From: a virus
DNA: 42,140 nt
Strand: one strand, 5' to 3'
Virus record (IMG/VR): IMGVR_UViG_3300015202_000021
Span: 1 to 42,140 of that record
Part shown: positions 1 through 42,140 of the stretch, piece after piece
Position numbering within the stretch: position 1 is the first letter of the stretch
Layout: the number at the start of each line of letters is the position of its first letter
Made by a program: the position numbers and the translations under genes
The notes under the pieces: model-generated
The model's input: the letters and a program-made list of their open reading frames with translations, nothing else
Told to the model about the DNA's origin: nothing
Databases searched by the model: none

Positions 1-98
1 CAGTGGCTCCGAGTGAGCGCTGGCACCTTAAATTCATCCACGATGATATCCCCATCGTGTAATTTACCGGCTTTGGTCTTGAAAGTTATTTTGGCCAT
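1..98 (-). CDS. Partial copy of the 93-aa early protein (N-terminus only)
   Basis: This leftward reading frame starts at the ATG ending at base 98 and runs off the window edge. Its sequence is identical to the first 98 bases of the gene at 41793..42074, so it is most likely the same gene seen again across the circle junction rather than a second gene. The leader motif AGGTGCAAC lies just upstream of the start. Function is unknown. Confidence 0.6.
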   Translation of the reverse strand, partial: MAKITFKTKAGKLHDGDIIVDEFKVPALTRSH

Positions 99-164
99 AG
101 TTGCACCTATATTGTGTCTGCGGTAGTTTGCCGGTCGTTAATCGGTCTATTTAAGGGACTAGCG
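1..164. repeat. End repeat, left copy
   Basis: These bases align without gaps to 41977..42140. Bases 1..110 and 128..164 are identical to the other copy, and nine mismatches fall within 111..127. The copy holds the first codons of a leftward gene, its ribosome binding site and its leader. A true terminal repeat made from a concatemer should be identical at both ends. The mismatch block therefore suggests either circular overlap assembled from two variants, or a real diverged duplication. Confidence 0.9.
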
Positions 165-195
165 AACTAATCCCCTAATTAGACAGATTAAGAGC

Positions 196-690
196 CTATT
201 TTGTTTTCACCACTGCCAAGAGCGCTACAATCTCGCCATCCTTGCCCGCTAAAACAATAGTGTTATCATTCAAAATGGCCCAGTCACAAGCTGGAAATAA
301 CTCCCAGATAAGTTTCAAATACCGAGCATTAACAGTCAGTTTCTTATCAGCGCCACATTGCTGCATTTCCATTGCCGGAGCGCATACGCCGTTTCTCATT
401 GTAGGAATAGCGCGGATTGAATTGGTCGCAGGCTCACAGGCATATAATTGGCTAAATGTTTTTTTGTCCATAAAGACATCAAATAAAGGGCCGTCTCTTG
501 TTTCAGCATTAAGAGCTTCAAGCAAGAATTTAGGCATGTTCTTAGTGAATTTAAGAGCGCTGCGGCGAATAGCCCATGAGCCATCAGTTATCATGTCTGG
601 AAATTGTGGACCGAATCCGACAATGCCGGTATCTTTTAGGCTCACGGTTATAACGCTTAGAATTGATGGTAGTGATTGATTGTATTTCAT
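196..690 (-). CDS. Hypothetical early protein, 164 aa
   Basis: I do not recognise this 164-residue protein. It has no signal peptide or membrane segment. The C-terminal third (VNARYLKLIWELF, then TIVLAGKDGEIVALLAVV) has a helix followed by paired strands that loosely recalls the last part of sliding-clamp domains. The protein is far too short for a full clamp and the resemblance is weak. Its start lies behind the shared leader TAGGTGCAACT, which overlaps the stop codon of the preceding 59-aa gene. It is the third leftward gene counted from the control region. Confidence 0.75.
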   Translation of the reverse strand: MKYNQSLPSILSVITVSLKDTGIVGFGPQFPDMITDGSWAIRRSALKFTKNMPKFLLEALNAETRDGPLFDVFMDKKTFSQLYACEPATNSIRAIPTMRNGVCAPAMEMQQCGADKKLTVNARYLKLIWELFPACDWAILNDNTIVLAGKDGEIVALLAVVKTK

Positions 691-702
691 AGTTGCACCT
701 AT
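691..702 (-). promoter_or_regulatory. Repeated leader/ribosome binding motif AGGTGCAAC
   Basis: Read leftward, ATAGGTGCAACT ends directly before the ATG of the 164-aa gene. AGGTG can pair with 16S rRNA, but the conserved CAAC that follows is not needed for that. The same GGTGCAAC block precedes the starts at 98/42074, 881 and 41050, and a one-base variant (GGTGCAGC) precedes 41456. It marks a family of early genes and decides the start of the 59-aa gene. Confidence 0.6.
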
Positions 703-881
703 TAGGTTGTTGGGAGTGATAATTGTTGGTCGATTAAGTCCATAGCGGCTTGCAAAGCAGTTTCAAGGTCAATTAACTGGTCATCTGATACCCGATCTGG
801 GTGGAATATCCTTGTGACTTTTAAGTCTGCCAATTCTTGGCTCAAGTCGGCTTGGTATTCTATTAATTGAAGGATTGGCAT
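702..881 (-). CDS. Hypothetical early protein, 59 aa
   Basis: I do not recognise this small protein, which looks mostly helical and acidic (DLSQELADLKV; DDQLIDLETALQAAMDLIDQQ) and could form a coiled coil. The frame is open to an ATG at 929, but that start has no binding site. The ATG at 881 is preceded by GGTGCAACAT, the leader motif shared with neighbouring early genes, so I prefer it. The stop codon overlaps the leader of the next gene, which suggests one transcript and translational coupling. Confidence 0.65.
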   Translation of the reverse strand: MPILQLIEYQADLSQELADLKVTRIFHPDRVSDDQLIDLETALQAAMDLIDQQLSLPTT

Positions 882-980
882 ATGTTGCACCATATTAGTA
901 TTGTATCGGAGCGGCGGCGCCGTCTCCATGTATTCAATATACCATGATTCACCGAGAATACAACAGTTTGTAATATAGCG

Positions 981-1196
981 TTACAATTCAGTATCCATCA
1001 TCGAAAATTCATCATCTTCAATCTCGCTCAATCCAGCGTCAATCAATTGCCTAATTGCCTGAGATACAGATGGAGCAGGCTTTGCAGTTCTACGCCATTC
1101 GTCAATCCTATCGGCCATGTCTTGAGATATGCGCAATTGCAGCACCTTATCGAATAAACCGCGTGGCGCTGGGTTAGCTTTTAATTTGTATGACAT
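981..1196 (-). CDS. Ribbon-helix-helix DNA-binding protein, 71 aa
   Basis: The segment DKVLQLRISQDMADRIDEW followed by SVSQAIRQLIDAGL fits the strand-helix-helix pattern of the Arc/MetJ/CopG family. Such proteins are dimers that bind tandem operator boxes. The frame is open to 1319, but the extra N-terminus is unconvincing; the ATG at 1196 follows GGAGCAATAACA. This is the first gene of the leftward block, directly beside the control region with its repeated boxes, so it is a candidate early regulator acting there. That role is inference from position. The C-terminus is acidic (EIEDDEFSMMDTEL). Confidence 0.8.
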   Translation of the reverse strand: MSYKLKANPAPRGLFDKVLQLRISQDMADRIDEWRRTAKPAPSVSQAIRQLIDAGLSEIEDDEFSMMDTEL

Positions 1197-1384
1197 TGTT
1201 ATTGCTCCATGTAAATTGTATGACTGACTGCAGCATAGCATGACACATATCAATATTACAAGATGCAAGGCGATGTAATACAGGGTTAAAACCCCGCGAA
1301 TACAGACCGGCTCAATCAAAGCGAATAATCAGCACTGCTAAGCAGACTCTGTTTAATCAATCTTTTGTTCCTGTCATGTTCCTA

Positions 1385-1430
1385 GTATTGAACCCGTATT
1401 GAACCTAGAAGTGAACCCACATTGAACCCA
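1385..1430 (+). repeat. Four TGAACC boxes spaced 11-12 bp
   Basis: Units GTATTGAACCC (1385), GTATTGAACCT (1396), AAGTGAACCCA (1409) and CATTGAACCCA (1420) share the core TGAACC, which starts at 1389, 1400, 1412 and 1423. The 11-12 bp period places the boxes on roughly one face of the helix, as in iterons or a tandem operator. A ribbon-helix-helix gene begins about 190 bp away. Related boxes recur as an inverted pair at 1604..1628. Confidence 0.7.
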
Positions 1431-1603
1431 GGTCTAAATGCTTGATATGAGCACTTATACGGGTTTTTGGTTGTGTCAAATGTGATACCAGATTGAATGT
1501 GCTCAATATGTCTCCGCAACATATAGTTTGCTTTGACATGGGGTGTTTCGTGTGCCACTTCCCGAAACATAATGCCTGACTGCGATAGCGCTGGTACAGA
1601 TAG

Positions 1604-1628
1604 GGTTCACTTCTAATTCATGTGAACC
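1604..1628. repeat. Inverted repeat GGTTCAC / GTGAACC
   Basis: GGTTCAC at 1604..1610 and GTGAACC at 1622..1628 are perfect inverted copies separated by 11 bp. They carry the same GAACC core as the array at 1385..1430, where GTGAACC occurs exactly at 1411..1417. They look like a dimer site for the protein that reads the upstream boxes. Confidence 0.6.
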
Positions 1629-1662
1629 GCAACACTTCTATTGCATCGTAATTCCAGGTCAC

Positions 1663-1696
1663 ATGCAACAGTAAACAGTGGAGATGCAACAGTAAA
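1663..1696 (+). repeat. Two direct copies of ATGCAACAGTAAA, 21 bp apart
   Basis: The 13-base unit occurs at 1663..1675 and 1684..1696, with the starts exactly 21 bp apart (two helical turns). Its ATGCAACA part is the reverse complement of TGTTGCAT, which occurs twice in the array at 2068..2141. The two arrays may therefore be read by one protein from opposite directions. Confidence 0.6.
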
Positions 1697-1837
1697 TGCC
1701 TCACCATGCTCCGCAAGGACCACATCACATACCCGCCATCCCTTCTGGTGTAGTCGCCTGCATCACACACGTAGCTAGCATCGCTTCTTCTCGACCCCAT
1801 CTATACCGCAAGGTACTATCTACCATCTCACTCTGCT

Positions 1838-1910
1838 ACAAGCCCTCACAGGGGCGCACAGAGCGTGTGCTTATGGTATGTAGTAGGCTCTGGCTATGCT
1901 GTGAGGTTGT
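1838..1910 (+). other. Potential structured RNA or cruciform element
   Basis: CCTCACAG at 1844..1851 pairs with CTGTGAGG at 1899..1906. The stem can extend through ACAA (1838..1841) with TTGT (1907..1910) across a small bulge. Inside lies a second hairpin, GCACA / TGTGC at 1856..1870. No flanking promoter or terminator identifies it as an RNA gene, and it may be chance. Confidence 0.3.
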
Positions 1911-1986
1911 TATGCAATAGTGTTGTTGTACCATCGTATTGTTGTATTGCTTGTGTTTTTAGTTTCTAGGTGATTCAGGCAAAGAA

Positions 1987-2007
1987 GGGGGCGGGGGCGG
2001 GGGTGGG
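1987..2007 (+). other. G-quadruplex motif
   Basis: Three runs of five G and one of three G are separated by single bases (C, C, T). Short loops and long runs are the pattern of a very stable parallel G-quadruplex. It stands alone in a genome of moderate GC, inside the control region and about 180 bp upstream of the rightward promoter. Confidence 0.7.
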
Positions 2008-2067
2008 CGACCCAGGCCGGGGACGCGGCGTCGCTATGGGGGTTACCGCGCGATACAGAAAAAATTA

Positions 2068-2141
2068 TAAGTAAGTGTTGTACAACAGAGATGTTGCATA
2101 TGATTTAGTAAGTAAGTGTTGTACAACACCTGTGTTGCATA
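2068..2141 (+). repeat. Two 41-bp-spaced repeats with perfect palindrome TGTTGTACAACA
   Basis: A 20-base unit taagtaagtgttgtacaaca occurs at 2068..2087 and 2109..2128. It contains the perfect 12-base palindrome TGTTGTACAACA (2076..2087 and 2117..2128). Each copy is followed by TGTTGCATA (2092..2100 and 2133..2141). All parts repeat at 41 bp, close to four helical turns. This looks like a double operator just upstream of the rightward promoter. Confidence 0.75.
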
Positions 2142-2188
2142 CGACTCAGAAAAAATCCGACAAATAAAAATACAACTGTTCCATTGCA

Positions 2189-2216
2189 TTGACTGCGGCA
2201 ACAAAACTGCTAGAAT
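2189..2216 (+). promoter_or_regulatory. Sigma70-type promoter for the rightward block
   Basis: TTGACT (-35, 2189..2194) and TAGAAT (-10, 2211..2216) are separated by 16 bp. TGC directly before the -10 box gives an extended -10. Each hexamer differs from consensus at one position. It lies about 50 bp after the palindromic operator repeats and about 135 bp before the first rightward gene. Use of host RNA polymerase fits the absence of any phage polymerase gene. Confidence 0.65.
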
Positions 2217-2232
2217 AAAAGAGCGCAAGGTT

Positions 2233-2279
2233 TCGCCGGTGCGCCAAACAGATTCGCCGGTTGATGCACCTTCCGGCGA
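2233..2279 (+). promoter_or_regulatory. Possible attenuator: two alternative hairpins in the leader
   Basis: TCGCCGG occurs twice (2233..2239 and 2254..2260), and either copy can pair with CCGGCGA at 2273..2279. The distal pairing is a compact hairpin followed by a T-rich stretch (TTTCTGTTGCTCTCTTT). The proximal pairing is longer because TGC (2240..2242) also pairs with GCA (2266..2268). Mutually exclusive hairpins just after a promoter are the pattern of transcription attenuation. No ligand or protein is implied by the sequence. Confidence 0.35.
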
Positions 2280-2351
2280 TTTCTGTTGCTCTCTTTGGTT
2301 GAGCTAAGCTATACTGCGTTATAGTAGTCTTCCCCAATGAGAGGCGGCCAG

Positions 2352-2957
2352 ATGGCGACAGCAACACAAACAAAGACCGATGACATTTACACAATCGAAA
2401 TGGTCGGCACATACTATTCGCGTGATGGCGCCACTGGCCTCATTACCAAGGAATACCATGCGACCTGGCAATGCCCGGCGAAGTTGGTAGCCGAGTGCCA
2501 TCCACACACAATCTTTAAACGCAGCGTTGCTCCTAAGCTGCTCCCCAGACTGTACACAGACTTCTTGACCCTGGCGACATTTGAAGTTGCTAAAGCCACA
2601 TGCACAAACCCCGGCTTGTTGAAAGAAGACATCAACATGCAGAACAAGCATCAGCTTGTCCAGTTCATTGCAGACCGCAGCATGGAAATCGACCCATCAC
2701 TGTTCGATGACGATATGCAGTTACGTCAAGCGATTATCGATTACCGCAAAGACCCAGATGCTTTCAAACGCAACCAAAAGAAAATGTATGTCCACAAATC
2801 CGCCGACTTGCAAATCCGCCGGGCATTGGAAGAGACAATCGATTTCGATGACCTCTTAGCCCTCAACGGTATCGGTAAAGCTTCTGGTAAGACTCCAACG
2901 AAAAAGTCATTCCGTGTTGAAGCTCCAACTAAAGAAGACAGACTAGGAGATTTGTAA
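2352..2957 (+). CDS. Hypothetical protein of the packaging region, 201 aa
   Basis: First gene of the rightward block. I do not recognise it. It begins MATATQTKTDDIYTIEM, has a central segment with paired Asp (SLFDDDMQLRQAIIDY), and ends in basic residues and LGDL. The frame is open to 2337, but the ATG at 2352 has AGAGG seven bases upstream and is preferred. The last codons contain CTAGGAGATTTGTAA, which is also the binding site of the next gene, one base away. Position before the terminase suggests a role in packaging or head assembly, but no motif shows it. Confidence 0.8.
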   Translation: MATATQTKTDDIYTIEMVGTYYSRDGATGLITKEYHATWQCPAKLVAECHPHTIFKRSVAPKLLPRLYTDFLTLATFEVAKATCTNPGLLKEDINMQNKHQLVQFIADRSMEIDPSLFDDDMQLRQAIIDYRKDPDAFKRNQKKMYVHKSADLQIRRALEETIDFDDLLALNGIGKASGKTPTKKSFRVEAPTKEDRLGDL

Positions 2958-2958
2958 A

Positions 2959-3261
2959 ATGACTATTGAATTAAAAGAAATAGAGCGCACCGGCAGATTC
3001 ATCGTAGAATCCGCGCCGTTTGAGTACGCATCTAAAGAAGAAGCCAGAGAGTACATCAAGAAAGGAATTGAGCTAAAAGCCTTAGAGTTAACGGTGAAAG
3101 ACAGACCAGACTATGTAGATACCCGACAAATCCAAATGCGAACTGCTAAAGGAGATATTAAACCTTCACTGTTCTTAAAAGCTGCTGAAGCAGATACAAG
3201 TAAAGTCTTGATGCTTTACGGGGCGCTTCTAGCGGAAGCGGGCCACAAGGTAGAGTTGTAA
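2959..3261 (+). CDS. Small protein carrying a major-capsid C-terminal motif, 100 aa
   Basis: Residues 45-60 read TVKDRPDYVDTRQIQM. The major capsid protein has TVKDRPDLVNTKQLQI at residues 260-275: 11 of 16 identical and the rest conservative. The remainder, a charged helix (ASKEEAREYIKKGIELKA) and a C-terminal helix (VLMLYGALLAEAG), does not resemble the capsid. It is translated from the binding site embedded in the end of the upstream gene. It may come from a capsid fragment or share a binding partner with the capsid; function is unknown. Confidence 0.8.
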   Translation: MTIELKEIERTGRFIVESAPFEYASKEEAREYIKKGIELKALELTVKDRPDYVDTRQIQMRTAKGDIKPSLFLKAAEADTSKVLMLYGALLAEAGHKVEL

Positions 3262-3264
3262 GCC

Positions 3265-3720
3265 ATGGCAGGGCGGCAATCAAACGAGTATTTCGTATGG
3301 CGTGACGGATTACCCTACCCGGTAATTGTAGAGCCGTTTACGAAGGCATCAGCTACTTCTTTGGTTGCCGCCGCTGCCGCTTCCATGTACAAGCCAAAGA
3401 ATGACACAGACGAAGAGCAACGCTTCCAAGGCATGACATTGATGGAAGTAACTATGGTGAGGCTTGCCGAGAAAGCGGCAGATGGGAACTTCGATGCCAC
3501 TGTTCACATGCTCGATAGACTCGCCGGTAAACCTAAGCAAGAGACACAGAACGTCAATGTCAATGTGACCTATCAAGACTACCTCGATAAAGTTGGTTAC
3601 GAACACACAGCAGAAATTGACGCTACGTATGAAGCGATTCAAGCAGCAGACGAAACAACACAAGTTATCACAATAAAACCGCAGTACCAATACAACAAAA
3701 ACAATCTAGGAGATTTGTAA
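3265..3720 (+). CDS. Candidate small terminase subunit, 151 aa
   Basis: The segment MTLMEVTMVRLAEKAADGNFDATVHMLDRLAGKPKQ (residues 53-88, given here as the annotation-defining region; key residues are the AADGN turn and the LDRLAGKPKQ end) matches the pattern of phage small-terminase/DUF5681-like proteins, where a helical hairpin ends in a GKPxQ motif. Such subunits recognise phage DNA and feed it to the large terminase. It lies one small gene before the large terminase. The C-terminus ends in LGDL, encoded by the same AGGAGATTTGTAATG cassette that starts the next gene. No classical helix-turn-helix is obvious, so the call is moderate. Confidence 0.55.
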   Translation: MAGRQSNEYFVWRDGLPYPVIVEPFTKASATSLVAAAAASMYKPKNDTDEEQRFQGMTLMEVTMVRLAEKAADGNFDATVHMLDRLAGKPKQETQNVNVNVTYQDYLDKVGYEHTAEIDATYEAIQAADETTQVITIKPQYQYNKNNLGDL

Positions 3721-3935
3721 TGTCATACACTAATTGCCTGAACCTGATGAGAGCCCTTGGTGGCAAGACACAGTTTGCCGGTGTTGTTTTTGCTACGGCA
3801 ATCGCTGCCCGTCTGCTTGTTGAGCAATCAATCAACTATCGCGTTAACGATGATTTGTATTACTACAATCAATCAACGCTGCAATTGTTTTTACTTACAA
3901 ACGGCGTTGCCTCGTTGATTGGAGTCGCGTCATAA
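3720..3935 (+). CDS. Hypothetical protein, 71 aa
   Basis: A short protein of unknown function between the terminase genes. Its start overlaps the stop of the previous gene (TAATG) and its stop abuts the large terminase start, so the three are probably co-translated. It has two mildly hydrophobic segments (FAGVVFATAIAARLLV; LFLLTNGVASLIGV), possibly amphipathic helices or weak membrane segments. Confidence 0.75.
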   Translation: MSYTNCLNLMRALGGKTQFAGVVFATAIAARLLVEQSINYRVNDDLYYYNQSTLQLFLLTNGVASLIGVAS

Positions 3936-5573
3936 ATGGCTGAGCCACTTACTGAAAGACAGCGGCGGGTTCATGAGGCTTTGACAAAGAGCCTGCCGCT
4001 GTTCAGTAAAGTAAATCTCAAAGTTCAAACGAAAGACCCCCGCAATCCAATACAACCTCTCATCCTAAATAAAGCTCAACTCTACTTGCACGAGAGAGCA
4101 GAAGACCAATTGCGTCGGACTGGTAAGGTTCGGCGCATCATTATTAAAGGCCGTCAACAAGGCGCTTCAACTTATATCACCGCCCGCTTTTATTGGAAAG
4201 CGACGATGAACAAGGCTGTGTCTGTGTACATCCTCTCTCACGAAGCAGGCTCCACAGATATTCTTTTCGATAAAGTCAAAATGTACTACGAGAAGTGTGA
4301 GCCGGTAATCAAGCCAACTCTCGATACGGACAACAAGAAAACTTACGTTTTATCTAATGACTCAAGATATGGCATAGGAACTGCGAAAGCTGAAGGTACT
4401 GGCCGCTCTGGTATGAACCACTTCTTTCATGCCTCAGAACCCGCCCACTATCCAAAAGGGGAGAACGTTCAGTCAGGGGCGCTGCAAACAGTCCCTAACG
4501 CTCCCGGTTCCGAGATATTCCTTGAGACAACGGCGAACGGCCTCAACTGGTTCTATCAGTTCTATCTCAATGCTAAGAACGGTAAATCAGAATATGAAAT
4601 AGACTTTGTGCCATGGTACTGGTCTGATGAATACCGGCTCACAGTGCCGCCAAACTTCCAGTTAGAGGAAGAGGAAGCGGTACTTAAAAAACTCTACGAC
4701 CTTGACGATGAGCAAATCTTTTGGCGGCGTAACAAGAAAGTCGAGTTGTATTCTAAAGGCGACCCTGACAGGTTGTTCAAGCAAGAGTACCCATTCACAG
4801 TTGAGGAAGCGTTCCAGTCATCTGGTGTTTCATTCTTCAACTTGCAAAAGATTCAAGCAGCGAGAGTTGCCGAGGTGCAAGATTGGGATGCCTCAGTTGT
4901 AATCGGTTGCGACCCAGGCCGAACAACAGACCCCACAGTAATTAAAGCAAGACGTGGGCGAGAAGTGATTCACGAGGAAGAGCATCCCACAATGAACACG
5001 ACAAGGCTCACAGGCGTTTTAGCGGGTCTTATCGACCGCTTTGATGCAGATGCCTGCTTCGTTGACCCGGCGCAGGGAATTGGGGCTGTGGACAACCTCA
5101 GAGCGTTAGGCTACTTGATGGTTCATGCCGTTGATTTCTCTTCCAGTCCCACAGATTTTCAATACGGGAATAAGAGAGCAGAGATGTTCTTTGACTTGAG
5201 GAAATGGTTTGACGAAGGCCCGGTATCAATTTTCGATAATGGAGAATTGCAAGCTGATTTGATGGCGATACCAGAACCGGCAATCAATGACCGGGGTAAG
5301 GTGTTCATTCCATCTAAAGACCAAATCCGGAAAGATATTGGTCGTAGTACCAACCATGCAGATGCTATGATTTTAACGTTCGCGCAACCGGTACGAAGTA
5401 AGAGCATGACACAACCACCCACCCAAACTGTAAATTCTAGGAATGGCTCAGAGTCAAGCGTTCGTCGTGCCATTCGCGGATTGAATGGTGATACCCCTGA
5501 TGATGGCATGTCTGATAGGGCTAGATATGGTATGTCACAGAATACTAGAAGGGGTAGACAATGGGGTTTCTAA
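3936..5573 (+). CDS. terL: Terminase large subunit (packaging ATPase-nuclease)
   Basis: Motor that cuts concatemeric DNA and pumps it through the portal into the prohead. The N-terminal ATPase has a phage-type Walker A, KGRQQGAST (residues 71-79), and the HASEPAHY segment typical of terminases near the second ATPase motif. The C-terminal RNase H-like nuclease shows three acidic positions: D326 in GCDPGRTTDP, D377 in CFVDPAQG and D476 in NHADAMI. At 545 residues it is a normal length. Its end overlaps the next gene by 13 bases. Confidence 0.95.
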   Translation: MAEPLTERQRRVHEALTKSLPLFSKVNLKVQTKDPRNPIQPLILNKAQLYLHERAEDQLRRTGKVRRIIIKGRQQGASTYITARFYWKATMNKAVSVYILSHEAGSTDILFDKVKMYYEKCEPVIKPTLDTDNKKTYVLSNDSRYGIGTAKAEGTGRSGMNHFFHASEPAHYPKGENVQSGALQTVPNAPGSEIFLETTANGLNWFYQFYLNAKNGKSEYEIDFVPWYWSDEYRLTVPPNFQLEEEEAVLKKLYDLDDEQIFWRRNKKVELYSKGDPDRLFKQEYPFTVEEAFQSSGVSFFNLQKIQAARVAEVQDWDASVVIGCDPGRTTDPTVIKARRGREVIHEEEHPTMNTTRLTGVLAGLIDRFDADACFVDPAQGIGAVDNLRALGYLMVHAVDFSSSPTDFQYGNKRAEMFFDLRKWFDEGPVSIFDNGELQADLMAIPEPAINDRGKVFIPSKDQIRKDIGRSTNHADAMILTFAQPVRSKSMTQPPTQTVNSRNGSESSVRRAIRGLNGDTPDDGMSDRARYGMSQNTRRGRQWGF

Positions 5574-5905
5574 GTCACACTAAACCAAATAACGGCCCGG
5601 CCAATATGCAAGTAGCCTATGGCAACCAGCAAGCATCTATGTTTGCCAGAGACGCTAACAACTCCATCAATCAGATGGGGCTTAATGCACTAAGTCAAAA
5701 TCAAAATTCTAACGATATGGAATCAATGTACACCAATCAACTCGCTTATCAATTGCAAGGGCAACAATCAAAATTAGATGCGCTCACTGGGCCAGTTGTG
5801 AATCTCAATCAAATAGGACCGGGCGCATCCCCCGGGGTTGCTACTTCAAATTTGGGCGACCAGTCTGTCGCAAATGTCGGTCGTCGCTCACTTCTAGGGA
5901 TGTAA
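5561..5905 (+). CDS. Hypothetical Asn/Gln-rich protein, 114 aa
   Basis: I do not recognise a family. The protein is rich in Asn and Gln (NANNSINQMGLNALSQNQNSN-like composition) and ends GRRSLLGM. A related GRASLLG string occurs in the gp14-like internal protein at 15574..16212. It starts inside the end of the large terminase and lies upstream of the portal. A minor virion or head-completion protein is plausible from position only. Confidence 0.75.
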   Translation: MGFLSHTKPNNGPANMQVAYGNQQASMFARDANNSINQMGLNALSQNQNSNDMESMYTNQLAYQLQGQQSKLDALTGPVVNLNQIGPGASPGVATSNLGDQSVANVGRRSLLGM

Positions 5906-5909
5906 GAAA

Positions 5910-6470
5910 ATGCCACTAAATAACGTAGTCACCGGGTTCACAACCAAAGTAGATGCAAACGGCGTTCCGCTGTTTTATTCACAAGAAGCTGTCGGCAATC
6001 AATACGCTGCGGCAACTCAATCAGCGCAAACTTTCGGCGTAGGTTTATCTGCAACAGTAGCTACTTTTGGTTTATACAACCCAGTCGGAAGTGGCGTGAA
6101 CGCTTATCTTAAAGTTCTCAATCTATCGCTGTCAGCGCCTCCTGCTGCGGCGGTTGTCTTCTATTATGCGTTTACTCCTGTCAACGTTGCCAATCCATCA
6201 GCGGTAACTGCTTTAGCTGCGGTGCCAACACTTCTAAATAACCCTACTGCCGCAGTATGCGTTCCATTCAGAGCGGCTACGTTAAGTGCAGTGCCTACAA
6301 TTATCAGACTGCATCAAAGTTCTTTGGCTGCGGCTCTTCAATCGCAATCAATCTTTGAAGACCAAATTAACGGCAAGATTATATTGCCGCCGGGTGCAGC
6401 AATTGCACTTCAAGCATCTGCTGCGGCTGCCGGTTTCATATCTGCTGTTTGGGAAGAATTACAAGCCTAA
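5910..6470 (+). CDS. Putative virion structural protein, 186 aa
   Basis: An Ala/Pro-rich, beta-strand-rich protein with no enzyme motif. The end (IILPPGAAIALQASAAAAGF, then VWEELQA) resembles the closing strands of small jelly-roll-like phage structural proteins, in which a loop with a PPGAA-type turn precedes a final tryptophan strand. It lies between terminase and portal. Head decoration or a connector-associated role is possible but unproven. Confidence 0.75.
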   Translation: MPLNNVVTGFTTKVDANGVPLFYSQEAVGNQYAAATQSAQTFGVGLSATVATFGLYNPVGSGVNAYLKVLNLSLSAPPAAAVVFYYAFTPVNVANPSAVTALAAVPTLLNNPTAAVCVPFRAATLSAVPTIIRLHQSSLAAALQSQSIFEDQINGKIILPPGAAIALQASAAAAGFISAVWEELQA

Positions 6471-6488
6471 TCGGCAAAGGAGGTTACT

Positions 6489-6839
6489 ATGGGCGGCGGG
6501 CACAATAGCAATAACAATGACCAGCAAAACCAAATGCAGGTTCAACAACAGCAACAGCAGTACCAGCAGCAGCAAGCGTCGCAGCAACAGCAACAACTTG
6601 ATTTCAACAAGCAACAAGACGACACAGCTATTCAAACTCGCAATCAAGATAACCAAAATTTGTGGCAGCAGCAATCATTCTTCGACCAACAATACGCAAA
6701 GCAGCAAGCGTTGAATAACATCAACTTGCGAGCGACAAATACGCCTCAAGGTAACGGCGGCTTCTATGGCGCTCAGACACTTCCGCTCGGAACGTATCTG
6801 TCGAATAACAGCAGTCGCAACACATTTTTAGGGGGATGA
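6489..6839 (+). CDS. Polyglutamine-rich protein, 116 aa
   Basis: About the first 75 residues are dominated by Gln and Asn, with runs such as QVQQQQQQYQQQQ and QQQQQLDF. The rest has Asn/Gly-rich repeats and ends NTFLGG. A strong binding site (AAAGGAGG) precedes the start. The Gln codons are a CAG/CAA mixture, which argues for selection of the protein rather than recent codon slippage. Function is unknown. Gln-rich short proteins near the portal could be internal virion or scaffold-like factors. Confidence 0.75.
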   Translation: MGGGHNSNNNDQQNQMQVQQQQQQYQQQQASQQQQQLDFNKQQDDTAIQTRNQDNQNLWQQQSFFDQQYAKQQALNNINLRATNTPQGNGGFYGAQTLPLGTYLSNNSSRNTFLGG

Positions 6840-6842
6840 AGA

Positions 6843-6875
6843 ATGGCTCCTACAGCCACTTTCGGAGATATTTAA
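6843..6875 (+). CDS. Ten-codon leader ORF before the portal
   Basis: This mini-frame encodes MAPTATFGDI. It has its own good binding site (AGGGGG, eight bases before the ATG). Its last codons GGAGATATT form the binding site for the portal, whose ATG follows the stop directly. The arrangement mirrors the LGDL/AGGAGATTTGTAA cassettes upstream. It may exist only for translational coupling. Confidence 0.35.
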   Translation: MAPTATFGDI

Positions 6876-8696
6876 ATGGAAAACCAAGGCTACGAAACTA
6901 GCGAACGCGCTCGTAAAGTAATTAATCGATATGAACGCATGAACGCTATGAAACAGCCTTGGCTGCCGCTCTGGCAAGTTGCAGGCGCTTTTGTCATACC
7001 AACCAAAAGAAACTTCTATAACGATTTATCTGATGGGCAGCCACTTACAGCCGAGGTATTTGATACCACGGCGATTAGCGCATGTCAGCAATCAGCATCT
7101 ACTCTTGCCGGTGCGCTCTGGCCGAATGGCCCTAAAACATTTGTCTTTGATGCGCCGGACGATATGGATGATGATTTAAAGAATAACGCTGAGATAAAAA
7201 GCTACTATGCCACTGCTTCTAAGCGCATGTACAGCGCGATGGATAACCCAGAAGCGAGCTTGCAGACTTCAATCTTTGAGTACATGCATGACCAATTGGG
7301 ATTCGGTACATCTGCGGTTTTCGTTGAAGAAAACTTTGGCCCTGACCAGATGGAGAAGCCAGTTCGGTACTATCCGCTTGATTGCAAGAAAATCTGTATA
7401 TCAGAAGGCCCTGATGGATTCGTAGATACTGTCTACATCAAGAAGGTTCTGACAGTCAAGCAAGTCGTTCAAGAGTATGGAATTGACAAGGTATCAAAGA
7501 GAACTCGCGACTCATTCTTAAATGAAAATGGCGACGAGAAAGTAGAAATCATTCAAGCTATAGAGCCAAGAATAGATGACGTTAAACCGCTCTTTGGCTC
7601 ACTCGCCATGCCGATTGCGTCTATCCACGTTGAAGTATCAGGCAACTGTGTTCTACGTGAAACAGGCTATGAAGAGATGCCCGTATTCGTAACCCGCTTC
7701 TGGAAAGCAATGGGCGAAGTTTACGGACGGGCACCGGGTACAGAGTTTCTTCCCGACATTATCGAAGCTAACTTCTTGCGGGAGATGTTAGCCGTTGCTG
7801 TTGAGAAGAAACTCAATCCCCCCGGTATCTTGAATTACGATGGCTCTCTTGGTGGCGGTACGTTTAATACCAGCGCCGGGGCCGTCAATATCCGCAATAT
7901 CTCAGGCCGGATGCAGGACACAGGCAAAGCATGGGAGCCACTCTTTGATGTTGGCGACGTATCGCTTACTGAGGAACATATTAAAGAATTGCAGCAAATT
8001 ATTGAGCGCGGATTCTACATTGACCGCCTTAACGACTTGGGCAATGACTCGCGCATGACTGGCATGGAAGCCAATATCAGAAACGAGATGCGCGGCCAAT
8101 CTTTGAATACAACCTACTCGCGCCAATACGCAGAGCTATTCACTCGCTTGATTCGCCGCACAGCGCATATCATGTTTAACAAGGGTTTGCTAGGCGTTCC
8201 AGCAAACAGCCCACAAGCCCTGCAATCGCAGCAACAAGGCATTAAGCCACTAATTATCCCTGACGCTCTTTTGCAACGCTTAGCGAACAAGCAGAGCTTC
8301 TACAAAATCACTTACATCTCTCCCGCCATTCGCATGATGAAACTGGAAGAGTTGAACGCGATTACCAACATCATGGGGATTGCCGAGAAGATTGGCGCCA
8401 TCAAGTCAGAAGTGCTTGATGCGATAAACTTTGACAGGCTATTTCTCAAGCTGCAAGAGCTTACCGGCGCACCTCCTGAGATTGTCAATTCATCTGAGGA
8501 AATACAGGCCATCAGACAAAGCAGAGCGCAGCAAATGCAAGAAGCTGCTCAGGCTGCTAAGGGCGAACAAGTGGCGCTCACTGCTAAACACGCTGGCCAA
8601 GCTGCGGATGCGACAAGTAAGTCAGGTCTGCCGCCAACTGCTATTCTTGACGCCATCGCCGCCCAAGGACAAGGACAAGGACAAGGACAAGGTTAA
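6876..8696 (+). CDS. Portal (head-to-tail connector) protein
   Basis: Forms the ring at the capsid vertex through which DNA passes and to which the tail attaches. The N-terminus (RYERMNAMKQPWLPLWQVA, then FVIPTKRNFY) is characteristic of the T7-type head-tail connector family. Length (606) is slightly above the T7 protein. The C-terminus is a run of Gly-Gln dipeptides encoded by a six-base tandem repeat. Its stop overlaps the next start (TAATG). The start follows a GGAGAT site. Confidence 0.93.
   Translation: MENQGYETSERARKVINRYERMNAMKQPWLPLWQVAGAFVIPTKRNFYNDLSDGQPLTAEVFDTTAISACQQSASTLAGALWPNGPKTFVFDAPDDMDDDLKNNAEIKSYYATASKRMYSAMDNPEASLQTSIFEYMHDQLGFGTSAVFVEENFGPDQMEKPVRYYPLDCKKICISEGPDGFVDTVYIKKVLTVKQVVQEYGIDKVSKRTRDSFLNENGDEKVEIIQAIEPRIDDVKPLFGSLAMPIASIHVEVSGNCVLRETGYEEMPVFVTRFWKAMGEVYGRAPGTEFLPDIIEANFLREMLAVAVEKKLNPPGILNYDGSLGGGTFNTSAGAVNIRNISGRMQDTGKAWEPLFDVGDVSLTEEHIKELQQIIERGFYIDRLNDLGNDSRMTGMEANIRNEMRGQSLNTTYSRQYAELFTRLIRRTAHIMFNKGLLGVPANSPQALQSQQQGIKPLIIPDALLQRLANKQSFYKITYISPAIRMMKLEELNAITNIMGIAEKIGAIKSEVLDAINFDRLFLKLQELTGAPPEIVNSSEEIQAIRQSRAQQMQEAAQAAKGEQVALTAKHAGQAADATSKSGLPPTAILDAIAAQGQGQGQGQG
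8664..8693 (+). repeat. Tandem hexanucleotide repeat CAAGGA x5
   Basis: Five units (the last is CAAGGT) encode the Gly-Gln tail of the portal protein. Each unit also contains AAGG, so the array doubles as a set of ribosome binding sites for the gene starting at 8696. A unit length of six means slippage would change tail length without shifting frame. Confidence 0.85.
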
Positions 8697-9073
8697 TGGA
8701 AGACCATCAAGCAAAATATTTCAAAGAAGCCATGACTCACATTGCATCCGATGAATACGGCATTGCATTTTTCAAGTTTTTAAACACCAGATGCAATTTC
8801 CAAAATTCAAGCATCACTCGCACCGCAGACGGCAAAGTCGATACTGATGCCATGATTATGAAAGAAGCGAATCGTAACCTCTGGTTAGAAATTCGCAACT
8901 ACCTGCCAAAAGAAAAGCTGGCTCTAATCGAGCTTGACGCTGCAATCCACGTACCACAACCCGCCGAAAATAAATCATTGGAGAATACATCAATATGGAC
9001 GAAGACTCACCAAATGCTGGCTCAGAGAACACCACAACTGCCACCGCCACTGTGGGAGCCGGAGACGCCGTAA
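8696..9073 (+). CDS. Bbp19-like small phage protein, 125 aa
   Basis: The pattern AFFKFLNTRCNF, followed at a distance by a KEANRNLWLEIRNYL helix, resembles the small protein family represented by Bbp19 of Bordetella phage BPP-1. That family is regularly encoded next to the portal in podoviruses; its function is not established. The Pro-rich C-terminal 26 residues are encoded in the overlap with the scaffold gene and may be dispensable. Translation is coupled to the portal stop. Confidence 0.7.
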   Translation: MEDHQAKYFKEAMTHIASDEYGIAFFKFLNTRCNFQNSSITRTADGKVDTDAMIMKEANRNLWLEIRNYLPKEKLALIELDAAIHVPQPAENKSLENTSIWTKTHQMLAQRTPQLPPPLWEPETP

Positions 9074-9879
9074 GCACTCCTAATTCAGTCGAATCTACTT
9101 TCAAGTTTGGCTCTGCGCTTCCCGGCGACGAAAAGCCAGACTTCAAAAAATTTGTACCTGCTGAATACGCCGAGGAGCCTTGGGTCAAGAATTTAGAGAA
9201 GTCAGAAAATCCAAGCCTTGAGCTTTTCAAGCAAATGAAAGGTTTGCAAACCAAGCTTGGCGCACCAAAAGAAAACGCTGCTAAATCTGTTGACGATTTC
9301 AAAGTTGAACCGATTGCATGGGCTGAAAGCGATAAAGAAATTGGCAGCCAGATTGAAGCATCACGGCCAGAAGGCTTGATGACTGAGCTTAAAAAAGCTG
9401 CACTAGAAGACGGTATGACCACTCAGCAATTCCAGAAGCTGGTTCACACTCACGACAAGTTGCAATTGCAGAAGATGAAAGAGTGGGAGTCTACCAAAGA
9501 AACCCGCTTGAAAGAGTACGATAAAGAATTTGACAAAATGATGTCCGATAAATTTGGCGCTCGTGTCAACGAAGTCAAAGCAAACGGCATGAAAATCTTG
9601 CAGTCATCTAAAGACCCTGACTTGATTAATTGGCTGCGTGTTCAAGACAATAAGACTCTGACTATGGTGGCCGCAGTTCTAAACGAGACTGCCGGTAATT
9701 ATTTGAGAGAAGACGGTTTCAACAGAAACGGCGTAAGTAACTCTGACCCTAATGGCGATGCCGTAAAGAAAGAACGCTTGGCGCTCATGTCTTCCAAGGC
9801 TTATGGGGATGTGTTGCATCCTGAGCATGAGATGGTTAAGAAGCGCGTGAACCAACTTTATGGAACAAATCAGAAATAG
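8995..9879 (+). CDS. Putative scaffold / capsid assembly protein
   Basis: This 294-residue acidic protein has a low-complexity N-terminus (Thr/Ala-rich), long charged helices (LQKMKEWESTKETRLKEY) and a basic end (MVKKRVNQLYGTNQK). That is the usual make-up of T7 gp9-type scaffolds, which direct prohead assembly and then leave. It sits immediately before the major capsid gene, where that function is normally encoded. It overlaps the previous gene by 79 bases in another frame. GGAG ten bases upstream supports the start. Confidence 0.8.
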   Translation: MDEDSPNAGSENTTTATATVGAGDAVSTPNSVESTFKFGSALPGDEKPDFKKFVPAEYAEEPWVKNLEKSENPSLELFKQMKGLQTKLGAPKENAAKSVDDFKVEPIAWAESDKEIGSQIEASRPEGLMTELKKAALEDGMTTQQFQKLVHTHDKLQLQKMKEWESTKETRLKEYDKEFDKMMSDKFGARVNEVKANGMKILQSSKDPDLINWLRVQDNKTLTMVAAVLNETAGNYLREDGFNRNGVSNSDPNGDAVKKERLALMSSKAYGDVLHPEHEMVKKRVNQLYGTNQK

Positions 9880-10039
9880 TCTAGTCAAAATATCCTTCCC
9901 TCGTGTATAGTAGAGGTAAGGCGGGGAGCGAAAAATAGTCCGTCTGTTGATGGTCAAACCATAAGTAACGTCCGTTTACGGGTAGCGTCTGCGAAGTTGA
10001 AACACTCCACAGATTTATCAATAAATGAGGTAGGTTCCT
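9880..10039 (+). promoter_or_regulatory. Capsid gene leader with possible promoter
   Basis: This 160-base gap holds TATAGT at 9906..9911, with TAGTCA 18 bp upstream (9882..9887), a moderate sigma70-like pair. A short inverted repeat (CCGT/ACGG) lies near 9975. A separate promoter would help make the abundant capsid protein. The start at 10040 follows an AGGTAGG site. Confidence 0.4.
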
Positions 10040-10930
10040 ATGGCTATGGAAACCATCGCGACGCAACTGATTACTCAGTTCTCCGATATGATGCACATCA
10101 AACAACAACAGATGCACTCGCGTTTCAGACCGTATGCAGATATTAGACAAATGAAAGGCGATTCAATGGCTTACGACGGTCTTGGCACCGTAGAAGCTCG
10201 TGAATTGACTGGCCGCTTTAACGTCACTCAGTTCGATGACCTTGAGCATTTCCGCAGAAAAGTCGGTCGTAGACAATTCTCCGTCACTCTTCCTTTCGAC
10301 CAGTACGACATTGAAGCTCGCTTGACCGACCCTCAAGGCGATTATGCCAGAGCCGCTATCATGGCTATGGAACGCGCCTTTGACCGTGTTTGTTATGCTG
10401 CTTTGTTCGCTGCTGTTCAATATGGCCGCAACTTTGAAAACACTGTTACCGCAGCCGGTGACGGTGTTCTTACTGTTAACGCTAACGCCGGTTTGACTCT
10501 CAACTCTCTGTTGCTCTTGAAGCAGAACTTCATTGACGCAGAAGTCGCCACCGAAGCTGTAGACAATGAGACTGCAATCTTCGTATCAGGCGAAGAGCAT
10601 ACAACTCTGATGCAGATTCAACAGTTGACCAACTCCCAGTACACCACTCAAATGGCTATCGAAAAAGGCCGGATGATTAGCTGCTTGGGAATGGATATTG
10701 TCATCTTTGGTCAGACCGTCACAATTCCAGTTCTCCCAGTCGTCGCCGGTATTCGTCAAAACGCTGCTCTTGCTAAAAACGGTATCGTTGTTGGTATCGA
10801 GCGCGATTGGCAAATCACTGTCAAAGACAGACCGGATTTAGTGAACACCAAGCAACTGCAAATCTCAGGTGCAATTGGTGCCACTAGAGCAGAAGGTAAA
10901 ATGGTACAACTTCTCACAACCACACAGTAA
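10040..10930 (+). CDS. Major capsid protein
   Basis: At 296 residues this is the single capsid-sized protein between scaffold and tail genes. It has the features of the podovirus/P22-type HK97-fold capsid family: an early helix and E-loop region (HFRRKVGRRQFSVTLPFDQYD), a middle domain with GIERDWQITVKDRPD, and a final GATRAEGKMV strand, where the xRPDxxNTxQ pattern is typical of this group. Identification rests on motif and position. The C-terminal motif is echoed in the 100-aa protein at 2959..3261. A terminator-like hairpin follows. Confidence 0.88.
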   Translation: MAMETIATQLITQFSDMMHIKQQQMHSRFRPYADIRQMKGDSMAYDGLGTVEARELTGRFNVTQFDDLEHFRRKVGRRQFSVTLPFDQYDIEARLTDPQGDYARAAIMAMERAFDRVCYAALFAAVQYGRNFENTVTAAGDGVLTVNANAGLTLNSLLLLKQNFIDAEVATEAVDNETAIFVSGEEHTTLMQIQQLTNSQYTTQMAIEKGRMISCLGMDIVIFGQTVTIPVLPVVAGIRQNAALAKNGIVVGIERDWQITVKDRPDLVNTKQLQISGAIGATRAEGKMVQLLTTTQ

Positions 10931-10938
10931 GAAGATGC

Positions 10939-10962
10939 GACGGGCCTCGTAAGGGGCCTGTC
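10939..10962 (+). terminator. Terminator-like hairpin after the capsid gene
   Basis: GACGGGCC (10939..10946) and GGCCTGTC (10955..10962) form an eight-base-pair stem with one G-T pair and an eight-base loop, followed by a weak T-rich tail (TTCCGTCTT). A leaky terminator after the capsid gene would lower expression of the tail genes, as at the equivalent place in T7. The poor T run makes it uncertain. Confidence 0.5.
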
Positions 10963-10994
10963 TTCCGTCTTACACTTCTAACGAGGATTTTAAA

Positions 10995-11534
10995 ATGGCA
11001 GTAGTCAACCAGTACGTCTCTCCAAATATTGCATCAACTGGATACATTCAACCCGTACTTCCCGCATTCAGGGGCGGCGGTGGATGCGGCGTGCAATCAA
11101 TCTATGAAACTTTCACCATCGCTGCATCCGATTCGGCAGCCTCTGTTTATCGCATTTTTAAAAACCTGAACGCGAACATCATTCCACTTCGCATCATGGT
11201 TGCTAACACTGCGATGGCCGGTACAACCTCAGTTAACCTTGGTTTGTATCTTCCAAACTTTGGCGCAATTGTCGGCACAGGTAGCCAATTCCTGAGCGCT
11301 GCAACTCTCGCCACAGCCAGAGCATCCCTGAACCCTCAGATTGCTTTGGATGGTATGACTCAGGTAAGCATCAACCTCTACTACCAACGTTTGTTTGAAA
11401 TCGCTGGTGAAACTGAAACAGCACCGACCATTGCAACAACTCGCGTTGATGCCTTCGACCTGTGCATGACCATGAACGTGACCGGTGGCGTTCTTGGTAC
11501 GGTGTCAATTCTGATGGATTTTGTTAATAACTAA
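10995..11534 (+). CDS. Putative head or neck structural protein, 179 aa
   Basis: A beta-rich protein with no charged clusters or enzyme motifs, starting MAVVNQYVSPNIASTGYIQP and holding a Gly-rich loop (FRGGGGCGV). It has its own AGGA binding site and a gap on both sides. Position directly after the capsid suggests a decoration or neck protein. I cannot assign a family with confidence. Confidence 0.75.
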   Translation: MAVVNQYVSPNIASTGYIQPVLPAFRGGGGCGVQSIYETFTIAASDSAASVYRIFKNLNANIIPLRIMVANTAMAGTTSVNLGLYLPNFGAIVGTGSQFLSAATLATARASLNPQIALDGMTQVSINLYYQRLFEIAGETETAPTIATTRVDAFDLCMTMNVTGGVLGTVSILMDFVNN

Positions 11535-11559
11535 ATCCTGCCAAAAGTGAGGTAGATAT

Positions 11560-12498
11560 ATGAGTGGTGCGCCTGCTGCCGAAATCGACGTTTGTAATCA
11601 GACTTGCGATTATTTGCGGCAGGCGCCTATCTCTTCGATTTCGCCTCCATCGAATCAAATCGAATCAGCTTTCGCCCGGCAATTACCAATTGCTAGGCGT
11701 TCTGTTTTAAGGAAATACGTCTGGAATTTCGCCAAGACCGAAGCTAATATTTCTTTGGTTGGCACAACTACTGTATCCGGCTCAACAAATCCTGCGGCCA
11801 TAACAGGTATAACCCAAGCTCTTGTAGGCGTAGTAACCGCTGTTGGTCACGGTTTCACTACAGGTATGCAAATATCAATTACTGGCGTTGTCGGGATGAC
11901 CCAGTTAAACAACACACTTTTCACAGTGACGGTAATTGATACCAACACATTCTCTTTGATATACAACGGCGCCACAGTGAACACTGTTGGGTACGGCGCT
12001 TATGTATCTGGTGGAGTAGCAACGCCATCACAAATAGTACCTCTTATAACGCAGCCCTCAGATTTCAGCGATTTCTATGCCCTGCCCAGTGATTTTGTCA
12101 GGTTCCTGTCATGCGGCGGGTCTTCTGAATACTATGCAAATCAAACCGGCACTTATGATATTCGCGGCAAGCAAATCTTAGTCAACAATAGTGCTGCTCC
12201 ATCTATGAATCTTCGCTACATCAGAGACGTTCAAGATATATCGCAATGGGATGATTTAGCCCGGCAGGTCTTGTCTCTTACTTTGGCAGTTGCACTCGCT
12301 TACCAGTTGACAGGCGACCCCGCAGTAACAAAAGCAATGAACGCGCTTCTCATGGCTGAAATACCGGATGCGGTATCAATTGACGGCCAGGAAGCGCCAC
12401 CGCTTAAAATCCTCAACAGCAGCATCCTGACTGCTCGCAGACAAGGCGTTTTCGGTACTCCCGGCTATATAACCGGCTTCCCTCCTTATGGTCCCTAA
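11560..12498 (+). CDS. Tail tubular protein A (gatekeeper) with inserted beta domain
   Basis: Residues 1-65 (CNQTCDYLRQAPISSI, then ARRSVLRKYVWNFAKTEA) match the T7 gp11-type tail tubular protein A, which closes the portal and joins head to tail. The C-terminal part (WDDLARQVLSLTLAVALAYQLTG) also fits. Between them, about residues 70-155, lies a beta-sandwich-like segment (GHGFTTGMQISITGVVGMTQ) that T7 gp11 lacks and that resembles the E1-FCCH-like domains annotated in other phage tail proteins. A very similar segment occurs in the next gene. Normal T7 length is near 200, so the insertion explains the 312 residues. Confidence 0.88.
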   Translation: MSGAPAAEIDVCNQTCDYLRQAPISSISPPSNQIESAFARQLPIARRSVLRKYVWNFAKTEANISLVGTTTVSGSTNPAAITGITQALVGVVTAVGHGFTTGMQISITGVVGMTQLNNTLFTVTVIDTNTFSLIYNGATVNTVGYGAYVSGGVATPSQIVPLITQPSDFSDFYALPSDFVRFLSCGGSSEYYANQTGTYDIRGKQILVNNSAAPSMNLRYIRDVQDISQWDDLARQVLSLTLAVALAYQLTGDPAVTKAMNALLMAEIPDAVSIDGQEAPPLKILNSSILTARRQGVFGTPGYITGFPPYGP

Positions 12499-15147
12499 AT
12501 GGTTCAAAACAAGCTACTCGTAAACGTCTCTGGTGGGGAAGTAGACCCGCTTACGTTCTCGCGAGTAGATATCGCTCTTAACGCCAAGTCAGTGCGTAAG
12601 TGCGAAAACTTTGTAGTCATGCCTCAAGGCGGCTTTCGGTTTAGAAACGGCACCATGTTTTGCCGGACAACTAGAACTAACAGCCCGGCTTACATTTATT
12701 CGTTTCAGTTCAATGATGTTCAGGCGTATGTCATTGAAGCAACCGCAGGTTGGTTCCGCTTCTATACAAACAACGGGCCTGTTTTAAATGCTAATGCGCT
12801 TACAATAACCGGTACTGCCTACAGCGGCTCCGCAGTCACGTTAACAGCAACTGCTCACGGTATGGTGGCGGGCGCAGAAGTTTTCCTAACTGGCTTTGTT
12901 GGCGGTGGATGGGACGCTTTAAACGGATCATACCAAGCAGTAACGATAATTGATGCCAACAACTTTTCAATCAGCGCCGGTGGTTTGACGCCACCAACTA
13001 CTACCGGAACCATAACTCCTATTTACGAGATAGTAGCTCCGTATCTGGTTCAAGATTTACCATATTTGCAATTCGCTCAAATCGCAGATACTGCCTACAT
13101 TACCAACAACAACTATGAACCAAGGAAGCTGCAACGATTAGGCAATTCATCATGGACGCTGGCAACTTATATCCGTACTACAGACCCGTTTCCATCAGGG
13201 TCAATAACTGTTTCAAACATAACACAAGCTAACCCCGCAGTAGTTCTCACTTCTGCGGCTAACGGTTTTGCATCAGGAGAAACAGTAACGCTTCAAGGCG
13301 TTGTTGGGATGACGCAAGTAAATAACACACAGTACCGCATAACAGTTATTGATACGACGCACTTTAGCTTGCAAGATTTAAGCGGTAATAATATCAATTC
13401 CACAGGCTATACGGCTTATGCTTCTGGTGGCACTGCTAATCCTTCGCGCTGGCCGAGAGCTTGCGCGTTCACAGATTCCGGCAGATTACTTTTGGCGGCC
13501 ACTCCTTTAGCGCCTATGAGCGCATGGGCATCGGCAGCGCCTACAACTGGAACGCCTAGATATGACGTTTTCACCGGTGGCACACTAGCCACTGATGCTT
13601 ATGTATTCACGCTTGCCCCCGTGCATGGCTTGCTCGATTCTATACAATGGATAACGTCTACATCTCAGTTTATGGTGATTGGTACTTATGGCTCAATCAG
13701 AACACTTTACGGCAGTAGCTCAGACCAACCAGCAACGCCAAGCGCAATCACCGCCAAGTCAGTCAACACTTTTGGCACTGTCAACTCACAACCCATTTCT
13801 AACGGTACTAACTTGTTCTACCTCCAAAGAGGTGGACTACTCCTTAGAAGCATTGAGTACAACTATCTCTCAGCGGGTTACACAAGCACTGATAGAAACT
13901 TTGTTGCAAGCCACCTCACTCCAAACGGATTCAAGCAATGTATCGAGCAACAAGGACAGCCTGACTTAATTTGGGTCAACCGTTACGACGGCAGGTTCTT
14001 ATCTCTCACGTTCAAGGACGCAGAAAATATTTCCGGTTGGGCGCGGCATTACCTTGGTGGTTCAAGCGTCAATACCAAAAATATAACTGTTCCTTTTGGT
14101 AAGGTCATCTCAATGGCCCGGCTATTGCGGAACCAGACAAACAGCTTATTTGCATCAGGTGACCAGATGTGGTTCCACGTAGAGCGCGTCATAAACGGCT
14201 CTACGGTTCGTTCTATCGAGTATCTGACCGATGCACCTGTCTATCCGATTCGCCCTGATTACACAAGTGTAGTGCCACTAACAGGCGACCCTGGCCCAAC
14301 TAAAGCTGCTGATGATTTGCGCTGGCAAAATGCCATGTTTGAATCCATGAAGACGATGAATCACTTGGATATGAGCAGTGTTTATGATGGCAGTCTCGCA
14401 GGTCTTACAGCGGGGGCTACGCTTACTTTATCTGCAACTTCCGGAGTCGGTATCACAATAACGTCATCAGTTGCCATATTTACGGCTGCGATGGTAGGCC
14501 GCCAAATCTGGAAGCAATTTGACATCAATGGTAACGGCGGCGGCAGAGCGTCTATAACTGCATACGTTAGCCCTACGCAAGTCACAGTAACGGTTCTAAC
14601 AGGTTCATCATTCGATAATACGAACGTAATTCCTGCGGGTAACTGGTATCTCACTGCCACCACTTTAAGCGGCCTTTCTTTGTGGAATGGTGAGACTTTA
14701 TCAGTCGTTGCTGATGGCGGCTATCTAGGAACGTTTGTAGTTGCAAATGGCGCCATAACTTTAACCGACCCTGCAAGCTACGTTGTAGTGGGTTATCCGT
14801 ATAAAGGAACGCTCCACACTTTGAATTTAGATGTACCTGTCCAAAACGGCTCAGGCGAAGCGAAAGCCCGGTCACTGCAAAGAGCTTCTATCACTTTCGT
14901 AAATACTCTTGGTATTGAGTTTGGTACTAACATTTATACCGGCATGGACAGAATGGTTTTCAGAAGTACAGCCGATTCTACTGGCAGGCCAACACCTTTG
15001 CACAACGGAATTAAGACTCAAAACTATATTGATAAATGGTCTGGGCCACTGGCATCAGAAGATAAATCCGTCTACATCGTTCAACCGTATCCACTTCCAG
15101 CGACAATCACCGGAATTGATATGTTCATTTTGGTGAATGATGTATAG
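12499..15147 (+). CDS. Tail tubular protein B (nozzle)
   Basis: The start (SGGEVDPLTFSRVDIA, then CENFVVMPQGGFRFRNGT) is the signature of T7 gp12-type tail nozzle proteins. At 882 residues it is near the usual 800. Two inserted E1-FCCH-like beta repeats can be seen: one around residues 98-165 (TATAHGMVAGAEVFLTGFVG) and one around 235-310 (SAANGFASGETVTLQGVVGM). The second closely matches the insertion in tail tubular protein A even at DNA level. Stop and next start overlap by 11 bases. Confidence 0.9.
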   Translation: MVQNKLLVNVSGGEVDPLTFSRVDIALNAKSVRKCENFVVMPQGGFRFRNGTMFCRTTRTNSPAYIYSFQFNDVQAYVIEATAGWFRFYTNNGPVLNANALTITGTAYSGSAVTLTATAHGMVAGAEVFLTGFVGGGWDALNGSYQAVTIIDANNFSISAGGLTPPTTTGTITPIYEIVAPYLVQDLPYLQFAQIADTAYITNNNYEPRKLQRLGNSSWTLATYIRTTDPFPSGSITVSNITQANPAVVLTSAANGFASGETVTLQGVVGMTQVNNTQYRITVIDTTHFSLQDLSGNNINSTGYTAYASGGTANPSRWPRACAFTDSGRLLLAATPLAPMSAWASAAPTTGTPRYDVFTGGTLATDAYVFTLAPVHGLLDSIQWITSTSQFMVIGTYGSIRTLYGSSSDQPATPSAITAKSVNTFGTVNSQPISNGTNLFYLQRGGLLLRSIEYNYLSAGYTSTDRNFVASHLTPNGFKQCIEQQGQPDLIWVNRYDGRFLSLTFKDAENISGWARHYLGGSSVNTKNITVPFGKVISMARLLRNQTNSLFASGDQMWFHVERVINGSTVRSIEYLTDAPVYPIRPDYTSVVPLTGDPGPTKAADDLRWQNAMFESMKTMNHLDMSSVYDGSLAGLTAGATLTLSATSGVGITITSSVAIFTAAMVGRQIWKQFDINGNGGGRASITAYVSPTQVTVTVLTGSSFDNTNVIPAGNWYLTATTLSGLSLWNGETLSVVADGGYLGTFVVANGAITLTDPASYVVVGYPYKGTLHTLNLDVPVQNGSGEAKARSLQRASITFVNTLGIEFGTNIYTGMDRMVFRSTADSTGRPTPLHNGIKTQNYIDKWSGPLASEDKSVYIVQPYPLPATITGIDMFILVNDV

Positions 15148-15574
15148 CGCGTTAGAAGGCGTCGCTTTTGAGCCGCAGCACGCTTACGACATAGAGCTTA
15201 GAGAATACGAAAATGGATATATCAATCGTGATTGGATTGTGAATGTAGCTAATCAAGGGTCAGTTGCTACCTGCTTTATGGGGGATACGGTTATACTTAT
15301 TCTCGGCTATATAGAAGAGTGGCCGGGTGTTATCAGAGTTTTTGTTATACCGAGTGTTTATGTTCCCCAATTTGCCAAATCAGTTGTTCGCTTCGTCAAA
15401 AACTCCCTTGCTCGTTTGGCTTCTGATTTCGGTTATCACCGCATGTTTACTGAATCGTTAGCAAATGAGCAGACGGATAAATGGATGAGAGTTTTAGGTT
15501 TTGAATGTGAGGGCACCTTGAAAAAATATTCTGCCAATAAAGAAGACTACAAAATGTGGGCGAGGGTTTCCTAA
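15137..15574 (+). CDS. GNAT-fold internal protein (T7 gp13-like)
   Basis: The end LGFECEGTLKKYSANKEDYK is the closing motif of the GNAT-like phage proteins (DUF2833 type) that correspond to T7 gp13, encoded at this place after tail tubular protein B. The VIRVFVIPSVYVPQFAKSVV stretch occupies the position of the acetyl-CoA-binding region, but the usual Q/RxxGxG/A loop is not evident. A structural rather than enzymatic role is likely. Confidence 0.75.
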   Translation: MMYSALEGVAFEPQHAYDIELREYENGYINRDWIVNVANQGSVATCFMGDTVILILGYIEEWPGVIRVFVIPSVYVPQFAKSVVRFVKNSLARLASDFGYHRMFTESLANEQTDKWMRVLGFECEGTLKKYSANKEDYKMWARVS

Positions 15575-16212
15575 TGGGAAGTTTGTTCGGCGGGGGCCAC
15601 TCATCAACACCGGCTGCCCCACTAAATCCTATGCAGCAAACAGAGCCGATTGGTAACCCTTGGGGTCCGGCTGCGAGTATGGCTTTGCAGTCATACGGCA
15701 ATCAAGCCGGGGCGCTGCAAGGCCAAGCTCTCATCGCGCAGAAAGAAGGCACAAACGAAGCCTTACAACAAGCTGATTCAGTGCAGCATTTCAGAGAAGA
15801 CCAAGCAGCATCAGTAGGAAACAGCGGCGTGCTACTTCAAGGTAGCCCGCTTTTGCAATTAGAATATACCCGCCAAAAAGGGCAACAAGAAGTTGATGCA
15901 ATCCTTGCGCGTTCTCAAGCTCAATCGAATCTGTTGACGCAGCAAGCAACGCAAGTAATGAACGAAGGCCGCGCGTCACTGCTTGGCACTCAGGATAATT
16001 TCGTGGCGAATAATGCGTCAAACAATATCCAATTCGCTCAAGGTCAGGCTCAAACAACAGCGCATCAATTGCAGGCTCAGGCGCAGGCTGCATCCGATAA
16101 TCACAACGCTGTAGCAGATGGAATTTTAAACAGCGCAGTTCAAGGAGCGCAGTACGTATTTAATAGCTCAGGCGGTTTTACTGGAATATCCAAAAATTTA
16201 TTCGGGCCATAA
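15574..16212 (+). CDS. Internal virion protein, T7 gp14-like, 212 aa
   Basis: A Gln/Ala-rich, helical protein starting MGSLFGGGHSS. Size, composition and position fit internal virion protein B (T7 gp14), part of the complex ejected ahead of DNA to span the cell envelope. The frame opens six codons earlier with GTG, but the ATG at 15574 overlaps the previous stop (TAATG) and has AGGG eight bases upstream. The segment NEGRASLLGTQ recalls the end of the 114-aa protein at 5561..5905. Confidence 0.75.
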   Translation: MGSLFGGGHSSTPAAPLNPMQQTEPIGNPWGPAASMALQSYGNQAGALQGQALIAQKEGTNEALQQADSVQHFREDQAASVGNSGVLLQGSPLLQLEYTRQKGQQEVDAILARSQAQSNLLTQQATQVMNEGRASLLGTQDNFVANNASNNIQFAQGQAQTTAHQLQAQAQAASDNHNAVADGILNSAVQGAQYVFNSSGGFTGISKNLFGP

Positions 16213-16215
16213 ATT

Positions 16216-18366
16216 ATGCAAATGAAACTCTATCAACAAGGTCAATTAGCATCCTCTTTGGTTGGAACACCGGGAGTAGATAAGTCTGCTGAGATGATTT
16301 CTAATGCCGGGGTTTCAGCAACGCAGCATGTTCAAAATGCTTTGTTCGGTTCTTACAGCACTAACTACATTCCATCAGTCAATGCGCCAAATCACAACTT
16401 GGCTCACTTGGCTCATGCCGCCATTTCTACAGTTGCCCAGGGAATAGGGGATGCGGTTTACGCTCAGAAACAGGAAGCTAAAAAACAAAGAAACATAGCG
16501 GAAGCGAAAAAAGCAAATGCAGATGCACAGATAAACGCTTACACAGAAGCAGGGCATGTTGCCACTATGCAGGACCAATTTAGCCAAGCTCACAGGCAAG
16601 CATTGGAGCCATTTTTGCTGCCTACTGCTGATTACTCCGAATCGCAAAAAGAATATCCAAAAGTATTTACTGCTACGCAAAACCAAGTAATTAATGACCC
16701 AACTCTTGGGTTCAAGCCTAACGAAGTCGAACAACTTAAATTTAAAAACGGAACACTTGCATTAAAAGAAGCCGCTACTAAAACTATGTATGAAGCGGAC
16801 CGCGCTAACCAAAATGCGGCTATGTCAAATGTTGCTGCTCAAGCCGACGCAAAAGTTCAGAAAGATACTGCGGCGACTTTAGGTAGCGGCGACGGTCTTA
16901 TGACGCAGCTACAGCGCATTGAAAGCAAAGATTTTAAATTACCATTTGCGCTCTCACTGAATAAAGATCAATACGATAAGCTAAATGCACAGCGGCCAAA
17001 AACCTTAGCCGGTGTGGCTTTGAAGTCAGGGATAACGCAGGCACAAAATACCCAATTTTATTTGAAAGCTACTAACGGAGATATTCTTGAAGCTCGTAAC
17101 GGGCAGAAAGGAAAGCTTCTTTCTCTGCTTACAGACTTAGATAACCATCCTGCATACAGTGTTTTAAATGAAGAAGAAAAAGGCGATTACAGAGTCAAAT
17201 TAAACAACGCTATTGAAGCCTCAGATAAAGACATAGCAAATGCAATCGAGCATAAAAATTCAGCGACGTACACAAGCATCCTCAAAATAAAAAGCGATGC
17301 TCTTACTGCTCATCAAAACAAAGATGCAACCGGTGCTGCAACTGTAGCATCGGCATTGAATCCTATTATTGATGCGGAGCTCGCGAAGCCAGAAGGCCAG
17401 CGCGACGACTCACTAATTAAAGAAGCGTTGTCAGCTAAAAGTTCTTTGGTCGGCATCGGCATCAGTATTGATAACTCTAATCGGGCTGCGGCGGATAGAA
17501 ACGTGTCTATACAGCGCCAAGGGATTCAAGATAACCGTTCAGAAGAAAGCTACGTTCACAATATGTCCAATCAAAAGAAAGACGAAGTTTTAAAATCTCC
17601 TGCGGCGCTTAAGTCTCAAGTCGGCATAGATAAAGGCTTTGCAGAGTTCGCCGGTAAAATAAATGCGAGAATTGTTGCAGACCCAGAAAACAGCAATGCC
17701 AATCATGTAGAGGGCTCAGGCATCACCGCCAAAGAAGTAAACGCTTTTGGTAAGCAATTAGACAACGCATATCATTCGGGCCATATAAAATTGGAAGAGT
17801 ACCGCAAAGGTATTAAACATTTAGACCAAATACGCGATGCGGTTATACCGTCTGTTCTCAGGCCGGGAGCGCATCCCGTTTCTAATTGGTTTGATATGTT
17901 CCATTCTGAAACGCAAGGCGCTCCACCAGAACTGCACAGCTTTATGAACGCATCAACGCCTGAGCAACAACTGGTTATAAACAAAGCTGTTACTAGTAAA
18001 CAGGCCGAGCTTATATCCAAGCGCGACCCGCGAGTTTTAGTGAATGGGAAAATAGATATTCAAAATGCAAAGCTCGCGGCAGCGCAAGATTTCGTGCATA
18101 ACTATTTCACCGCTTATGGCTCTGCAACTCCGTTTGAACCGGTTATAAAAACCCCCGAAGTAAAACCGATTCGCAGTCAAGCGGAGCCTGTAATTGTGAA
18201 TGATAGGGGTAAAAGAGTAGCGGTTCCACCGCCACCGAATACTCCATCAATTCTACCCACAGCAAGCCCTGAAGGAATGATGTTTGTTCCTCGGGGTACT
18301 GCGCCTCCCGGCCCCGGTAAAACTAAGAAAGGCACTGTTCCACCGCCGCCTCCTGAAGTGAGGTAG
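16216..18366 (+). CDS. Internal virion protein, T7 gp15-like, 716 aa
   Basis: A long, mostly helical Ala/Lys/Gln-rich protein without signal peptide. Length and order (after gp14-like, before the giant protein) match T7 gp15, which forms the periplasmic part of the ejection channel. The last 75 residues are Pro-rich (VPPPPNTPSILPTA, then GTVPPPPPEVR) and probably disordered. There is no enzyme motif. The assignment rests on synteny and composition rather than direct motif match. Confidence 0.75.
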   Translation: MQMKLYQQGQLASSLVGTPGVDKSAEMISNAGVSATQHVQNALFGSYSTNYIPSVNAPNHNLAHLAHAAISTVAQGIGDAVYAQKQEAKKQRNIAEAKKANADAQINAYTEAGHVATMQDQFSQAHRQALEPFLLPTADYSESQKEYPKVFTATQNQVINDPTLGFKPNEVEQLKFKNGTLALKEAATKTMYEADRANQNAAMSNVAAQADAKVQKDTAATLGSGDGLMTQLQRIESKDFKLPFALSLNKDQYDKLNAQRPKTLAGVALKSGITQAQNTQFYLKATNGDILEARNGQKGKLLSLLTDLDNHPAYSVLNEEEKGDYRVKLNNAIEASDKDIANAIEHKNSATYTSILKIKSDALTAHQNKDATGAATVASALNPIIDAELAKPEGQRDDSLIKEALSAKSSLVGIGISIDNSNRAAADRNVSIQRQGIQDNRSEESYVHNMSNQKKDEVLKSPAALKSQVGIDKGFAEFAGKINARIVADPENSNANHVEGSGITAKEVNAFGKQLDNAYHSGHIKLEEYRKGIKHLDQIRDAVIPSVLRPGAHPVSNWFDMFHSETQGAPPELHSFMNASTPEQQLVINKAVTSKQAELISKRDPRVLVNGKIDIQNAKLAAAQDFVHNYFTAYGSATPFEPVIKTPEVKPIRSQAEPVIVNDRGKRVAVPPPPNTPSILPTASPEGMMFVPRGTAPPGPGKTKKGTVPPPPPEVR

Positions 18367-18369
18367 CCA

Positions 18370-21300
18370 ATGCCAGAAGAAAGCACAGTTACGCCGGAAG
18401 AAAGACAAGCGTTTAACATGGTTGACGCTGAGACTACTACAAACACGCCTGCGATTAACCCACAGCAGGCGGCGTCCGAGGGCACAGAACAAAAGAAAAA
18501 GTTTGAAATCCTATCGGCGGTAGTATCTAAGCAATCATGGGATAGAGCCAAGAATATTACTAAGCTAATGGCTGATAGCTACAACACGCAAGAAAGTGAT
18601 ATTCACAGCATCCAAGGTTGGAACCGAGCTTTGCGCGGCGAGATAACAAATGAAGATGCAAAACGTTTGTACAATCCAGATGCACTACAACAACGCAGAA
18701 CGTTATCTTTAGAAGAGTTCGACCAAGAGCCAAACGACGTTCTACATGCAAGCATGTGGGGCGCTCGGCATTTATATGGGGCCCTTCCATATTTGGGCCA
18801 GATGATGAAAGACTCTGCGGTTTTAGGTGGCGTAGGCTTAGCAGGCGGCGCGGCAACTGGGGCCGTCTTTGGCGGCACTGTAGGAGAAGTTGGTCTTGTA
18901 ACCGGCCCCGGTGCGGCAGTCACAATTCCAGCAGGCGCAGCAGGCGGCGCTGTGATGGGCGGCTTAGGGGGCGGCGCTCAAGGCGTTAGGCTTGGCATGA
19001 TGAAAACCGGCGCAGAAGTCGCTGCGGGCGGCATGTACAGAGACTTGATAAACCAAGGCGCAGACCCAGACTTAGCAAGAAAATCAGCGCTTGCTGCGGG
19101 GCTAGTCGGCGGCGCTGCTCAAGCCATATTCCTCGGTAAAGGCGCAACGCAGTTGATACCAATCAACCAACCGATAAAAGCGCAAATAACTAAAAGCCTT
19201 GTTCAACACGCAAGCCATGCGGCTTTAACTGTTGGTAAATCCGTAGCAATTATGGATATTCAAAAGGCCGCAGAATATGCCATAACGCATTTCTCAGCTA
19301 AATACGATGAGCACATAACCCCGCCTGATTTTGCCACCATGCTAAAAGGCTTCGCGCAAGTAACCGCTCAAGGAGCGCTGCTTGGCGGAACCGCAGAGGT
19401 AGTCGGCCACCTAATAAACAGCATCCACGTTAGTGAAAAAGGTAAAGAGCAAGGACCAGTAGAAACCGCTGTTAGAGACATTCTTGGTATTGAACCTGCA
19501 AAGAACGTATCCAAAGTAAACCAAATAAAACTTCAAGGCGAGATTGTAAAATCGGAAGCTAAAGTAGCAGCCGCGCAAAAGAAACTTGACGAAGCAAAAG
19601 AGCAAGACGCAGCAAGAAAAGTAAAACCTGATACAGAAGCTCCTGGGCCTTCTAAGCGCACTGAAAAAGCGGAGCTTGCAGTAGATAACGCTAAGGCCGC
19701 AGTACAGGTCTTAAAAGACGAACACGCCATCACTCAAGCGAAGTACAACATAAGTCAGGCGCTTGCGAAGCTCGGCGCAGCTAAAGTTGCAAATAAAGAT
19801 GTAGATGTTGCAGAAGCAGAACTTGAATTAGAAATAGAAAAACTTCATGCGCTCAGGCCAACCAGCGCCACAAAATTAATTGGTGGCATAACCAAAAAAG
19901 AGGCGGCGCAAGCAGAAGCTAAGACTTCCCTGCGCGGCCAGATAAAGCAAGCTTATGACGATGCGCTGCAAGCCCGTTTGGATTTAAACGAATACAAGCG
20001 CTCTATAGGCGTAACCCCGTTTAACGAGAACAAAGCGACTCCCGAAGAGAAGCTTTGGATTTCGACTTTAGAGAACGAAGCAAAATCTCTCAAAGAAAAA
20101 GAAACGCAGCTTCGCAAACAATACGAAGCCGAGGAAGTTAAGAAGCGCGAAGAATCGCTAACCAAGCTGCTTTCTTTGGTAGAGAAAACTGATACCAAAA
20201 AAGTAGGCGGCATAGCGTGCTCTCAAGTTTCAGCGGAAGCAGCGCCTATAATCGGGGCCTACAAATGGGCTATCGAGAACCCCGAAGAGGCTATTAAATT
20301 AGCAGAAGCACCTGATGTAGACCCCGCGCCTCAAGACGGGCGAATCTTATACCACGGCACATCTATAAAAAACGCAGAAGCTATAAATAAATCAGGCAAG
20401 CTAAACCCGAATAAAGGAAAGCGCCATTTCGCTTACAGTATTTTTGGAAAAGATACGGTCTACTTAACAGCCGATACTAACACTTGGTTAAATCATGACT
20501 GGGCTGACAGTTCAAGAGCAATGCGCTATGAAACAGCAATACAAGTCAAATTAGCAAATGATGCAAAACTTTTCCAAATTCATGCAGAAAAAGATTGGGA
20601 AAAATTGGCTGCTGAAATCGGGTATGACCAATCGATGCTTGATGCCCAACGCAAAGCTAGGCAGATGGACGAAAGGTTCGATACTCCTGGTAAGCTTCTG
20701 CAACTAGATTTAATTGTCGATTTCGATGTGCCAGAAGGTTTTGAAAAATCAGGGAGAGCAATCAAAGCAATAAAAGCCGCTGGATACGATGGCCTATATG
20801 TTACCGAAGAGGAACATGGAGCGCCTCAATTCGCCATTTTCAATACCAAAAAGTTATCGCTTAATCCTGATGAAAGCATCGCGGCTTCCGAAGTTAAACA
20901 ATTCATCGCCCGGCAAACAGCCGGGTATTTAAACATGGATTCCGAACAACTGAACGCGCTGCACAGCGAAATCAAAAAAGTATTCTTAGAAGGTAAAGCC
21001 GAGAAGGCTGCGAAGGTTCAAGAGTTCAAAGCTAATATCAAAGCAAAGGTTATAACTGCTCGTAAACTGGCTTTGAATGGTAAGACTAGAAGAGAAGTAA
21101 AGCTATCTCAAACCGGCAACATAGTAATTAAAAACTCCAAGCGGTCAGCGATGTACGGCGACTTATCGGCTCTGACTTATAACGGCCTGACAGACCTTGT
21201 AGACTTCTCCGGCGAGTTCACAAAGCTAGTCGATATAAACAAAGAGGAAGACGCAGAGATTGATGGCCGCCACTTAGCTTACGAAAGTTATTTAGAAGCG

Positions 21301-23229
21301 GTAACGAAAGGTGATACCAAGGTTCTCAGCGACCACGAGCGAATCCGCAATGACAGCCGCAAAATAGATTGGGGCGACCACACACAAATAACGCGAACAA
21401 AAGACCCGCTAACAGGCGAGATTACTTTTGAAAAAGAGATTGTTCCTTTGGTCGAATCTAAAGACACGATGCTAAAACTAGCGCTGCGTTTCAGAGATGA
21501 TACGCTGCGCCCTCGCATTGAGAATGGAAACAAGTTAACATACATCGACAGCCCAGATTTAGAAGGCAGCATATCGACTCAGGAAGTCGTAGAACGGGCG
21601 ATAACGAACGGATGGAATGGTGAGACTATACCAAGCGCCGGAAAGATTTTAGAAGGCGCAGCCGAGTTCTACAAAGAGTATGGTGAGAACCGAGTTCAGC
21701 CGCACTACACTAAAAAGTATGGCGTTCCAATTAAGCTGATTGAGAACTACAGCGGGAACGCGCCCGCGACCAGAGAAGACGTGGAAAATCCTACGCTCTT
21801 ACAACCCACTAGAAAAGCAATAACGCCAAGCTCATATCATGAGAGAGTCGAAAACTCTCTACCAATTCAAATGGAAACTTTGACAGGTGGGATTCAAAGG
21901 CACATAGCCGCAAACGAGCATGAGATTGCTTTTGGTGAAAGAGCGGCAGAACTAATTGCCATATTCTCTGATAAAGAGTTCAGGGATATTCTTGCAGAAA
22001 GAAAGCCTGAATTGCCCGCTGCATTGGATGTATCTTACAGCTACATACTCGGCATAAAAGCGCGGCAGCGCCACGTATCATTCCAAGACATATCAGCTTA
22101 CCGCCGCAATCTCGGCACTTTTTTAGTAGCCGGTAAGGCTGTGCAATTCTTAAAGCAATGGACAGCATTTGCATACTACGCTCACGAAATGCCGATACCT
22201 GATTTGGTATCAGGCATTAACGATTATTTCTTCCATCAAAAATTAGCCGATGAGGTGCTTAGCAACTCTCCGTTCTACAGAAACCGTAAAGAAGATTTGT
22301 TTGCTCAAGCAATAAATGAGACTCCAAGTGAGTTCGCAGATAACGCTGTAGCCGATTCCAAGGCAGCGCAAGCGCTTATGTATCCTGTTCAAAAAGGAGA
22401 CATAAGCGTAATTAGAGCGGCAGGTTGGGCTGTGTTCAAGTATATGTACAACAACACCAAAGGAACGCACCAAGAGAAATTTGATAAAGCGCTATCAGAA
22501 TTTGCGAGAATATCAAAACAAACTCAATCATCATCAGCGCCAAGCCAGCAGACCATTCAAGAAATCGAAAGCCCTCTTGGTAAAATGTTTGGTCTATTCA
22601 AAAAGCAAGGAATCCAAATCTCTCAAGCTCATAGAAAGGCTATTAGAGAGTGGATTGCGGATAAGAAAAACCCCGCCAAACAATACAAAGCCGCTCGCGC
22701 TGTGTTGATAAACATTGTGGCAGCGGTGCTATTTGAGACTGTAGCAACAGCGGCGGCGGTAACTGGTGACGCCGCTATTAAATCCATTTTTGGTAAAAAA
22801 CAAGAAAAATTTGACGCCAAGAAATCTGCGCTTGATATCGCCAATAAAGCAATATCATCGCCGTTCTCTTCTAACCCTTTGTATGGGGCCATGATTCAAG
22901 CCATCATCACTAATGAGGCGATACATCTTGAAGAACTTGCCGGTTTAAAAGGCGCTAGTAAGCCCTTTGACCCTAACTTTATTCCAATTGAAGCCCAGAA
23001 GAATGGCATATCATTAGCTGAAGACATGCACAAAATGGTGGCGGATTTAGTTCTGAAAAACGATTTGCCCACAGTGCCAGAAGTAACGCAGACAATGTTC
23101 CATGCAGGTAAATCAGTGCTGCCTGCGGTAACGAAACTACCTATTCCTGTTGTAACTTCCACCGCTCGCAAGCTAGTCGGGCCGCCAAAGAAACCGAAAA
23201 AACCAGCACTATTTACACTGAGCGAATAA
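18370..23229 (+). CDS. Giant internal virion protein (T7 gp16 position) with ADP-ribosyltransferase-like domain
   Basis: At 1619 residues this is the largest gene, at the place of T7 gp16, which enters the cell first and completes the DNA channel. Visible parts: residues 145-220, a Gly/Ala-rich hydrophobic stretch that could insert in membrane; 390-610, long Lys/Glu/Ala coiled coils; 656-835, a segment with RILYHGTS (H662), VYLTAD (Y698) and a closing GYDGLYV...GAPQFAIFN (Q820), the arrangement of ADP-ribosyltransferase folds in phage polyvalent proteins; then a region (HYTKKYGVPIKLIENYS) like the conserved C-terminal domains of polyvalent ejection proteins. I see no lytic transglycosylase motif, unlike T7 gp16. 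Catalysis is not proven. Confidence 0.85.
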   Translation: MPEESTVTPEERQAFNMVDAETTTNTPAINPQQAASEGTEQKKKFEILSAVVSKQSWDRAKNITKLMADSYNTQESDIHSIQGWNRALRGEITNEDAKRLYNPDALQQRRTLSLEEFDQEPNDVLHASMWGARHLYGALPYLGQMMKDSAVLGGVGLAGGAATGAVFGGTVGEVGLVTGPGAAVTIPAGAAGGAVMGGLGGGAQGVRLGMMKTGAEVAAGGMYRDLINQGADPDLARKSALAAGLVGGAAQAIFLGKGATQLIPINQPIKAQITKSLVQHASHAALTVGKSVAIMDIQKAAEYAITHFSAKYDEHITPPDFATMLKGFAQVTAQGALLGGTAEVVGHLINSIHVSEKGKEQGPVETAVRDILGIEPAKNVSKVNQIKLQGEIVKSEAKVAAAQKKLDEAKEQDAARKVKPDTEAPGPSKRTEKAELAVDNAKAAVQVLKDEHAITQAKYNISQALAKLGAAKVANKDVDVAEAELELEIEKLHALRPTSATKLIGGITKKEAAQAEAKTSLRGQIKQAYDDALQARLDLNEYKRSIGVTPFNENKATPEEKLWISTLENEAKSLKEKETQLRKQYEAEEVKKREESLTKLLSLVEKTDTKKVGGIACSQVSAEAAPIIGAYKWAIENPEEAIKLAEAPDVDPAPQDGRILYHGTSIKNAEAINKSGKLNPNKGKRHFAYSIFGKDTVYLTADTNTWLNHDWADSSRAMRYETAIQVKLANDAKLFQIHAEKDWEKLAAEIGYDQSMLDAQRKARQMDERFDTPGKLLQLDLIVDFDVPEGFEKSGRAIKAIKAAGYDGLYVTEEEHGAPQFAIFNTKKLSLNPDESIAASEVKQFIARQTAGYLNMDSEQLNALHSEIKKVFLEGKAEKAAKVQEFKANIKAKVITARKLALNGKTRREVKLSQTGNIVIKNSKRSAMYGDLSALTYNGLTDLVDFSGEFTKLVDINKEEDAEIDGRHLAYESYLEAVTKGDTKVLSDHERIRNDSRKIDWGDHTQITRTKDPLTGEITFEKEIVPLVESKDTMLKLALRFRDDTLRPRIENGNKLTYIDSPDLEGSISTQEVVERAITNGWNGETIPSAGKILEGAAEFYKEYGENRVQPHYTKKYGVPIKLIENYSGNAPATREDVENPTLLQPTRKAITPSSYHERVENSLPIQMETLTGGIQRHIAANEHEIAFGERAAELIAIFSDKEFRDILAERKPELPAALDVSYSYILGIKARQRHVSFQDISAYRRNLGTFLVAGKAVQFLKQWTAFAYYAHEMPIPDLVSGINDYFFHQKLADEVLSNSPFYRNRKEDLFAQAINETPSEFADNAVADSKAAQALMYPVQKGDISVIRAAGWAVFKYMYNNTKGTHQEKFDKALSEFARISKQTQSSSAPSQQTIQEIESPLGKMFGLFKKQGIQISQAHRKAIREWIADKKNPAKQYKAARAVLINIVAAVLFETVATAAAVTGDAAIKSIFGKKQEKFDAKKSALDIANKAISSPFSSNPLYGAMIQAIITNEAIHLEELAGLKGASKPFDPNFIPIEAQKNGISLAEDMHKMVADLVLKNDLPTVPEVTQTMFHAGKSVLPAVTKLPIPVVTSTARKLVGPPKKPKKPALFTLSE

Positions 23230-23241
23230 GAGGAATAAGAG

Positions 23242-24825
23242 ATGACTGTAGGAACAACAAACCTGACAAACACATTCACAGGAGACGGAGCGTCATTCGG
23301 CCCGTTTGCTTTTACGTTTGCAGCGCAAGCGACGAAAGATGTCTATGTCTCTCTTGGTGGCATCGTTCAATCATCCGGATATGTTGTTACCCTTAACTTA
23401 AATGCAGACGGTACAACGGGCGTAGGCGGGTCTGTGATGTTTACAACTACGCCTCCTGCTTTGAGTGCTGCCGGCGTAATTGGTCGGTCATGCGATTTAC
23501 TTCAAGCGATGACTCTGCCAGTTGAAGGCAACTTATCAGAATCTAAATTGATAAATGCGTTCGATAGATTGACCATGATTGCTCAGCAGATAACCGCATC
23601 AGTTATAGCTTGCGTTCAATTACCAACACAATTCCAAGGCATCATCAGTGGTATCTTAACGCCGCCATTCCCGGCTTTATATGTTGCTCGTATGAACGCA
23701 GCCGGTAATGCAATTGAATTTGTTTCTCCTGCTGCCGCTCTTGCTCAAGCCGCTCCGATTCCCGGTGGCGGTACAGTCGTTGGCCCGGCAAATGGAACGA
23801 CAACGAATTGGGGATTAGCATTTTTCGCGGATTCAACAGGCCAACTGATAAAAGGCACCGTGCCAACGGGAGCCGCGGGAACGGTGCCAATCAGCACCGG
23901 TCCCACAACTGCTCCTATATGGGGAACAGGTTTACCCGCAAATTTACGCTCTCTTTCAATCGTTGGCGCGGGTAGACAATTTCCAACATCCGGCGCTGTA
24001 TCTGGAACATATTGGCACAGTGGAAACTGGACAAGCACAGGAGCAATTACCGCTGCACCGGGAACACGAGTCTATGTCTCTGGCTTAGTAACTTTGGCCC
24101 ATGCTCTTACTGTTTCGACAGACTCAGCGGGCGGCCAGTCAATGGTTACAAACGCGACTCCTGCCCAATTAACTCCACCATCTCAAGGCCAGGGCGCAGG
24201 CGGCGGCGGAACAGCTTTACCGGGTACTGCATCAGTAGTTGTTGGCGGTGGCGGTGGTGGCAACGGTGGCGCCGGAGGTAACGGCGGCTCTTTAACTGCA
24301 AGCACAATAGCTCTAGGCGGATACGCATCCCCTTATCAAGATTCGTTCTCAGGCAGTGGCGGCGGGTCTAGCTATACTTCTGTTGCGAGTTCAACAGGCA
24401 GCGCAGGTGGCGCAGGTGGTGGCGGCTTCTATATAGAATGTCTCCTTGCTTTCACTATTACAACAGGCTCTATAACAGCTAACGGCGCGGTTGGCGGCAC
24501 TCCCGTTACTGCTAACCAAGGCGGTGGCGGTGGGGGCAGCGGCGGTACTGTAGGCATACGTTGCAACAACGTATTAACTCTGCCAATTAACTCAATCACT
24601 TGCAACGGCGGCGCAGGCGGCCCCGGTGGTGCAGGTGGTGGCGGCGGTGGTGGTGGCGGTGGTGGTATCATCGACCTTGCCGCAGCTACCCTTGCAGTAA
24701 ACGGTTCTGCACTTTCAGTTGCAGGCGGGGCTGCTGGAACTGGCGCCGCAGCGCAACCTGCTTCCGCAGGCAGCGCAGGTACGACAAACCAAGTTACAAC
24801 TAATTACCCAGTATCAATATTCTAA
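23242..24825 (+). CDS. Tail fibre / host adhesin with polyglycine regions
   Basis: The first 120 residues (FGPFAFTFAAQATKDVYVSL, then VMFTTTPPA and LINAFDRLTMIAQQ) match the T7 gp17 N-terminal tail-fibre domain that anchors the fibre to the tail. The rest is dominated by glycine: residues near 315-355 and 455-475 contain runs of up to eleven Gly, broken by motifs such as NGGAGGNGG. Gly-rich adhesin tips of this kind can pack as polyglycine-II helices with specificity loops between them. There is no intramolecular chaperone. GAGGAATAAGAG precedes the start. Confidence 0.85.
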   Translation: MTVGTTNLTNTFTGDGASFGPFAFTFAAQATKDVYVSLGGIVQSSGYVVTLNLNADGTTGVGGSVMFTTTPPALSAAGVIGRSCDLLQAMTLPVEGNLSESKLINAFDRLTMIAQQITASVIACVQLPTQFQGIISGILTPPFPALYVARMNAAGNAIEFVSPAAALAQAAPIPGGGTVVGPANGTTTNWGLAFFADSTGQLIKGTVPTGAAGTVPISTGPTTAPIWGTGLPANLRSLSIVGAGRQFPTSGAVSGTYWHSGNWTSTGAITAAPGTRVYVSGLVTLAHALTVSTDSAGGQSMVTNATPAQLTPPSQGQGAGGGGTALPGTASVVVGGGGGGNGGAGGNGGSLTASTIALGGYASPYQDSFSGSGGGSSYTSVASSTGSAGGAGGGGFYIECLLAFTITTGSITANGAVGGTPVTANQGGGGGGSGGTVGIRCNNVLTLPINSITCNGGAGGPGGAGGGGGGGGGGGIIDLAAATLAVNGSALSVAGGAAGTGAAAQPASAGSAGTTNQVTTNYPVSIF

Positions 24826-24836
24826 AGGAGAATAAA

Positions 24837-25175
24837 ATGTCTAAACCAAAAGTTGACCAATCTGGATACCAACTCGATAAAAAAGTGTTGCTTGAAGGCG
24901 TACCGCTTGTCGCTAAGGGCCTTCTTGGTGGATTAATCGACCACGTAAACGAGCTTGATTTAAATCATGATGGCAAATCCGATGTTGAACAAGTGGAGCC
25001 GGTTATCGCCTCTATCCTTCCTCTTCTCATCGAATTGGCACCACTAATTAAAATCCCAGAATTTAAGAAGTGGATAGCATCGCATGATTGGATTGCTGAT
25101 GAGAAGAAAGCATTGGCGGTTCTAAGCGGTCTTGAATCCATTGCTGTGGATGCAGCTAAAGTAGCGGGGCATTAA
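24837..25175 (+). CDS. Hypothetical protein with EF-hand-like loop, 112 aa
   Basis: I do not recognise a family. The stretch DLNHDGKSDVEQ fits the first nine positions of a calcium-binding EF-hand or dockerin loop (Asp, Asn, Asp, Gly, Asp) but ends in Gln instead of Glu. Two hydrophobic helices flank it (LLEGVPLVAKGLLGGLI and VIASILPLLIELAPLI). It lies between fibre and lysis genes with an AAGGAG binding site. A lysis accessory or virion role are both possible. Confidence 0.75.
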   Translation: MSKPKVDQSGYQLDKKVLLEGVPLVAKGLLGGLIDHVNELDLNHDGKSDVEQVEPVIASILPLLIELAPLIKIPEFKKWIASHDWIADEKKALAVLSGLESIAVDAAKVAGH

Positions 25176-25180
25176 TTCTC

Positions 25181-25342
25181 ATGGCTAAGAAAGACGACAA
25201 AGACCAAGTACAAGAAGAGGAAGTTGTAGCCGAGTTGCCACCAGTTGATGACCGTTCGGAAGAATTGAAAATCAAGCAGGCAAAGAATCTGACTCAACTT
25301 GCATGGGATACAATGATGGGAAATCCTCCACAAGAGGAATAG
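25181..25342 (+). CDS. Small charged protein, 53 aa
   Basis: The protein starts MAKKDDKDQVQEEEVVAE and is highly charged throughout, with no membrane segment or Cys. It begins five bases after the previous stop. No family is recognised. The strongly biased composition and tight spacing support a real gene, though the binding site is weak (GGGG about 12 bases upstream). Confidence 0.6.
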   Translation: MAKKDDKDQVQEEEVVAELPPVDDRSEELKIKQAKNLTQLAWDTMMGNPPQEE

Positions 25343-25354
25343 GTCATAACCACC

Positions 25355-25391
25355 GGGAAGCTTTGATAGACAGGCTTTATCAGAGCTTCCC
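25355..25391 (+). other. Long hairpin before the lysis genes
   Basis: GGGAAGCT (25355..25362) pairs with AGCTTCCC (25384..25391). The stem continues after one T-G pair through TGATA / TATCA, giving 14 pairs and a nine-base loop. No T run follows, so it is not a standard terminator. It could protect an RNA end or delay expression of the lysis genes. TATAGT, a possible -10 box, follows at about 25400. Confidence 0.55.
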
Positions 25392-25408
25392 TATGAGGTA
25401 TAGTAATC

Positions 25409-25585
25409 ATGGTTGAGTTGATTTTAATCGCGTTCTACGTTGTAGTAACCGTTGCAGGAGCAGTCCTAATTTTCTATCCACAGGAAGGAAGCCCCCATGT
25501 CACCAAAGGATTATCAAGCCCGGCAGAAAATATTAGCGTTGATAGAAGCGCAGGCAGAATTTGTATTAGCGATAAAGATAGCTAA
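25409..25585 (+). CDS. Small single-membrane-segment protein, 58 aa
   Basis: Residues 3-23 (ELILIAFYVVVTVAGAVLIFY) form a convincing membrane helix with a short N-terminus and a polar tail. The last 89 bases overlap the next gene in another frame. There is no Cys lipobox, so it is not an Rz1-type lipoprotein. A single-span holin partner, antiholin or spanin-like part is possible given the position. The upstream binding site is only moderate (GAGG, about 15 bases before the ATG). Confidence 0.5.
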   Translation: MVELILIAFYVVVTVAGAVLIFYPQEGSPHVTKGLSSPAENISVDRSAGRICISDKDS

Positions 25586-25949
25586 AGCAAAAGGCGTTGA
25601 TGTAGCCGCCATCTTTTTAGAAGTTAGGGAACAAGTGATGCTCGCATGGGTAAGATGCTTTGGCCTGATGGTCAGCATCTTACTTGTAGTTGCAGCACCA
25701 TTAATACCACCACTCTTTCAAGTCTTCTGCTTTAAAAATGGGATGCCATATCACTTGTCGGAAATTTACTACTACTGGCCTTTTTTGGTTGGCGTAATAA
25801 GCATGGTTGGATTTGGTTTCAATTTAGTCAATCCAAAAACACTGCAAAGAATCACCGGCAAACCAGTGCTTGCAGATGACGAACACCGAATGAGTGAGTC
25901 AGGGCATTTCATTATCAAAGACATAGAAGGAGCGGATGGAGATGTTTAA
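25497..25949 (+). CDS. Putative holin, 150 aa
   Basis: Two hydrophobic segments are visible: about residues 54-80 ([20 protein letters not shown]) and 92-112 ([20 protein letters not shown]). An amphipathic N-terminal helix precedes them and a charged C-terminal tail follows. With its gene just ahead of the endolysin, a pore-forming holin is the natural reading. It has a GGAAGG site. Family membership cannot be stated, and 150 residues is on the long side for a two-span holin. Confidence 0.6.
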
Positions 25950-26604
25950 CCCAACACCACTACAAATTGCAATCGCGCTTAGCTCGCCATTGCAAGCCGT
26001 CTCATCTGACTGGCCGATAATCAAGAAAGCTCTCGATAAATTCAACATCAAATCTGATGCCGCAATCATTGCAGTTCTCGCCACCATTGGTACTGAGGTA
26101 AGAGGCTTCAAGCCTATCAATGAATTTGGCGGCCCAAAGTATTTCAAAGACAACTACGAGAACCGCAAAGACCTCGGCAACGTGCATCCCGGCGACGGCG
26201 TGAAGTATCACGGCAGGGGGTATGTACAAACTACAGGCAGGGATAATTACAGAGCCCTTAAAAGCGTTTTAAACGTGGACACAGAAGCAAACCCAGACCT
26301 ATTGCTACAACCAGAGAACGCAGCGGTCGCCCTGGCCCACTATTTCAAAACTCACGGCTGCGCTGATTGGGCAGATAAAGCCCGAGCATCTGGCCCCGGG
26401 CATTGCCAATTCTGCGGCCATGACGGCCTATTGTTTATTGGTTCCAGTGGCAAAGGCAAGCCGGTTTATCGCCGTCCTAAGTTCGCAGAAGTTACATGCA
26501 ATATCTGCGCTTGGAAAATGGTTCGCCGAACTGTGAATGGTGGGCTCAATGGTTGGTTGGTTTTCAAACATAATGTTGACGAATTGACAAAGCTGCTAAA
26601 ATAA
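25942..26604 (+). CDS. Endolysin, GH19 (chitinase class I-like) with zinc-ribbon insertion
   Basis: Hydrolyses cell-wall glycan to release progeny. The GH19 core is clear: [10 protein letters not shown] with catalytic Glu (E52 from this start), NEFGG, then [19 protein letters not shown] and the closing [15 protein letters not shown]. Between ADKARA and WKMVRR sits an extra segment of about 35 residues with two CxxC pairs (C155/C158 and C186/C189). It forms a zinc-ribbon-like unit that ordinary phage GH19 lysins lack. The ATG at 25936 is only three bases from AAGGAG; the ATG at 25942 has correct spacing and is preferred. There is no signal peptide, so it depends on a holin. Confidence 0.9.
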
Positions 26605-26635
26605 AATAACACTTTCGTCATGGTTAGTGTTCTTG

Positions 26636-26681
26636 AAATAAAACGCCCCCGGTAATTCAACTCACTGGGGGCGTTTTATTT
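26636..26681. terminator. Bidirectional Rho-independent terminator
   Basis: A perfect 15-base-pair stem (26636..26650 with 26667..26681) has a GC-rich top (CGCCCCC/GGGGGCG) and A-rich/T-rich bases on either side, so it ends transcription in both directions. It lies exactly where the rightward and leftward blocks meet. Its right arm overlaps the stop codon of the leftward gene at 26680. Confidence 0.92.
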
Positions 26682-26904
26682 AGGCTACTTGCAGACCGAA
26701 CAGCGCAGACAGCTTACCGGCAATTGCTGAAATTGTTTCGTTAACGCTAACCCTCCCTTGCGAGGTAGTAACGTTAGTTGCTGCCGCATTGTATGGGTTC
26801 TGGGTAACTGCTTCAATCAATTGAGGATTGATATAAACGATGTTCCCAGTGCTGGATTCTGTCAGGCTGAGAAAGTAGATATTGGCTACAGGTGTGAATG
26901 GCAT
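26680..26904 (-). CDS. Hypothetical small protein, 74 aa
   Basis: Last gene of the leftward block. The middle (GNIVYINPQLIEAV, then SQGRVSVNETISAI) follows the plan of small FlbD-like beta proteins, in which a first strand pair precedes an NP-LIE motif and a V-ET end. The likeness is only suggestive. AGAGG lies ten bases before the start. Its stop codon is inside the terminator stem. Confidence 0.7.
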   Translation of the reverse strand: MPFTPVANIYFLSLTESSTGNIVYINPQLIEAVTQNPYNAAATNVTTSQGRVSVNETISAIAGKLSALFGLQVA

Positions 26905-26933
26905 TTATAAATCCTCTTTGGTGAAAGCGCCAA

Positions 26934-27152
26934 TTATACATCCTCTTCTGATACTGCGGGTAATACTGTATTGCGGCCAATTTGAGCGTTTACATACCTT
27001 GTAGCGTAGCGGCGCATTGCTTCTCTAATCAAGTCGCTGCGAGTTCTATGCTCAGCGGCAGCAATTTCGTTTATCATTTGCAGCATCGCCGGGGGAAATG
27101 CTACTAGAACTTTCGGAGCGCCGTTATTCTTTCTCTTTTTTGGTTGTGTCAT
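26934..27152 (-). CDS. CopG-type ribbon-helix-helix protein, 72 aa
   Basis: A basic N-terminus (PKKRKNN) precedes KVLVAFPPAMLQMINEIAAA and RTRSDLIREAMRRYA, the strand and two helices of a CopG-like DNA-binding dimer. An AGGGG site lies six bases before the start. It closes the leftward block, just as another ribbon-helix-helix gene opens it at 1196. A regulator of late or lysis genes, or of its own transcript, is plausible. Confidence 0.85.
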   Translation of the reverse strand: MTQPKKRKNNGAPKVLVAFPPAMLQMINEIAAAEHRTRSDLIREAMRRYATRYVNAQIGRNTVLPAVSEEDV

Positions 27153-27160
27153 TTAATCCC

Positions 27161-27409
27161 CTATCTAATAAACGGGTAGAGAGTTTGAGAAACACAAGCT
27201 GCGGCTTGCAATACCGGCAAGCTAACTTGGCAGCTTCTCCTAAACCCCCGCCCAATCTTGTGTAATTTTGGATGCTTTACGGCGAAACTCAGCTTCCGCA
27301 ATGGTGGTACGGGCAAGTTGCTTGTAGGCTCTTGCTCGGCAGCCATGGCACTCGGTATAAGAATCAGCGCGGCGGAAATAGTTGCAATTCGTACAAAGTC
27401 TAACTTCAT
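27161..27409 (-). CDS. Possible exported protein overlapping a zinc-ribbon gene, 82 aa
   Basis: The first 24 residues (MKLDFVRIATISAALILI, then PSAMAAEQEP) look like a signal peptide with an Ala-x-Ala cleavage site. The ATG overlaps the preceding stop (ATGA) and has GGAG at good spacing. Most of it lies on top of the 64-aa frame at 27240..27434. One of the two may be a shadow, or both may be used. The mature part is basic and unrecognised. Confidence 0.4.
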   Translation of the reverse strand: MKLDFVRIATISAALILIPSAMAAEQEPTSNLPVPPLRKLSFAVKHPKLHKIGRGFRRSCQVSLPVLQAAACVSQTLYPFIR

Positions 27410-27434
27410 TTTTCATCTCCGGTGGGTCTATCAT
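27240..27434 (-). CDS. Zinc-ribbon-like small protein, 64 aa
   Basis: Two CxxC pairs (LCTNC and ECHGC) are separated by 11 residues, the spacing of a small zinc ribbon. A helical basic tail follows (ARTTIAEAEFRRKASKI). Start choice is uncertain: the ATG at 27434 has GGAG ten bases upstream and overlaps the end of the previous gene. Small zinc-ribbon proteins are common in this block. It competes with the 82-aa frame for the same bases. Confidence 0.5.
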   Translation of the reverse strand: MIDPPEMKNEVRLCTNCNYFRRADSYTECHGCRARAYKQLARTTIAEAEFRRKASKITQDWAGV

Positions 27435-28533
27435 CTATACCAGTCTCCGTGAATTGATACTCTAGCAGGAACAATAGGCAGCATATTGCATGGGCGAGGT
27501 GATGCAGCCCTGATTCAGAATCGTGAGTCTCGCCAAGCCAGAAGGCCCACACATGACGATGTAAGGCAGCAAAACACCGGCCATAAGATAGACCTGACCG
27601 CCAATTATTCTCCCCCGTTTTAAATATTGAATTGATAGGTAAGCAGATACCGGAGCGCTTTTTTAACTCCTTCTGCATTATCCCCAAACATTCCCAAGCC
27701 GTTGTTGCACCTACTGCAAAGGATTCCTCGCACCACCCCGGTGATATGGTCGTGGTCGAGATGACGAATGCGCTTTGTGAGTTCCCGGCAACAAATTGCG
27801 CATTTGTTATCTTGGTCTGCAAGTAGTTGCTCAAAAGATTCGCTAGTAAGTCCACGTTTTCTAAGCCTGGCTTTCCACTTCGTTTCAGCGTCTCGTTTTC
27901 TAAGTTCAGGGCAGTTGTACCGTCGTTCAAAATGCCCTTTAGTTTTTTCAGGGTTTCGCTCTCGCCATTTTTTGGCGTTAGCTCTTTGCTGCGCGAGGTA
28001 CTCTGAATCATCTCCATAAGTGGCCCGCTCATAGCAGTAACGGCATTGTTTGTTTTTGTAAGTGATTGTATTGCTACAGCATTCTGGTTTAACTGATTTA
28101 CTATCCATCCCGGAACATCCTCAAAATCTATACTTAATCCTGAATATTTATTCGCTCCATAGGAAAGAACTCGCGCCACTTCTTGCAATGCTAAACCGGG
28201 TAGCAAGTCATACCGGGCTTTGCCATCATCGAATTTTTTGGCATCTTCAACAACGCCCTTGCGAACGAAACCGGGAGGCGGATTTTTCGGGTTCCATAAC
28301 TCATCGCCTTTAGCAACGTACTTGCTCGGATCAATCGGGCCTACAGTGTTGATTTCCATTTTTACTTTCGTTTTTGCAATATCAATTTGAACCTGGCTTA
28401 AAGCCATACAAGTTTCACAAGTATTATGGTATGGCAATCTCTCTTCTGTGCATCCGATAGTAGCGCATTGAAATTTAGAACCGAGCACTTTCGCCCGGTC
28501 TGCGTCTTCGTGAATCGCTTTTGGTCTGCTCAC
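27406..28533 (-). CDS. DUF5664-type dATP/dGTP pyrophosphohydrolase interrupted by an insertion
   Basis: The two halves of the domain are clear. KFDDGKARYDLLPGLALQEV and VLSYGANKYS come before the insertion; NNWRSGL, ALHRHVWAFWLGE and SESGLHHLAHAICCLLFLLE come after it. In intact relatives YGA-KY is followed at once by NWR. Here about 175 codons (27616..28140) intervene and contain an endonuclease gene in another frame, yet no stop occurs in this frame. The first 60 residues hold a CxxC pair. The GTG start at 28533 overlaps the resolvase stop and has GGAGG upstream. Relatives degrade dATP/dGTP, and some serve Z-genome synthesis, but no PurZ is present. Activity with the insertion is doubtful. 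Confidence 0.75.
   Translation of the reverse strand: MSRPKAIHEDADRAKVLGSKFQCATIGCTEERLPYHNTCETCMALSQVQIDIAKTKVKMEINTVGPIDPSKYVAKGDELWNPKNPPPGFVRKGVVEDAKKFDDGKARYDLLPGLALQEVARVLSYGANKYSGLSIDFEDVPGWIVNQLNQNAVAIQSLTKTNNAVTAMSGPLMEMIQSTSRSKELTPKNGESETLKKLKGILNDGTTALNLENETLKRSGKPGLENVDLLANLLSNYLQTKITNAQFVAGNSQSAFVISTTTISPGWCEESFAVGATTAWECLGIMQKELKKRSGICLPINSIFKTGENNWRSGLSYGRCFAALHRHVWAFWLGETHDSESGLHHLAHAICCLLFLLEYQFTETGIDDRPTGDEK
27616..28140 (-). mobile_element. Homing-endonuclease insertion in the DUF5664 gene, about 525 bp
   Basis: The boundaries are inferred from the expected uninterrupted motif GANKYS-G-ENNWR. The inserted length is divisible by three, and 489 of its 525 bases are the endonuclease gene. 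That leaves only about 36 bases, too few for a group I intron core. It is neither intein-like nor an obvious intron: it looks like a bare homing-endonuclease gene that landed in the active-site region of a nucleotide-metabolism gene. Confidence 0.65.
27620..28108 (-). CDS. Endonuclease VII-type HNH homing endonuclease, 162 aa
   Basis: Zinc-finger HNH core: CAIC (C103, C106), then HLDHDHITGVVRGILCSRCN with D118, H119, D120, H121 and the second pair C131/C134, followed by NNGLGMFGDN. This is the recombination endonuclease VII pattern seen in many free-standing homing enzymes. The N-terminus has an additional Cys cluster (C22/C25) and a long basic helix (KKWRERNPEKTKG) likely to read DNA. GAGG lies ten bases before the ATG. 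It lies wholly within the host gene in another frame on the same strand. Confidence 0.9.
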   Translation of the reverse strand: MDSKSVKPECCSNTITYKNKQCRYCYERATYGDDSEYLAQQRANAKKWRERNPEKTKGHFERRYNCPELRKRDAETKWKARLRKRGLTSESFEQLLADQDNKCAICCRELTKRIRHLDHDHITGVVRGILCSRCNNGLGMFGDNAEGVKKALRYLLTYQFNI

Positions 28534-29057
28534 AATCCTACCTCCATATTCCAAAAATACCTCGCTATCAGCCATGCGTCTGCTTCCTCTTGAGTGATTT
28601 TGTAATTCGGCCACAACTCACGGGCTTTTGCTACGTGAGCATTTTTCCTAGCGGCAGTTGTCGGATACTTCCATCCTAAACCGAAATGCCTTTGCCAATC
28701 CTGCGGGTCTACTTTCTCAACATCCTTACGCCTAAAGCCAATCCGGTGAAACATATAATATGCATGGCCGGTGTTTACACCAAAAGAGAATATAGACTGA
28801 GCCGAGTTACCTTTCCGTGAGTGTACATCCTCAATTCCGGCTACAATTTTATAAGCAGATTTTGTTTTCAATTTTACAAATTCAACAGCAATTTCATATT
28901 CAAATTTTTTCGGGGTAAATCGAAAAGTCTTAATCCAATCTTTGGTCATGATACAAACAGCGCCGGTTCCTCCAGGGTCGCAACCTATCACCATAAGTGG
29001 AAAAGGTTTTGTTCCCGGGCCTCCGGTGCTGTTTGTAGGGCGGTTAACCAGGGGCAC
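28530..29057 (-). CDS. RuvC-like Holliday-junction resolvase
   Basis: The RNase H-like fold shows GCDPGGTGAV (D27), AGIEDVHS (E76) and QEEADAWLIARY (E157 and D160), in the order of RuvC catalytic residues. Such enzymes cut branched DNA during phage recombination and before packaging. The predicted GTG start at 29057 lies inside the end of the previous gene. A shorter start at the Met of MVIGCDPGG lacks a binding site. It is followed directly by the DUF5664-type gene. Confidence 0.85.
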   Translation of the reverse strand: MPLVNRPTNSTGGPGTKPFPLMVIGCDPGGTGAVCIMTKDWIKTFRFTPKKFEYEIAVEFVKLKTKSAYKIVAGIEDVHSRKGNSAQSIFSFGVNTGHAYYMFHRIGFRRKDVEKVDPQDWQRHFGLGWKYPTTAARKNAHVAKARELWPNYKITQEEADAWLIARYFWNMEVGL

Positions 29058-29337
29058 GTTGAATCACCGGCGTTTCAATTTTAGGAGGCATTGCATCGGT
29101 CGTCATGCACTTGTAAGCAGTTCTACCAATTCCAATAGCGTTTGCAATAATTACATCTGCACCAATTTGGCCCATGAGAATAGCCGCCGCACTGTTAGCG
29201 AGAACGCCTTGCAATGCTGCTTGTACGTATTCATGCTCAATTGTCGATATAATCGGCGCTTCTGAATCGCTCTTTGTGGCCGGGCTGCTTGGTTGCGTAT
29301 CTCGGCCTACGACGCTCAGGTGTTTGTCTTCTATCAT
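29044..29337 (-). CDS. Hypothetical protein, 97 aa
   Basis: I do not recognise it. The N-terminal 40 residues are polar. A central hydrophobic, Ala/Ile-rich segment (NSAAAILMGQIGADVIIANA) may be a membrane helix or a packed core helix. The start has GAGGAACG upstream and overlaps the 69-aa gene by 101 bases in another frame. Confidence 0.6.
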   Translation of the reverse strand: MIEDKHLSVVGRDTQPSSPATKSDSEAPIISTIEHEYVQAALQGVLANSAAAILMGQIGADVIIANAIGIGRTAYKCMTTDAMPPKIETPVIQRAPG

Positions 29338-29446
29338 AAATTTCGTTCCTCTTTGCTATGAATTTTCTATCTAAATCGGCACAGGCAGCGCAGTCATCCC
29401 CGTTCAATGTGTGGGGGAAAACGAAGCTGCAATCATCGTTTCTCAT
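29237..29446 (-). CDS. Hypothetical Cys-containing basic protein, 69 aa
   Basis: Starts MRNDDCSFVFPHTLNGDDCAAC, with three Cys in the first 22 residues, then a strongly Arg-rich tail. It could bind metal or nucleic acid. The ATG overlaps the previous stop (TAATG) and follows AAGGGGAG, so I prefer it to the upstream in-frame start at 29497. No family is assigned. Confidence 0.6.
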   Translation of the reverse strand: MRNDDCSFVFPHTLNGDDCAACADLDRKFIAKRNEIYDRRQTPERRRPRYATKQPGHKERFRSADYIDN

Positions 29447-30003
29447 TAGCTCCCCTTTTCTAGCGGTGTATGAACGCCCCGAGTCTCTTTCAGCCATACA
29501 TCTTCTTGGTTGTGAACTTTGACGGCCATTTCTTTAGCAATCTCAATCGTTCGCTCCTGATTCTCCGCGCCTAAATTTTGCCACCAAGCGTTAAGCTCTT
29601 TCAGCTTAGCTGTTTTTTCCGGCGTCATCGATGCTGGAAATTTCATATCAACAAACATCAGGTGATTCATCAATGCCCAACAAGAAACTCGGCAAGCAGA
29701 AATTGTGAGAGCCTGCGCTACTGGGGGTATACTTCCATTAGCCAACTCGTTGCCCAAAGAAGTCTCAATATCATCTATATTCTCAGACAAATTCCATGCA
29801 ATTCGCTTCACGTTCTCTTGGTGGTTCCAGTCTATTGAATCCCACCATTTCTTGACAGTATTGTATTCCTGTATCTCTTCTGGTTCTGCGTGAATTGTCA
29901 GCGCTTTCTGTTGCGCCCAATCTAAGACAAGATACCTCCCCCATGCTGAAACCCTGATTGCAAATATTTGCATTTTCTCTAATTGATTGTATGCGCTAGT
30001 CAT
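29446..30003 (-). CDS. Hypothetical Trp-rich helical protein with internal repeat, 185 aa
   Basis: No known family. Two segments resemble each other: KKWWDSIDWNHQENVKRIAW (near residue 50) and NAWWQNLGAENQERTIEIAK (near residue 141). Each has WW, a loop, QE and an IA-containing helix, suggesting a duplicated helical unit. The start (AAGGAGAGAATG) overlaps the end of the preceding helix-turn-helix gene. Confidence 0.7.
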   Translation of the reverse strand: MTSAYNQLEKMQIFAIRVSAWGRYLVLDWAQQKALTIHAEPEEIQEYNTVKKWWDSIDWNHQENVKRIAWNLSENIDDIETSLGNELANGSIPPVAQALTISACRVSCWALMNHLMFVDMKFPASMTPEKTAKLKELNAWWQNLGAENQERTIEIAKEMAVKVHNQEDVWLKETRGVHTPLEKGS

Positions 30004-30295
30004 TCTCTCTCCTTAGCTCTCTGTTTGACGGATATCTGCCATGCAAGTGCTTGTAAATTCTTCTATTAGTGAGATAGCAAATTTGGCTGATTCGCGCTGA
30101 AGTAACCCCAAATCTTTTTGATATAGATGTAGCGCTCTCACCCGCTAAAAAACTTTGATAGATTTGTTTATTTCTCGGATGCTTAGAATTTGAAGTTTGT
30201 TTTGGGTTGAAATCATCCGGCCATTCTAAATAAAAGACCTTTGTGCCATACACTGTAGAGAATCGCGCTCGGCACTCCGCTTCAAATCCTGCCAT
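29996..30295 (-). CDS. Helix-turn-helix protein, 99 aa
   Basis: The segment IYQSFLAGESATSISKRFGV followed by TSARISQICYLTNRRIYKHL is a clear helix-turn-helix like sigma-factor region 4 or Mor/terminase small-subunit DNA-binding domains. The N-terminal 45 residues (VFYLEWPDDFNPKQ) are unlike these. The start overlaps the polymerase stop (TAATG). It could be a transcription regulator acting on phage promoters. Confidence 0.75.
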   Translation of the reverse strand: MAGFEAECRARFSTVYGTKVFYLEWPDDFNPKQTSNSKHPRNKQIYQSFLAGESATSISKRFGVTSARISQICYLTNRRIYKHLHGRYPSNRELRREND

Positions 30296-32379
30296 TATTT
30301 TCTATACCTCGAAACTACATCAACAACTGCATCTACCGGGATTCCTTGCGCCCATTTCCGAGAAGCTTTCATTTGCTCTTCTAAATACTCCGCTGCTCCA
30401 TCCCAGTCACTTTGACAAACGATTTCATCGTGTACATGGAAGTAAGTTGGCAGCTTTTCTTCAATGCGAATCATTGCGTCACTGAGTAAATCACGCTGTA
30501 CTGCTTGAGTGATATTTTCAGCAATTTTCCCACCATATAAGTGGACTCTAACGGGCTTCCCGGTTTTCGGGTCTTTACCTTGATATACCAACTTACCTTT
30601 ATCACCGGTTCCGGCGAGGGGATAAGTTTGTAGTCTTCCAGATGGCAACTTACAATGCAAATGTGGTCCATTTGCGAAAACCGAAATACGTCCCACAGAG
30701 ACAACAGGATAAGGTTCCTCAAGAGCTTCCATAAATGCACTTTCTAAATCCTCCCAGAATTGCACAATCTTCGGATTAGCAATGCGCCACCGCTGCTTAA
30801 TAATATCGGCTGCAAATGCCTCTTCCCGCGATACCGGTTCCTCATCTTTCTGCAATCCTTTACGCTGATTCTCTTGGAATTTTTTGCAATAGAGCAAATA
30901 AGCTTTGTCAGCTTTTTCTCTTTCTTTGGCAGAAGCACTCGCCCACAGCGGCCCGTAAACCGGCATCAAATCTAATTCGTATCCGCTGGCCATTTTCGCG
31001 AAAGCGGCGATTCCACCACCGTACACCAGAGCAAGCTCCGATACTTTTCCAACTTGTCGTTCAGATTTATCCGCCTTAGATAAGACCCGCCCGTAAATTG
31101 ATGAACCAGCGTGCAAATATAGGTCTTCACCTTGCCGGAATAACTCAAGCTTATCCCCATCGTATGCAAGCCATGCCAGCACTCTAGCTTCCATCTGTGC
31201 AAAGTCAGCAATGTACAGCTTTTTTCCTTCATTTGGAATTATCATCCCCCGAATTGATTGACTGAGAGCATCGTTAACGTCACCAAAAAGAAACTCAAAT
31301 TTATCGAAATTGATTTCTTGAATTTCTTTGATGAGTAAATCCATATTGATAGCCGAGCGTTTCAAGTTTTGCAATTGAACGCCGCGCCCGGCCCATCTGC
31401 CTGTATGCGTTCCGTGATACTGGAATAACTCGCGTAGTTGGAATTTATCATCGCTGCGACTAATCATTGCATCAAGTTTAGAGAGCGAGGTTTTGCCAAG
31501 CTCCTGGGCAATCTCGATTGCGCGGCGTACATCTTTAGAAATCTTGCCTTTCAGTATTCCTTTAAACGTAGAAGCCTTGGTATCTTTCGCAATTACATTG
31601 TGCGATTTCAGCCACTTCTTAAACAATTCTCTTTGAGTAGGGCTGTTTACTCGTCCGTCGGAAACCCCGTTAAAATCAGCCATAAGACTTGCCCGGTTAG
31701 TTGCACGTAGCTGATTAGCAGCATTAATCGCCATCTCATCTAGTCTTACCCCCTCATGGTTTATTCTTTGGTCGATTTGCCAAACTCGCTGCTCTCGCTT
31801 TGATAAATCGGGAACCTTCTGGTCAAGTTCAATCATCGTTTCAACGTCGCGCTTACAGTATCTGTATAAAGTTTCAAATGCAGCAGGCGCAGATTCAGGC
31901 GTCCAAAACATCTCATCATGCTTCTTTGACTTCCGGCGCGGGCGACAAAGGGTTTCCATTACCTTCTTGCCGTGCATGTCTTTCTGATAATCAAGATTGA
32001 GAGTGATTGCAGCCTCTTCCAAGCTTCCCGGTAGGCCGTAGGCTAGAGACTTAGCCATCGTGCATTTCCAACGGCTTGTAGGCACTTCTGGATAGCCGTA
32101 TTTTTCGACCATAATCGCTTGCCATATCTGTTGGTCGAAATATGCGTTGTGGGCTACGAAAATTTTAGATGAGTCGTTAGCCCAATAAAACAACTTTTGA
32201 ATTATGCAGTATCTAACATCCCGGTCAAGAGTTTTCAGAAAGTCAATATCGTCACCGTAAACCAAGCATTGAATAAAAGTAGAGGGATGCCTGGCATAAA
32301 GCCAGGCACCTACCTTCTTTAGATTCGCTTCTGATGCAGTTTCAAAGTCGATGTAAACTAGATTAGAGTTCTGGTTCAT
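30295..32379 (-). CDS. polA: DNA polymerase, family A, with 3'-5' exonuclease domain
   Basis: Replicative polymerase. The N-terminal exonuclease starts YIDFETAS, with conserved Asp and Glu, and includes HNAYFDQQIW. Polymerase motif A is DFAQMEARVLAWLA (D392), motif B RQVGKVSELALVYGG and motif C FHVHDEIV (D651). At 694 residues it is the usual phage length. The frame is open to a GTG at 32385; the ATG at 32379 is preferred. The start overlaps the 52-aa gene upstream. Confidence 0.95.
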   Translation of the reverse strand: MNQNSNLVYIDFETASEANLKKVGAWLYARHPSTFIQCLVYGDDIDFLKTLDRDVRYCIIQKLFYWANDSSKIFVAHNAYFDQQIWQAIMVEKYGYPEVPTSRWKCTMAKSLAYGLPGSLEEAAITLNLDYQKDMHGKKVMETLCRPRRKSKKHDEMFWTPESAPAAFETLYRYCKRDVETMIELDQKVPDLSKREQRVWQIDQRINHEGVRLDEMAINAANQLRATNRASLMADFNGVSDGRVNSPTQRELFKKWLKSHNVIAKDTKASTFKGILKGKISKDVRRAIEIAQELGKTSLSKLDAMISRSDDKFQLRELFQYHGTHTGRWAGRGVQLQNLKRSAINMDLLIKEIQEINFDKFEFLFGDVNDALSQSIRGMIIPNEGKKLYIADFAQMEARVLAWLAYDGDKLELFRQGEDLYLHAGSSIYGRVLSKADKSERQVGKVSELALVYGGGIAAFAKMASGYELDLMPVYGPLWASASAKEREKADKAYLLYCKKFQENQRKGLQKDEEPVSREEAFAADIIKQRWRIANPKIVQFWEDLESAFMEALEEPYPVVSVGRISVFANGPHLHCKLPSGRLQTYPLAGTGDKGKLVYQGKDPKTGKPVRVHLYGGKIAENITQAVQRDLLSDAMIRIEEKLPTYFHVHDEIVCQSDWDGAAEYLEEQMKASRKWAQGIPVDAVVDVVSRYRK

Positions 32380-32521
32380 CGCCACCCGCCATAACTTCCA
32401 TCGCAGTAGCCATTGCTGTATCGGGGGAGTTGATGGCCGCTACAATGTAGACAAGCCAAAACCCTACTCTATCAACTATGGTTAAAATGGCCTCTTTGGC
32501 CTCTTTGTCATTAAAGCTCAT
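32363..32521 (-). CDS. Small hydrophobic protein between SSB and polymerase, 52 aa
   Basis: Residues 11-31 (AILTIVDRVGFWLVYIVAAI) are hydrophobic with one Asp and one Arg, so an amphipathic or membrane helix. The ATG overlaps the end of the DUF2815-type gene, and the stop lies inside the polymerase start region. This tight double overlap argues for a genuine coupled gene. No family is recognised. Confidence 0.55.
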   Translation of the reverse strand: MSFNDKEAKEAILTIVDRVGFWLVYIVAAINSPDTAMATAMEVMAGGDEPEL

Positions 32522-33125
32522 CGTCGTCGTCATCCTCAGATTCAAAAGCAGCGGAATTGTCAGCGTTTCTTGGTTTAACTTCCTTGAATACTTCCTCTGG
32601 TGGAGCGCCGCCTGAGCCTTTGATTCTCTCGCCGTCGCCAACTTTCATGATGTTTTCTAAACCAAAAGAAACTCCTGATTTGCCCATGTATGTCCAACCG
32701 AAACAAGTTACCTCGGCAACGCAGTAGCAGCCGGGATACAGCTTGCCCTCATCAATAAAGGGCTTGCGTTGTTCGTTAACAATACCCGGCTTGCGGAATT
32801 TGTTTTTAGCATAGAGAACAATCTTGCCTTGATACTCTTCTCTCTGCTCGCCTTCTTGAGTTGGCCGGTCTTCGCCTTTGACAAAAGTTGGCTGCCAGTT
32901 CGGAACCTTTTTATCGCCCCATTTTTCAAATTTGGTTTTCTTGACCAAATCTTTAAGGTCGGACAAATCGGCATCACTATCGAAAATCATTGTCGCCAAG
33001 TATTCTTCAACTACAACTTTTTTGGTCTTGTCTTTCGGGTCGTCTTTCTCTTCTACTTTCGGGTTAAACAGGAAGTTAAAGCCTAGTCTAAATTCAGGAG
33101 TTACGATTGTTGTTCTTGTTGCCAT
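32511..33125 (-). CDS. DUF2815-type single-stranded DNA-binding protein
   Basis: The start TIVTPEFRLGFNFLFNPKV, the middle YQGKIVLYAKNKFRKPGIV and the YPGCYCVAEVTCFGWTY strand pair follow the DUF2815 family, an OB-fold-like phage SSB. The protein ends in an acidic tail (DDDDDEL), as SSBs do to contact partners. It is encoded beside the Cas4-like nuclease and polymerase, the usual arrangement for this family. Confidence 0.88.
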   Translation of the reverse strand: MATRTTIVTPEFRLGFNFLFNPKVEEKDDPKDKTKKVVVEEYLATMIFDSDADLSDLKDLVKKTKFEKWGDKKVPNWQPTFVKGEDRPTQEGEQREEYQGKIVLYAKNKFRKPGIVNEQRKPFIDEGKLYPGCYCVAEVTCFGWTYMGKSGVSFGLENIMKVGDGERIKGSGGAPPEEVFKEVKPRNADNSAAFESEDDDDDEL

Positions 33126-33127
33126 GA

Positions 33128-34354
33128 TTATTTTTGTTCCTTTGTTTTTACGTTTTTAAATGCGCTTATGGCGCGAGCTTCTTGTGATTTTCTTGGGTCG
33201 CCTATTTTTGCAAGGGTTTTCTTTCCTTCTGGTTTTTCAATTAAATTGTTCAGTACCTCCATATCTAGTTTTAAAGATTTCCACTCCTTCTCCATAGCAG
33301 GTATCCCTACTAGCTTCGGTTTCGCGAAGATGCCGGTAATAGAATACCCGTCTGCTGAAAGCTCGGTAATAATTACCTGCTCAGCATGGGTTTCATCAAT
33401 CCATTTCCGCTTAGTCTGGCCGGTAACAAGTTTCCATCCTGGGATTTCTTCGCCGCGCTCTGCGGCGTCTCTAACGTCATTGAAAATTGCATCAAGCCAT
33501 TCTTCAATCAAGTCTTTATGGTCGAGGATTTTTACTTTCTGTTCAAAAGTCAAAACGTTCGGGTCAAGAAGATTCTTTGGCGCGATTTCTTGGAATACAA
33601 CGCCCGCCGCCTCATTGCTAGCTTGCACAATAGCAGGACAAACAGCCTTCGCAGGGCACCACTTACACCAATCGCCCGCACTAAGCTTGGCAGTTGGCAC
33701 CACGGCTTTAACCGCACTAATAAGCTCCAATCTGTGTGTCTCAAGTTCTCCAATCGTAATTTCCCAGGACGATATTCCACCACCAAAGCACCTCGGTTGA
33801 ACAATGACCATTTCCACAGTTTCCAATTCTTCTACTTGCTCTTTGGTAAGTAGAGAATCAATTGCACCAAGAGCATAAAAAAGTAGTTGCTTGTTTTCAA
33901 AGACTTCCACTTTATGCCCGGCGCCATGCTTGTAATCAATAACAATCAACTTGCGATAAGGCACATGAATAGCGCAGTCAACTGTACCAAAAAGTTCTGT
34001 ACCTGGAATGTCGATGTGAACTCGTTTTTCAAAATGAATATGCCGAGCGTTTACTTTGTAATCATATTCTAAATCAAGCACATACTTGAAATAAACGTTA
34101 ATCGCATCCTGCATATCTGCGGGCATTTCTTCTGTCGGGTGCTTATCCGAATCTTCCAACTTGCAGAAATATTCCTTAAGCTGGTAGTCAGCGTAAGCGT
34201 GAGCCAGGGTTCCCTCATCCGCATAACTGCTACCTTTACTAACGCAGCCATTTCGAGCTATTAAATCAACTGAGCCGGGGCAATTCCACCAGCGTTCGCA
34301 ATTTGATGCTCCTAAGTCGGCGTGAGCTTTTACAATTTCAATTTCGTTTTTCAA
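33128..34354 (-). CDS. Cas4-like PD-(D/E)XK nuclease (DUF2800 type)
   Basis: Nuclease core: FGTVDCAIHV (D126), LIVIDYKHGAG (D140, K142) and ENKQLLFYALGA. Cysteines near the N-terminus (SNCERWWNCPGS) and in CKWCPAKAVCP can hold an iron-sulphur cluster, as in Cas4/AddB-type exonucleases. In phages this family works with the neighbouring DUF2815 SSB in recombination and DNA processing. It overlaps the zinc-finger gene upstream by 17 bases. Confidence 0.9.
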   Translation of the reverse strand: MKNEIEIVKAHADLGASNCERWWNCPGSVDLIARNGCVSKGSSYADEGTLAHAYADYQLKEYFCKLEDSDKHPTEEMPADMQDAINVYFKYVLDLEYDYKVNARHIHFEKRVHIDIPGTELFGTVDCAIHVPYRKLIVIDYKHGAGHKVEVFENKQLLFYALGAIDSLLTKEQVEELETVEMVIVQPRCFGGGISSWEITIGELETHRLELISAVKAVVPTAKLSAGDWCKWCPAKAVCPAIVQASNEAAGVVFQEIAPKNLLDPNVLTFEQKVKILDHKDLIEEWLDAIFNDVRDAAERGEEIPGWKLVTGQTKRKWIDETHAEQVIITELSADGYSITGIFAKPKLVGIPAMEKEWKSLKLDMEVLNNLIEKPEGKKTLAKIGDPRKSQEARAISAFKNVKTKEQK

Positions 34355-34559
34355 GACTACTAATCCTCTTTGCCAATCTGCAAATCATTTTTACCACTGA
34401 GTCTTCCACAGTCGATGCTAGTGTTGAATCCCAGCATTCCCCGCAAGTATCAACATCAGTCCATTTATCATTTATGCCTTCGCCTTCGTTTACTCCCAGT
34501 TTCTTGTCGCATAAATCGCAGTACCTACCCATCTGTGAAACACTTCTTTCTCTACTCAT
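34338..34559 (-). CDS. Zinc-finger protein, 73 aa
   Basis: YCDLCDKKLG and TCGECWDS provide two CxxC pairs of a zinc-binding knuckle, followed by a long C-terminal helix (VVKMICRLAKRISSLEKRN). Such small proteins are common in phage replication blocks and often bind DNA or a host factor. A strong GAGGTG site lies upstream. The 137 bases before it (34560..34696) hold no convincing gene. Confidence 0.75.
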   Translation of the reverse strand: MSRERSVSQMGRYCDLCDKKLGVNEGEGINDKWTDVDTCGECWDSTLASTVEDSVVKMICRLAKRISSLEKRN

Positions 34560-34696
34560 TTCACACCTCTTTATTTAAAATGTCACAGCCTTGGCTTTGA
34601 ACCAACTAGCTACACTTAGCAATTGCACGGTGTACTTAGAGGCTGCGATATGTGGTCGAAATTTTTTACCGAGCTTATCGACCAAAGCTCTGTTTC

Positions 34697-35131
34697 TTAT
34701 AGGTCCTCGTCTTCGTTTACGTCATCGCCGCCGACATCGCCTGTTAAGGCTTCTGAAATCAAAGCGTCAATTGCTGCCTTGAAATCTTTGAATACAGCAG
34801 GCTTCAAGTCTTTCAACTTCTCAGCGCCATGCTCTTTGATAATCGGCTTGATTTCAGCTTGAGCTTTCTTCTCATCACCGAAAATACCAGTCAAAGTATC
34901 AACTGCTTCTGATACCAGAGTTGCGATATCGTCCTTAGTCAGTTCTTTCTCTTTCTTCGCTACTTCTTTGGTGCTCTTTCCAGCAGCCGGTTTTTTGTTG
35001 CCAGCATCGGTAGCTGTATCCGATTCCTTGTCCACAGGGGCTTTGCTTGTCGAGACACCCGGCATTGGAGCGTTTCCCGCCAACTTCTCTAAAGCTACTG
35101 CTATTCTTTCTAAACTCTGTTCTAAACTCAT
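34697..35131 (-). other. Probable internal start giving the 144-aa helicase tail as a separate protein
   Basis: The ATG ending at 35131 is in frame with the helicase and is preceded by GAGGATTGAA, a better ribosome site than that of the helicase itself. The encoded protein (helical N-terminus, low-complexity linker, then KPIIKEHGAEKLKDLKPAVF) has the plan of small phage proteins usually encoded alone. It may be made both fused and free. Confidence 0.5.
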
Positions 35132-36415
35132 TTCAATCCTCACGTTTGTTGCTAATAACTTGTCTAATACGACTTTCTTTTTCAATCTCGCTTTAGTTAC
35201 TTTTTGGTCGAATGTATCGACCGCGATAATTCTATCTACATAGATTGGTTTTGTTTGTCCAAATCGCTTCAACCTCCCAACCAATTGAGCGTCAATTCCT
35301 TCACTCCATTCAGGCTCACAATGTACCACATGATGACACACTCGTTGCAGCCCGTCAAGCCCTGTTCCTGCTGCGTTGATTTGGGCAATTATAATACGTT
35401 TCGACGGATTGTGTATGAACGCTTGGATATTTCTTTGTTTATTTTTGCGCGATACACTTCCGTCGACAACAACCGCCCCATACTCGGCCAAAGAATGTAA
35501 TAAGGAGGCGATGAGGACGCGACTAAAGCATGCAACGACCACCTTATCCTGATACTCAAGTATCCCCCGAACATGATTAACGATAAAACTTCCTTTTGCA
35601 ATTGAAAGTTCGTTTCTAAGGGATGGCCCGCAGGTGTTCCCCTCGTTCGCAGCACAATCGACTTCACAATATATGTCACGTTCTAAAACCTCCGGCATTT
35701 CTGGGTAAACATCTTCAACACGTCTGCGAAGCATTGCTGCTTTCAGATTTTCAAACAATTCTTCTGTATGTGTAGCGCCCTTAGCGACAACTGCTCTTTC
35801 GTCCTGGTCGTAATATCCGCCACAAAAATACTTGGCGAATCCTTCATATGTAATGCGGCCACTCATGCACTCTTGGAAATGAGTAACCATAATAGGGTAC
35901 AAATCAATAGTTCTATTAGGCGCTATGGAGCCTGATAAGAACCACTTACGAACCCCGCAGGAGCTAAGCGGTATCTGCTTCTTATCGCCTCCGAGAATCG
36001 CGTTAGACCGCCTTGATTTCCATCCTGACAGCGCATGGGCCTCATCGTAAATCTGTACGCCATAATCCCATTCTAATAACTGGTCTAAAACTCTGGTGTC
36101 ATCTTTGCGCTGAATCAAGTCGTAATTTAAAATCGTGACTTTCTTATCTGGTATCACGTCCGATAAAGAATTGACAATATAAATATCATCGGCCTGACAA
36201 AATCCCCATTCAATGAGACGCACAGCCCAGGTGACTTTTATCGTCGCTGGGCAAAATATCAAAGTCTTTTTTGGTCTGAGTTTCTTGAGAGCAATGACCG
36301 ACACAGGAGTTTTGCCAAGCCCTGGGTCATCTGCAAGAATTTTATTCAGTTTGCTATCGGTCAAAAAATCAACAGCGACTTTTTGAAACGGCTTTAAATC
36401 GTTTTCGGTGAACAA
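34697..36415 (-). CDS. SNF2-like superfamily 2 helicase fused to a small phage protein
   Basis: Residues 1-428 form the helicase: DDPGLGKT (K35) Walker A, YDEAHAL, FLSGSIAP, then motifs V/VI in NAAGTGLDGLQ and LVGRLKRFGQTK. From residue 429 (MSLEQSLERIAVALEKLAG) the chain becomes a Lys/Ala/Pro-rich linker and a helical domain ending in acidic residues. This tail resembles a stand-alone phage protein. The start must be TTG at 36415, because a TAG lies two codons upstream. It probably acts at replication forks. Confidence 0.9.
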   Translation of the reverse strand: MFTENDLKPFQKVAVDFLTDSKLNKILADDPGLGKTPVSVIALKKLRPKKTLIFCPATIKVTWAVRLIEWGFCQADDIYIVNSLSDVIPDKKVTILNYDLIQRKDDTRVLDQLLEWDYGVQIYDEAHALSGWKSRRSNAILGGDKKQIPLSSCGVRKWFLSGSIAPNRTIDLYPIMVTHFQECMSGRITYEGFAKYFCGGYYDQDERAVVAKGATHTEELFENLKAAMLRRRVEDVYPEMPEVLERDIYCEVDCAANEGNTCGPSLRNELSIAKGSFIVNHVRGILEYQDKVVVACFSRVLIASLLHSLAEYGAVVVDGSVSRKNKQRNIQAFIHNPSKRIIIAQINAAGTGLDGLQRVCHHVVHCEPEWSEGIDAQLVGRLKRFGQTKPIYVDRIIAVDTFDQKVTKARLKKKVVLDKLLATNVRIEMSLEQSLERIAVALEKLAGNAPMPGVSTSKAPVDKESDTATDAGNKKPAAGKSTKEVAKKEKELTKDDIATLVSEAVDTLTGIFGDEKKAQAEIKPIIKEHGAEKLKDLKPAVFKDFKAAIDALISEALTGDVGGDDVNEDEDL

Positions 36416-36440
36416 GGGCTAGACCCGCATGGTTATTGTG

Positions 36441-38579
36441 TTACAAATCCCCTAAATTATCTTTCCGCCAAACCCTATATCTGTGGTCACCTTCTCGCTT
36501 CAAATGCTGCTTATAATCTAAATCGTGCATTGCTTTGTTGATTCTGATAGTCGTTAGCCGGTTCATTTGTGAAACTGGGATGTTTAAACCAGAAGAGGCT
36601 ATGTACTCAGTGGTCAATTCTTCCGGCTGCATTGCTGAAGTTCTACGCAACCAGCTTCCAATTACCTCGCCCCAGATCTCTTTCGGCGCCCGCTTCTCTT
36701 GCTCAATAAGAGCCTCTTCAATCGCTGCTGAATCTTTGAGATAGTTCAATCCACCTTTCTTATAAAGGTAAACAGCTTCTGCGAATAGCTGGTCGCGGGC
36801 TTCTTTGAGGCCGTCAATATCAACCGTTGTAGTCGCCACCGGCCAAAATCGGCGATTTCCGGTAGAGTCATTAAGATACTCACCAGTGTTATCAGGATTA
36901 ACCGTTCCCACAAAGATGCCTGCGCGGGGTACAGTGGAATTGAGTCTCTCGTAAGGAAAGCGAACAATATCAGTAGTAGTTGTAAGATATGCCTTAAACG
37001 CCTGGGCTTGTTCACGCTTCATAAACTCCATTTCTGCCGCTTCGATAAACCAAACGCCTTGCATGTTCTGAATCGTATCTTTGTTTTTGGTGATGATAGG
37101 GAATGTTCCATACCACTGCCCGCCGAGAACCTTTACAACTTCTGACTTAGCATTACCCTGATTGCCTTCCAGAACCAGCATCGAATCATGCTTACAACCC
37201 GGTTGAAATATTCTTGAAACTGCGCCAATTAAAGTAGCTTTTGCGATTTCCCTAACATACAAAGTATCCGGTGCTCCAACAAAATCAACCAAAAAAGATT
37301 CTAGGCGCGGGATTTTATCCCACTTCAAACCGTTCAAGTAATCTTTAATCGGATGATAAGAATGGCGGTAAGCCTCACATTGAACCGCTTTGAATAAGAT
37401 ATTCGCGCCTGGGTCGAACTTCTTGACTCTGCTTAAAAATGACTCTAGCTGCGTAGTATCGGATTCTTGCCAGGCTAGATTACTTCCCTCAAAATTATGC
37501 CAAGGGGCCGGGCGTGTCAATTCAATTTTTTTGGTGAATTGATTGAATCTCACCAATCCATAAAGGGGGTTCGGAAAACGCTCGGTTGGCTTAATGAGGA
37601 AGTAGGATTGCGCATTTGAAATTGTTGGGCGCGGCTTTCCATCTCTGTCTTTTGTGAATGTTGGTTGGTCAGAGTCGAGCAGTTTTTGATTTGACTCACC
37701 CAAGATTTCAAGCTCTTCTCTTTCAGCGTCTGAGTGCGGTTCAACATCGGCAAAGATAACGCTAGGATTTCGGGAGCCTGCCACCCCTTTAGCGTAATTG
37801 AAAGCATTTGAGACTTTAGCCGCCAAGTCAGAGTAGCTCCATTCCGGCGAGCATTTCGGATTATATTGTTCGTCCATGATTTCAAGTACGGATTGCTCCG
37901 ATAGTCCGAAATCACGTCCAGCAAGCGCCACTTTGTAGGTTTGCTCATCCCCACCCATTCCAGAGATGGCAGCGGGAGCGGTGGAGCAATACGACTTGAA
38001 TTGGTTGATGGCGGCATCATCGTCGCTCCATATGCCATCATGTTCCAGTACGCCTCCTGATAATTCGTCGCTTCTAAGAATTTCAACGAGTTCAGGCGGG
38101 CATTCTTGTATGTCATCAATTGAACCATCTATGATTTCGTAGTGCTTGCCGCTAGGATGAAGCGAACCGGCGCCAATGATGTATCTACCCTCGGTCTTAA
38201 ATTCAATGGCTTCAAAGCCCGGCAAACTCTGTCTAATTTTGACGCCTGGGGGCAATTTGAGATAAAAATGCCAACCGCCTTGTTTATCGCCTGTTTGAAC
38301 TTGCAAAGTTTTTGGCATTGTGATTTTCAATTGCTTAAACAATTTGCGAATCTGGTTTTCACCATTCACAAAGCGCCTGACGTCAACATCAATCACTAAA
38401 TCCTGCGGGCCGAGATTCAATCCAAAAATATCTCCGAGCATAGCCGGGTCAATATTCGGGTCATTGACAGACTTACGCCAATTCTTAGATGGTATCTTTT
38501 TACCGTCTGGCGTTCGCTGGCATTTAAACAGAGCATAACCGGCCTTGGCATACTCTTCGATAATTTGTTGACGGTTCAT
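36441..38579 (-). CDS. Prim-pol / VirE-type primase-helicase
   Basis: The N-terminal archaeo-eukaryotic primase (prim-pol) domain has GYALFKC, the catalytic VIDVDV (D64, D66), GGWHFYLKLP (H104) and FKTEGRYIIGAGSLHPSG. The C-terminal VirE-like P-loop domain has WHNF, DYLNGLKWDKIPRLESFL, a Walker A LEGNQGNAKS (K478; Ala replaces the more common Gly before Lys) and NDSTGNRRFWPV. Together they prime and unwind DNA. The gene follows an AGGA site overlapping the previous stop. It ends in LGDL like two packaging-region proteins. Confidence 0.92.
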   Translation of the reverse strand: MNRQQIIEEYAKAGYALFKCQRTPDGKKIPSKNWRKSVNDPNIDPAMLGDIFGLNLGPQDLVIDVDVRRFVNGENQIRKLFKQLKITMPKTLQVQTGDKQGGWHFYLKLPPGVKIRQSLPGFEAIEFKTEGRYIIGAGSLHPSGKHYEIIDGSIDDIQECPPELVEILRSDELSGGVLEHDGIWSDDDAAINQFKSYCSTAPAAISGMGGDEQTYKVALAGRDFGLSEQSVLEIMDEQYNPKCSPEWSYSDLAAKVSNAFNYAKGVAGSRNPSVIFADVEPHSDAEREELEILGESNQKLLDSDQPTFTKDRDGKPRPTISNAQSYFLIKPTERFPNPLYGLVRFNQFTKKIELTRPAPWHNFEGSNLAWQESDTTQLESFLSRVKKFDPGANILFKAVQCEAYRHSYHPIKDYLNGLKWDKIPRLESFLVDFVGAPDTLYVREIAKATLIGAVSRIFQPGCKHDSMLVLEGNQGNAKSEVVKVLGGQWYGTFPIITKNKDTIQNMQGVWFIEAAEMEFMKREQAQAFKAYLTTTTDIVRFPYERLNSTVPRAGIFVGTVNPDNTGEYLNDSTGNRRFWPVATTTVDIDGLKEARDQLFAEAVYLYKKGGLNYLKDSAAIEEALIEQEKRAPKEIWGEVIGSWLRRTSAMQPEELTTEYIASSGLNIPVSQMNRLTTIRINKAMHDLDYKQHLKREGDHRYRVWRKDNLGDL

Positions 38580-38807
38580 TTAAATCCTAACGTGAGGTTT
38601 TCGGAAAATCTCTCTTACATTCTCAATTGGAACCGGGCAATCTCGTATTGCGCTCCACCAAAATCCCCGGCGCTTACCATCTTTACATTCTACGTTGTAA
38701 TGCCAAGTTAGAGCCGTAGTGTAGCGCCTGCCGTCAACCTCATCTCGAAAATTGAATTGCCAAGCAAAAACCCAATCGTTTCTGCGCCTGACTTCAAGCG
38801 TTCTCAT
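38580..38807 (-). CDS. Hypothetical protein, 75 aa
   Basis: A basic, Trp- and Arg-rich protein (RRRNDWVFAWQFNFRDEV; KRRGFWWSAIRDCPVP). No family is recognised. Its start overlaps the preceding stop in the cassette AAGGCGAGATGAGAA, and its stop overlaps the primase binding site. It is part of a tightly coupled early operon. Confidence 0.7.
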   Translation of the reverse strand: MRTLEVRRRNDWVFAWQFNFRDEVDGRRYTTALTWHYNVECKDGKRRGFWWSAIRDCPVPIENVREIFRKPHVRI

Positions 38808-39031
38808 CTCGCCTTGTCCTTTATAAGCTTTTCCAACTCCCCGGCAAAATCGTAGTTTTTATCATCCGACTCAACGCAATCATTCTCGTTAATGAATATG
38901 GATAACTCGTAACCATAAGGGTCATAGCATTGAGAGCATCCACATATTGACGGTTGAAGGACAAAAGTAGAAGTTATCCGGCTATCATCTTTAAACTTGA
39001 GTTCTAAGGCTTGCCCCTCTGATTTTCTCAT
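38804..39031 (-). CDS. Hypothetical protein with CxCxxC motif, 75 aa
   Basis: SICGCSQCYDPYGYEL supplies three closely spaced Cys that may bind metal. The C-terminus is a charged helix (FAGELEKLIKDKAR). Start and stop both use the repeated coupling cassette with a four-base ATGA overlap. Function is unknown. Confidence 0.7.
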   Translation of the reverse strand: MRKSEGQALELKFKDDSRITSTFVLQPSICGCSQCYDPYGYELSIFINENDCVESDDKNYDFAGELEKLIKDKAR

Positions 39032-39297
39032 CTCGCCTTTTTCCTGTAAGTATTGGATTTAATATTGATTGTTGGCAAACCGTACAAAGCCCGGCGAACG
39101 GCCTCTATATCAAAATACCACTTTCCCGTAGTTGCCCCTTCTGGTATCTTCTTTCCTGGTATTGTGCCTTCTCTCGCCATCTTCTTGAGATGCGATACAT
39201 CATATTCCAGCAAATCGGCAGCGATGCCAACATCTACAAAAGTAATACCACCAATGATAATTTCAGGTCTCCATGACATATATCTTTCTAGCTCCAT
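39028..39297 (-). CDS. Excisionase/MerR-like DNA-binding protein, 89 aa
   Basis: The core AADLLEYDVSHLKKMAREGT, followed by GKWYFDIEAVRRAL, is a winged helix-turn-helix of the excisionase/MerR N-terminal type. It matches the protein at 39698..39922 (KACEILDLSEYRMKQLAREG, then RWWFDLEAV), so the two are probably paralogues. A regulatory or DNA-architectural role is likely. No integrase accompanies it, so excision is unlikely to be the function. Confidence 0.8.
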   Translation of the reverse strand: MELERYMSWRPEIIIGGITFVDVGIAADLLEYDVSHLKKMAREGTIPGKKIPEGATTGKWYFDIEAVRRALYGLPTINIKSNTYRKKAR

Positions 39298-39353
39298 ATA
39301 ACAAGATACTCCATGTTACCACAGAGTATCTTGATTCAGAATAGGGATTTATT

Positions 39354-39698
39354 TTAAATACTTTGAGAGCATTCATCCTGGCAGGCTTTGCAGCAATTGC
39401 ATAAAGAATAATCCTGATTAATCTCTTCTTTATACGGGCATCTATGCGCATCTATCAAATGGTGATTACAGAACGAATCACTCTTTGCATTTGGGTTCAA
39501 CGCTTCTGTCAATTTCGATAGCGCGAGTGCTGCACGATTATACATTCCGCTAGAACCCCATTCTCTCGCCTCTTTGATTTCTTGAGCAAATATGCGATAG
39601 ATAACTAATTCTTCCTCCATCTTTTTCCATTGCTTGATTTTTAAATGCAAGTCAATTAGCGGGTCGCCTGTTAATCCTGTTTCTGGGTCGCCTAACAT
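39354..39698 (-). CDS. Hypothetical protein with Cys/His-rich C-terminus, 114 aa
   Basis: The N-terminal 70 residues look helical (LHLKIKQWKKMEEELVIY). The end is Cys/His-rich (CNHHLIDAHRC, then CNCCKACQDECSQ) and could bind one or two zinc ions. The start overlaps the previous stop. A different frame on the same strand (39263..39451) is a shadow. No family is recognised. Confidence 0.7.
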   Translation of the reverse strand: MLGDPETGLTGDPLIDLHLKIKQWKKMEEELVIYRIFAQEIKEAREWGSSGMYNRAALALSKLTEALNPNAKSDSFCNHHLIDAHRCPYKEEINQDYSLCNCCKACQDECSQSI

Positions 39699-39922
39699 TA
39701 CAATCCCCTTATATTAGCTGGCCCCTTGGCCCCTGAACGCTGCTCAACTGCTTCAAGGTCGAACCACCAGCGAGCAGCAAATTTAGTGGCGGTAATCAAT
39801 CCCTCTCTTGCGAGTTGCTTCATTCTGTACTCAGATAAATCAAGAATTTCGCAAGCTTTAGTGAGACTGACTAACTGCCTTCCTTGATATTCAAATTGTT
39901 CAAATTCTAGTTTTCTAGCCAT
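39698..39922 (-). CDS. Excisionase/MerR-like DNA-binding protein, 74 aa
   Basis: Winged helix-turn-helix: VSLTKACEILDLSEYRMKQL, AREGLI, then RWWFDLEAVEQ. It is the shorter relative of the 89-aa protein two genes downstream. Coupled by overlap to both neighbours. It may act as an early transcription regulator. Confidence 0.8.
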   Translation of the reverse strand: MARKLEFEQFEYQGRQLVSLTKACEILDLSEYRMKQLAREGLITATKFAARWWFDLEAVEQRSGAKGPANIRGL

Positions 39923-40311
39923 TACAAAACAACCTCGCTAAAAATCTCATCTCGTCTTTTGTAATATCCTATTTCAGCTTGTGGAGTGAGAAAATCAATT
40001 TGTTTTCCTTTCCATGTAGCTTTAACGACCCAATGTATTGCTTCTGGCTTGCAAGCAAATTGTATTTTTAGCGATTCCTCCATATCACTAAGCATCCTAT
40101 TAAAACGGCTTAGATTGCTTAGGGCGTCGGGATTACCATTGCAATAAAGCAGAATATCTAAATCTTTTCGTCCTGCTTTTTTATATAAAACGCCACCAGT
40201 TAAGCCAACATGCCAACCATAAAGAGATGCGATACTTTCTAATTGCTCTATAAAATCCTTAGTATCTTGCTCTGCTAAATGCCATTGTAATTCTGTCATT
40301 TTGTCATTCAT
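39922..40311 (-). CDS. Nucleotidyltransferase-fold protein, 129 aa
   Basis: The polymerase-beta-like nucleotidyltransferase signature is visible: GLTGGVLYKKAGRKDLDILL, with GG (39-40) and the metal-binding pair D50 and D52, plus a third Asp in KQIDFLTP (D106). Minimal enzymes of this fold transfer nucleotides to RNA, proteins or small molecules, and some are antitoxins. No HEPN partner is adjacent. The substrate is unknown. The start overlaps the previous stop (TAATG). Confidence 0.8.
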   Translation of the reverse strand: MNDKMTELQWHLAEQDTKDFIEQLESIASLYGWHVGLTGGVLYKKAGRKDLDILLYCNGNPDALSNLSRFNRMLSDMEESLKIQFACKPEAIHWVVKATWKGKQIDFLTPQAEIGYYKRRDEIFSEVVL

Positions 40312-40520
40312 TATCTATTTCTCTTCCAATCGCTAAGACCTTCAAAATGTACTGCACCAAGAGAACTGCTCTCTTCTTTATCTGCCTGAGCTTCCTCTAT
40401 TTTGTATTCGCAAAGCTCACAATAATTCGTAGCTTCATTGTGAGACTCGCCACACCAGGCGCACATTTTATAGCCATCTTTTGCAAAAATGCCCAGATTA
40501 GTTATCGAATTTTGAGTCAT
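40311..40520 (-). CDS. Zinc-ribbon protein, 69 aa
   Basis: MCAWCGES and YCELCEYK form two CxxC pairs 14 residues apart, a compact zinc ribbon. A charged, disordered tail follows (EEAQADKEESSS). Such proteins often bind nucleic acid or host polymerase. It is coupled to the nucleotidyltransferase gene. Confidence 0.75.
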   Translation of the reverse strand: MTQNSITNLGIFAKDGYKMCAWCGESHNEATNYCELCEYKIEEAQADKEESSSLGAVHFEGLSDWKRNR

Positions 40521-40745
40521 TTACATCTCATCCTCGTAAATCGTAAAAGCGTTTTCTAAATCATCGAATCGGTCGCAAGCAATTTTTTCCAAGCGTTTTA
40601 TGTAGGCAAGAATATCATCGCAACTAATAGGGCTGAACTTCTTTCCATATTTATGACTTGAATCAGTTATGAAGTTGCCACCGTCTATTTCGCTATCCCA
40701 ATCCCACGGCTTAGGATGCTTGGCTAAAAATTCTTTTGGTGTCAT
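40521..40745 (-). CDS. Hypothetical protein, 74 aa
   Basis: An acidic protein (HPKPWDWDSEIDGGNFITDS) with a C-terminal helix (AYIKRLEKIACDRFDDLENA). No family is recognised. Its start shares one base with the previous stop, and its stop directly precedes the zinc-ribbon start. It is one of a run of coupled small early genes. Confidence 0.7.
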   Translation of the reverse strand: MTPKEFLAKHPKPWDWDSEIDGGNFITDSSHKYGKKFSPISCDDILAYIKRLEKIACDRFDDLENAFTIYEDEM

Positions 40746-41050
40746 TATGCGCTCTCTCCTTCTTTTACTTTTTGAATGTAATGCTCAGCGACAATTTGCC
40801 AGTCTACTTGTTCGATGAAAGTGTTATACATGCCGCTGATTAATTCAGTAGTGAAATGATTACTCATAAGTCTGCCAAAATGCGTTTCTAATGAGTCTGC
40901 TACATTCTTCTCTCGGTCGAATCGAACACACAGAGCATTTCTAGTTCGCTGCAAAGCTTGGTTTAAGCTGGATTGATAATAATCAATCAAGAGCATCATT
41001 TGCTCAGTTGCTATCGTGCTGATATTCATGCTGTTATTGTTGTCTGTCAT
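40745..41050 (-). CDS. Hypothetical helical protein, 101 aa
   Basis: The sequence is predicted helical (MMLLIDYYQSSLNQALQRTR; NHFTTELISGMYNTF). No family is recognised. The start is preceded by the shared AGGTGCAAC leader motif, in a gap of 43 bases after the 120-aa gene. Confidence 0.7.
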   Translation of the reverse strand: MTDNNNSMNISTIATEQMMLLIDYYQSSLNQALQRTRNALCVRFDREKNVADSLETHFGRLMSNHFTTELISGMYNTFIEQVDWQIVAEHYIQKVKEGESA

Positions 41051-41093
41051 TTTGTTGCACCTTGTTTGAATTTTTGTAAAATCGGTTGATTAG

Positions 41094-41456
41094 TTATCGG
41101 CCAATCAAGCATTCTCTCACTGTTCTAATTTCATCGGGGTATGACTGACCAGTGCAGTACGAAACTGTTTCGCCATCCTCTCCAAACATGACACGGCCAA
41201 AAATGCCGTAGTCAGTAATATGTGGCACGTTTCTAAAAGCGCACTTGAGCATGTATTTTTTGCGGTCTGAGCACCTGGAGCCAAACAATTTAACGGCGGC
41301 CTCAATTTCAGCGTCTGTCAATTCTGTCTTTGTTTGAATTTTTTGGGTGAGTGACTGCTTCACTTTTGCCGGTATTCCAACAATTGGTTCCCCATTGCTG
41401 CAAGCACGGTGAAGTGCTGCAAGTGCGGGGTTATTGTGGTTAATCTTCTTAATCAT
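41094..41456 (-). CDS. Hypothetical protein, 120 aa
   Basis: A basic N-terminus (IKKINHNNPALAALHRAC) is followed by a helical segment (TELTDAEIEAAVKLFG) and a Cys-containing C-terminal part (MLKCAFRNVPHITDYGIFGR). No known family. The leader contains AGGTGCAGC, a one-base variant of the repeated early-gene motif. Confidence 0.7.
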   Translation of the reverse strand: MIKKINHNNPALAALHRACSNGEPIVGIPAKVKQSLTQKIQTKTELTDAEIEAAVKLFGSRCSDRKKYMLKCAFRNVPHITDYGIFGRVMFGEDGETVSYCTGQSYPDEIRTVRECLIGR

Positions 41457-41492
41457 AATGCTGCACCTATTGATTATTGTTGTGGAGTTTAC

Positions 41493-41567
41493 TTAGTGAG
41501 ATACGAAGTGGCACAAAGCCATGATTATTAGGGGGAATAGAGCCCATGGGGCAATGTGTTTAATCAT
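41493..41567 (-). CDS. Tiny membrane protein, 24 aa
   Basis: The 24 codons give MIKHIAPWALFPLIIMALCHFVSH, mostly one hydrophobic span of about 16 residues; only its ends are polar. The ATG overlaps the previous stop (ATGATTAA), and GAGAGG lies six bases upstream, an excellent site. The gap between genes is otherwise unexplained. It could be a small inner-membrane toxin or modulator of early infection. Confidence 0.5.
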   Translation of the reverse strand: MIKHIAPWALFPLIIMALCHFVSH

Positions 41568-41790
41568 TGACGGCCTCTCTTGATATGCGGTATCGAACTA
41601 CAGTTGCAAAAGGCACTGGAAACTCATTAGTCGCTAGTCCAAGACCCTTTGCGATGCACTCAAAACCAACATAATCACCAGTTGCCAAAGACTTTTTAGC
41701 GAGAATGTCAACTACAACCGCTTTTGGACTGTGTTTTAATGGCCCGGTTTTAAAAACATCCCCTATCAGCACTCCCCTTATCTCTTTCAT
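41560..41790 (-). CDS. Hypothetical protein, 76 aa
   Basis: Starts MKEIRGVLIGDVFKTGPLKH and reads as a small beta-barrel-like protein (VVVDILAKK; DYVGFECIAKG; VPFATVVRYRI). The frame is open to 41871, but GAGGT lies seven bases before the ATG at 41790, which is two bases after the previous stop. No family is assigned. Confidence 0.7.
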   Translation of the reverse strand: MKEIRGVLIGDVFKTGPLKHSPKAVVVDILAKKSLATGDYVGFECIAKGLGLATNEFPVPFATVVRYRISREAVND

Positions 41791-41792
41791 AT

Positions 41793-42074
41793 TTAGACCT
41801 CGATAGTTATAGTAGTGAGATAACCCGGTGTAACAGTGACATTGCTTGGCAGTCTGTCGGAACGAATCCAACCAGATGGAGCCACTTCTTTTGCAATTCT
41901 GGCAAGAATACCGGGGAATAAATCAGAATTAGCATAATCGCCATATTTAGGATGGCTTCTGAATTTATCCATGTCGCAGTGGCTCCGAGTGAGCGCTGGC
42001 ACCTTAAATTCATCCACGATGATATCCCCATCGTGTAATTTACCGGCTTTGGTCTTGAAAGTTATTTTGGCCAT
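41793..42074 (-). CDS. Hypothetical protein, 93 aa
   Basis: The first part is beta-like (MAKITFKTKAGKLHDGDIIV) and resembles the beginning of small barrel domains; the rest (MDKFRSHPKYGDYANSDLF) is unrecognised. The start follows the AGGTGCAACT leader. Its first 98 bases are repeated identically at 1..98, so this is the complete copy of the gene that crosses the circle junction. Confidence 0.75.
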   Translation of the reverse strand: MAKITFKTKAGKLHDGDIIVDEFKVPALTRSHCDMDKFRSHPKYGDYANSDLFPGILARIAKEVAPSGWIRSDRLPSNVTVTPGYLTTITIEV

Positions 42075-42140
42075 AGTTGCACCTATCCTTGTTTTACTGT
42101 AGCTTGCCGGTCGTTAATCGGTCTATTTAAGGGACTAGCG
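41977..42140. repeat. End repeat, right copy
   Basis: Partner of 1..164, same length, no gaps. The nine differing positions all fall in 42087..42103, the leader between the 93-aa gene start and the block TCGTTAATCGGTCTATTTAA. Joining the copies gives a circular map of about 41,976 bp. Confidence 0.9.

Follow-up and report, generated by a model that had tools for sequence, protein, structure and literature searches.

The metagenomic virus record IMGVR_UViG_3300015202_000021, whose entire stretch of 42,140 bases we refer to as the window, encodes a giant protein of 1619 residues (18370..23229, + strand, from the ORF list) as the last large gene before a tail-fibre-like gene. An earlier note on this DNA proposed that the protein contains an ADP-ribosyltransferase (ART) domain and enters the host ahead of the phage genome. 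The question raised by this locus is whether the domain is a genuine ART and, if so, what such an enzyme might do in a protein encoded at this position.

The proposed motifs are present in the 1619-residue frame, and their residue numbers are correct. The ART-like domain comprises residues 657–834 (20338..20871), an assignment supported by the profile match, the hhalign comparison, and the identity to a relative described below, and it contains five sequence blocks, all on the + strand. Block 1, YHGTSIKNAEAINKSG (residues 661–676; 20350..20397), begins with Y661-H662-G-T-S and includes the predicted catalytic, NAD-binding His662 (20353–20355). Block 2, VYLTAD (V697 to D702; 20458..20475), includes the predicted catalytic Tyr698 (20461–20463), and block 3, RAMRY (residues 716–720; 20515..20529), is the counterpart of an A..Y helix motif. 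Toward the C-terminal end of the domain lie block 4, GYDG (G805-Y806-D807-G808; 20782..20793, with D807 at 20788–20790), and block 5, APQFAIF (A818-P819-Q820-F821 and on to residue 824; 20821..20841), in which Q820 (20827–20829) occupies the position of the catalytic glutamate. Across an alignment of 23 ARTs, YHGT is near-invariant and its H and G are invariant. His662 aligns with the invariant histidine of the 22 other sequences, which in the H-Y clade belongs to the HG[TS] motif of the first core strand, and Tyr698 falls in the near-invariant column of the second-strand tyrosine. Block 2 aligns with GVYFA, GFYFT, and IYLT of other phage ARTs, GYDG or GxDG occurs in most of the aligned phage sequences, and the third-position residue of block 5 is E, Q, N, H, or S in the others. 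The HGTSxxxNxxxIxxxG spacing of block 1 is known from PARPs.

Polyvalent proteins are marked by at least two effector domains within a single injected polypeptide; in the remainder of the giant protein, no other effector domain was recognized in Pfam and phrog searches. Its C-terminal part, at residues of about 1130–1337 (21760–22380), weakly matches phrog_9880 (E = 4e-5), a family of 2231-residue phage proteins with no assigned function, and residues 1441–1470 (22690..22779, + strand) form a hydrophobic, membrane-segment-like stretch with a Kyte-Doolittle 19-residue mean of up to 2.03. The ART stretch has a G+C content of 42%, compared with 49% in the N-terminal part of the gene, a weak hint that it has a separate origin.

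To retrieve candidate ARTs, we searched viral contigs for DNA matching a pattern that encodes YHGTxxxNxxxIxxxG; most in-frame matches resemble ARTs and are followed by a block of the Y[LF][TA] type. Twenty-one phage sequences were aligned with the window domain and its one close relative to give the 23-member alignment. Taken singly, 11 of the 21 match ART-PolyVal (best E = 4e-23) and 10 match PARP. We then realigned the 21 phage ARTs with the window domain and its relative excluded, and this leave-out profile matched the giant ORF alone among the 226 ORFs of the window (43 bits, E = 4.9e-13, residues 659–830), with the blocks in order across 172 residues; the next-best ORF reached E = 0.99. 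Comparison of the window domain with the 21-ART profile by hhalign gave a probability of 97.6 and E = 3e-12. Because the retrieval was motif-led, with most profile members found by a pattern copied from block 1 of the window and some retained for a GYDG-type end, these E-values are optimistic. The isolated domain scored 50.0 bits, compared with a maximum of 9.4 bits over 300 shuffles. Keeping block 1 and shuffling the remainder gave a maximum of 27.1 bits, so the later blocks also contribute to the score.

Other searches varied in what they recovered. The C-terminal pattern led to two ART-PolyVal-type domains, and a profile built up from these picked out the GYDG block of the window (E = 7.5e-5). 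The joint 23-member profile, which contains the window domain itself, had PARP12, diphtheria toxin, tRNA 2'-phosphotransferase, exotoxin A, and PARP10 among its best matches to solved structures. By comparison, a profile of the window domain and its relative alone found no ART in the PDB, and a two-sequence alignment with the ART of Roseovarius Plymouth podovirus 1 (RPP1) yielded poor search patterns. Library matches obtained without motif selection are weaker, yet their convergence on ART families weakly suggests the same assignment. The best Pfam match of the domain is PARP (PF00644; E = 0.012, blocks 1–3, 15.6 bits against a curated cut-off of 26.7), followed by KptA (PF01885; E = 0.038, below cut-off); the NCBIfam KptA model gave E = 0.0073 and phrog_23333, annotated as polymerase, E = 0.0056. 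The PARP, KptA, and phrog_23333 matches are all confined to the N-terminal half of the domain. DUF6185 in Pfam and phrog_13493, both families without an assigned function, also gave short, weak matches.

Single-protein queries with the domain or the giant protein found no relatives in viral contigs, phages, plasmids, or genomes; at E-values of up to 10, a single nonsignificant phage match appeared (E = 2). The one close relative is the 2341-residue giant protein of IMGVR_UViG_3300049489_000089 (L197/L216, hereafter L216; contig of 29,295 bases), which is 47% identical to the window protein over 94 residues (E = 8e-22) within the ART domain and unrelated to it elsewhere. The earlier note had named loss of His662 or Tyr698 in close relatives as evidence against its proposal; both residues are kept in L216, as is the glutamine. 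The L216 counterparts of blocks 2, 3, and 4 are SYFT, RAAEY, and GIDA, and its third-position block reads GQFIVFN where the window has PQFAIFN. L216 is a different type of phage from the window, with virion genes of phrog_3287 and phrog_4287. Directly upstream of its giant gene is a DNA ejection protein gene (phrog_4287, E = 4e-11), and genes for a virion structural protein and an acetyltransferase-like protein are also nearby. A PAS-domain protein (L216:15008-15697; PF00989, E = 7e-12) follows directly after the giant gene. Because the ART is the only domain common to the giant proteins of two different phages, we regard it as a movable module of ejection-region giant proteins. Viral contigs, genomes, phages, and plasmids contained no further close relatives, and this ART branch is rare.

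The predicted structure speaks neither for nor against the fold. AlphaFold with the 23-sequence alignment produced a weak model (pLDDT 56.5, pTM 0.51) whose order of strands and helices could, at this low reliability, fit an ART core, and the single-sequence run (pLDDT 32) gave no usable model. Foldseek searches with the weak domain model returned nothing at E ≤ 0.001. First in the PDB list was MbcT, an ART-like NAD+ phosphorylase, at a nonsignificant E = 0.64, and the viral library gave a phage "PolyVal ADP-ribosyltransferase" at E = 0.028 (probability 0.93, TM 0.35). Taken together, the leave-out profile, the shuffles, the converging library matches, and the close relative support the ART assignment well, and on homology alone the domain is almost certainly a true, if divergent, member of the H-Y clade.

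The third catalytic position sets the domain apart. In ARTs, the usual role of the glutamate is to orient the ribose of NAD+ and to activate the acceptor. H-Y clade enzymes have an acidic residue, E or D, in this role; the window has Q820 at the glutamate position, and D807 of GYDG is acidic. The H-Y-(E/Q) layout of the earlier note, which allowed for glutamine, describes both the window and L216. With glutamine in place of glutamate, the domain is not an orthodox H-Y-E enzyme, and it may carry out mono-transfer, hydrolyze NAD+, or be a pseudoenzyme. Polyvalent ARTs are described as H-Y-D enzymes with the aspartate in strand 5 (PMC5512222), and D807 might correspond to that residue.

Genes in this part of the window follow the order tail tubular protein B, a gene at an acetyltransferase position, an internal-virion-protein-B-like gene, a 716-residue gene, the giant gene, and a tail-fibre-like gene; the order is similar in Pelagibacter phage HTVC035P, MW202485, and Pseudomonas phage YA3. 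The tail tubular protein B-like gene (12499..15147, + strand) matches the phrog_376 tail protein family at E = 1e-105 and the tail-fibre-like gene (23242..24825, + strand) the phrog_13893 tail protein family at E = 9e-7. The internal-virion-protein-B-like gene (15556..16212, + strand) lies at the position of HTVC035P gp50 and weakly matches the phrog_418 internal virion protein family (E = 0.007). The giant gene itself stands where T7 gp16 does, with no other large internal-virion gene between it and the tail fibre. Its product has no detectable sequence similarity to the proteins of HTVC035P, MW202485, or YA3 and was not matched by profiles of gp16-position proteins. A fusion of an ART protein with gp16 was considered as the origin of the giant protein and set aside, as no sequence similarity supports it. 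Judging from gene position, the giant protein is probably ejected into the host; it would enter before the DNA and modify host targets. Elsewhere in the window, a 312-residue gene between the capsid and tail genes (11560–12498) matches E1_FCCH of ubiquitin-activating enzyme at E = 2e-11, which is unusual in a phage tail-region gene, and 27406–28614 (− strand) encodes a protein that matches a dATP/dGTP diphosphohydrolase N-terminal domain in two stretches (PF18909, E = 1e-29).

ARTs recur in this genomic region among podoviruses. Among 28 phage records related through the tail gene, six (L074, L039, L027, L028, L030, and L050) contain an ART-PolyVal domain with E-values of 1e-7 to 5e-9, and the domains that we read have the H-Y-N motifs FHGS, GLYF[TA]D, and NYVIFD. 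In the two records in which we read the gene order, the carrier genes (L074:13276-15576 and L039:14854-17319) encode virion-cassette proteins of 766–821 residues, and the gp16-position gene comes next; in L074, that gene has a match to a family of internal virion proteins. A profile of these ARTs did not match the window, and they therefore form a different branch from that of the window domain. ORFs of 2648 and 3862 residues in two further contigs (L190 and L167) each hold several YHGT-type ART-like motifs in a single polypeptide.

The reading that we favor, and judge somewhat more probable than its negation, is that an H-Y clade ART within an ejection-cassette giant protein is delivered from the virion and ADP-ribosylates a host macromolecule at entry. 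The giant protein, with an ART domain from the PARP/KptA/phage polyvalent side of the superfamily, would be packed in the virion and ejected through the tail into the host as infection begins. There, the domain would draw on cytoplasmic NAD+ to modify a host macromolecule with ADP-ribose, to the benefit of the phage at a stage when none of its own genes is yet expressed. Use of NAD+, transfer activity, and a host target are all inferred here. Weighing against this reading are glutamine in place of E or D at the third catalytic position, the failure of the Pfam ART-PolyVal model to match, the weak AlphaFold model with no Foldseek match at E ≤ 0.001, the single close relative, placement of the carrier at gp16 through gene order, and a choice of profile members guided largely by motifs of the window domain. 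The window encodes a family A DNA polymerase, a primase-polymerase/VapE protein, and an SNF2-type helicase, and no phage-type RNA polymerase was recognized among its large ORFs; on this ground, host RNA polymerase is a plausible target, which is only a guess.

The rivals to this reading differ in how much of it they deny. An ART fold without transferase activity, which would bind NAD+ or ADP-ribose, hydrolyze NAD+, or have a purely structural role within the ejection protein, has an appreciable if minor chance of being correct: the glutamate position is Q in both the window and its sole close relative, and N in the related-phage ARTs that we read. Against it, none of these domains has lost H or Y, and conservation of the glutamine between two otherwise unrelated carrier proteins suggests use. 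Several mono-ADP-ribosylating PARPs also lack the glutamate. Moreover, D807 could be the aspartate of the H-Y-D layout described for polyvalent ARTs (PMC5512222). An active enzyme that is not delivered, and whose role lies in virion assembly, in modifying phage proteins, or in the producing cell toward the end of infection, would agree with the lack of detectable homology between the giant protein and known ejected proteins; we hold it to be decidedly unlikely, with the giant gene lying between internal-virion-like genes and a tail-fibre-like gene and its L216 relative adjoining a DNA ejection protein gene.

Two further alternatives concern the identity of the domain. The weak KptA matches in Pfam and NCBIfam would suit a KptA/Tpt1-like RNA 2'-phosphotransferase engaged in RNA repair, but the matches extend over only about 40 residues around YHGT (98–136 of 177 in Pfam), leaving the N-terminal lobe unmatched, and the C-terminal GYDG...QFAIF end resembles phage ARTs, unlike KptA; we regard this identity as highly improbable. 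Chance resemblance could be argued from motifs that are each short and from single-library E-values that all exceed 0.005. Such a resemblance is made very improbable by the ordered succession of blocks and by how far shuffling lowers the score, a control that largely refutes it; with the 47% identical relative it is hardly tenable. Returning to a delivered, active ART, a bolder form would make the window and L216 domains a separate H-Y-Q (or H-Y-D) branch, a plug-in module that passes among the ejection proteins of podoviruses not related to one another. In phages with no recognized RNA polymerase of their own, it would modify the transcription apparatus of the host upon entry. We consider that version unlikely.

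Injected enzymes precede all phage gene expression and give a phage its first opportunity to seize control of the host or weaken host defences. ARTs in podoviruses are rare, at about 3% (PMC9503650), and the standard family model misses the window domain; entry-time effectors in small podoviruses are thus probably undercounted. The domain common to the two ejection-region proteins provides a concrete pair in which to ask whether glutamine supports transfer.

The T7 gp16-type internal virion proteins of relatives (phrog_684, phrog_342, and phrog_6651) share the cassette position of the giant gene but no detectable sequence similarity with its product, in which Pfam finds no lysozyme or transglycosylase domain. 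The parallel with T4 Alt drawn in the earlier note stands in its logic, Alt being an ART delivered from the virion (PMC9503650), and fails in its clade, Alt belonging to the R-S-E group (PMC5512222) and the window domain to the H-Y group. An Alt/VIP2 identity was accordingly rejected, as the window carries HGTS and YLT and not the arginine and serine. From the PARP catalytic domain (PF00644), the window domain differs in the absence of E at the third position. Membership of the domain in ART-PolyVal was not upheld by the Pfam model PF18760 (cut-off 31.2 bits), which matches the RPP1 vRNAP (CBX87992.1) at 2e-8 and has no match in the window even at E ≤ 10. This RPP1 protein, an ART-PolyVal/Tox-ART-HYD2 member, has H, Y, and GYDG in the same order as the window domain, and its ART likewise lies inside a giant virion-associated podovirus protein (PMC5512222); the window domain differs in the PARP-type spacing of block 1 and in Q at the E position. 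Virion-packaged phage ARTs, one of them in podovirus RPP1, have been published (PMC9503650, PMC5512222), and ARTs in phage virion-associated giant proteins are already known; what is new here is a divergent and slightly unusual member.
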